Made by a program: the position numbers and the translations under genes | Virus record (IMG/VR): IMGVR_UViG_3300042691_016996 | Coordinates: 1-32,332 of that record | Direction: 5' to 3' (one strand) | DNA: 32,332 nt | From: a virus | Notes under the pieces: model-generated | What the model saw: the letters and a program-made list of their open reading frames with translations, nothing else | Database searches by the model: none | Told to the model about the DNA's origin: nothing | In this document: positions 1 to 32,332 of the stretch, piece after piece | Layout: each line of letters begins with the position of its first letter | Position numbering within the stretch: position 1 is the stretch's first letter

Positions 1-1186
1 AACTGAAATCGCCGATAAGGTGAATGCGCTTGGTACTGCATGGGAGCAGTTCAAAAGCGTCAATGATACCCGTCTTAAAGAACTTGAAAAGAAAGGTTCT
101 GCTGACGTTCTTCTAACCGAACAACTTAATAAGCTGAACACCGCTCTCGACGAGCAGAAATCTCGTCTTGAAATGGTCGAGGCTGCTGCAAGCCGTCCGG
201 CTGGCGCTGAAGATAAGAAAGGCGATAAGCCTGAGCATGTAGAATACAAGAAAGCCTTTAACAGCTACCTTCGCAAAGGCGCTGACGGCAGTCTTGCTGC
301 TCTGCAATCTAAAGCACTCAGCGTGAACAACGATCCTGATGGTGGTTATCTCGTAACCCCGCAAATGTCGGCAAGCATGATCAACATCATCTTTGAAAGC
401 TCGCCTGTTCGCCAGCTTGCTACCGTTGAAACCATTTCCAGCGATGCTCTCGAAATTATCGAGGACGTGCAGGAAATGTCGACTGGCTGGGTTGCTGAGG
501 TAGCTGCTCGCCCTGAAACCAACACCGCACAGCTTGGCAAGAAGATCATTCCTGCCCATGAAGTGTATGCTCAGCCATCGGCTACGCAGAAACTTCTTGA
601 TGACGCATCGGTTGACGTTGAATCGTGGATTGCTGGCAAAGTTGCTGAAGTATTCGCTCGCCGCGAAGCTACGGCATTTGTAAACGGTAACGGCGTGGTT
701 CAGCCTCGCGGTTTCCTTACCTATGCTAACGGCACTGGCTGGGGTCAGATTCAGCAGGTTCCATCAGGCACCAACGGCACTTTCGATGGTGATGACGTGC
801 TGACGCTGTTCTATGCCCTTAAAGAAGGCTACATGGGCAACGCTTCATGGCTGATGAACCGCTCAACGGTTGCTACTGCTCGTATCCTTAAGGAAACGAC
901 CACTGGTCAGTATCTGTGGCAGCCTGGCCTTGCTACCGGTCAGCCCGATACGCTGCTTGGTCGCCCTGTGTTCATGGCAAGCGATATGCCTGTAGCTGGT
1001 ACGAACTCGCTGTCGATTGCTGTGGGTGACTTCCGCCGTGGTTATACGATTGTAGACCGCACCGGCGTTCGCATCCTGCGCGATCCGTTCACCAACAAGC
1101 CATATGTTCGCTTCTACACCACGCGCCGCGTTGGTGGTGATGTGACCAACTTTGAGGCCATCAAGCTGATGCGCCTTGGCTCTTAA
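1..1186 (+). CDS. HK97-fold major capsid protein (5' partial)
   Basis: This is the phage head shell protein. The frame is open from the left edge (codon ACT at position 2), so the true start lies upstream; the GTG at 20 is probably internal. About 394 residues are visible. The first ~70 are charged and predicted to be coiled-coil, as in the N-terminal delta (scaffold) region that the head protease removes in HK97-type capsids. The rest (from about NDPDGGYLVTP onward) matches the HK97 fold pattern, including an SPVRQLATVETI segment and a C-terminal segment near GGDVTNFEAIKLMRLGS. The connector genes downstream agree with this role. The protease and portal are expected just outside the window. 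Family assignment is confident; the exact start is unknown. Confidence 0.93.
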   Translation, partial: TEIADKVNALGTAWEQFKSVNDTRLKELEKKGSADVLLTEQLNKLNTALDEQKSRLEMVEAAASRPAGAEDKKGDKPEHVEYKKAFNSYLRKGADGSLAALQSKALSVNNDPDGGYLVTPQMSASMINIIFESSPVRQLATVETISSDALEIIEDVQEMSTGWVAEVAARPETNTAQLGKKIIPAHEVYAQPSATQKLLDDASVDVESWIAGKVAEVFARREATAFVNGNGVVQPRGFLTYANGTGWGQIQQVPSGTNGTFDGDDVLTLFYALKEGYMGNASWLMNRSTVATARILKETTTGQYLWQPGLATGQPDTLLGRPVFMASDMPVAGTNSLSIAVGDFRRGYTIVDRTGVRILRDPFTNKPYVRFYTTRRVGGDVTNFEAIKLMRLGS

Positions 1187-1213
1187 TCTTAAGCGAATTG
1201 AAAGGATATTAAT

Positions 1214-1666
1214 ATGATTCGTGATTTAGCAAATAACGTATCGGCGGCGTATACTCTTACGCCAGCGGTACGAAACGCAGACGCAACTGGCACATCGGTT
1301 GATTTGCAGGGCTTTCGCTCTGCTGCAATCTTTATGCAGGTAGGTGTAGGCGGCATTACCTTTGACGCTACTAACCGTCTCGATATGGTAATGGAGCATT
1401 CAGACGATGGCACTACATGGACTCCAGTGGTTCAAGCAGACCTGAACGTGCTTCAGACCGGTGGCGTTGCTGGAACCGTAACCGGTTCTGGTATCGTTCG
1501 TGTGTTTAACACCGCACACGCAGCGGCAAGCTTCACGGAGATCGGCTACATTGGTGGCCGCCGCTTCGTGCGCGTGACCTCTGATTTCAGCGGTACTCAA
1601 GCAACCGGCACGCCCATCGCTGTGCTGGTAGTTCGCGGTGATCCAATCAACGCACCTGTTGCTTAA
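1214..1666 (+). CDS. Hypothetical head-module protein (150 aa)
   Basis: Starts at an ATG with AAGGA 8 bases upstream, 27 bases after the capsid stop. The 150-residue product is mostly alternating small and beta-prone residues, with a stretch around EHSDDGTTWTPV. Proteins of this appearance occur between the capsid and connector genes of siphoviruses and may decorate the capsid. That role is inferred from position and composition only. It is followed by a strong intrinsic terminator, so capsid and this gene may be expressed at higher levels than the genes downstream. Confidence 0.75.
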   Translation: MIRDLANNVSAAYTLTPAVRNADATGTSVDLQGFRSAAIFMQVGVGGITFDATNRLDMVMEHSDDGTTWTPVVQADLNVLQTGGVAGTVTGSGIVRVFNTAHAAASFTEIGYIGGRRFVRVTSDFSGTQATGTPIAVLVVRGDPINAPVA

Positions 1667-1683
1667 TTTCGGGCTCTAACCTG

Positions 1684-1713
1684 ACGGGGGGCTTCGGCTC
1701 CCCGTTTCTTTTC
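1684..1713 (+). terminator. Intrinsic terminator with UUCG tetraloop
   Basis: A 9-bp stem (ACGGGGGGC at 1684-1692 with GCTCCCCGT at 1697-1705, one G-U pair) is closed by TTCG and followed by TTTCTTTT. The form is that of a rho-independent terminator. It lies after the capsid and the 150-aa gene, inside the late operon, so partial read-through or antitermination would be needed for the tail genes. Confidence 0.8.
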
Positions 1714-1724
1714 TGAGGTATAAC

Positions 1725-1928
1725 GTGAAAAAATTTCATGTAATTAAATCGTTTAAGGGCTCGCCAAACGGCTGGGACATTGTCGAATACGAAGCCGGAA
1801 ACGAATACGAATTGACCGAATCACTTGCCGCCGCCGCTCTTAGCGAAGGCTGGGCAGAAGAAATTGGCGAAGAAAAAACCCCTGTAAAAGCCACTAAAGC
1901 CAAAAAAGGCGCACCAGAGAACAAATAA
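1725..1928 (+). CDS. Small hypothetical head-module protein (67 aa)
   Basis: Begins with GTG; GAGG lies 7 bases upstream, just after the terminator. The 67-residue product has a compact N-terminal part (KKFHVIKSFKGSPNGWDIVE) and a Lys/Glu-rich tail. Similar short proteins are common between capsid and gp6-type connector genes, but I know of no function. The stop overlaps the next start as TAATG, implying translational coupling. Confidence 0.7.
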   Translation: MKKFHVIKSFKGSPNGWDIVEYEAGNEYELTESLAAAALSEGWAEEIGEEKTPVKATKAKKGAPENK

Positions 1929-2572
1929 TGCAAGCACGCCGCACCGCCACGCTTCAGGTCGCACCGACTACCGAGCCGGTGACGCTTGACGAGCTAAAGC
2001 TGTGGGCGCGGATTGACTCTAACGATGATGATGCACTGCTAACCAGCCTGATTGTATCGGCGCGGCAGGCATGTGAAAATTACACCAAGCGTTCTTTTAT
2101 CACCCAAACATGGCGCATGACGCTTGATCTGGCCGGTAATAGTCTAGATAAATTGCTTGGAGATGGTTACTACGAATTACCGATCACAGCTTTATATGGC
2201 GGACTTCCTACCGTGATTGACCTACCACGCCAGCCGGTTCAGTCGATTACTTCGATCACCACATTTGACCTTGGTAATAATGCTACGGTTTACCCTTCAA
2301 TTAACTATTTCTTAAACGCAGATGGCGCGAGGGTATTACTTAATCAAGGCGCTGTATGGCCGGGCAATATGCGCCCGATTGCAGCTTGCCAGATTGTTTA
2401 TGTCACTGGATACGGCAACACCGCCGCATCCGTTCCGCAGGCGATACGCGATGCAATCAAAGGCTATGCCCACCACGCCTATGAAAGCAGGGCGATGTGC
2501 GATTGCGATTCGATGCCTGCAAAATTCAAGTCAATGCTGAAGCAATACCGCCTGATGGACGGTAGAGCATGA
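1928..2572 (+). CDS. Head-tail connector, gp6/phiE125 gp8-like
   Basis: 214 residues. The N-terminal pattern (EPVTLDELKLWARIDSNDDD followed by ALLTSLIVSARQACENYTKRSF) is characteristic of the phage gp6-like head-tail connector family, in which a ring below the portal extends the DNA channel. The middle contains a beta-rich PVQSITSITTFD segment typical of the phiE125 gp8 subgroup. Its stop overlaps the next start (ATGA), and the next three genes complete the neck, so context and sequence agree. Confidence 0.85.
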   Translation: MQARRTATLQVAPTTEPVTLDELKLWARIDSNDDDALLTSLIVSARQACENYTKRSFITQTWRMTLDLAGNSLDKLLGDGYYELPITALYGGLPTVIDLPRQPVQSITSITTFDLGNNATVYPSINYFLNADGARVLLNQGAVWPGNMRPIAACQIVYVTGYGNTAASVPQAIRDAIKGYAHHAYESRAMCDCDSMPAKFKSMLKQYRLMDGRA

Positions 2573-2904
2573 AGGCTTCATGCAAGGTTAACGCTGGCAA
2601 TTTTAACAAGCGCTTGGAGATTCAATCCGTTATTCAGGCCGCAGACGGGCAGGGCGGCTACACAGATACGTGGACTTCAACGGCAAAGGTATGGGGTTCT
2701 ATCGAGCCGGTAAAGGGTTATGAGAAGTTCCAAGCCATGCAGCTTGAAACGCAGATCACGCACCGCATTCATATTCGTTTTCGCACCGGAATAACCACAA
2801 AGCACCGCATTGTTTATGACAAGCGCGTGTTTGATATTAAAGAGGTCATCAACCTTGATGAAGATAATCTATTCCTAAGGTTGATGGCGGTTGAGGTTGC
2901 CTAA
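2569..2904 (+). CDS. Head closure / head-tail joining protein
   Basis: 111 residues, matching the SPP1 gp16-like head-tail adaptor family. The pattern includes NKRLEIQ near the N-terminus, QGGYTDTW, WGSIEPVKGYE, and a C-terminal half with THRIHIRFR and KRVFDIKEVINLDE. This family closes the head after packaging and docks the tail. It is translationally coupled on both sides (ATGA at its start; the next ATG overlaps its final base). High confidence in family. Confidence 0.87.
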   Translation: MKASCKVNAGNFNKRLEIQSVIQAADGQGGYTDTWTSTAKVWGSIEPVKGYEKFQAMQLETQITHRIHIRFRTGITTKHRIVYDKRVFDIKEVINLDEDNLFLRLMAVEVA

Positions 2905-3359
2905 TGGATTTTTCAGTCAAGATTGAGGGACTGGAAAAGCTGACAAAGCAAATGAGTCAAGCCCCGCAGCTTATTAATGCTGAGCTAGACAAGGCCTTAT
3001 TCATCAGCGCAAAGAAGGTTGAGGAAGAAGCCAAGCGGTCGATAGCTGAAGGTAACAAAAGCGGGAAGATTTATATACGGCGCTCAGTTGCACACCGAGC
3101 ATCAGCAGCGGGGGAAGCCCCCGCAAGCGATACCGGAAGGCTGCTTAATTCGATTGCGACAAGGCTACAAACAAATGCAAAAGAAGCCCTTATCGTAGCA
3201 GGAAATAGCATTGTGAGATATGCGCGGTTTCTTGAGTTTGGCACATCGAAAATGGCAGCACGCCCTTTCATGGTTCCTGCGCTGGAAAAGTCAAAAGCGT
3301 TCATTCGCGCACGCCTTAATGAGGCGGTCGATATAGCAATAAAGAAGGTCACAAAATGA
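2904..3359 (+). CDS. HK97 gp10-like neck/tail completion protein
   Basis: 151 residues. The sequence begins with the VKIEGLEKLTKQM pattern and contains KVEEEAKRSI, DTGRLLNSI, and the C-terminal YARFLEFGTSKMAARPFMVPAL motif that marks the HK97-gp10 family. These proteins act at the head-tail interface or tail terminus. The position between the head closure gene and a DUF3168 gene is the usual one. The stop overlaps the next start (ATGA). Confidence 0.88.
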   Translation: MDFSVKIEGLEKLTKQMSQAPQLINAELDKALFISAKKVEEEAKRSIAEGNKSGKIYIRRSVAHRASAAGEAPASDTGRLLNSIATRLQTNAKEALIVAGNSIVRYARFLEFGTSKMAARPFMVPALEKSKAFIRARLNEAVDIAIKKVTK

Positions 3360-3769
3360 GTCTGGCAGCCAATGAGATGCAGAAGGCGATATATACGCGC
3401 CTGACTGCGGCTCTTGGCGCAAGTCCCGTTGTGTATGATTATGTCCCGCAGGATGCGGCTTATCCTTATGTTGTCATCGGCGCTGATACGTCAATACCGT
3501 GGGACACTAAAACCAATGACGGGCAGGAATTTACCTGCACGATACACGCATGGACTAAGAACTCAGGGCGCAGGCCGCTTAAGACCATCATGCAGAATAT
3601 CTATGCGGCGCTCCATCATCAGGAGCCGCTGCTTACCATGACCGGATTCACCTGTGTGCAAATGCGCTGTGAATATTCTGAAACCATACAAGACCAATCG
3701 CCTGAGGGAGATACCGACCGTTACTACCACGGGATCATGAGATTCCGCGCTCTAATCATCGAACCATAA
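3356..3769 (+). CDS. Tail terminator/completion protein, DUF3168-like
   Basis: 137 residues. MQKAIYTRLTA, then VYDYVPQDAAYPYVVIG, followed by HAWTKNSGRRPLKTIMQNIYAAL, are typical of the DUF3168 family, which includes tail terminators that cap the tail tube at the neck. Its neighbours (gp10-like upstream, tail tube downstream) fit. An alternative would be a general minor tail protein. Confidence 0.85.
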   Translation: MSLAANEMQKAIYTRLTAALGASPVVYDYVPQDAAYPYVVIGADTSIPWDTKTNDGQEFTCTIHAWTKNSGRRPLKTIMQNIYAALHHQEPLLTMTGFTCVQMRCEYSETIQDQSPEGDTDRYYHGIMRFRALIIEP

Positions 3770-3781
3770 GGAGAATACACA

Positions 3782-4186
3782 ATGACCGCATACAGAGGCC
3801 GCAACCTGACTCTAAAGTTTGGCGCAGGTGGCAGCGCACCCATTATCACGCAGGCGCGTTCGCATACGCTGACCGTTAATAACGAAATCGTGGACATTAC
3901 GAATAAGGATTCAAACGGATACCGCACGCTGTTAGAAGATGCAGGCGTTCGCAGTGCTTCTATCTCAATTGAAGGCATTGTTGATAACAGCACTGCATTC
4001 GAGAGCTTTCAGGCGGCGGCTCTGGTTGGAACCATTGGAACCTACAGGCTCGAATTTGCCGATGGCGATGTATTCGAAGGGTTATTCCAACCGACCTCTT
4101 ACGCGGTTAGCGGGTCTCATAACAACGAGCAGACCTTCACCGCATCGCTTGAGTCAAGCGGCGCATGGACTTTCACAGCAGCATAA
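3782..4186 (+). CDS. Major tail tube protein
   Basis: 134 residues with a good ribosome binding site (AAGGAG, 7 bases upstream). The pattern (YRGRNLTLKFG, VNNEIVDITNKDSNGYRTLL, RSASISIEGIVDNS, then GTYRLEFADGDVFEGLF) is that of the TP901-1-type major tail protein family, which forms the hexameric tube rings. It precedes the chaperones and tape measure, the normal order. High confidence. Confidence 0.88.
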   Translation: MTAYRGRNLTLKFGAGGSAPIITQARSHTLTVNNEIVDITNKDSNGYRTLLEDAGVRSASISIEGIVDNSTAFESFQAAALVGTIGTYRLEFADGDVFEGLFQPTSYAVSGSHNNEQTFTASLESSGAWTFTAA

Positions 4187-4197
4187 GGAATTAGCAC

Positions 4198-4557
4198 ATG
4201 GCTACATTAACCGTTCAGGAAGTTGATATTGGAACTGGCTTAGCGCCAACTTTTGCTGCGGCAGATGTTGCTGGAGACCAGTACGCAAACGAAGGTCGCA
4301 CTTATCTTCACGTTAAACACAGCGGCGGCTCGGCAATGACCGTAACTGTAGCCGCGCAGCAAGCAGCGGTTGATGACCCGCAATTCGGGAGAATCGTTCC
4401 TGCTAACCGCGCTTTTACGGTTAGCGGCAACTCGGAGCGAATCATACCCTTTATGTCTCCGAGCATGTATAACAACGCAAGCGGTCGCGTTGCTGTAACC
4501 TATAGCACGGTAACCGGCGTAACTGTTGCCGCCATTCGCGCACCGGTAGCACAATGA
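4198..4557 (+). CDS. Hypothetical tail-module protein (119 aa)
   Basis: Has AAGGA 8 bases upstream of its ATG. The 119 residues are beta-rich and low in charge, with KHSGGSAMTVTVAAQQ and a C-terminal ASGRVAVTYSTVTGVTVAAI. There are no Cys residues and no membrane segment. The composition would suit a beta-sandwich tube or capsid decoration protein, but only context supports this. The stop overlaps the chaperone start (ATGA). Confidence 0.7.
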   Translation: MATLTVQEVDIGTGLAPTFAAADVAGDQYANEGRTYLHVKHSGGSAMTVTVAAQQAAVDDPQFGRIVPANRAFTVSGNSERIIPFMSPSMYNNASGRVAVTYSTVTGVTVAAIRAPVAQ

Positions 4558-4973
4558 CCTACGAACCAGCACAACCACGTTATACCTTAACGCTGGCAGG
4601 CAAGAGCTATGACCTGATTGCAACTTTCGGGATGATTGATGCGTGTGAGGCGGCGCTTAACCGCTCCATCATCTCGATTGCAAGCGGCGTGTTTGAGCTT
4701 CCTGCTCGTGACATGGCAAAGCTCTTATGCGCGATGATTGGTGCTAATGGACAAAAGCTATCGCATCAGGATGCAGGCTTTGCGCTGATGGATATGGGCA
4801 TCGGCAGCAGCGACTATGCGGCTTTCTGCCTTGAGGTGTACGCATTTCTTAGCATTGCGCTTGCCAAGCCGGAAGCGCGGGAGGGTATCCGCGAAGAAAT
4901 GGGAAAGCTGAAAGGGAAGGTGTCCGAGCCTTCCCGTGGGACGATTACAAACGATTCTGCTACGGCGCTCTAA
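4554..4973 (+). CDS. Tail assembly chaperone, short (unshifted) product
   Basis: 139 residues in the zero frame. The segment RYTLTLAGKSYDLIATFGMIDACEA followed by LPARDMAKLLCAMIGANGQKLS resembles the gene transfer agent type tail assembly chaperone (TAC_11-like), equivalent to lambda gpG. Such proteins coat the tape measure during tail assembly and are absent from the finished tail. The segment after the slippery site (KLKGKVSEPSRG to the end) is short and without family pattern, as expected for the tail of an unshifted product. Confidence 0.82.
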   Translation: MTYEPAQPRYTLTLAGKSYDLIATFGMIDACEAALNRSIISIASGVFELPARDMAKLLCAMIGANGQKLSHQDAGFALMDMGIGSSDYAAFCLEVYAFLSIALAKPEAREGIREEMGKLKGKVSEPSRGTITNDSATAL

Positions 4974-5149
4974 ACTGGTCGCCTGCTGAATTCTGGCAAG
5001 CTACGACATGGGACGTCACCAGTGCTTACGAAGGCTGGGCGAATGTCAATGGCGTTAAGAAATCAAACAAGCTGAACGAATCGGATGTGCGACAACTTCG
5101 CGCTGAACTAGAAGAAGCAAAAGCAAAACACAGGGCATTATATGGCTGA
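4554..5149 (+). CDS. Tail assembly chaperone, -1 frameshift fusion product
   Basis: Slippage by -1 at 4901-4907 joins 4554-4907 to 4907-5149, giving about 198 residues. The extension reads AEREGVRAFPWDDYKRF and continues CYGALNWSPAEFWQATTWD, ending HRALYG. The FPWDDxxRFxxGxLxWSPxEFW pattern is that of the second gene transfer agent chaperone (TAC_6-like, RcGTA gp10.1). The extension frame opens after a TAG at 4850-4852 and holds no ATG, GTG or TTG until after the conserved region, so independent initiation is unlikely. It ends by overlapping the tape measure start. This is the lambda G/GT arrangement; the fusion is inferred from sequence, not shown experimentally. Confidence 0.8.
4901..4907 (+). 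other. -1 slippery heptamer GGGAAAG
   Basis: The zero frame reads G GGA AAG, an X XXY YYZ heptamer identical to the one known from the lambda G-T frameshift. Shifting back one base leads directly into the conserved second chaperone frame and no other route into it is visible. Confidence 0.8.
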
Positions 5150-6704
5150 TCTGCAAGAGTTGGTTCTAAGAATAAGAGCCGACGCGGGGCAGCTTGACCG
5201 CGAGCTAAAGAAAGCTCAAGGCGCGGTGCAGCAGTCTACCAGCCGCATGTCTTCTTCGTTTGCTGGCCTTGCAAGCGAATTAAAAGCACTAGCGCCTGCA
5301 CTTGGTGCTGCGGCCTTTGTCAACTTCGCAAGAAACTCGCTGGTTGCAGCCGATAGAATCAACGATCTAGCCGCAAGGACAGGATTTTCAACCGAGACTT
5401 TATCGGCTTTCAATCTTCAGCTTATTCAAGGCGGCACGAATCTAGAGGAATTTTCGTCATCCATCGGCAGGATGAATAACCTTATCGGTGAGGCCGCTAA
5501 GGGAACCAATGAGCAGGCAGCAGCGGCATTTGAGCGCCTTGGCTTATCGGTAAGGGATTTAATAAACCTTACACCTGAGCAACAGTTTTCTGCCATCGCA
5601 CGCGCCCTTGCAAATGTCAAGAATCAGGCCGAATTTACTAACATCGGCATGGATATATTCGGCAGGTCGTTTGCCGCATTAAGCCCTGTCATTCGCCAAA
5701 CCAATGGCAATATCGATGATTTTGTAGAGAAAGCACGCAAAGCCGGACTGGTCATTGATGATGAGCAATCAAAAAAAATAGGCGAGTTTTTTGACTCATG
5801 GGATGAGGGTGTTCTTCGCTTGCAGTATGCAATGGCAAACGCCATGCCAGCCCTCAAGCTATATCTTGACGGCCTGTCTGCCATTCTAAATCTACCACAA
5901 AACGCTTTTGAAGCTGGCGGCGATTTAGCTAGGGCATTGGGGCTTGCGGGTAATCCAAATGTATCTAGTAGAAGGCCGGGCGAAACAAGGATAGTTCGCG
6001 GCGCTTCGGCACGAGCAGAAATCGATGCGGCACTTAGGGCAAGAGGACTGCCGGGGCTTGGTAGCGATTCTGGCAGCAGAGCATCATCAGGAAGCCCATC
6101 GCAAAATATAGAACGCGCCGCAAAGGCCGCCGAAGATTACAACAGTCACATTGAAGAATATAACCGCGTCATGGCGGAGGCCAAACGGCAAAGCGAAGCG
6201 TTTACCGAAAGCATTAAGAACAATTTATCGCAAGGTCTGACGCAAGCCGTATTCGCAGCAGACAGCGCAGGCGATGCATTTAGCCGCATGGCGATGCAGA
6301 TCGCGCAGGCAATTTTTGAGCGCAGCGTATCGCAGCCGCTATCTAATAGCATTGTTAATGCAATAGACGGCGCAAGTATCTTTAATGGCCTTAGCTCAAT
6401 GTTTGGCGGTTTCTTTGCGGATGGAGGCAGTCCGCCTGTGGGCAGGCCGTCTATTGTTGGTGAGAATGGCGCGGAGGTGTTTGTGCCTCGCGTGCCGGGT
6501 ACTATCTTGCCAAATGGCGTAGGCATGGGCGGCCAGTCCGTCACGGTGCAGCAGTATTTCCAAGTTAGCAATGATGTTCCATCGCTTATTGAAGCGCATA
6601 TAAGAAATGCCGCTCCTGTCATCGCAAAGGCCGCTCATGAGGCGGTATTTAGCAGCATTAGACGCGGCGGCAGTGCATCTAAAATCGTAGGTTTAAGGGG
6701 TTAA
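5142..6704 (+). CDS. Tail tape measure protein
   Basis: 520 residues, short for a tape measure. The N-terminus (LVLRIRADAGQLDRELKKAQ) is the usual helical start, with predicted helical stretches to about residue 250. A hydrophobic part around ALAPALGAAAFVNFA is near residues 50-65. The C-terminal part carries FADGGSPPVGRPSIVGENG and then AEVFVPRVPGTILP, a signature of lambda-type tape measures in many siphoviruses. The protein sets tail length and passes through the tube; by the usual rule of about 0.15 nm per residue the tail would be short, roughly 75-80 nm. It follows the frameshifted chaperone, as expected. Confidence 0.92.
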   Translation: MADLQELVLRIRADAGQLDRELKKAQGAVQQSTSRMSSSFAGLASELKALAPALGAAAFVNFARNSLVAADRINDLAARTGFSTETLSAFNLQLIQGGTNLEEFSSSIGRMNNLIGEAAKGTNEQAAAAFERLGLSVRDLINLTPEQQFSAIARALANVKNQAEFTNIGMDIFGRSFAALSPVIRQTNGNIDDFVEKARKAGLVIDDEQSKKIGEFFDSWDEGVLRLQYAMANAMPALKLYLDGLSAILNLPQNAFEAGGDLARALGLAGNPNVSSRRPGETRIVRGASARAEIDAALRARGLPGLGSDSGSRASSGSPSQNIERAAKAAEDYNSHIEEYNRVMAEAKRQSEAFTESIKNNLSQGLTQAVFAADSAGDAFSRMAMQIAQAIFERSVSQPLSNSIVNAIDGASIFNGLSSMFGGFFADGGSPPVGRPSIVGENGAEVFVPRVPGTILPNGVGMGGQSVTVQQYFQVSNDVPSLIEAHIRNAAPVIAKAAHEAVFSSIRRGGSASKIVGLRG

Positions 6705-6705
6705 T

Positions 6706-7314
6706 ATGCCAGTAACAATGCCAAGTCTTTACGGCTTTGTGACGGCCAGTAACTTCTATTTGGAGACCAACACGCAGATATTTGAAAGCCCGATTAATAA
6801 GACGGTGCAGACGCTGGCATTGTCAGGCGCAAGATGGAAAGCAGAGATTACACTCAGGCGCATGAAACCTACCGAGGCGGCGCAGTGGATTGCGTTCTTC
6901 CTTGCCTGTAGAGGCATGAGCGACACCTTTCAGCTAGGTGATCCGAATTGGCCCAAGAACTACGGTGTAGGCACAGGTTCCCCGGTCGTGAACGGCGCAG
7001 GACAGACGGGAACCAGCCTGAACATTACGGGCGCAACGGCAAACATTACGAACTGGCTTCGCGCAGGTGATTATTTTTCGGTTAACGGCGAGCTTAAAAG
7101 ACTTGTCGCGCCATGCAATACCAACGGCAGCGGCCAGACCACCTTACTATTTGAACCGCCGCTTAGGAACAGCCCATCTAATAGCGCAGTCATTACGGTT
7201 AATAATCCGACCGCCAAAATGCGTCTTAGCGATGACATGCAGCAGCAATGGCTGACCGATTTCAACGGCATCTATCAAGAAAAAACCTTTAGCTGTTTTG
7301 AAAGCATACCATGA
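6706..7314 (+). CDS. Putative distal tail protein
   Basis: 202 residues, with AAGGGG 5 bases upstream. Features are a beta-rich N-terminal half (VQTLALSGARWKAEITLRRM), AAQWIAFFLACRGM, and FQLGDPNWPKN. This pattern occurs in proteins located directly after the tape measure in many siphoviruses and probably forms the ring linking tube and tip. It is not an obvious DUF2460 member, so function rests mainly on position. The next gene overlaps by ATGA. Confidence 0.62.
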   Translation: MPVTMPSLYGFVTASNFYLETNTQIFESPINKTVQTLALSGARWKAEITLRRMKPTEAAQWIAFFLACRGMSDTFQLGDPNWPKNYGVGTGSPVVNGAGQTGTSLNITGATANITNWLRAGDYFSVNGELKRLVAPCNTNGSGQTTLLFEPPLRNSPSNSAVITVNNPTAKMRLSDDMQQQWLTDFNGIYQEKTFSCFESIP

Positions 7315-7880
7315 GCAGGGACTTAGCCAGCGCAGCGGTTACTGAAATTAGTAAAAACTCTATCGGCGAGCCGATATTATTTGCCGATCTTGATTTTCCT
7401 TCAGGCTTTGTTCGCGCACACACGTCTTTGGGAACAATCAACTGGGGCGGCTTTGATTGGCTTGGCGTTGGTACGCTGGGCAGTGTTTCAGCGGTAGAGG
7501 AAACTTCAGAGCTTCAGCGCCGCACGCTGGTATACACGCTCACTGGCATTCCCAGCGCAATGATTTCCATTGTGCTTGGAGAGAATTATCAAGGGAGGAA
7601 AGCTAATCTTTATTTAGGATTCAAAGACCCCGCAACAGGCTTGCTTGTGGCAACGCCCGATTTACTTGATAGCGGCCTGCTTGACGTTTCCGAAATTGAG
7701 GAAGGCGATACGATATCGGTAACAATCACCGCCGAAAGCAGGGTGGCGCAATGGGATAGGCCGGTAGTCAGGCGGTATACCGATACCGACCAGAAATCAC
7801 GCTTTCCCGGCGATAGGGGCTTAGAGTTTATCGACCAAGCGGCACAAAAAGAAATCAACTGGGGTAGGCGCACCGTATGA
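7311..7880 (+). CDS. Putative baseplate hub protein, DUF2163-like position
   Basis: 189 residues. GEPILFADLDFPSGFVRAHT, WLGVGTLGSVSAVEET and the C-terminal RRYTDTDQKSRFPGDRGLEF are features of a widespread siphovirus tail protein that sits between the distal tail and the NlpC-like peptidase; gene transfer agents have a DUF2163 hub protein in this slot. Direct membership of DUF2163 cannot be decided by eye. Coupled to both neighbours by ATGA overlaps. Confidence 0.62.
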   Translation: MSRDLASAAVTEISKNSIGEPILFADLDFPSGFVRAHTSLGTINWGGFDWLGVGTLGSVSAVEETSELQRRTLVYTLTGIPSAMISIVLGENYQGRKANLYLGFKDPATGLLVATPDLLDSGLLDVSEIEEGDTISVTITAESRVAQWDRPVVRRYTDTDQKSRFPGDRGLEFIDQAAQKEINWGRRTV

Positions 7881-8266
7881 GAATTGACAACTGGGAATCT
7901 GCTTTAGCTAAATATATCGCAGATTCTCAAGGCTTGTCGTTTGTTTGGGGCAGGAATGATTGCACGCTGTGGGCTGCGAAGTGGGTTGATATAGCAACCG
8001 GAAGCACATTCTACAACGAATGGTCAGAGCTTTATAACAACGAAGCAGAGGCGCAGGCGCTTATAGAAGCCAATGGCAAATCCAGCATCAAAGAAATGAT
8101 TGACGAGCGGTTGCCCCCGAAAGCAATCCCGCGCATCAGTCGCGGTGATGTGGTGATGTTTAATGGCGCTGTGGGCATTTGTGATGGGCTTAAATCTGTG
8201 TTCATGCAGCAAAGCGGCCTTGAATATTTGCATACGCTTAAATGCGAATATGGCTGGGGGGTCTGA
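7877..8266 (+). CDS. NlpC/P60-like tail peptidase (DUF6950-like)
   Basis: 129 residues. The segment FVWGRNDCTLWAAKWVDIATG has the Cys-in-helix pattern of NlpC/P60-like cysteine peptidases (Cys at about residue 29), and RISRGDVVMFNGAVGICDG resembles the second conserved strand pair, although the canonical catalytic His is not clear. Such proteins sit at the tail tip and are thought to cut peptidoglycan locally during DNA entry. It lies between the hub and tip genes, the gene transfer agent gp14 position. Confidence 0.75.
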   Translation: MRIDNWESALAKYIADSQGLSFVWGRNDCTLWAAKWVDIATGSTFYNEWSELYNNEAEAQALIEANGKSSIKEMIDERLPPKAIPRISRGDVVMFNGAVGICDGLKSVFMQQSGLEYLHTLKCEYGWGV

Positions 8267-10261
8267 ATGCCTCCAGTCGCTGTTGCTGTCGCTGCTGCTG
8301 CTGCATCAACAGCGGCGGCATCGTCTTTAACGGTTTTTGCATTTGGTAGTTTTTATCTTGGATCTGGTTTGCTTGCCAGTTCGATAGCGGGTGGAGTTGT
8401 TGGCTTCGCCGTTCAAAGAATAGGCGGCTCTATTATTGGCGGTGGCAAAAAACCGCGCGGGGGGGCAGCAGGCGCAGCGCCATCATTTGATAACGGTCTT
8501 CGCCAAGTTGTTAGATTGTCCGATGCAAGCCATAAAATAGTATATGGCCGCGCACGCGTAGGAGGTCATCTCGCTTATATCGAAACCTATCCTACCGCGC
8601 CTGATTCTACCGGGGCATCGCAGACGGGTGATAATTTGTTTCTGCACATGGCGATTATCCACGCAGGCCATGAATGCGATGCGGTGGAGCAGGTTTATAT
8701 CAATGATGACTTAGTCACGCTTGATGCAAATGGCTTTGTCAACGAAGCGCCTTATAAAAAAGACGGCAAATCTTACGTCAGGATTATCCATCGCTTAGGC
8801 ACTGACACACAGGTTGCGATTCCTCAAATGCAGGCGGAATGCACAAACTGGACGGCTGACCATAGACTGCGCGGCCTTTGCTACAGCTATGTCAGGATGC
8901 AATGGAATCCGGATATCTTTGTAAACGGAATACCAACTATTAACGTGGTGCTGCGCGGTAAAAAGGTTTTTGATCCTCGCACCAGCCTGATTGCATGGTC
9001 TAATAACGCCGCGTTGATTGCCCGTGATTATATTACCAGTAGGGACGTTGCGAATATACCTTATGGTTTCGGCGCGGTAGCAAGTGAAGTTGATGACGCA
9101 TTTACAATTGCCGCAGCCAATATTTGCGATGAGCTAATCACAAAGCTCGATAGCACTACCATGCCACGATATACCTGCAACGGGGTAGTTGATACCGAGC
9201 AGACGGTACTCGATAACCTTGAGTTATTGCTAAGCGCCATGGTGGGAACAGTCACCACACCTAAAGGGCAGTTTAGAATTCACGCGGGTGCCTATAACAC
9301 CCCAGAAACTGCCGTAATTGATGAATCATGGCTAACGGGCGCAATGCGTTCACGCAATAGGGTGGAGCGCCAGAGTATATTCAATGCGGTAAAGGGAAGG
9401 TATACGAACCCCGATAAAAACTGGCAGAATGATGACTTCCCCGCCATTACCAGCGCAGCGTTTCAGGCGCAGGATAATGGCGAACGAATCTTTACCGAGA
9501 TTGACTTGCCATTTACTACGGATGGTGAAGCGGCGCAGAGAATCGCTAAGATTATTTTAAGAAAAAGCCGCGAGCAAATATCCATCACTATGCCTTGTAA
9601 TTACAAGGCATTACAGTTCGCTGTGTGGGATGTGGTAAAAGTGAGCAATGCCGCACGCGGTTGGGTAGAAAAACCGTTTAGAATTACATCATTTAATTAC
9701 GAATTGCGCCAAGGCGTGACGCTTGAGCTGAGAGAGGAAAACGCAACGTCTTATGACTGGACGGCAAGCGATGCCGAGGCGATAGCAAGCGCACCGGATA
9801 CTGACCTGCCAAGTCCTTATGTGGTGGCTGTCCCGAGCTCAGTTGCTTACACATCCCGCGCCGTTAGCACCGTTGGCGGCGATACGGTTTACAACCTTGT
9901 GTTGACATGGGCGGCATACGGAAACAGCTACGTTACAAACGGCGGTCAATTCGAGATTCAGTTTAAAGAATCATCGATTGCGGATTGGCGGCCATCGTTT
10001 TTTGTATCGGGTGATTCTACCTTTGCAGACATTCCAAACACATCACCAAACGTTGAATACGACCTGAGAATCCGCGCCGTGAACGTGCTTGGCGTGCGCT
10101 CTAACTGGGTCACAATTTTAGATGCTCTCATCGGGTCATCAGGCGGGGTTATCAATTCGCTTGATTGGGATTCGGTAGCAGCAACAGCAACTTTCTTTAA
10201 CGACTGGGACAGCGTGGCTGCACCAGAAAGCTTCACCAATGATTGGGGTTCAGTCGCATGA
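8267..10261 (+). CDS. Tail tip / host specificity protein (J-like)
   Basis: 664 residues. The N-terminus is a hydrophobic Ala/Gly-rich segment (about 1-65), then comes the region GAAPSFDNGLRQVVRLSD and KIVYGRARVGGHLAY found at the start of lambda J-like tip proteins. The middle (residues ~100-520) holds the hub-like folds. Residues ~525-625 resemble a fibronectin III-like domain (YNLVLTWAAYGNSY, EYDLRIRAVNVLGVRSNWV). The C-terminus has three 13-residue repeats beginning DWDSVA, DWDSVA and DWGSVA. It likely contacts the host surface and seals the tube. The ATG directly follows the previous stop, and the next gene overlaps by ATGA. Confidence 0.85.
   Translation: MPPVAVAVAAAAASTAAASSLTVFAFGSFYLGSGLLASSIAGGVVGFAVQRIGGSIIGGGKKPRGGAAGAAPSFDNGLRQVVRLSDASHKIVYGRARVGGHLAYIETYPTAPDSTGASQTGDNLFLHMAIIHAGHECDAVEQVYINDDLVTLDANGFVNEAPYKKDGKSYVRIIHRLGTDTQVAIPQMQAECTNWTADHRLRGLCYSYVRMQWNPDIFVNGIPTINVVLRGKKVFDPRTSLIAWSNNAALIARDYITSRDVANIPYGFGAVASEVDDAFTIAAANICDELITKLDSTTMPRYTCNGVVDTEQTVLDNLELLLSAMVGTVTTPKGQFRIHAGAYNTPETAVIDESWLTGAMRSRNRVERQSIFNAVKGRYTNPDKNWQNDDFPAITSAAFQAQDNGERIFTEIDLPFTTDGEAAQRIAKIILRKSREQISITMPCNYKALQFAVWDVVKVSNAARGWVEKPFRITSFNYELRQGVTLELREENATSYDWTASDAEAIASAPDTDLPSPYVVAVPSSVAYTSRAVSTVGGDTVYNLVLTWAAYGNSYVTNGGQFEIQFKESSIADWRPSFFVSGDSTFADIPNTSPNVEYDLRIRAVNVLGVRSNWVTILDALIGSSGGVINSLDWDSVAATATFFNDWDSVAAPESFTNDWGSVA
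10158..10256 (+). repeat. Three tandem 13-residue repeats at tip protein C-terminus
   Basis: The final ~33 residues of the tip protein read as DW[D/G]SVAAxxxFxN repeated with a 13-residue period, the last copy truncated at DWGSVA. Nucleotide copies have diverged at synonymous sites, so selection appears to act on the protein. Likely a fibre-docking tail or oligomerisation element; this function is inferred. Confidence 0.6.
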
Positions 10262-11280
10262 CGGCAACACAAACACGATTAAGACGCGGCACTAACGCAC
10301 AAGTCAATGCTATGACTCCGGCCAGCTCTGAGGTGGTGCATGACACAACAAACAATCGCTTAAACGTAGGAAACGGCTCCACGGCTGGCGGCTTTCCGAT
10401 TCCAAACTTCCGTGACCTACAGCAATCAGCATTCATCACCGGAACGGTAGGCGGCACGGCAAACGCTATCACGCTAACCCTTGTTCCCGCTCTCGCTGCT
10501 TATGCTAACGGCGTGCGTCTCATTTTCAAAGCGACCGCAAACAATACTGGCGCAACCACAATCAACGTAAACGGCCTAGGCGCACGAAACATATTTAAGC
10601 TCTCCGGCACGTCACTCGTGGCGTGTACGGGCGGCGAAATCATATCAGGCGCATGGTACGAGATTATAGACGATGGCACGCAGTTTCAGCTTGCGGGTGG
10701 TGTTGGTGGCGGCGTTACGGTTACGAGGCAGGTGTTTTTATCATCAGGCACCTACACCGCACCATCAAATCTTATTAGCGCCGATGTGGAAGTAGTAGGC
10801 GGCGGCGGTGGTGGTGGTGCGGGTGCCAATATTGGAACAGGCGGCGGCGCTGGGGGCTATGCAAAAAAGATATTCACGGCAGCCGCTATAGGGGCAAGCC
10901 AGACGGTCACGATAGGTGCGGGAGGCGCGAGCGGAGCTGCGGGTGGAACTACTACTTTTGGCGCAATTCTACAAGCAACAGGCGGTGGCGGCGGCTTTGG
11001 CACAAGCGGATTTGGTGGCGGCGGCGGAATCGGAAGTCTTGGCGATATTAATCTGACCGGAAATCACGGCGATCAATCTGGCACTCTTAACTTGGGCGGA
11101 AACGGCGGACAATCAATATTTGGCGGCAATGGTCGCGGCGGAAACCCCAGCGCAGCGGGTACAGCCGCAGCGGCAAATTCCGGATCTGGTGGTGGTGGCG
11201 CGGGCAACGCAGCTGGCGCAGGAAACGGAGGAGCGGGCGGTTCAGGCATTTGTATCGTTACAGAATATAGGAGAGGATAA
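10258..11280 (+). CDS. Glycine-rich tail fibre protein 1
   Basis: The ATG at 10258 overlaps the previous stop (ATGA); an in-frame TTG at 10243 is rejected as start. The product has 340 residues. The N-terminal ~50 (RLRRGTNAQVNAMTPASSEVV, then NNRLNVGNGSTAGG) match the Mtd_N-type domain that attaches fibre proteins to the tail. The middle is beta-rich (TGATTINVNGLGARNIFKL). From about residue 175 it is a Gly-rich domain with GGGGGGGAG runs, as in glycine-rich phage adhesins, ending CIVTEYRRG. Probable receptor-contacting fibre or tip adhesin. Confidence 0.78.
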   Translation: MTATQTRLRRGTNAQVNAMTPASSEVVHDTTNNRLNVGNGSTAGGFPIPNFRDLQQSAFITGTVGGTANAITLTLVPALAAYANGVRLIFKATANNTGATTINVNGLGARNIFKLSGTSLVACTGGEIISGAWYEIIDDGTQFQLAGGVGGGVTVTRQVFLSSGTYTAPSNLISADVEVVGGGGGGGAGANIGTGGGAGGYAKKIFTAAAIGASQTVTIGAGGASGAAGGTTTFGAILQATGGGGGFGTSGFGGGGGIGSLGDINLTGNHGDQSGTLNLGGNGGQSIFGGNGRGGNPSAAGTAAAANSGSGGGGAGNAAGAGNGGAGGSGICIVTEYRRG

Positions 11281-11450
11281 TGCAAGCGTCAATTATCGAC
11301 CTAAGCACCAATCAAATCGTTAATGTTATTGAGCTTGAGCCGGATGCGATATGGGAAGCGCCTGCCGGCCACATAGTTAAGTATATAGAAGCCGAAATAG
11401 GTAATGTTTTTGACCATAAAATACAAGCAGCAACAAAGGCGGAGAAATAA
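11280..11450 (+). CDS. Small hypothetical tail-module protein (56 aa)
   Basis: Reads from the ATG in TAATG at the end of the fibre gene to a TAA at 11448-11450. The product is MQASIIDLSTNQIVNVIELE followed by about 36 more residues ending ATKAEK. It is acidic, has no membrane segment, and fills an otherwise empty gap with 1-base overlap upstream and a 2-base gap downstream. Short proteins of this style lie beside fibre genes in other phages. Role unknown. Confidence 0.7.
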   Translation: MQASIIDLSTNQIVNVIELEPDAIWEAPAGHIVKYIEAEIGNVFDHKIQAATKAEK

Positions 11451-11452
11451 TT

Positions 11453-11815
11453 ATGACTACAATTCCGGGCACGCCTACCGAACCTTTGGTAATTGTCAAA
11501 GGCGCGACATTCGACCCCGTATTTACATGGCGCGATGAAAACGGCACAGCCATCAATCTCACTGGCTATACGGCAGCCAGATTCATGGCGCGTGAGGTTA
11601 TTGACTCAGCAACGCCATTTATCAGCCTATCGATAGGTAGTGGCATCACGTTAGGCGGCGCGGCGGGAACCATTACGCTAAACATGAGCGCGGCGGCTAC
11701 GGGCGCACTTACTCAGGATAAAGGCGTGTTTGAAATAGATGTGACCGACGGCAGCGGCAAAGTTACCTCGCTGGTTATCGGCGATTTGTTGCTTTATAAA
11801 AAGGTGGCAAGATGA
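11453..11815 (+). CDS. BppU-like baseplate/fibre accessory protein
   Basis: 120 residues. The pattern (IVKGATFDPVFTWRDENGTAINLTGYTA, and the end VFEIDVTDGSGKVTSLVIGDLLL) corresponds to a small beta-sandwich family seen in phage tail modules, similar to the N-terminal domain of baseplate upper protein BppU. It probably links fibres to the tail. The stop overlaps the next fibre start (ATGA). Confidence 0.68.
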   Translation: MTTIPGTPTEPLVIVKGATFDPVFTWRDENGTAINLTGYTAARFMAREVIDSATPFISLSIGSGITLGGAAGTITLNMSAAATGALTQDKGVFEIDVTDGSGKVTSLVIGDLLLYKKVAR

Positions 11816-13350
11816 GCGATACAATTATTGTTCAGAATAAAGTTATACAGACGCTTGAAACGCCATCGCAAACGGTATCGCTTAATAATCAAAAAATAGA
11901 CGTATTAACTAAAGGGATACAAGGCGCGGCAGGCATTGGCGTGCCAATCGGCGGAACAACAGGGCAGGCATTAGTAAAAAAATCAAATTCTGATTATGAT
12001 ACCGAGTGGGCGGCAGGCGGCGGCGGCGGAACTCCAGGCGGCGCTAATACACAGGTGCAATACAATAAATTAGGCGCACTTGCTGGCAGCCCGAACTTTA
12101 CTTTTAACGACGCAACATCAACCCTTGATGTAACAAACCAGATAGGCTCCGATGTTTTACAAGCAGCGTCCGAGCTAAGATTTGCTCCGGGCGGTTCATT
12201 TACGGCATCAATTTTCCCAGGCGCGCTCAATGGTGATGTGGTAATGACCACGCCGACTCAGCAAAACAGCGAGCCTAACAGCGCATGGATTTTTGATTCA
12301 GCTGGCATTGGCTCGTTTGTTTCTGTCTTGGCCGCACAAAACACGCTATTTGGCGTTGGCTTCGTCACCGGAACAACAACGGTTACAACGGCTATCGGCC
12401 TGAGCATTGATACCCACTATCAAAACCTAACGATTAGTGGCGCTGGCTCAATTAATACGAACGGCTGGCGGTGTTTTGTTCGTGGGGTGCTAAATGTTAA
12501 TACTGGTGGCTCGTCAGCTATTCACAGAGATGGCGGAGACGGAACAAGCGCACCAGCAAACAGCGGAACAGGCGGTTCTGCCGGCACGACTCGTTCGAGC
12601 TTTACCATGGGCGGTGGCGGCGCGGCAACGGGCGGGGCGGCAGGGCAAACGGGAGCAGGCGCAAACGCAGCAGGCACGAGCGCAATCACCATTGGCTACG
12701 GTAACGTAGGTGGTACAGGCGGCAGTGGTGGAGCTGGAACAAGCGGGGGCGGTGGCATTTCGACAGCTGCTGGAATTATCACAACCATTGCCATTAAACG
12801 TCATGCAGATGTCAATTTCCTGCAAGGCAATACCCTTGTTCTGGGTGGAACGGGCGGAAGCGGCGGTTCTGGTGGCGGCGGTGACGGCGTAAACGTAGGG
12901 GGTGGTGGCGGTGGTGGAGGCTCTGGCGCAGGCGTGTGTATGATTTTTGCCTACGTCATCCAAACCAGCGCAAGCACAGCAGCCGGTGTATTCTCGGCTC
13001 GTGGTGGCTCTGGTGGTAACGGTTCTACTCGCACCGTAGGCACTGTAGGCGGCGGCGGCGGAGGCGGAGGCGGTGGTGGTGGCGGTCTGTTCGTTGTCTG
13101 TATGCACCGCAGCGGAGACCCTGTATTAGAAGGACTCAGAGCAGACGGCGGCAAGGGCGGCAATGGTGGAAACGGAACCAACGCAAACGGAAACGGTGGC
13201 ACAGCAGGAACGGGCGGATATTGCAGCCTCACTGTTCTTTCCAACAACACGGTTGGTAGCATTCTAACACAAAGCGCATCAGGCACCGCACCAACCGCAC
13301 CGCTTGGAACAACTGGCGGCGTAGGCGGCGTATCGAGGATTACACTATGA
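11812..13350 (+). CDS. Glycine-rich tail fibre protein 2
   Basis: 512 residues. The N-terminus includes a GIQGAAGIGVPIGGTTGQAL stretch followed by VKKSNSDYDTEWA, a common phage tail fibre linker. After about residue 150 there is a beta-rich region and then long Gly-rich stretches (for example GGTGGSGGAGTSGGGG, and a run of 12 Gly near residue 418), interrupted by hydrophobic strands such as AGVCMIFAYVIQTSAST and LFVVCMHRSGDPVLEGLRADG. It is similar in style to the 10258-11280 product. Probable adhesin. The GGC/GGA/GGT runs are low-complexity DNA in which length variation is plausible. Confidence 0.75.
   Translation: MSDTIIVQNKVIQTLETPSQTVSLNNQKIDVLTKGIQGAAGIGVPIGGTTGQALVKKSNSDYDTEWAAGGGGGTPGGANTQVQYNKLGALAGSPNFTFNDATSTLDVTNQIGSDVLQAASELRFAPGGSFTASIFPGALNGDVVMTTPTQQNSEPNSAWIFDSAGIGSFVSVLAAQNTLFGVGFVTGTTTVTTAIGLSIDTHYQNLTISGAGSINTNGWRCFVRGVLNVNTGGSSAIHRDGGDGTSAPANSGTGGSAGTTRSSFTMGGGGAATGGAAGQTGAGANAAGTSAITIGYGNVGGTGGSGGAGTSGGGGISTAAGIITTIAIKRHADVNFLQGNTLVLGGTGGSGGSGGGGDGVNVGGGGGGGGSGAGVCMIFAYVIQTSASTAAGVFSARGGSGGNGSTRTVGTVGGGGGGGGGGGGGLFVVCMHRSGDPVLEGLRADGGKGGNGGNGTNANGNGGTAGTGGYCSLTVLSNNTVGSILTQSASGTAPTAPLGTTGGVGGVSRITL
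13047..13087 (+). repeat. Poly-glycine codon tract (GGN microsatellite)
   Basis: A run of GGC, GGA and GGT codons encodes a block of about 12 consecutive Gly residues in fibre protein 2. Such tracts can expand or contract in frame. Confidence 0.7.
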
Positions 13351-13787
13351 GGACACCAGATTTTCAGCAAAATGGTTTCGATGGCTACAACATTAATGTT
13401 GACGGCCAAGTCATCGGCACGTGGGTGAACACCGACAACGAGCCGCCCGAGCGTGTCGAGCAGATGATGAACTACCTCGAAGCCAACATGACAACACGGC
13501 AGGACGTTGCGCAAATGCCAACCCTTATCACCAAGGGGCAGCTTATTAGGGCACTTTATCAGCTTCATGGCATTACAGCGGAACAATTAGACACCGCTGT
13601 TTACGCAGTAATTGACCAGCTACCCGCTCAATTTGACAAAACCGCGCTGCAATATCTCTGGAGATACTCAAACGATATTGACATGACAAAGCCAGAAACC
13701 CTTATGCTTATGGATGCGGTGGCTGGCGCTCTTGGTTTAACTCAGCAACAAGTGCCTGAAGGCATCTTACTGGCGGCAACGTTATGA
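13347..13787 (+). CDS. Hypothetical protein after fibre genes (146 aa)
   Basis: 146 residues. The N-terminal 50 (NGFDGYNINVDGQVIGTWVN, PPERVEQMMNYLEANM) look like a short mixed alpha/beta unit; the remainder is helical (QLIRALYQLHGITAEQLD, then QFDKTALQYLWRYSNDID). No Cys, signal or membrane segment. It is coupled to both neighbours by overlaps (ATGA upstream; 4 bases downstream). It may act as a fibre chaperone given its position, but that is a guess. Confidence 0.62.
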   Translation: MRTPDFQQNGFDGYNINVDGQVIGTWVNTDNEPPERVEQMMNYLEANMTTRQDVAQMPTLITKGQLIRALYQLHGITAEQLDTAVYAVIDQLPAQFDKTALQYLWRYSNDIDMTKPETLMLMDAVAGALGLTQQQVPEGILLAATL

Positions 13788-14290
13788 TTGAGATTATCGC
13801 AGCATCTATCATCCATCGCATCCGTGGCGGTGGGTTTATTAAACTCCCACAAGGCCGCAGCGACGACATTGCCGCTTTGTTCTTTGGCCTGCTGTGCTGG
13901 TACATCACTCAGAACCCATGGGCTATCTTGGTATTGGGCGGTGCTTATCGCCTTGCCGAGTCATTTGGCTGGGGTCAATGGGTAGGCGTGGCTGTAGGTG
14001 GAAACCTAGTGCCGCGCAAGGGCGTGATTGATGACCTGCTAAGGGAGCTTGAGCCAGAGCCAGACTTGTGGGCTGGGCTTGGCCTGACGATTCGCGGACT
14101 GATGTTTGGCGGCATTATGTTTGTGGCCATGCTTCCCTTCGACCAAGTGGCGGCGGTGAAGCTCTTTATCATCTGCCCGTTCATGCCGCTGGCTTACTTC
14201 GCAACCCGCCTGCTCAAGAAGACCCCCGATGAGCGCTGGGCAATTGGTGAATATATCTATGGGGCGATGATAGGGCTGGCGCTATGGTAG
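13784..14290 (+). CDS. Multi-spanning membrane protein (lysis region)
   Basis: 168 residues with at least three likely membrane segments: around IAALFFGLLCWYI (~30-45), GLTIRGLMFGGIMFVAMLPF (~100-120) and VKLFIICPFMPLAYFATRL (~125-145), plus a hydrophobic C-terminal end (YGAMIGLALW). It directly precedes the coiled-coil membrane protein and endolysin, so it may be the holin or a holin modulator, although it is long for a simple holin. No recognised family. Confidence 0.6.
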   Translation: MIEIIAASIIHRIRGGGFIKLPQGRSDDIAALFFGLLCWYITQNPWAILVLGGAYRLAESFGWGQWVGVAVGGNLVPRKGVIDDLLRELEPEPDLWAGLGLTIRGLMFGGIMFVAMLPFDQVAAVKLFIICPFMPLAYFATRLLKKTPDERWAIGEYIYGAMIGLALW

Positions 14291-14520
14291 ACGACCACGG
14301 AGCGAGAATTGCAGTGTTAGAGACGCAGCACAAATTCCATCAGGCAACGCTTACGGACGTTACCGAGCAGCTGGAAAAGCTCAACGCCAGCGTGACGCAA
14401 ATCAACAGCAAGTTGGATAAAAACATGGGGTTTATTGCTGGCGCAGCGTTTGCCTTTAGCGCAATCGGCGCGGTGATTGGTATGACCAGCGCGGCTATTT
14501 TTAAAAGGCTCGTAGAATGA
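14284..14520 (+). CDS. Holin-like protein (coiled coil plus one TM)
   Basis: 78 residues: an N-terminal helix (HGARIAVLETQHKFHQATL, LEKLNASVTQINSKLDKN) with heptad-like spacing, then one membrane segment (MGFIAGAAFAFSAIGAVIGM, ~49-70) and a short basic end. This resembles XhlA-like or class III holin proteins. Its position directly before the endolysin (stop overlaps endolysin ATG) supports a lysis role. The actual pore former could instead be the protein encoded just upstream. Confidence 0.65.
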   Translation: MVDDHGARIAVLETQHKFHQATLTDVTEQLEKLNASVTQINSKLDKNMGFIAGAAFAFSAIGAVIGMTSAAIFKRLVE

Positions 14521-15188
14521 GAAAACTTACCCGCGAAGGAATTGAGAAGATTAAACAATTCGAGGGTCTGAAGCTCACTGCGTATCAATGCAGCGCCGGA
14601 GTTTGGACGATTGGTTATGGCCATACGTCAACTGCCAAGAAAGGGATGAAGATTACAGAGGAAGAGGCAGAGTCTTTGCTATACGCTGACCTCGAGGTGT
14701 TTGAAAGCGCCGTTGATAGACTTGTACAAGTTAAGCTAACGGAGTGGCAATTTTCCGCGCTGGTGTCGTTTGCTTTTAATGTGGGTGTAAGGGCTTTCGA
14801 GAAGTCCACACTGCTTAAAAAGCTCAACGCAGGTAATTATGATGCTGTCCCTGCGCAACTCATGCGCTGGAACAAGACAAAGGGCAAGGTCGTGGCCGGA
14901 CTTACCAACCGCCGCGCAGCCGAAGCTGGCATGTGGGCAAAGGGTTCGTTTGTAGAATCCAGCACCACGAAAGCGGAAGCTAAAGACAAGCCGCTTGCGA
15001 AAAGCCGCGAGGTGATGGGTGGAACGGTAGCGGGCGGCATGGTCACGGCCACCGCTGTGATTAACGAGACGGCAGCGCAGATTGAGCCGCTCGCAATGTA
15101 CTCAGAAACCATCAAAACAGTGTTTCTTGTCATCGCCCTGCTGGGCATAGGACTTGCCATGTATGCCCGTGTTACCCGCGATAATTAA
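14517..15188 (+). CDS. GH24 endolysin with C-terminal membrane segment
   Basis: 223 residues. Residues 1-140 form a phage lysozyme (GH24) domain that cleaves the glycan strands of peptidoglycan. The catalytic arrangement is Glu16 (QFEGLKL), Cys25 in the usual Asp/Cys position (eight residues later) and Thr31 (VWTIGYGHT). QFSALVSFAFNVG and RRAAEAGMW are the other family motifs. Residues ~145-195 are a linker and a Gly/Ala-rich part, and ~199-218 (TVFLVIALLGIGLAMYA) is a membrane segment. No N-terminal signal is present, so release would depend on a holin, while the C-terminal segment could tether it to the inner membrane. Confidence 0.9.
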   Translation: MRKLTREGIEKIKQFEGLKLTAYQCSAGVWTIGYGHTSTAKKGMKITEEEAESLLYADLEVFESAVDRLVQVKLTEWQFSALVSFAFNVGVRAFEKSTLLKKLNAGNYDAVPAQLMRWNKTKGKVVAGLTNRRAAEAGMWAKGSFVESSTTKAEAKDKPLAKSREVMGGTVAGGMVTATAVINETAAQIEPLAMYSETIKTVFLVIALLGIGLAMYARVTRDN

Positions 15189-15567
15189 ATACTGGAAGCC
15201 GCTGGCCGTTAGCCTTGCCTGCGTGGTGCTGTACGCATGGGGCTACCTCAACGGTATAAATAACGAAAAAGACGCATGGCAGGAAGCCAGACTTAAAGCC
15301 ACCGAGCGCAATTTAAAAATTAACAATGAGGTATCCGATGAACTACAAAAACGCTATGGCATTAGCCGTAATCGCTGCAATGACCTCCGCCTGCGCGCCT
15401 CCGGTCGCCTGTTCATTTGTCCCACCGGCAGATGTGATGCAGGAGCCAGCTCAAAGGGATTTTCTGGGGACTTGGGAGAAGATGTTACCAAAATGATTTG
15501 CGATGCCGAGTTGCAGACCGAGCAGCTCATTGCCTGTCAACAGTGGATCCGAGCTAACATGAGGTGA
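15163..15567 (+). CDS. Rz-like inner-membrane spanin
   Basis: 134 residues from the ATG at 15163; an in-frame TTG at 15154 is less likely. It overlaps the endolysin end by 26 bases. A single N-terminal membrane segment (WKPLAVSLACVVLYAWGYL, ~11-29) precedes a charged periplasmic helix (KDAWQEARLKATERNLKINN) and a C-terminal CDAELQTEQLIACQQWIRA stretch typical of Rz. It would disrupt the outer membrane together with the embedded Rz1 lipoprotein after peptidoglycan is degraded. Assignment rests on topology, position and the embedded partner. Confidence 0.78.
   Translation: MPVLPAIIKYWKPLAVSLACVVLYAWGYLNGINNEKDAWQEARLKATERNLKINNEVSDELQKRYGISRNRCNDLRLRASGRLFICPTGRCDAGASSKGFSGDLGEDVTKMICDAELQTEQLIACQQWIRANMR
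15338..15496 (+). CDS. Rz1-like outer-membrane lipoprotein, embedded in Rz
   Basis: A 52-residue frame lies wholly inside Rz in the +1 frame. The ATG at 15338 has GAGGT about 5-7 bases upstream. The product starts MNYKNAMALAVIAAMTSACA: a basic N-terminus, hydrophobic core and lipobox TSAC with Cys19 as the lipidation site. The mature part is short and has several Pro residues (APPVACSFVPPADVMQEP). This is the nested Rz1 arrangement of lambda. Very good fit despite its small size. Confidence 0.82.
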   Translation: MNYKNAMALAVIAAMTSACAPPVACSFVPPADVMQEPAQRDFLGTWEKMLPK

Positions 15568-15571
15568 AGCC

Positions 15572-15961
15572 ATGCCGGAGATGATACGCGGTCACAACTA
15601 CATGAGAGTAGACCCCACCACGCTCCGGCGGATCAATCGCTCACAATACAAGACAATGTCGGTAGAAGCGGCAGAGAGGGGCATCAGAAAGCTGATAGGC
15701 GTATCCCTCACCCGCTACCAGTTCTCCGCGCTGGTGAGTTTCCTAATCAGTGTGGGAGCGAAAGAGTTTAGGAAGTCGGAAGTCTACAAGCTAACGGTAA
15801 AGGGGCAATTCTTACTGGCAGCCGAAAGATTCTCTGATTATCGAATCGGAACGGATGGGAAAGAAGATAAAGAGCTAATGCGCCGCAGGGAATATGAGCG
15901 CAGGCTATACACGCACCCAGTGATTGTAACCAATACGGGCAAAACTGGAGGTGTAGAATGA
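15572..15961 (+). CDS. Lysozyme-fold paralog lacking the catalytic segment
   Basis: 129 residues. The region MSVEAAERGIRKLIGVSLTRYQFSALVSFLISVGAKEFRK aligns with the endolysin segment ending QFSALVSFAFNVGVRAFEK, and RREYERRLY aligns with the RRAAEAGMW end. The Glu-8-Cys/Asp-5-Thr catalytic segment at the endolysin N-terminus is absent, replaced by 28 unrelated residues (GHNYMRVDPTTLRRINR). It is therefore probably inactive as a glycosidase. It could be a regulator or inhibitor of the endolysin, a structural tail-tip lysozyme relic, or a decaying duplicate. The frame is intact and coupled to the next gene (ATGA). Confidence 0.68.
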   Translation: MPEMIRGHNYMRVDPTTLRRINRSQYKTMSVEAAERGIRKLIGVSLTRYQFSALVSFLISVGAKEFRKSEVYKLTVKGQFLLAAERFSDYRIGTDGKEDKELMRRREYERRLYTHPVIVTNTGKTGGVE

Positions 15962-16881
15962 CGCGTCAACCATATTCTGATGATGTTAAAAGCGAAGTCT
16001 TGAAGATGCTGGACGATGGCTTTACTCGGATTGAGATAAACCAGAGAACAGGCGTGGGACTCGCGACCATTGGTTACTGGAAGCGCGAGGCAAGGTCGAA
16101 GTTAATAGCACCATCTGTGAATCCGCCCTTACAGGAATTGCCAAAAGACAAAAGCAAAATCCTTATTTACGATATCGAGACGTTGCCAAACCTTGGCTAT
16201 TTTTTTGATACTTTGCCCGACAGGTCTATCCCGTTGGACTTTATTGTTAAGCCAAAATCTATCTGCACCATTGCATGGAAATGGTACGGCGAACCTGAGA
16301 CTTATGTCTATGTCATGGAAAAGCCGTATGAGGACAAGAAGCCATTAGAGGAGTTTCTGCCGGTATGGAGCGAGGCCAACTATGCCGTTGCCCATTATTC
16401 GCGCTTTGACAAAACATTCATCGCGGCAAGGCTTATGGCTAATGGCCTGCCCTCTCTGCCGCCTGTCAATGACATTTGCACTTACAAGCTGGCTAAGACG
16501 CATTTCGGCAGGTCGCTTAATGGCAACAAGCTAGACCATTTGGGAACCATCTTAGGCGTTGGCAGGAAAAACAAAACCACCGCGAATCTATGGGTTGGAT
16601 GTGCCAGCGGAGACATGGCGGCCATAGAGGAAATGGCGGCGTACAACAAGCAGGATGTGGAGCTATTGGAGCAGGTATTCACCGAAATGCTTCCACACGT
16701 TAAAAGCAAGCTCAATCTTAATCTGCTAAGTGATGAACCCGTGATACGTTGCAAGCAATGCGGAAGCGATAATCTTACGCAGCGGGGATTTGAGTTTAAG
16801 GCGGCATCGATGCAGCATCGGTATGTTTGCAATGACTGCGGCTCTTGGTCAACCTTTCCAGCGAAGAAGGCAAAGTTATGA
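15958..16881 (+). CDS. DEDDy 3'-5' exonuclease with HTH and zinc ribbon
   Basis: 307 residues with three parts. Residues 1-50 form a helix-turn-helix (SEVLKMLDDGFTRIEINQRT, GVGLATIGYWKRE). Residues ~65-245 are a ribonuclease H-like exonuclease with Asp72 and Glu74 (YDIETLPN), Asp151 (HYSRFDKTFI) and Tyr229/Asp233 (YNKQDVELL), the DEDDy set. Residues 265-294 hold CKQC and CNDC, a zinc ribbon. The enzyme would degrade single-stranded DNA or RNA 3'-5' while the other domains target it. It sits at the end of the late operon beside a nucleotide-metabolism-like gene. The biological substrate is unknown. Confidence 0.75.
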   Translation: MTRQPYSDDVKSEVLKMLDDGFTRIEINQRTGVGLATIGYWKREARSKLIAPSVNPPLQELPKDKSKILIYDIETLPNLGYFFDTLPDRSIPLDFIVKPKSICTIAWKWYGEPETYVYVMEKPYEDKKPLEEFLPVWSEANYAVAHYSRFDKTFIAARLMANGLPSLPPVNDICTYKLAKTHFGRSLNGNKLDHLGTILGVGRKNKTTANLWVGCASGDMAAIEEMAAYNKQDVELLEQVFTEMLPHVKSKLNLNLLSDEPVIRCKQCGSDNLTQRGFEFKAASMQHRYVCNDCGSWSTFPAKKAKL

Positions 16882-17198
16882 TTCCCGAGCATGTGGCACT
16901 ACGATCCTTCAACATTATCCTTGGTATCATGCGAGAAGGCAGTAAGAAAGACGGCGCTAACGATTCATGGCTGGATAAGCCCGAACGATTCCACACAAAC
17001 AAGGCCATACGCCATGTCATCAACCATGACCTAGAAGGAAACGAACCACACCTTCACTACGCGCTAGTCAGGCTTGCAATGGCGATATGCCAGCAAGAAG
17101 TTCGTCCAAGTCAACAATCGCCCTGCCCATATTGTTTCGAGCCGTGTCATTGCTCACATATGGATGAGCATCGCGCATCGCCTCAAGCGCCTGATTGA
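16878..17198 (+). CDS. DUF5664-like protein (dATP/dGTP diphosphohydrolase N-terminal family)
   Basis: 106 residues from the ATG overlapping the previous stop (ATGA). GSKKDGANDSWLDKPERFHTNKAIRHVINHDL and then HLHYALVRLAMAI follow the conserved DUF5664 pattern, in which His and Arg residues and ALxRLAMA are typical. After about residue 77 the sequence departs from the family with a Cys-rich tail (CPYCFEPCHCSHM). The last 131 bases lie antisense to the final gene of the minus-strand operon. Annotation of the family as dATP/dGTP diphosphohydrolase N-terminal is from memory; activity of this short form is uncertain. Confidence 0.68.
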   Translation: MIPEHVALRSFNIILGIMREGSKKDGANDSWLDKPERFHTNKAIRHVINHDLEGNEPHLHYALVRLAMAICQQEVRPSQQSPCPYCFEPCHCSHMDEHRASPQAPD

Positions 17199-17223
17199 TG
17201 ATTTCAAGCTCGTCTTTGGTCAT
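17068..17223 (-). CDS. Small hypothetical protein (51 aa), last gene of early operon
   Basis: The ATG at 17223 is preceded by GGAGGG 3 bases upstream; an adjacent in-frame ATG at 17226 is also possible. The product is MTKDELEIINQALEAMRDAH plus 31 residues ending LLAGISPLQA and looks helical. The 3' part is antisense to the end of the DUF5664-like gene. It overlaps the upstream gene by 20 bases. No family recognised. Confidence 0.6.
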   Translation of the reverse strand: MTKDELEIINQALEAMRDAHPYVSNDTARNNMGRAIVDLDELLAGISPLQA

Positions 17224-17353
17224 CATCCCTCCTGAACTGAAACCCCAGCTCTTCCATCAGTTTAATCACTGTATAGGCATGTGGCGCAGCGGTGTATTTC
17301 TCGCGCTTGCATAGCTCGCCCCATAGGTAATCGGCTAGTTCTTTGGTGGTCAT
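17204..17353 (-). CDS. Small hypothetical protein (49 aa)
   Basis: The ATG at 17353 overlaps the upstream stop (ATGA); AGAGG lies 8-9 bases before it. The product begins MTTKELADYLWGELCKREKY and ends in RRDDDQRRA. It is charged and probably helical. Its last 20 bases overlap the next gene. No recognised family. Confidence 0.6.
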   Translation of the reverse strand: MTTKELADYLWGELCKREKYTAAPHAYTVIKLMEELGFQFRRDDDQRRA

Positions 17354-17595
17354 TTATCCGCGCCTCTTGTTATTGTCGCCCATGGATTGATTATTTGATA
17401 CCATTTCCACCGAGGTATTCCGCGCACGTTATATTTGTAAAGCGTTCGGTTCCATCTGATTCTGCATAGGCACCAAGGGTTTCTGATTCTATTCTTAACT
17501 CTCCACCATTGATGCCGAAAATCATACAGACTCGACGGTATTTCAATCGTTAACTTGATTGGAGAATAGCGGCAATGGCTTTCTTCAATGGTCAT
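17350..17595 (-). CDS. Hypothetical basic, Trp-rich protein (81 aa)
   Basis: The ATG at 17595 overlaps the upstream stop (ATGA), so this start is chosen over a longer reading from 17694 that would lie inside the neighbouring gene. The product (MTIEESHCRYSPIKLTIEIP, then WWRVKNRIRNPWCLCRIRWN) is strongly basic with many Trp, Arg and Tyr residues, which would suit nucleic acid or membrane binding. Function unknown. Confidence 0.58.
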   Translation of the reverse strand: MTIEESHCRYSPIKLTIEIPSSLYDFRHQWWRVKNRIRNPWCLCRIRWNRTLYKYNVRGIPRWKWYQIINPWATITRGADK

Positions 17596-18116
17596 CTCTG
17601 CAATATCTCCTTCACCGCCTGTATCGCGGCTTTGGCCATAGCTTTCATTCGTTTTTCCACTGACTCTATTTTGTTTGCGCGTGAAGCCTTCCACATATCA
17701 AGCATAACTTGCTCAACCGCCTCATCACTATCCAGCGCGGATAGGTTTGGTTGCTGCTCGCCTATTGAAGTTTTTAGAGCCGGATCGTAGGCTGCAATCA
17801 CTCTTTCCATTAAACGCCTATCATATGCTTTTTCAAAAACTTCGTTGATTTTTATTGCATCCCCATCAGCGGATAGGTTTGGTTGGTTGCTTCCCTTTGT
17901 AAACTTAAAGTGCGCCTCTCCCTCTGGGATGCTTTCGTCCACCACAAACTTCATGCCAGCATATTCCTTGCCATGCTCAGCGGATAGGTTTGAGGTGCGG
18001 TTTGCTTCGTAGGCTTCGATGATGCAGCGAAGGAAATGTCTTGTGTAAACGTCATCATTTTTTATTGCCGCAGCAAATGCCTTCTCATCCAGCAGTTTTT
18101 CGGTTTGTTTGGTCAT
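17592..18116 (-). CDS. Hypothetical protein with three NLSA repeats (174 aa)
   Basis: The ATG at 18116 overlaps the upstream stop. The product begins MTKQTEKLLDEKAFAAAIKN. Three copies of a short motif occur in frame: RTSNLSAEH, NQPNLSADG and QQPNLSALD. Two are preceded by a helical unit with I(I/A)AY (FLRCIIEAYEAN; LMERVIAAYDPA). The motif DNA shares the 12-base core AAACCTATCCGC. The C-terminus is helical (KRMKAMAKAAIQAVKEIL). No family is recognised; a repeat-built interaction protein is possible. Confidence 0.65.
   Translation of the reverse strand: MTKQTEKLLDEKAFAAAIKNDDVYTRHFLRCIIEAYEANRTSNLSAEHGKEYAGMKFVVDESIPEGEAHFKFTKGSNQPNLSADGDAIKINEVFEKAYDRRLMERVIAAYDPALKTSIGEQQPNLSALDSDEAVEQVMLDMWKASRANKIESVEKRMKAMAKAAIQAVKEILQR
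17737..17991 (-). repeat. Three in-frame copies of a 12-bp core within one gene
   Basis: The plus-strand core GCGGATAGGTTT occurs at 17737-17748, 17869-17880 and 17980-17991, spaced 132 and 111 bases, both multiples of three. Each encodes NLSA in the minus-strand gene 17592-18116. The conserved codons suggest recent duplication, or a conserved DNA site as well as a protein motif. Confidence 0.6.
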
Positions 18117-18433
18117 GGTTTTGCTTCCATAATTATTTTGTAGATTCGTTCGCATTGCTCGTTGGATAGCGTACAATAATTAAAAGTTTCAACCTTTTTC
18201 CGGCGGAGAAATTTCTGCCCTTCTTCATAAAGTGCTTTATCGTATTGCATAGTTGCAACGTTGTTGCCAATACATGCGCCGTTGGACTTCCTGTATTTAT
18301 ATCCACCAATGACGCACTGCTTTTCAGATACGGACTCGCATTGCACAATTTCGTAATAAGCAGCGCCACGCCCCCAGCCGTAGCTTTGAGGGCGCATAAA
18401 CTTGTCGCCAATTTTTACATTAGTTAAATCCAT
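18113..18433 (-). CDS. Hypothetical protein (106 aa)
   Basis: The start at 18433 is chosen because GGAGGGG lies 4 bases upstream; the in-frame ATG at 18445 lies upstream of that site. The product begins MDLTNVKIGDKFMRPQSYGW. Four Cys residues and a basic middle are present (GGYKYRKSNGACIGNN, KFLRRKKVETFNYCTLSNEQ). The N-terminal KIGDKFMRP suggests a small beta domain. Its start shares a base with the stop of a 9-codon mini-ORF. Unknown function. Confidence 0.62.
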   Translation of the reverse strand: MDLTNVKIGDKFMRPQSYGWGRGAAYYEIVQCESVSEKQCVIGGYKYRKSNGACIGNNVATMQYDKALYEEGQKFLRRKKVETFNYCTLSNEQCERIYKIIMEAKP

Positions 18434-18462
18434 TATCCCCTCCATTCGGTTTGTGTGGTCAT
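18433..18462 (-). CDS. 9-codon mini-ORF bridging two genes (MTTQTEWRG)
   Basis: Its ATG overlaps the stop of the 18459-18680 gene (ATGA) and its TAA shares a base with the next ATG (TAATG). The TGG AGG GGA codons contain the ribosome binding site of the next gene. It looks like a translational coupler or deletion scar. The peptide itself probably has no function. Confidence 0.5.
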   Translation of the reverse strand: MTTQTEWRG

Positions 18463-18680
18463 AGTTGTTTCCTTATAGTAATGCGAATATCGGTTCCCAT
18501 TCTTTCAACACTATATTCACTGCATAGGTTCAAAGCTATTTTATCAATTTCTTGGCGCAACCTGTCTTCAATCCTCTTTTTGGCGCGCGCAATTTCTTCT
18601 TCGCAGATTTCTTCTGCTGCCTTCTTTACACCAAAATTAATGGCTTTGATAAATAAATCTAAGTCTGTTGTCTTGGTCAT
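18459..18680 (-). CDS. Hypothetical helical protein (73 aa)
   Basis: The start at 18680 is preceded by GGAGGGG. The product begins MTKTTDLDLFIKAINFGVKK and continues with a highly charged helix (EEICEEEIARAKKRIEDRLRQ), then a short beta-like end (RMGTDIRITIRKQL). It looks like a small coiled-coil protein. Its stop overlaps a mini-ORF, and another mini-ORF ends at its start. No family recognised. Confidence 0.6.
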   Translation of the reverse strand: MTKTTDLDLFIKAINFGVKKAAEEICEEEIARAKKRIEDRLRQEIDKIALNLCSEYSVERMGTDIRITIRKQL

Positions 18681-18709
18681 CACCCCCTCCATTCAGTTTC
18701 TTTGGTCAT
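18680..18709 (-). CDS. 9-codon mini-ORF bridging two genes (MTKETEWRG)
   Basis: Same design as the mini-ORF at 18433-18462 and identical in seven of nine residues. The ATG overlaps the previous stop (TTATGA), the TGA shares a base with the next ATG (TGATG), and TGG AGG GGG contains the next gene's ribosome binding site. Confidence 0.5.
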   Translation of the reverse strand: MTKETEWRG

Positions 18710-18843
18710 AATCCTGCTCGTAAAAATATTAAGCTTAGCCCAAGTAAAATACTCATTTTTAAGTAGAACCACATATCATTAATAAATTCCTTTATTCCAT
18801 CGTGTGGTTCTACAACAATTCTGCATACTAATTCTTGCTTCAT
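18706..18843 (-). CDS. Small membrane protein (45 aa)
   Basis: The ATG at 18843 shares a base with the previous stop (TGATG) and has GGAGGGGG 3 bases upstream. The first 25 residues are polar (MKQELVCRIVVEPHDGIKEF), and residues ~24-41 (MWFYLKMSILLGLSLIFL) form one membrane segment. No recognised family; small phage membrane proteins are often host-modifying. Confidence 0.6.
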   Translation of the reverse strand: MKQELVCRIVVEPHDGIKEFINDMWFYLKMSILLGLSLIFLRAGL

Positions 18844-19085
18844 CACCCCCTCCATTTATCTGCTAGTGCTAGGGCTTTCCTTGCTTCTCCGATATCGCCA
18901 TAGAAATCAACGTAACGCTTCAGGTGCTTTGCAATTTCCGACATATCCTTGCCCATCTCTGCTGCACAGGCTTGGTAGCCCTGCATATAGCATTGCTCAT
19001 TAGTATAGCCAGCAGCATAGTATGGTTGCTCTGTTAACCATAGGCGATAGCTGTCAAACGCCTCCCTGATTTTATCTTGTGTCAT
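18843..19085 (-). CDS. Hypothetical protein (80 aa)
   Basis: The ATG at 19085 overlaps the upstream stop (ATGA). The product begins MTQDKIREAFDSYRLWLTEQ, then PYYAAGYTNEQCYMQGYQAC, with many Tyr, Gln and Ala, and ends in ALADKWRG. It appears helical throughout. The final codons (TGG AGG GGG TGA) contain the ribosome binding site of the next gene. Function unknown. Confidence 0.62.
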   Translation of the reverse strand: MTQDKIREAFDSYRLWLTEQPYYAAGYTNEQCYMQGYQACAAEMGKDMSEIAKHLKRYVDFYGDIGEARKALALADKWRG

Positions 19086-19390
19086 TTCTCCCACGGCCTA
19101 TACCCTCCGCTTCCTACCATGCTGATTTCTTTTCCCCAAGCGTCCTTAACAACGCTCCATGCCGCTGCGCCGTTAGAGTATATTTCTTGCGTGAAGCGAT
19201 CGCCGGATTTTGATACATGCTCAACTATTGCGTCTGGCTTATTCATTAATGTTCCTGTTGTTGTGGTCACTTTTATGTATTTTGTATTATGCCGCCAATC
19301 GCTAGAGCAATAAAACACTGTTCCTGTGGGATGTGTTGGTGGCACTTTCCATGCCCCACACTCTTGGCAAATAATGTTTGTGGTGTCCAT
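19082..19390 (-). CDS. Two-part hypothetical protein, Cys motif plus AAAWS module (102 aa)
   Basis: The start at 19390 shares a base with the upstream stop (TGATG). Residues ~8-29 carry CQECG and a further Cys (VFYCSSDW), possibly a partial zinc site. From Met49 the sequence (MNKPDAIVEHVSKSGDRFTQ, YSNGAAAWSVVKDAWGKEI, ending GGYRPWEK) closely resembles the complete 56-residue protein at 20981-21151. An AGGA-type site before the internal ATG suggests the second part could also be made alone. It looks like a fusion of a small Cys-containing domain to a duplicated module. Function unknown. Confidence 0.62.
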   Translation of the reverse strand: MDTTNIICQECGAWKVPPTHPTGTVFYCSSDWRHNTKYIKVTTTTGTLMNKPDAIVEHVSKSGDRFTQEIYSNGAAAWSVVKDAWGKEISMVGSGGYRPWEK

Positions 19391-19572
19391 CACTCGCCCT
19401 TCTCGTTTTGTTGTTTGGTGGTTGGTTTGTTGCTATGTACGGAAATGCGAACCCAAGGATAATCGGCAGCTATTTCACATGCCCTAACCGCTGATCGACC
19501 CGCATAAACAACCCTATATTCTTCACTATAGATATTGTTTTGCACAACAAATATCGTGTCTTTTGCAAGCAT
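19390..19572 (-). CDS. Hypothetical protein (60 aa)
   Basis: The start at 19572 has GGAGGAGTGAGTG upstream. The product begins MLAKDTIFVVQNNIYSEEYR, contains VVYAGRSAVRACEIAADYPW and ends TTKQQNEKGE. It resembles a small alpha/beta domain. The last codons carry the ribosome binding site for the next gene and belong to a repeated junction type. No family recognised. Confidence 0.6.
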   Translation of the reverse strand: MLAKDTIFVVQNNIYSEEYRVVYAGRSAVRACEIAADYPWVRISVHSNKPTTKQQNEKGE

Positions 19573-19575
19573 CAC

Positions 19576-19728
19576 TCACTCCTCCGGTTGTTTAGTGTTT
19601 GCTTCCCGCTCAACATCTCGACCAGCTATAAGATATTTCCCCGCAGTCCATTTTGAATCCGGCGGGATAGCAAACGTGGCCGTGCCTTTTTCAAAATCCA
19701 GTTCGATTAACTCGCATATGTATTGCAT
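19576..19728 (-). CDS. Small hypothetical protein (50 aa)
   Basis: The start at 19728 is chosen because it shares a base with the upstream stop (TGATG) and has GGAGGGCGAG before it. The product is MQYICELIELDFEKGTATFA plus 30 residues ending NTKQPEE, and looks like a small beta domain (KGTATFAIPPDSKWTAGKYL). Function unknown. Confidence 0.6.
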   Translation of the reverse strand: MQYICELIELDFEKGTATFAIPPDSKWTAGKYLIAGRDVEREANTKQPEE

Positions 19729-19979
19729 CACTCGCCCTCCGGTTGTTTGTCGGTTGGTGGCGCTGGTAACGGCATCCAGTGGGTTGGCCATCTGTAGTCA
19801 GGTTCAAATTGCCAATCAGTACCTCGGTTAAAAAACTCACCATCAGCAGATACGGCAAAGAATGGCGCGTCATTTGCGCAGTTACTTATCCTGTATCGCG
19901 CAGTAAACACATCGCGCCCATCGGTGACGATAATTTCAGTTCCATCCCTAGGCGCAGTCTCAATCGGTTCCCATTCCAT
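19728..19979 (-). CDS. DUF551-like phage protein (83 aa)
   Basis: The start at 19979 is preceded by GGGAGGGG about 7 bases upstream. The product begins MEWEPIETAPRDGTEIIVTD and contains THWMPLPAPP near the end. The W-x-PI-x-TAP-x-DGT opening and the WMPLP ending are characteristic of the DUF551-type small phage proteins of unknown function. The C-terminus (DKQPEGE) carries the repeated junction sequence. Confidence 0.72.
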   Translation of the reverse strand: MEWEPIETAPRDGTEIIVTDGRDVFTARYRISNCANDAPFFAVSADGEFFNRGTDWQFEPDYRWPTHWMPLPAPPTDKQPEGE

Positions 19980-19981
19980 AA

Positions 19982-20242
19982 TCACACCCCTCCCTTCTCG
20001 CGCCAGCAATCGGGCAGGGATGCGATGATTTTTTCTAGCTGCGGTTTCGCCTCTGAATAACCTTGCGATGCATTACCTTTAATAAGGTTTTCGGCGCATC
20101 GCATATACCATTCTGCACTGCCAACCATCTCCCTCATCATCGGCGCGAGTGCTTCGATGACGGTCTGCACTGTTTCGTAAAGGTCTGGGCTTCCGTTAGC
20201 AATAGCCCTAGCCAGCAGTTCTTTTAGTTGTTCGTTTGTCAT
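19982..20242 (-). CDS. Hypothetical helical protein (86 aa)
   Basis: The ATG at 20242 overlaps the upstream stop (ATGA). The product begins MTNEQLKELLARAIANGSPD and is helical through ETVQTVIEALAPMMREMV and YSEAKPQLEKIIASL. No membrane segment. The C-terminus includes the ribosome binding site of the next gene (WREKGGV). Function unknown. Confidence 0.62.
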   Translation of the reverse strand: MTNEQLKELLARAIANGSPDLYETVQTVIEALAPMMREMVGSAEWYMRCAENLIKGNASQGYSEAKPQLEKIIASLPDCWREKGGV

Positions 20243-20487
20243 GCTAAATACTCCTCAATGTATTCAATCAAGCTTCTCATGTCTCTTAAGCATTTATCGG
20301 TAGATTCAAGTCCGCTTTCGGCAATCCGCCAAGATTCCAAATACTCCTCGGCATCATCAAGTACTTTCTTTTGGCTGTAAGCCCTTGATAACGCTTCATT
20401 GTAAATATCCAATGCAGCATTAACACCGCTTAACGCATCGTTTAGTTCATTAGCAATATCTTGCCAGTCTGCTTGTTCCATTGTCAT
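20239..20487 (-). CDS. Hypothetical helical protein (82 aa)
   Basis: The ATG at 20487 overlaps the upstream stop (ATGA); a second in-frame ATG at 20481 is also possible. The product (MTMEQADWQDIANELNDALS, then ALSRAYSQKKVLDDAEEYLE) is acidic and helical, probably coiled-coil. No recognised family. Confidence 0.62.
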   Translation of the reverse strand: MTMEQADWQDIANELNDALSGVNAALDIYNEALSRAYSQKKVLDDAEEYLESWRIAESGLESTDKCLRDMRSLIEYIEEYLA

Positions 20488-20984
20488 AAATACCCCGCAT
20501 CCTTTGCTTTTTGTAACTTATCGCCGATAAATTCTTTTGATTCGGAAGCGTCTTTATATGAAGCATGCAATGAATAATGGCGACATACTTTTATTATTCC
20601 ATTGTAGTCATCATAGCATCTTTTAAGGCAGTCAACCAACACCTCAATCAGCGCATCCTTTTTTTCCAGTTCTTCGACGCATTCATTATATTGCTTTATG
20701 GTTGCCAGATGAGCTTGTTGCTCTTTTTCATACATCGTATAATCTGCCGAGCCGGTCGATATATCTTTTAGTCTTTCAACCCACGCCTCTACTTTATCCA
20801 CATCTATATTGATGTATCCGTTTTTTTCATGCAGCAGCCAGCCAGCAATAGTGTCGGCCTGCTGTGCGATTTGAGCTTTTAGATTATCAATCAGCACATC
20901 CTGCTGCTGGGCGAGTTCATACAGTTCGCTAAAGCTGTGCGTGTCCTTGTTCATATCAGCAAGTTCTGTTTTTAAGTTTGTCAT
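20484..20984 (-). CDS. Hypothetical coiled-coil protein (166 aa)
   Basis: The start at 20984 overlaps the upstream stop and has GGGAGGAAAGGCG before it. The product begins MTNLKTELADMNKDTHSFSE. Long heptad-like helices follow (LYELAQQQDVLIDNLKAQI, HLATIKQYNECVEELEKKD). A C-terminal region, roughly residues 115-145, holds Cys and His residues (VDCLKRCYDDYNGIIKVCRH). It looks like a structural or scaffold-type early protein. Unknown family. Confidence 0.62.
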   Translation of the reverse strand: MTNLKTELADMNKDTHSFSELYELAQQQDVLIDNLKAQIAQQADTIAGWLLHEKNGYINIDVDKVEAWVERLKDISTGSADYTMYEKEQQAHLATIKQYNECVEELEKKDALIEVLVDCLKRCYDDYNGIIKVCRHYSLHASYKDASESKEFIGDKLQKAKDAGYL

Positions 20985-21151
20985 CGCCTTTCCTCCCATG
21001 GCATGTACCCGCCAGCGCCACAAGTCGGGATTTCTCTGCCAAAAACATCTTTAACGATACTCCATGCCGCTGCGCCGCTTGAGTAAGTTTCTTTCGTGTA
21101 AACTTTGCCTGATTTTGAAACATAAGTTTCTGTGTAGTCTGGTTTATTCAT
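20981..21151 (-). CDS. Small AAAWS-module protein (56 aa)
   Basis: The ATG at 21151 is preceded by GAGGAGGGAGT. The product is MNKPDYTETYVSKSGKVYTK, then ETYSSGAAAWSIVKDVFGRE and a tail ending PWEERR. It closely matches the second half of the 19082-19390 product, including the VSKSG, GAAAWS, VKD and GGY-PWE blocks. It is probably a small folded beta-alpha domain that has been duplicated within this operon. The stop overlaps the next start (ATGA). Function unknown. Confidence 0.66.
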   Translation of the reverse strand: MNKPDYTETYVSKSGKVYTKETYSSGAAAWSIVKDVFGREIPTCGAGGYMPWEERR

Positions 21152-21160
21152 ACTCCCTCC

Positions 21161-21289
21161 TCAATAAGGTGTTCTGGTTGTTAAATGTTTCTCGTTCACA
21201 ATATCGCTTAGCATACCCGCTATAAACCACGCAGCGGTGGCTACAACAGCGCAGCCAAGCGAGACCTTAAGCACTTTTGATATGGCCAT
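21161..21289 (-). CDS. Small membrane protein (42 aa)
   Basis: The ATG at 21289 lies within the 3' end of the upstream gene (23-base overlap). A single membrane segment spans ~7-27 (LKVSLGCAVVATAAWFIAGM), followed by a short polar tail ending TTRTPY. Weak ribosome binding site. The stop leads into GAGGAGGGAG, the site for the next gene. Function unknown. Confidence 0.55.
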   Translation of the reverse strand: MAISKVLKVSLGCAVVATAAWFIAGMLSDIVNEKHLTTRTPY

Positions 21290-21485
21290 TTTCTTTCGCC
21301 TTCAAATAATCTTTATAATCCACCGTTGCTATTTCTCGCCATGTCACACCATAGCGCCGCTCGAACTCCGCTTCCTCCCTACGCGCTAGATTCATCACGC
21401 CTGGGTTGCAGCTATCAGCAGCGCGGAAGCAAGTCATGGCGACTTTGTTAGCTTTGTGCACCTGCATGGCGAAGGAATGGGTCAT
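21267..21485 (-). CDS. Hypothetical protein (72 aa)
   Basis: The ATG at 21485 overlaps the upstream stop and is preceded by GGGAGGAAGGAA. The product begins MTHSFAMQVHKANKVAMTCF and has a charged helical middle (NLARREEAEFERRYGVTWRE), ending GHIKSA. No recognised family. Confidence 0.6.
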   Translation of the reverse strand: MTHSFAMQVHKANKVAMTCFRAADSCNPGVMNLARREEAEFERRYGVTWREIATVDYKDYLKAKENGHIKSA

Positions 21486-21673
21486 TTCCTTCCTCCCATG
21501 CCAAGCAGCATCCAAACAAAGCCAATAACATGCTTTACCGCACCAATCCGGCAGTAGATGCTTCCTGCATATCTCGGCATTAAATGAGCCTTACTATGGT
21601 TCCTGTATGCCTTCCAGCGATAAAGAATAACACGGTTAGGCTCAATTAAATAAGACCTAGGAACGTAAATCAT
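21482..21673 (-). CDS. Hypothetical basic protein (63 aa)
   Basis: The ATG at 21673 has GGGGGAGGA 3 bases upstream and lies inside the 3' end of the NinB-like gene (17-base overlap). The product begins MIYVPRSYLIEPNRVILYRW and is rich in Arg, Tyr and Ile, with a hydrophobic end (KHVIGFVWMLLGMGGRK) that could be a membrane-binding segment. Function unknown. Confidence 0.58.
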   Translation of the reverse strand: MIYVPRSYLIEPNRVILYRWKAYRNHSKAHLMPRYAGSIYCRIGAVKHVIGFVWMLLGMGGRK

Positions 21674-22085
21674 AATCCTCCCCCGGGAATGGTACAGCAA
21701 CACCAAACTGCGCCGCCCATGCCCTGATTTCGTTAATATAATTTTCCCATTCTTCAGTCGTCAGCTTGGCGCTGCTCTTAGTGATAAACTTCTTTTGCCC
21801 GTCTGGCGTTTCGATAACCTCAACCAGTTTACCAACGTGGCGCTTGAGATATTCATGCACTTCGTCGGCTCCGGCGTTGTTCCCGCACCCTCTAAACATC
21901 TCGGTGATTACGGGGATAACGTAACCCCAATAAAACCGATTCTGCTTAGACGAGCGCGGGTTTTTGTACTCGCTTATTATTATCTTGATTCGCTTGCCTT
22001 CGTACATTTCAAACAGCCGTTTAATGCCGTTTGAAACATATTCAGGCAGCTTGCCTTTTTTTATCTCTCCATCGTAAACGTGCAT
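21657..22085 (-). CDS. NinB-like recombination protein
   Basis: 142 residues. KRIKIIISEYKNPRSSKQNR followed by FYWGYVIPVITEMF, and the C-terminal half with SSAKLTTEEWENYINEIRAW and AAQFGVAVPFP, resemble the NinB/Orf family, which binds single-stranded DNA and supports recombination in lambdoid phages. It lies next to SSB and ERF, the expected company. The match is by pattern only and the homologue family is diverse, so activity is uncertain. Confidence 0.68.
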   Translation of the reverse strand: MHVYDGEIKKGKLPEYVSNGIKRLFEMYEGKRIKIIISEYKNPRSSKQNRFYWGYVIPVITEMFRGCGNNAGADEVHEYLKRHVGKLVEVIETPDGQKKFITKSSAKLTTEEWENYINEIRAWAAQFGVAVPFPGEDYDLRS

Positions 22086-22087
22086 AC

Positions 22088-22543
22088 CTAAAATGGAATA
22101 TCTGTATCATCTGTGAAAGCCTGCTCTGCCTTTTTCCAAGCGGCATCTACGTCATCCTTGGCTGGAAGCGAGTCACCCTTAGTGGAAAGCGACTCCTTTG
22201 CACTGCCGAGCATCTGAAGCACGCCGCCAAACTGCGTCAGCACGATTTCGGTTGTGTATTTCTCCACGCCTTCTTTGTCCGTCCATTTGCGGGTTTGAAG
22301 CTGGCCTTCAAGATACACCTGAGAACCTTTCTTCAGATAGCTGGATGCGACTTTGCATAAGCCATCATTGAAAATCACGACCTTATGCCATTCGGATTTT
22401 TCCTTGCGCTCGCCCGTAGCTTTATCCTTCCAGCTTTCAGACGTGCCAACAGATAGATTGACAATCATCCGCCCGTCCTGAGTGCTGCGGACTTCGGGGT
22501 CTTTGCCAAGCCGTCCGATCAGAATAACCTTGTTCACGCTCAT
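22088..22543 (-). CDS. ssb: Single-stranded DNA-binding protein
   Basis: 151 residues. The N-terminal OB fold ([75 protein letters not shown]) follows the bacterial SSB pattern closely. A flexible linker leads to the acidic DDTDIPF end that recruits partner proteins. It protects single strands during replication and recombination. The ATG overlaps the ERF stop and has GGAGGAAAG upstream. Confidence 0.94.
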
Positions 22544-23253
22544 TGTCTTTCCTCCAATCCGCTGTTTTTAATTGCTTCATCCTGCTCGAATTTAGTCATG
22601 GCGATTTGCGCTTGGTTTTTCACCTCGTCAAACGCCATCGAGTCATATTCGTTGCCGCTGGCTTTCATCTCGTTCATTTTCTCACGAATAAGACCAAGCA
22701 ATGTTTTTAGTTCCTCTTTGTTCTCAGCCGCATTGATTGCCTGAATGGTGTTTTTAGTCCATGTGTTGCGCATTGCGGCATTGGTGAAAACCGACTTTGA
22801 TTTTACTTCGTGAGTTTGATTTTCAGAGTCGTTGTCGCCCTCGGTCGGAATGCAGAAGGTTTGTAAGCAGGCGTATTTGTAGGCTGCTGACATGGCCTTG
22901 TTGGTTGCTTTATCCCCCGTATCCATCGCCTCGCCAAGCATCCTAACGGTGTGCTTGCTTCCGTCGTGCATTGAGACGAAATCAAATTCCACATCAACCA
23001 CAACATATATTAAAGTGCTTCCGGTCTTGCTTTGCCTTTCTACAACCTCGCGCGATAATACTCTTGGCAATATGCAAAGACCTGCTTCGGATATAAGAGA
23101 CGCGAGATGATTATAAACGTCATCAATGCCCCTGAACATATACCCTTTATTGCCGGTTCCTGTTTCGGCTTTTCGGCTTTTTGATATGCCCTCTTTTGCA
23201 AGCTCACCCACCACCTTGGCGATGCACTCATAAACATTTGGTTTTTGGCTCAT
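22540..23253 (-). CDS. ERF family single-strand annealing protein
   Basis: 237 residues. It contains the ERF-family arrangement: an N-terminal helix, [20 protein letters not shown], and [20 protein letters not shown], a hallmark block, followed by [18 protein letters not shown] proteins anneal complementary strands at ends during phage recombination and genome circularisation. A coiled C-terminal region follows. The start overlaps the upstream stop (ATGA); SSB lies directly downstream, a common pairing. High confidence in family. Confidence 0.92.
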
Positions 23254-23372
23254 TGTTCACCCCTGTAAATCACTTCGTTGTAAATCGTTGGCTCGTACGG
23301 AATCATCGTGTAAGCCGCCATGAATACCACCATCAGCGCAAAGAATAGCGCCACGTCGATTGCTTCTCTCAT
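23250..23372 (-). CDS. Small membrane protein (40 aa)
   Basis: The ATG at 23372 overlaps the upstream stop (ATGA), with GGAGGGC upstream. The product is MREAIDVALFFALMVVFMAA, then [20 protein letters not shown]: one membrane segment at ~5-23 and a polar tail. Unknown function. Confidence 0.6.
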   Translation of the reverse strand: MREAIDVALFFALMVVFMAAYTMIPYEPTIYNEVIYRGEQ

Positions 23373-23536
23373 GATTTGCCCTCCACTAAATTAAAAAACT
23401 CCTTGGCTATTGCCTCAATCTCTTCATGGCTATAATGCGGCTCATGCCATTGCAAATGAATGTCGCCAATAATAACCTCCAAGCGGTTGTTTCGGTATTC
23501 TATAAAATTGATAGACCCTTTTCTTACATATATCAT
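23369..23536 (-). CDS. Small hypothetical protein (55 aa)
   Basis: The ATG at 23536 overlaps the upstream stop (ATGA). The product begins MIYVRKGSINFIEYRNNRLE, continues with VIIGDIHLQWHEPHYSHEE and ends NLVEGKS. It looks like a small beta unit followed by a helix. The final GTG GAG GGC AAA codons carry the ribosome binding site of the next gene. No known family. Confidence 0.6.
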   Translation of the reverse strand: MIYVRKGSINFIEYRNNRLEVIIGDIHLQWHEPHYSHEEIEAIAKEFFNLVEGKS

Positions 23537-23823
23537 TTTAGCAGCCCTCCCGCCTTCAGGTGGCTGGTGACAAGCGCCTTCTGGATATGCTCCGGTAACC
23601 TCTCCCAGTCCTCTTGCGGCAGATAGGTAAGCAAATCGTCGATTGCGTCGAACATGCTATTCGATGCAGCCAGCATGAAAGAGTCCGATTTCTTGACTGG
23701 CTTTTCTGCCTTAAGCGACCTAACCATTGCCACCAGCTCGGTGACTTTAGAATCGCGCCCATACGGTAAATCTCGGCGCAACCCTTCCAGCTTGGCTATA
23801 ATTCGGTTGTAAATATCGTGCAT
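23533..23823 (-). CDS. Hypothetical helical protein (96 aa)
   Basis: The start at 23823 has GGGAGGACTAGCC upstream. The product begins MHDIYNRIIAKLEGLRRDLP, is helical, and contains SMFDAIDDLLTYLPQEDWER. The C-terminus is amphipathic (EHIQKALVTSHLKAGGLLK). The stop overlaps the next start. No family recognised. Confidence 0.62.
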   Translation of the reverse strand: MHDIYNRIIAKLEGLRRDLPYGRDSKVTELVAMVRSLKAEKPVKKSDSFMLAASNSMFDAIDDLLTYLPQEDWERLPEHIQKALVTSHLKAGGLLK

Positions 23824-23825
23824 GG

Positions 23826-24197
23826 CTAGTCCTCCCAAAGTTTTGATTCTGCCACGCGCTCGGCATAGGCTTCGATTTCCATATCAAGCAGCGCGTTGAT
23901 GCGGTGGTATGCTTTCAGGCGTGCGGCCTTGCCTGCGCCATTTCGCTCCTGTTCGTTGCCCCAGGCCTCCATATGCTCTTTACGAGCCACGGCAAGAGCC
24001 TGAATCATATCGCGCAGCATTTTGATTTCGTCGGTTACGTGGTCGCATATAAATTTCTCAACCTCCAGCTCGTCTGTAAGCTCAAGCCACTTATCGTTAT
24101 ATGCAACGTTTTCGATGGACTGCATACGCGCCTCGATGCGCCCCTCGCGTTCGTATGGCTCTCTAAGCCAGTGATCGTAGTGCGGTGTGTTTGTCAT
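23826..24197 (-). CDS. Hypothetical coiled-coil protein (123 aa)
   Basis: The ATG at 24197 overlaps the upstream stop (ATGA). The product begins MTNTPHYDHWLREPYEREGR and consists of long charged helices (LELTDELEVEKFICDHVTDE, RLKAYHRINALLDMEIEAYA). It is probably a coiled-coil oligomer. The opening MTNTP resembles the MTNTT of the upstream protein at both DNA and protein level. Function unknown. Confidence 0.62.
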   Translation of the reverse strand: MTNTPHYDHWLREPYEREGRIEARMQSIENVAYNDKWLELTDELEVEKFICDHVTDEIKMLRDMIQALAVARKEHMEAWGNEQERNGAGKAARLKAYHRINALLDMEIEAYAERVAESKLWED

Positions 24198-24457
24198 GCT
24201 TCCCCCTTTGCTTTTTTGATTGCGGCAATTGCGTTGTCATAAAGTTCTTGCCTTAGCCAGCCGCTTGCAATGCCCTTTTCTAATGCGTCGAGCAACTCAG
24301 GCGCGGCGGCGATAATTGGGTTTTTTATATATTCAATGGCGCGCAACGAGTCATTATAACCATTTTCTGTTTGCCAGCGCGTATCACTGTTATTGGCTTT
24401 AAGGTTAGCAAGTATATTATTTATTTGTTCTGCATGTGTGTGTGTTGTGTTTGTCAT
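24194..24457 (-). CDS. Small phage protein with AAPELLDALE motif (87 aa)
   Basis: The product begins MTNTTHTHAEQINNILANLK and contains IIAAAPELLDALEKGIASG near residues 50-67, ending AIAAIKKAKGEA. The xAAPELLxALE motif recurs in many small uncharacterised phage early proteins. The ATG overlaps the previous stop (TTTATGA) and GGTAG lies 4 bases upstream. Function unknown. Confidence 0.66.
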   Translation of the reverse strand: MTNTTHTHAEQINNILANLKANNSDTRWQTENGYNDSLRAIEYIKNPIIAAAPELLDALEKGIASGWLRQELYDNAIAAIKKAKGEA

Positions 24458-24609
24458 AAACTACCTTTCAAGATGTTAGAAATTTTTTGCCTGAGCGCGA
24501 TGACATCATCGCACTCGTAGCCACCGCGCTCTAAGTCTTGCCCGTAACGCCGGAGCGCTGCGCGCAAGACCTCAAGTTCCTCTCTTTTAAACCCTACCGA
24601 GAAAGTCAT
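24454..24609 (-). CDS. Small hypothetical protein (51 aa)
   Basis: The ATG at 24609 lies inside the 3' end of the upstream gene (23-base overlap). The product is MTFSVGFKREELEVLRAALR, then RYGQDLERGGYECDDVIALR and a short end ILKGSL. It appears helical with no membrane segment. The stop overlaps the next ATG. No recognised family. Confidence 0.58.
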   Translation of the reverse strand: MTFSVGFKREELEVLRAALRRYGQDLERGGYECDDVIALRQKISNILKGSL

Positions 24610-24796
24610 CTGCGATCACCTCAGAAAATTTTCCAAAATTTTCAGCAAGCAGCTTAATAAACAGGTCGCGGCTTTCATATTCATCAAGGCCGTCTGTTTC
24701 CGTTACCTGCCTATAAGCCGCTGTCACCAGCTCATGATTGAAAAACATGTCGCTTGCGTCTTGTGCTGCGTATGCGTCTTGGATTGTGTAGGTCAT
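24587..24796 (-). CDS. Hypothetical acidic protein (69 aa)
   Basis: The ATG at 24796 is preceded by GAGGTAGTTT, the same spacer and start context as the 24457 gene (GGTAGTTTATGAC). The product (MTYTIQDAYAAQDASDMFFN, then GLDEYESRDLFIKLLAENFG) is acidic and helical. Small acidic proteins of this kind sometimes act as DNA mimics or anti-host factors, but nothing here shows that. Confidence 0.6.
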   Translation of the reverse strand: MTYTIQDAYAAQDASDMFFNHELVTAAYRQVTETDGLDEYESRDLFIKLLAENFGKFSEVIADDFLGRV

Positions 24797-24799
24797 AAA

Positions 24800-24928
24800 C
24801 TACCTCTTAGCCAAAGTTGTTAAATAATCTGCTGATTGCACCTGCACGGCCCCAGTGGTGAAGCTATGCAAGATGACCGCTGTAAACACGTTGCTGACCA
24901 GCAGAGCGGTGATAATAATGTTTTTCAT
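24800..24928 (-). CDS. Small membrane-anchored protein (42 aa), first early gene
   Basis: The start at 24928 is chosen because CGGAGG lies 6 bases upstream and a likely promoter maps just before it. The product begins MKNIIITALLVSNVFTAVIL, a membrane anchor or uncleaved signal, then a short polar part (QVQSADYLTTLAKR). A longer reading from 24994 has no ribosome binding site and would need transcription to start upstream of that promoter. Function unknown. Confidence 0.62.
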   Translation of the reverse strand: MKNIIITALLVSNVFTAVILHSFTTGAVQVQSADYLTTLAKR

Positions 24929-24952
24929 AATGCCTCCGTTTGTTGATGCCCC

Positions 24953-24981
24953 TTTGTACCAAGCCATTTTGCTTCGGTCAA
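24953..24981 (-). promoter_or_regulatory. Leftward early promoter
   Basis: On the minus strand, TTGACC (24981-24976) and TACAAA (24958-24953) are separated by 17 bases. Predicted transcription starts near 24946, leaving a leader of ~18 bases that contains GGAGG before the ATG at 24928. It would drive the whole minus-strand operon. Confidence 0.6.
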
Positions 24982-25016
24982 TAACTATTTTCATTTTTTT
25001 TCTATTATTTTTTCAT

Positions 25017-25045
25017 TTGACATTATCCCATATATAAATTAAATG
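25017..25045 (+). promoter_or_regulatory. Possible rightward promoter
   Basis: A consensus TTGACA at 25017-25022 is followed 17 bases later by TAAATG, a weak -10. The AT-rich stretch between the divergent operons is the expected place for it. The -35 is strong and the -10 uncertain. Confidence 0.4.
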
Positions 25046-25059
25046 TTAATCATCACATT
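25042..25059 (+). promoter_or_regulatory. Candidate operator (AATGT...ACATT inverted repeat)
   Basis: AATGT (25042-25046) and ACATT (25055-25059) form an 18-bp dyad in the divergent control region, downstream of the rightward promoter and just before the XRE-type regulator. It could be the regulator's own site. Only one copy was seen, so confidence is low. Confidence 0.35.
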
Positions 25060-25074
25060 ACTATAAGGGATACT

Positions 25075-25281
25075 ATGTACAGTAACGAGGAGCTATATAA
25101 TCAACTGAAGCGGGCGGCATGGGATGCTGGGATTAGTATCACCGAGCTTTGCAAGCTGGCTAAGGTATCGCGGGCAGCGGTTAGCCACTGGTCAACTGGC
25201 CGTGCATCGCCTAATATCAAAACATATAACAAACTGATCACCGTAGCGGAGGGCATCAAAAATGGCACTTTTGCAGGATGA
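25075..25281 (+). CDS. XRE/Cro-type transcriptional regulator (68 aa)
   Basis: 68 residues, almost entirely one helix-turn-helix domain: ISITELCKLAKVSRAAVSHW, then STGRASPNIKTYNKLITVAE. This is the small Cro-like form without a C-terminal oligomerisation or cleavage domain. It is divergent from the early operon and likely controls the switch between the two transcripts. The ATG has AAGGGA 4 bases upstream. No CI-type partner or integrase is visible. Confidence 0.82.
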   Translation: MYSNEELYNQLKRAAWDAGISITELCKLAKVSRAAVSHWSTGRASPNIKTYNKLITVAEGIKNGTFAG

Positions 25282-25546
25282 AGAAGAATTTTTCAGCGCT
25301 TACGAGCGCCATTTGGCGGGTGCCTCTACCCGTAAGGATGAGGGGTTGTCGTTGACAAGCAATGTCGCTACACCCGCCGCCAATTATGAGTGTGTGCGTA
25401 CCGGCGTATCCGGTTATTTCGCGGATAAGGGTCGTAATGACGCGAGCATAAATGGGACAGACCTAACCAAGCGACTTAAAATGTCGCCCACACTCGCCTA
25501 TCGCCCGATCAGCGAGTGCCTGCCAACCTTCAGGATTTCTGCTTAA
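25262..25546 (+). CDS. Hypothetical protein after XRE regulator (94 aa)
   Basis: The ATG at 25262 has GGAGGG 8 bases upstream and overlaps the regulator by 20 bases. The N-terminal part is acidic (LLQDEEEFFSAYERHLAG), and the rest has a mixed, low-order composition. The stop shares a base with the next start (TAATG). It could be a regulator partner; no recognised family. Confidence 0.55.
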   Translation: MALLQDEEEFFSAYERHLAGASTRKDEGLSLTSNVATPAANYECVRTGVSGYFADKGRNDASINGTDLTKRLKMSPTLAYRPISECLPTFRISA

Positions 25547-25842
25547 TGCTTGACAAAAAAGCAGACAAGCGTTTCCGCGAATGGCTGCAAACACTTCCTT
25601 GTTGCGTATGCGGCCAATTTGCTGAATATGTTAATGGCGAAGGAAGGTCGCACGCTGCACACGTCAGGCACAAATCAGGCATTGCCACCAAGCCACTTTT
25701 CCAAGCTGTTCCACTGTGTTACAAGCATCACGAGGAGCAGCACCGCAAAGGTCATAACTGGTTTATGTCAATGGAAATGTGGCTGAAACTTGCCGATACA
25801 TATTACAAAAAATGGTTAAACCATGAAAATAGAAATACCTAA
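25546..25842 (+). CDS. HNH-like nuclease-related protein
   Basis: 98 residues from the ATG in TAATG at 25546; an upstream in-frame ATG at 25516 is less likely. LPCCVCGQF supplies a CxxC-type pair, RSHAAHVRHKSG and VPLCYKHHEEQHRKGHNWF give the Cys/His-rich second half. The layout matches DUF968-like or HNH-type phage proteins located beside RusA resolvases. It may cut or bind branched DNA. The next gene starts inside its 3' end. Confidence 0.72.
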   Translation: MLDKKADKRFREWLQTLPCCVCGQFAEYVNGEGRSHAAHVRHKSGIATKPLFQAVPLCYKHHEEQHRKGHNWFMSMEMWLKLADTYYKKWLNHENRNT

Positions 25843-26176
25843 CTGGACACCCGCAACGGTCAATCAGCTTTTATCGCTGCACTGGGCTAGAGCGAACAGA
25901 AGAAAGACAGCCGACCGCCAGATGATAGGCGTGTATTGCTACAAATCAGGGCTTACGAAAGCCACAAAAAAGCGCCATGTAGAACTGACAATAATCAAAT
26001 CAGGCAGGGGCAGATTGCCAGACCCAGACGCATATTTCAAAAGCGTTTTGGATGCTTTGAAAAATCTCGGATACATCATCGACGACAGCACGAAATGGGT
26101 TGAGTGGAATCAGCCTAAAATCGAACGCGGAAAACAGACAAAAACGATTATCGAGGTGACAGATGCAGAGTCGTAA
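25823..26176 (+). CDS. RusA-like Holliday junction resolvase
   Basis: 117 residues. The block LPDPDAYFKSVLDALKNLGYIIDDST is the RusA catalytic signature: Asp67, Asp69 and Asp77 with the DD pair at 87-88, which coordinate metal for junction cleavage. The N-terminus WTPATVNQLLSLHW and the C-terminal KTIIEVTDAES also fit. It resolves recombination and replication intermediates before packaging, in line with the ERF/SSB/NinB set. The ATG overlaps the preceding gene by 20 bases and has no clear ribosome binding site. Confidence 0.83.
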   Translation: MKIEIPNWTPATVNQLLSLHWARANRRKTADRQMIGVYCYKSGLTKATKKRHVELTIIKSGRGRLPDPDAYFKSVLDALKNLGYIIDDSTKWVEWNQPKIERGKQTKTIIEVTDAES

Positions 26177-26375
26177 AATGTCTTTTGTGGAATCGTGTTG
26201 CAATGTGGCTATAGGCTATTTGATAGCCGTTGCCGCGCAATATGCGATTTTTCCGTTGTTCGATATTCATATCGCACATAGCGAACATTTCGCCATTGCT
26301 GCGCTTTTCACGGTTGTTAGCCTAATCCGCAGCTACGCATTGCGGCGTTTGTTCAATAGGTGGCATCAAAAATAA
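26163..26375 (+). CDS. Small membrane protein, DUF7220-like (70 aa)
   Basis: The ATG at 26163 has GAGGTGA 4 bases upstream. The pattern MSFVESCCNVAIGYLIAVAA, then FPLFDIHIAHSEHFAIAALF and SLIRSYALRRLFNRW, is a conserved two-membrane-segment phage protein (DUF7220-like) with basic C-terminus. Its function is unknown. It ends the small-gene cluster; an AT-rich stretch and a promoter follow. Confidence 0.74.
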   Translation: MQSRKMSFVESCCNVAIGYLIAVAAQYAIFPLFDIHIAHSEHFAIAALFTVVSLIRSYALRRLFNRWHQK

Positions 26376-26397
26376 AATAAAATTAAATATAAATTAT

Positions 26398-26425
26398 TTG
26401 AAAATGTAATTTTTTTTTGTATAGT
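26398..26425 (+). promoter_or_regulatory. Promoter for the helicase-methyltransferase pair
   Basis: TTGAAA at 26398-26403 and TATAGT at 26420-26425 are separated by 16 bases within an AT-rich stretch. Predicted transcription starts near 26432, which is the first base of the first hairpin in the leader. Confidence 0.6.
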
Positions 26426-26431
26426 AGTAAA

Positions 26432-26508
26432 ACCTACATTGCGGGTAGGTAGACCTCTTAAATGTGTATCCATGCCGCAATCGTGGGTACACTTTTAAGG
26501 GGTTTTTT
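26432..26508 (+). ncRNA. Structured leader: two hairpins with complementary loops
   Basis: Hairpin 1 is ACCTAC (26432-26437), loop ATTGCGG (26438-26444), GTAGGT (26445-26450). Hairpin 2 is an 18-pair stem (26454-26471 with 26485-26502, one U-U mismatch) with a 13-base loop. That loop contains CCGCAAT (26475-26481), the exact complement of the whole loop of hairpin 1, so a 7-bp kissing interaction is predicted. The stem ends in AAGGGG (26497-26502), then six T, then the ATG of the helicase. The stem therefore hides the ribosome binding site and also has the form of an intrinsic terminator. Likely a cis-regulatory RNA or attenuator; no known family was recognised. Confidence 0.72.
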
Positions 26509-27891
26509 ATGTCTGATTATCAGGCGTTTCTAAAGCAAAAATCAATAATTCCTCCGCTAACTGGTTTAGCTGTTGTTCCAAAGTTAAATTCCAACTTATT
26601 TGATTATCAGGACGATATAGTTAGCTGGGCATGCAAACGTGGGCGCGCAGCGTTATTTGCAGGAACCGGTCTCGGCAAATCTCTTATGGAACTTTCATGG
26701 GCAAATGCGCTTTATGAGGCCACAGGTCAGAGAACGATTATATTTACACCTCTTGCCGTAGCCTCACAAATGCTTAAAGAGTCCAAAAAATTCGGAATAG
26801 ACGCAGCGCATGTATCGCACCACCAAGATAGTAACAAGCCAATACTTATCACGAATTATCAAAAACTAGATCATTTTGATTTATCTATGTTTGGTGGCGT
26901 TGTTTTGGATGAAAGCAGTATCTTAAAAAACGAAAGCGGCCACTATCGCACCAGATTAATTAATGAATGCAAGCGCGTTCCATTTAGGCTGGCTGCAACT
27001 GCCACGCCTGCACCAAATGACTATATGGAACTTGGAAATCACGCTGAATTTAACAGCATAATGTCTTACACGGACATGTTATCAACATTTTTCGTGCATG
27101 ATGCTTCTAATACGCAAGAGTGGAGGTTAAAGGGTCACGCGGAAGATGAATTTTGGAAATGGATGGCCAGCTGGTCTGTAATGTTAAGAAGCCCATCTGA
27201 TTTGGGTTATGACGGCAGCAAGCATATTTTGCCTAAGCTTCATCAGATTCAACACACCGTCAAGGCCGAATATAAAAGTAACCTGGATACTGGTTTCCTG
27301 TTTCCGCTTGAGGCGCAAAGCATGGGCGAAAGGTTGCGCGCTAGAAAAGCTACCATTAATGAAAGAGTAAAAAAAGCATCTGAATTGGCAAACGACAGTA
27401 AAGATTGCTGGGTTGTGTGGTGCAATCTAAATGATGAGAGTTCACTTTTAGCTGATAAAATTGATGGAGCGGTTGAAATAACCGGAAGCATGCCAGAGGA
27501 TAAAAAGATAAAAATTTTAGATGATTTTGCGGCTGGCAATATCAGGGCTTTAATAAGCAAGCCTTCGCTAACTGGATTTGGTTTAAACTGGCAGCATTGT
27601 AATAATACCGTTTTCGTAGGGCTAAATGATAGTTTTGAACAAATATATCAAGCGGTCAGAAGATTTTGGCGATTTGGCCAGAAAAACGAAGTATATGCAC
27701 ATTTCATCGCAAGCGAGCTTGAGGGTGCAGTAGTAGCAAACATAAAAAGAAAAGAACAGCAGGCTGAACATATGGCCAATCAAATGATTAGGCACATGGC
27801 TGACTTAACCGCTGAAACAATACGCGGCGCGGTGCGTGAAACCGCTTCTTACATACCAACCCAAAAAATGGAGATTCCAACATGGCTATAA
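26509..27891 (+). CDS. SNF2/DEAD-like helicase
   Basis: 460 residues from the ATG at 26509. Residues 52-58 (GTGLGKS) are Walker A, 134-137 (DESS, in VVLDESSILKN) the DExx box, and TATPAPN (~164-170) motif III. Later come the C-terminal lobe with ISKPSLTGFGLNWQHCNN and QAVRRFWRFGQKNEVY (motif VI). This is the superfamily 2 form seen in phage SNF2-like helicases. It acts on double-stranded DNA, as remodeller or translocase. It is co-transcribed with a DNA methyltransferase (10-base overlap). Base composition looks more AT-rich than the late genes. Confidence 0.85.
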   Translation: MSDYQAFLKQKSIIPPLTGLAVVPKLNSNLFDYQDDIVSWACKRGRAALFAGTGLGKSLMELSWANALYEATGQRTIIFTPLAVASQMLKESKKFGIDAAHVSHHQDSNKPILITNYQKLDHFDLSMFGGVVLDESSILKNESGHYRTRLINECKRVPFRLAATATPAPNDYMELGNHAEFNSIMSYTDMLSTFFVHDASNTQEWRLKGHAEDEFWKWMASWSVMLRSPSDLGYDGSKHILPKLHQIQHTVKAEYKSNLDTGFLFPLEAQSMGERLRARKATINERVKKASELANDSKDCWVVWCNLNDESSLLADKIDGAVEITGSMPEDKKIKILDDFAAGNIRALISKPSLTGFGLNWQHCNNTVFVGLNDSFEQIYQAVRRFWRFGQKNEVYAHFIASELEGAVVANIKRKEQQAEHMANQMIRHMADLTAETIRGAVRETASYIPTQKMEIPTWL

Positions 27892-28838
27892 ATGCAATAA
27901 ATCAGGTTATTAATGAACAATACGCAATTTATGAAGGTGACTCTTGCGAATTAATGCAGGGCATTTCAGGAAATAGCATTGGGTATTCTTTGCATAGCCC
28001 TCCATTTGAGGGGTTGTATAAATTCTCTAATTCTGACCGCGATGTCAGTAATAACGAGGGTGAAGGATTTTGGAAGCACTATGGATTTATAATAAAGGAA
28101 CTATTGAGAATTACTAAGCCCGGAAGATTGGCAAGTGTGCATGTTATGCAGCTTCCAACCAGTAAAACAAAGCATGGCTTTATTGGAATGAGAGATTTTC
28201 GAGGCGAAGTTGTAAAAGCATTTCAAGATGCAGGCTGGCACTTTGCCAGCGAGGTTTGCATATGGAAAGACCCAGTTGTTGCTCAACAGCGTACAAAATC
28301 AATACGCTTGCTGCATAAGCAAGTAACAAAGGATTCTACGATAAGCGGACAAGGCCTTGCTGACTACATCTTAACGTTTCGCAAGCCGGGAATAAATGAC
28401 GAGCCATGCGATGGAATGTTCGAGTTTTATATTGGCGAAGGAGATGCTCCAGAACCAATAGAATCCAGACTTGGAAGGCAATCTGAAGATGAAGCAAAGA
28501 AGTGGTATAGCATAGAGGTCTGGCAAAGATATGCCTCTCCGGTTTGGATGGACATAAATCAAAGTCGCACACTTCAATATCGTGGCGCTAGAGATGATAA
28601 AGATGAACAGCACATAAGCCCATTACAATTAGACGTTATTGAGCGCTGCATTCATTTATGGAGCAATCCCGGTGATGTTGTGTTTACTCCATTTTTGGGC
28701 ATTGGAAGTGAGGTTTATGGTGCGGTTGAACTAGGTAGAAAGGGTATTGGAATTGAGCTTAAACCTAGTTATTTCAAGCAAGCAGTAAAAAATTTAGAAG
28801 CGTTGCAAAATTCGAATCAATGCAAACTTGCAGTTTAA
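27882..28838 (+). CDS. DNA methyltransferase, N6-adenine/N4-cytosine type
   Basis: 318 residues. The catalytic motif IV is SPPF (39-42, in LHSPPFEGLY), placed before the AdoMet-binding part (FTPFLGIGSEVYGAVELGRK, C-terminal), so the motif order is that of beta-class enzymes. HISPLQLDVIERCIHLWSNP precedes it. The reaction is methyl transfer from S-adenosylmethionine to adenine or cytosine amino groups. It probably protects phage DNA from host restriction, possibly with the helicase upstream. No cognate nuclease gene is visible. The recognition site cannot be read from sequence. Confidence 0.85.
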   Translation: MAINAINQVINEQYAIYEGDSCELMQGISGNSIGYSLHSPPFEGLYKFSNSDRDVSNNEGEGFWKHYGFIIKELLRITKPGRLASVHVMQLPTSKTKHGFIGMRDFRGEVVKAFQDAGWHFASEVCIWKDPVVAQQRTKSIRLLHKQVTKDSTISGQGLADYILTFRKPGINDEPCDGMFEFYIGEGDAPEPIESRLGRQSEDEAKKWYSIEVWQRYASPVWMDINQSRTLQYRGARDDKDEQHISPLQLDVIERCIHLWSNPGDVVFTPFLGIGSEVYGAVELGRKGIGIELKPSYFKQAVKNLEALQNSNQCKLAV

Positions 28839-28871
28839 TATAGAATATTTATACAATAACGAATCCCGAAA

Positions 28872-28899
28872 GGGACAGGGGCTTGAATGGGCTTATAAT
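28872..28899 (+). promoter_or_regulatory. Promoter of the replication gene, with dyad over the -10
   Basis: GGGACA (28872-28877) and a perfect TATAAT (28894-28899) are 16 bases apart. AATGG (28886-28890) and CCATT (28900-28904) form an inverted repeat flanking the -10, a possible repressor site. A UCCC-GAAA-GGGA hairpin overlaps the -35. Predicted start is near 28906. Confidence 0.5.
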
Positions 28900-28905
28900 C
28901 CATTG

Positions 28906-28982
28906 ACGAGCCTGCGCCTTCTACCCTCGCCGGAATGGACAGGTGCCCCAAAATAAACAAGGCGAGGATAGGGGCGAGGAAT
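28906..28982 (+). promoter_or_regulatory. Leader with competing pairings around the ribosome binding site
   Basis: CCTCGCC (28925-28931) can pair with either of two GGCGAGG copies, at 28961-28967 or at 28973-28979. The second copy is the ribosome binding region of the ATG at 28983. GCCCC (28945-28949) can also pair with GGGGC (28971-28975). The two states would leave the site free or closed. The region 28839-28982 holds no gene. Confidence 0.4.
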
Positions 28983-29663
28983 ATGGCAAGAGCCAGAAAC
29001 ATTAAACCATCTTTTTTTACCAATGATAGACTCTCAGAATGTCATCCGCTTGCACGTTTGCTTTTTATTGGGCTTTGGACAATAGCAGATCGTGAAGGTA
29101 GGCTAGAGGAGCGACCTAAAAAAATCAAGGCCGAGATTTTGCCATATGATGATTGCGACTGTGAATCGCTTTTAAAACAACTTCACGCATATGGTTTTAT
29201 ACAAAGGTACGAAGTTGATAATATAAAATATATTCAGATAGTTAACTTCACAAAACACCAGAACCCACACATAAAAGAGCAGGCTAGCACCATACCAGCA
29301 CCAGACTTGCACAGTGCTAGCATGGAACTTGCCCGGCCTCTTACTGATTCCCTCTTACTGATTCCTGATTCCCCCTTATTGATTCCTGAATCTATTGATA
29401 GCGCGCGCGATAAATCGCACGCTTCAAAACCGAAAAAAAGAGCTACACGATTGCCAGAAGATTGGGGACTACCTCAAGAATGGGGGGAATGGGCAGAAAC
29501 GCAGGGACTAAGCGGCGATGAAATCCTGAGACAAGCGGAAAAGTTCAAAGACCGCCAGCAATCAAGGGGAGCCGCATATTCAGACTGGCAGGCAACTTGG
29601 AGAAATTGGATTAGAAACCACATCGAGTGGAGCGCAAAAAATGTACAAGCCCAAAAAAGATAA
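28983..29663 (+). CDS. Phage replisome organiser-like protein
   Basis: 226 residues from the ATG at 28983 (GAGG 3 bases upstream). The N-terminal block MARARNIKPSFFTNDRLSEC, then LARLLFIGLWTIADREGRLE, RPKKIKAEILPYDDCDCESL and IQIVNFTKHQNPHIKE, is highly characteristic of a common phage replication protein with a winged-helix fold. The C-terminal half has a linker and LPEDWGLPQEWGEW followed by AYSDWQATWRNWIRNH, as in DnaT-like phage initiators. It likely binds the origin or loads a helicase. The 3' end overlaps the next gene by 23 bases. Confidence 0.78.
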   Translation: MARARNIKPSFFTNDRLSECHPLARLLFIGLWTIADREGRLEERPKKIKAEILPYDDCDCESLLKQLHAYGFIQRYEVDNIKYIQIVNFTKHQNPHIKEQASTIPAPDLHSASMELARPLTDSLLLIPDSPLLIPESIDSARDKSHASKPKKRATRLPEDWGLPQEWGEWAETQGLSGDEILRQAEKFKDRQQSRGAAYSDWQATWRNWIRNHIEWSAKNVQAQKR

Positions 29664-30060
29664 TTTTGAAAACTTCACGCCAATTCCAAACCCATGGGAG
29701 GAGAGGGAAAAAAACAGGGCGGAAGCTGTATCGCAATACGTTTCATCGTTCATGAGCCGGTCAATGCTTTACTCTCAGGCAAAGTCCGAGGGATGGGATA
29801 TCGCTCTAATGCGATATGTTCGCGCGGTGGCAAGCACGCAAGCGCAAATTCTATACCCCGGAAACAGCGGCACTGGTTACGACGCGCAGGTCATTTTCGA
29901 CAAACGTCCAACCAAAGAGCAGGTTTATCGGTTTCTTTCAGATCAGCGGCTGCAAGCGAATATGGGATTTATCGATGTTGGCATACCTACGGGAATGGTC
30001 GAGGCTTGGAAAGCAGACGCAGCATATAGGTTAAATCAGATTAACAATAAAGCGCTGTAA
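29641..30060 (+). CDS. Hypothetical protein after replication gene (139 aa)
   Basis: The ATG at 29641 lies in the end of the previous gene with GGAG 8 bases upstream. The product begins MYKPKKDNFENFTPIPNPWE and continues helical, with SFMSRSMLYSQAKSEGWDI and KRPTKEQVYRFLSDQRLQA. The position would suit a helicase loader or replication partner; no motif supports that (no Walker A). Function unknown. Confidence 0.6.
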   Translation: MYKPKKDNFENFTPIPNPWEEREKNRAEAVSQYVSSFMSRSMLYSQAKSEGWDIALMRYVRAVASTQAQILYPGNSGTGYDAQVIFDKRPTKEQVYRFLSDQRLQANMGFIDVGIPTGMVEAWKADAAYRLNQINNKAL

Positions 30061-30090
30061 ATTAACCCTTATTTCTGGTAAATTGAAAAA

Positions 30091-30414
30091 ATGTACAAAA
30101 ACAATACGATGAAAAACGGCAAGCCATGGGATGGTTATAGCCGTGAGAACACGGTGCCAGAGCGTGCTTTACTTCTGGCGGTGCTCGACCAAGCATTCAA
30201 GGATTTGCGGTATCACCTGCGCCACACTCGTAAAATCGGAGCGGTCAGGAATTTGAAAGGCGAGAATCATTTTTACGCAAACGAAGCCTATGATTGGTTT
30301 GTGTACAGGCGTTACACATGGCTTTGCGATTTGGTAGGTGTTATGCCTGAAGCGGTAGAAAAGCGATTTAACGAGATTGTTAATGAGTACCAAAGCAAAC
30401 GCAAAAAATCATGA
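30091..30414 (+). CDS. Hypothetical regulatory-like protein (107 aa)
   Basis: 107 residues. The start context has no clear ribosome binding site; an internal ATG at 30109 is an alternative. The sequence includes DQAFKDLRYHLRHTRKIGAV and EAYDWFVYRRYTWLCDLVGV, ending in basic KRKKS. Proteins with this AYDWF...TWLCDLVG pattern lie before terminase genes in other phages and may be involved in late gene control. This is inferred from position. Confidence 0.6.
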   Translation: MYKNNTMKNGKPWDGYSRENTVPERALLLAVLDQAFKDLRYHLRHTRKIGAVRNLKGENHFYANEAYDWFVYRRYTWLCDLVGVMPEAVEKRFNEIVNEYQSKRKKS

Positions 30415-30420
30415 GGGCTT

Positions 30421-30924
30421 ATGACCGATGAAATCATCCGTGGTGACGTGCTAAGTAAACGGGAGATTGAACAGCGCCGCATTATCGTGAAAACGACAGA
30501 AAAAGGCGGTCTGGAACTTAAGGCACCTACCTATGAGAATAAAATAGTGCAAATTCTCATAGAAAGGGGGTTTTTAGAAGAGAAAGCGTACTGGGATGGA
30601 TGTGACTACCTAGAACTTAAAAATAGCTTATACGGCTTTCTAAACGCAAAAACGATGGCGGGGATATTTCAGCAAGCGGAAAGCGGTTTTAAAAAGACAT
30701 ACGGGGATTACGGTTTTAAGGTCGCATATAACTACCTTGGTAAAATCCATCATGGTGTTATCGAAAGGGCTATGAACGAAGCGCCGCGAAAAGGCGAGCT
30801 TGATAGAATAGCGGTGGTAGAGGCATACCGACTGAGCTTCGATAGACTACAGGAAGCCATGACGCTGGCAAAGAAAGCCGTTGCCGATCAGATCGAGCTT
30901 GACATCAGGCAACATCAGGTTTAA
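30421..30924 (+). CDS. Hypothetical protein before terminase module (167 aa)
   Basis: 167 residues; the ATG has GAGGG 4 bases upstream. KREIEQRRIIVKTTEKGGLE, WDGCDYLELKNSLYGFLNA and YRLSFDRLQEAMTLAKKAVA are features without a clear family. Mixed helical protein with no membrane segment. A terminator after it closes the operon. Confidence 0.6.
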   Translation: MTDEIIRGDVLSKREIEQRRIIVKTTEKGGLELKAPTYENKIVQILIERGFLEEKAYWDGCDYLELKNSLYGFLNAKTMAGIFQQAESGFKKTYGDYGFKVAYNYLGKIHHGVIERAMNEAPRKGELDRIAVVEAYRLSFDRLQEAMTLAKKAVADQIELDIRQHQV

Positions 30925-30967
30925 TATACGCATGAGCATGGCGATTTCGCACGCCTAAAATTTAGCT

Positions 30968-30996
30968 AACCCGATTTAAAAAGAGCGGGTTTTTTT
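30968..30996 (+). terminator. Intrinsic terminator before terminase genes
   Basis: AACCCG (30968-30973) pairs with CGGGTT (30986-30991), loop of 12 bases, followed by a T-run (30990-30996). It separates the early/middle plus-strand operon from the small terminase gene, which starts 7 bases later. Confidence 0.65.
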
Positions 30997-31002
30997 AACC
31001 AC

Positions 31003-31452
31003 ATGATAGCGCATTCTTACATAACCAAAGAGCAGTTTGACGAATTCTGCGATTTCATCATTGATGGGCAGACAACAAGGCAGGCTGCAAAGAGCTTAGG
31101 CAAAAACAGGCGCTCGATATACAAGTGGATAAATAACCACGCAAGCCAAGAACAAGTGCACCAATACGCGCGCGCATTACAGATGTCAGCCGATTCTCTG
31201 GCTGAGGATGGGCTTGAAATCGTTGATGATGATTCGCTCGATATAGGCTTCGATGACGAGGGTAAGCCATTTGTTAAGGGCGAGAATATCCAGCGCAGCA
31301 AAGAGCGTGCAAGTTATCGCAAATGGCTTGCTGGGAAAAGAGAGCCTAAGAAATACGGCGAAAGCACGACGCTTAAAGGCGATAAGGATAATCCACTTAC
31401 ACCGGCAATCATCAAGCTAGACCTCGGCAGCCCCGATGCCGGAGCAGATTGA
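31003..31452 (+). CDS. Terminase small subunit
   Basis: 149 residues. The N-terminal part is a DNA-binding helix-turn-helix (FCDFIIDGQTTRQAAKSLGK, RRSIYKWINNHASQ), then a linker and a C-terminal half with RASYRKWLAGKREPKKYGE, which is the typical TerS pattern. It recognises the packaging site and stimulates the large subunit. It overlaps TerL by 17 bases. No ribosome binding site is visible before the ATG, which directly follows a terminator. Confidence 0.85.
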   Translation: MIAHSYITKEQFDEFCDFIIDGQTTRQAAKSLGKNRRSIYKWINNHASQEQVHQYARALQMSADSLAEDGLEIVDDDSLDIGFDDEGKPFVKGENIQRSKERASYRKWLAGKREPKKYGESTTLKGDKDNPLTPAIIKLDLGSPDAGAD

Positions 31453-32332
31453 TTATATATATAAGCGTCCGTGGCTGTATAAAAAGCAGCTTGAGGCGAT
31501 TTTCCATGATAAGCGATATGGGTGTGTAGAGGCATCAACTAAAGCTGGAAAGACGGTTGGCTGCATCGTCTGGCTATTTGAACAAGCCTTGCAGGGTAAG
31601 ACCGGTGATAATTACTGGTGGGTAGCGCCGATATTCCCGCAAGCCAAGATTGCCTATAGGCGATTAAAGCGGTTTATGCCGCCAAAGCTTTGCAATACGA
31701 ACGAGCAAGAGCTGCGTATTGATTTGCCTAATGGCGCTTGCATGTGGTTCAAGGGTGCGGATAACCCTGACTCGCTATATGGCGAGGATGTCAAAGCGGC
31801 TGTAGGTGACGAAGCAAGCCGATGGAAAGAAGATGCGTGGTTTGCACTTCGCTCAACGCTAACGGCAACACGCGGCAAGGTTCGCCTGATTGGTAACGTG
31901 AAAGGCCGCAAGAACTTCTTTTATCAGATGTGCCGTAAGGCTGAGGCTGGTGATCCCGATATGGCTTACCATGTCATCACGGCTTACGATGCGGTTGATG
32001 GCGGGGTGCTTAAGCTTGCTGAGGTTGAGGATGCAAAGCGTCAGTTGCCCGAGCAAGTATTCAATGAGCTTTACTTGTGCAAGCCGTGTGATGATGGCGG
32101 CAATCCGTTTGGCATAAAACAAATACAGGATTGCATCGCGCCGCTTAGTGGCCGTGATCCGGTGTGCTGGGGAATTGACCTTGCCAAATCTTATGACTGG
32201 ACAGTCGCTATTGCGCTGGATGAGCACGGTTCGGTGTGTCGATTCGAGCGCTGGCAGTCGCCGTGGGAAGATACCATCAGCAAAATTAAATCGCTTGTTA
32301 CAAAAGGCCGCGCGCTGATTGACTCAACCGGT
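31436..32332 (+). CDS. Terminase large subunit (3' partial)
   Basis: The frame runs from the ATG at 31436 to the window edge, 299 residues, without stop. STKAGKT (34-40) is Walker A, and AAVGDEAS (121-128) is Walker B with catalytic Glu126. The nuclease domain begins with GIDLAKSYDWTVAI (Asp248) and ends at IDSTG (Asp296), two RNase H-like metal ligands. It translocates DNA into the procapsid and cuts at packaging. The C-terminal part lies outside the window. High confidence. Confidence 0.95.
   Translation, partial: MPEQIDYIYKRPWLYKKQLEAIFHDKRYGCVEASTKAGKTVGCIVWLFEQALQGKTGDNYWWVAPIFPQAKIAYRRLKRFMPPKLCNTNEQELRIDLPNGACMWFKGADNPDSLYGEDVKAAVGDEASRWKEDAWFALRSTLTATRGKVRLIGNVKGRKNFFYQMCRKAEAGDPDMAYHVITAYDAVDGGVLKLAEVEDAKRQLPEQVFNELYLCKPCDDGGNPFGIKQIQDCIAPLSGRDPVCWGIDLAKSYDWTVAIALDEHGSVCRFERWQSPWEDTISKIKSLVTKGRALIDSTG

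Follow-up and report, generated by a model that had tools for sequence, protein, structure and literature searches.

A helicase gene in a 32,332-nt viral sequence (IMG/VR record IMGVR_UViG_3300042691_016996; hereafter the window, meaning this whole stretch) is preceded by two adjacent hairpins whose loops are complementary to each other. We asked whether this complementarity is accidental, what RNA structures the leader can adopt and how they might control the genes that follow. The features of the locus are as follows.

26398..26425, plus strand: predicted sigma70-type promoter TTGAAA-16-TATAGT (consensus scan, 10/12)
26432..26450, plus strand: hairpin 1, predicted 5' end of the transcript, 6 bp (fold, -6.0 kcal/mol)
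26432..26444, plus strand: 5' strand of the alternative helix, ACCUACAUUGCGG (minimum free energy state in transcripts exposed to ~26480-26496)
26451..26505, plus strand: hairpin 2, 23-pair terminator stem with a U.U mismatch and a 7-nt loop (fold, -29.2 kcal/mol)
26475..26488, plus strand: 3' strand of the alternative helix, CCGCAAU-(C bulge)-GUGGGU (hairpin 2 loop and part of the upper 3' arm)
26497..26502, plus strand: Shine-Dalgarno-like AAGGGG inside hairpin 2 (opening cost 13.4 kcal/mol)
26503..26508, plus strand: terminator U-tract (T6, from sequence)
26509..27891, plus strand: SNF2/DEAD-type helicase gene, 460 aa, the putatively controlled gene (phrog_62, 2e-67; PF00271; PF04851)
27882..28838, plus strand: N6/N4 DNA methyltransferase gene of the helicase operon (PF01555, 3e-18)
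28935..29663, plus strand: gene for a replication initiation protein, later in the helicase operon (phrog_16167, 2e-55)

The leader combines a terminator-like hairpin with a buried ribosome site

The promoter noted in the initial sequence-only reading is present, and its consensus would place the transcript start at ~26432. Such sites were seen 21 times in 12 kb against 22 expected by chance, and the promoter match is therefore weak taken alone. From this predicted start the leader is 77 nt long. The minimum free energy of the leader fold is -44.2 kcal/mol (z = -6.7). Hairpin 1 pairs 26432-26437 with 26445-26450 around the loop ATTGCGG (26438-26444), and hairpin 2 follows with no spacer nucleotide. 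Both hairpins, the AAGGGG, the T6 and the ATG at 26509, directly after T6, are present as that reading had described, but the second stem has 23 pairs (12 + 11, interrupted by a single U.U mismatch at 26463/26493) instead of 18. Its loop, CCGCAAT (26475-26481), is the exact complement of the first, as had been noticed.

Hairpin 2 had also been taken for a terminator that traps the ribosome site, and this description agrees with the analysis: AAGGGG is paired within the stem, U6 follows the 23-pair hairpin, and the terminator score was positive. Opening the helicase ribosome site costs more than at any other of the 31 starts examined in the window. Temperature sensing, one of the roles suggested earlier, was rejected since the computed mean unpaired probability of the ribosome site is 0.001 at 42 °C and 0.018 at 70 °C; a site that stays less than 2% unpaired at 70 °C does not behave as an RNA thermometer.

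Complementary loops are not expected by chance and extend into an alternative helix

When both strands of the window were scanned for neighboring 6-bp hairpins with complementary 7-nt loops, this pair was the only one found. No such pair occurred in 25 shuffles of the window, and Markov genomes (n = 1942) contained 0.0036 pairs per strand. The loop match thus appears as improbable by accident as was first supposed. The further proposal that the loops are spaced for intramolecular kissing fared less well: their complementarity stands, but the spacing is doubtful. On geometric grounds, the two loops should lie apart in cis once hairpin 2 is complete, one being 6 bp and the other 23 bp up its stem. 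Because the stems abut without a spacer, contact between the loops in cis is not expected in that state.

The complementarity continues from the loops into the stems, so that 26432-26444 can pair with 26475-26488 in a helix of 13 pairs with one bulge. When the loops match, randomized stems with an identical composition of pairs extend this far with p = 0.015. In computed folding of the growing transcript, this alternative helix is favored while the exposed end lies at ~26480-26496, after which hairpin 1 plus hairpin 2 take over. The energy of the alternative fold minus that of the terminator fold is -9.6 kcal/mol at 26488, ~0 at 26497 and +14.1 kcal/mol at full length. The leader shows two general features of an attenuator, a terminator-like leader hairpin with a U-tract (23 pairs and U6) and an exclusive upstream helix that forms before the terminator is completed (crossover at ~26497). 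In light of this modeling, a role within the 13-pair alternative helix describes the window loops better than a static kissing complex does.

The base pairs themselves are consistent with two folds. The wobbles U26469-G26487 and U26473-G26483 of hairpin 2 have Watson-Crick partners in the alternative helix, and the wobble U26435-G26485 of the alternative helix has Watson-Crick partners in hairpin 2, an exchange expected if a single strand serves two folds. The fold energy is -36.4 kcal/mol for the plus strand and -22.3 kcal/mol for the minus strand; since the plus strand folds far better, it is the RNA and not a DNA symmetry that is kept.

The window leader has no detectable sequence homologue

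Rfam 15, including its riboswitches, C4 and int-alpA families, gave no match to the window leader at the gathering score and nothing relevant at E<=5, in agreement with the earlier statement that no known riboswitch class could be recognized. No homologous leader sequence was found by blastn against phage and plasmid sequences or by exact patterns in viral and IMG/VR sequences. Twenty pattern matches in bacterial genomes were discarded as homologues because they are unlike the leader in fold, and a number of these matches seem to represent a single Burkholderiales sequence. Among the leaders inspected from ten phage records, mostly of cultured phages, there was no clear member. As the window copy has no sequence homologue, covariation with this copy itself cannot be seen.

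The sequence-only reading had named relatives carrying this helicase without the loops and stems as evidence against it, and its nearest relatives are indeed of this kind. The leaders of the four closest helicases (L002, 81% identity; L085 and L003, 75%; L086, 66%) are unrelated to the window leader, lack such a hairpin and have ribosome sites that are cheap to open. The element is therefore not ancestral to the helicase clade. The ribosome-site context TTTTAAGGGGATTTTATG / TTTTAGGGGTATTTATG at L323:2980-3001 and L002:4980-4998 matches the window, with the hairpin absent there. This shared context suggests that the hairpin was added onto an older ribosome site.

The same design recurs with unrelated sequences upstream of this helicase family

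Beyond the nearest relatives the design is found again: seven leaders before this helicase family, the window included, show it in unrelated sequences. An automatic promoter plus terminator filter retained 7 of 262 leaders. Complementarity was counted as exact matches between the first ~27 nt of the transcript and the terminator interior. At least 7 exactly complementary nucleotides were present in 5/7 filtered leaders compared to 2.4% of swapped pairs (p = 1.5e-7), with a filter that was designed partly with some members already in view. The exact complement is 15 nt in L372, 10 nt in L363 (UGCGGCGAGG:CCUCGCCGCA), 8 nt in L393, where there are two 8-nt blocks, and 7 nt in L242/L044 and in the window. 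The leaders of L296 (UUUGCAU:AUGCAAA) and L382 (9 nt) likewise fit the design. In L044, a promoter is followed by a 5' mini-hairpin carrying UUGGCAG, and CUGCCAA lies unpaired inside a large terminator upstream of the helicase. The 5' strand begins on the predicted transcription start or within ~10 nt of it. A cruder control, in which complementarity with any hairpin was counted, gave a weak enrichment (7/38 vs 8.6% at >=8 nt).

The early preference for the alternative helix is also shared. In 6/7 helicase leaders, the window included, and thus in 5/6 of the others, it remains the computed minimum free energy fold up to a point 1-16 nt short of the U-tract. As a separate observation, Pseudomonas phage vB_PaeP-F1Pa (L450:398-484) has a near-perfect, GC-rich inverted repeat of ~24 bp upstream of its helicase, without a U-tract.

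A family of leader RNAs shows covariation of the pairing rule

Promoter-terminator-start units were then scanned across all analyzed loci. Among non-helicase units, 19/66 had a complement of at least 7 nt compared to 6.1% of swapped pairs, a count that is slightly inflated because the set includes the helicase leaders L044 and L371 (the same as L363) and one L005 near-duplicate. Six leaders could be aligned as one RNA family, here called class I: L044, two copies in L296, L414, L394 and L438. These RNAs are 103-119 nt long, and a 7-pair helix joins the 5' loop to the stretch between the two inner hairpins of the terminator. The pairing sequences differ among members, as in UUGGUCG:CGACCAA (L414), UUGGCGG:CCGCCAA (L394), UUGGCCG:CGGCCAA (L438, found by pattern) and UUGGUAU:AUACCAA (the second L296 copy, upstream of an HNH gene). 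This second copy (L296:3279-3383) is distinct in sequence and lies between helicase and methyltransferase, adjoining the inserted HNH gene (PF13392).

The 7-pair helix is 100% paired, 4 of its 7 pairs are changed on both sides, its covariation score was reached by none of 500 shuffles, and the pairing signal collapsed in slid controls. Covariation was also seen in 16/30 pairs of the nested structure. When this nested structure alone, with the loop-loop helix left out, was used to build a covariance model, the model gave one new match, L391 764-868 (E = 2.7e-6), which carries UUGCAGG:CCUGCAA (769-775, 822-828); we regard this helix as a fair out-of-sample success for the pairing rule. The Infernal search and covariation test that had been proposed for related leaders thus gave a positive answer, in distant relatives of the design. 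The class I model did not match the window at E<=0.5. The window leader does have the class I trait of a 7-nt complement between a 5' hairpin loop and unpaired bases of the terminator ahead of a helicase (ATTGCGG:CCGCAAT), and it is tied to the other leaders by design, not by homology.

The genes downstream of class I leaders encode DUF1376 (L414), Phg_2220_C (L394), helicases and one HNH protein, that is, replication-type phage proteins except for HNH; the gene after the L391 match is DUF1376-like by eye. A gene start in the same direction lies within ~45 nt past the U-tract in the members examined. Rfam searches of the member loci at gathering scores left these RNAs unmatched. In class I, the helix and the terminator may be present together, in the form of a kissing pseudoknot, instead of competing, as a linker of ~11 nt could span the stem. 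A further pair of leaders, L058 and L064, has UGCACCAACC:GGUUGGUGCA in common, plus a second, diverged helix. At L058:2829-2937 and L064:1602-1708 the sequence of this second helix differs yet still pairs, and the alternative fold wins at full length too.

Comparison with known systems and alternative explanations

In PyrR- and riboswitch-type attenuators, the anti-antiterminator, antiterminator and terminator are mutually exclusive. In the window leader, hairpin 1, the alternative helix and hairpin 2 likewise exclude one another and follow in that sequence, but the leader is only 77 nt long and has no ligand site, known binding protein or Rfam match. In pT181, the terminator stem holds the ribosome site and a pre-emptor pairs with the 5' arm of the terminator (PMC5703833). 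The resemblance to repC/repR of pT181/pIP501 lies in a leader terminator with a ribosome site before a replication gene, prevented by an upstream strand (PMC5703833); in the window, 26497-26502 are paired within the terminator stem at the opening cost given above. Those are plasmid systems, whereas this leader is from a phage, and their pre-emptor is internal and directed to the 5' arm, whereas the window strand is the 5' end of the transcript, with its partners in the loop and the upper part of the 3' arm. They are also defined by an antisense RNA, which is unsupported here. A countertranscript that blocks the 5' strand as it blocks the pre-emptor would follow similar logic (PMC5703833), and one weak promoter-like site on the minus strand, TTGATT-18-GATAAT (26545-26516), could start an RNA at ~26509, opposite the helicase ATG and antisense to the whole leader. 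Shuffling the window region produced an equal or better promoter site in 30% of cases, and an antisense promoter is not consistent among other members; we consider antisense-driven attenuation improbable.

Leader-derived RNAs of ~70-77 nt with complementarity within their own operon are known from phages P4 (cI) and P1 (c4), where they act in trans after processing and control the replication or lytic operon via termination or translation. The window could by analogy encode a free-standing 77-nt RNA, transcribed from the promoter at 26398, ending at the U-tract and acting in trans through its loops, its partners being a second copy, the leader of its own mRNA or further RNAs. Its own promoter, paired 5' end and strong terminator would suit such an RNA, as would the loops being the only unpaired bases; class I RNAs are similar in size with the same parts, and complementary loops would permit dimers in trans. 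Against it stand the closely following gene starts of the members examined, the window ribosome site within the stem, the different pairing sequences of the two L296 copies, which suit cis action, and the lack of an Rfam C4 match. Overall, a trans-acting small RNA seems unlikely, if somewhat less so than an antisense switch. Int-alpA RNA (RF02996) is also a phage small RNA with a terminal U-tract, but it has a three-way junction and conserved CUAG/GAAAA, and the window and class I members do not match it. One int-alpA RNA occurs directly upstream of the helicase (L391:2415-2480), in the same phage that has a class I leader before the DUF1376-like gene.

Two adjacent hairpins of ~70-77 nt right behind a phage promoter also recall putL of phage HK022 (PMC9378689), in which the folded 5' end of the RNA attaches to the elongating polymerase and prevents termination farther downstream. 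By inspection against the published features, stem I of putRNA is long and contains an RNA triplex, with an A9-G35 pair forming a platform at the stem junction; putRNA binds polymerase through this stem and is not itself a terminator (PMC9378689). Hairpin 1, by contrast, is a plain 19-nt, 6-bp hairpin that abuts hairpin 2, and hairpin 2 itself precedes a U-tract. We accordingly rejected the window leader as a put RNA and give a put-like action very little credence. The least probable account is an ordinary terminator next to operator dyads whose centers match by accident. In its favor, the sequence of hairpin 1 forms a perfect dyad of 19 bp adjoining the start site, and ATTGCGG occurs again at 26339. 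Against it, the expected number of loop-complementary pairs is only 0.0036 per strand, both the G-U pairs and the poor folding of the minus strand indicate RNA, and the design is found repeatedly, with covariation. The window shows no excess of ATTGCGG, and CCGCA...TGCGG dyads close to further helicases appear to be accidental; neither was retained as an operator. The copy of ATTGCGG at 26339, the third in this neighborhood, forms part of a small dyad, CCGCAGCTACGCATTGCGG, where the DUF7220 gene ends (26327-26345).

A proposed model for attenuation by the transcript's own 5' end

We think it probable that the leader is a cis-acting attenuator of transcription, and also of translation, for a phage replication operon, with the 5' end of the transcript as the antiterminator strand. 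The attenuator role suggested at the outset is supported by the terminator, the rival helix and the energy crossover, with the loops recast as an antiterminator instead of a static kissing pair. In this model, where the start site, termination and switching in vivo are what we infer, transcription would begin at ~26432 and hairpin 1 would fold first, acting as an anti-antiterminator. Once 26475-26488 emerges, pairing would nucleate at the loops, with the opening 13 nt of the transcript changing partner to give the helix 26432-26444/26475-26488. This antiterminator helix would block the upper half of the terminator while the polymerase passes over the U-tract. Release of the last arm (26494-26505) could let the RNA rearrange into hairpin 1 plus hairpin 2, in which state transcription would stop and/or AAGGGG would be buried, leaving readthrough RNA poorly translated.

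The two folds would be near-isoenergetic when exposure stops about a dozen nucleotides short of the end of the U-tract, approximately when the polymerase is on the U-tract. Output would then depend on the availability of the 5' strand during this short passage, and helicase-methyltransferase expression could be set by whatever blocks or frees that strand, be it a protein, an antisense RNA, polymerase speed or start-site choice.

Unrelated phages share this design although their sequences differ, each still matched to its partner, so that it seems to be a genuine, undescribed switch for phage replication genes. More tentatively, and with somewhat less than even confidence, we propose that it is a widespread control of phage replication modules, in which every transcript reserves its extreme 5' end as the antiterminator strand of a terminator located just ahead of a replication gene; pairing sequences would evolve separately in each copy, and the window would be one of many independent versions. 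Private pairing sequences would allow several copies to operate in one phage, as in L296, without cross-talk. The pairing rule is simple and covarying, so that 7-nt swaps suffice to probe it. If the proposal is true, these leaders would constitute a new RNA family absent from Rfam and a compact, apparently protein-free layer of control over phage replication operons, and their natural orthogonal versions would be useful in the design of synthetic attenuators.
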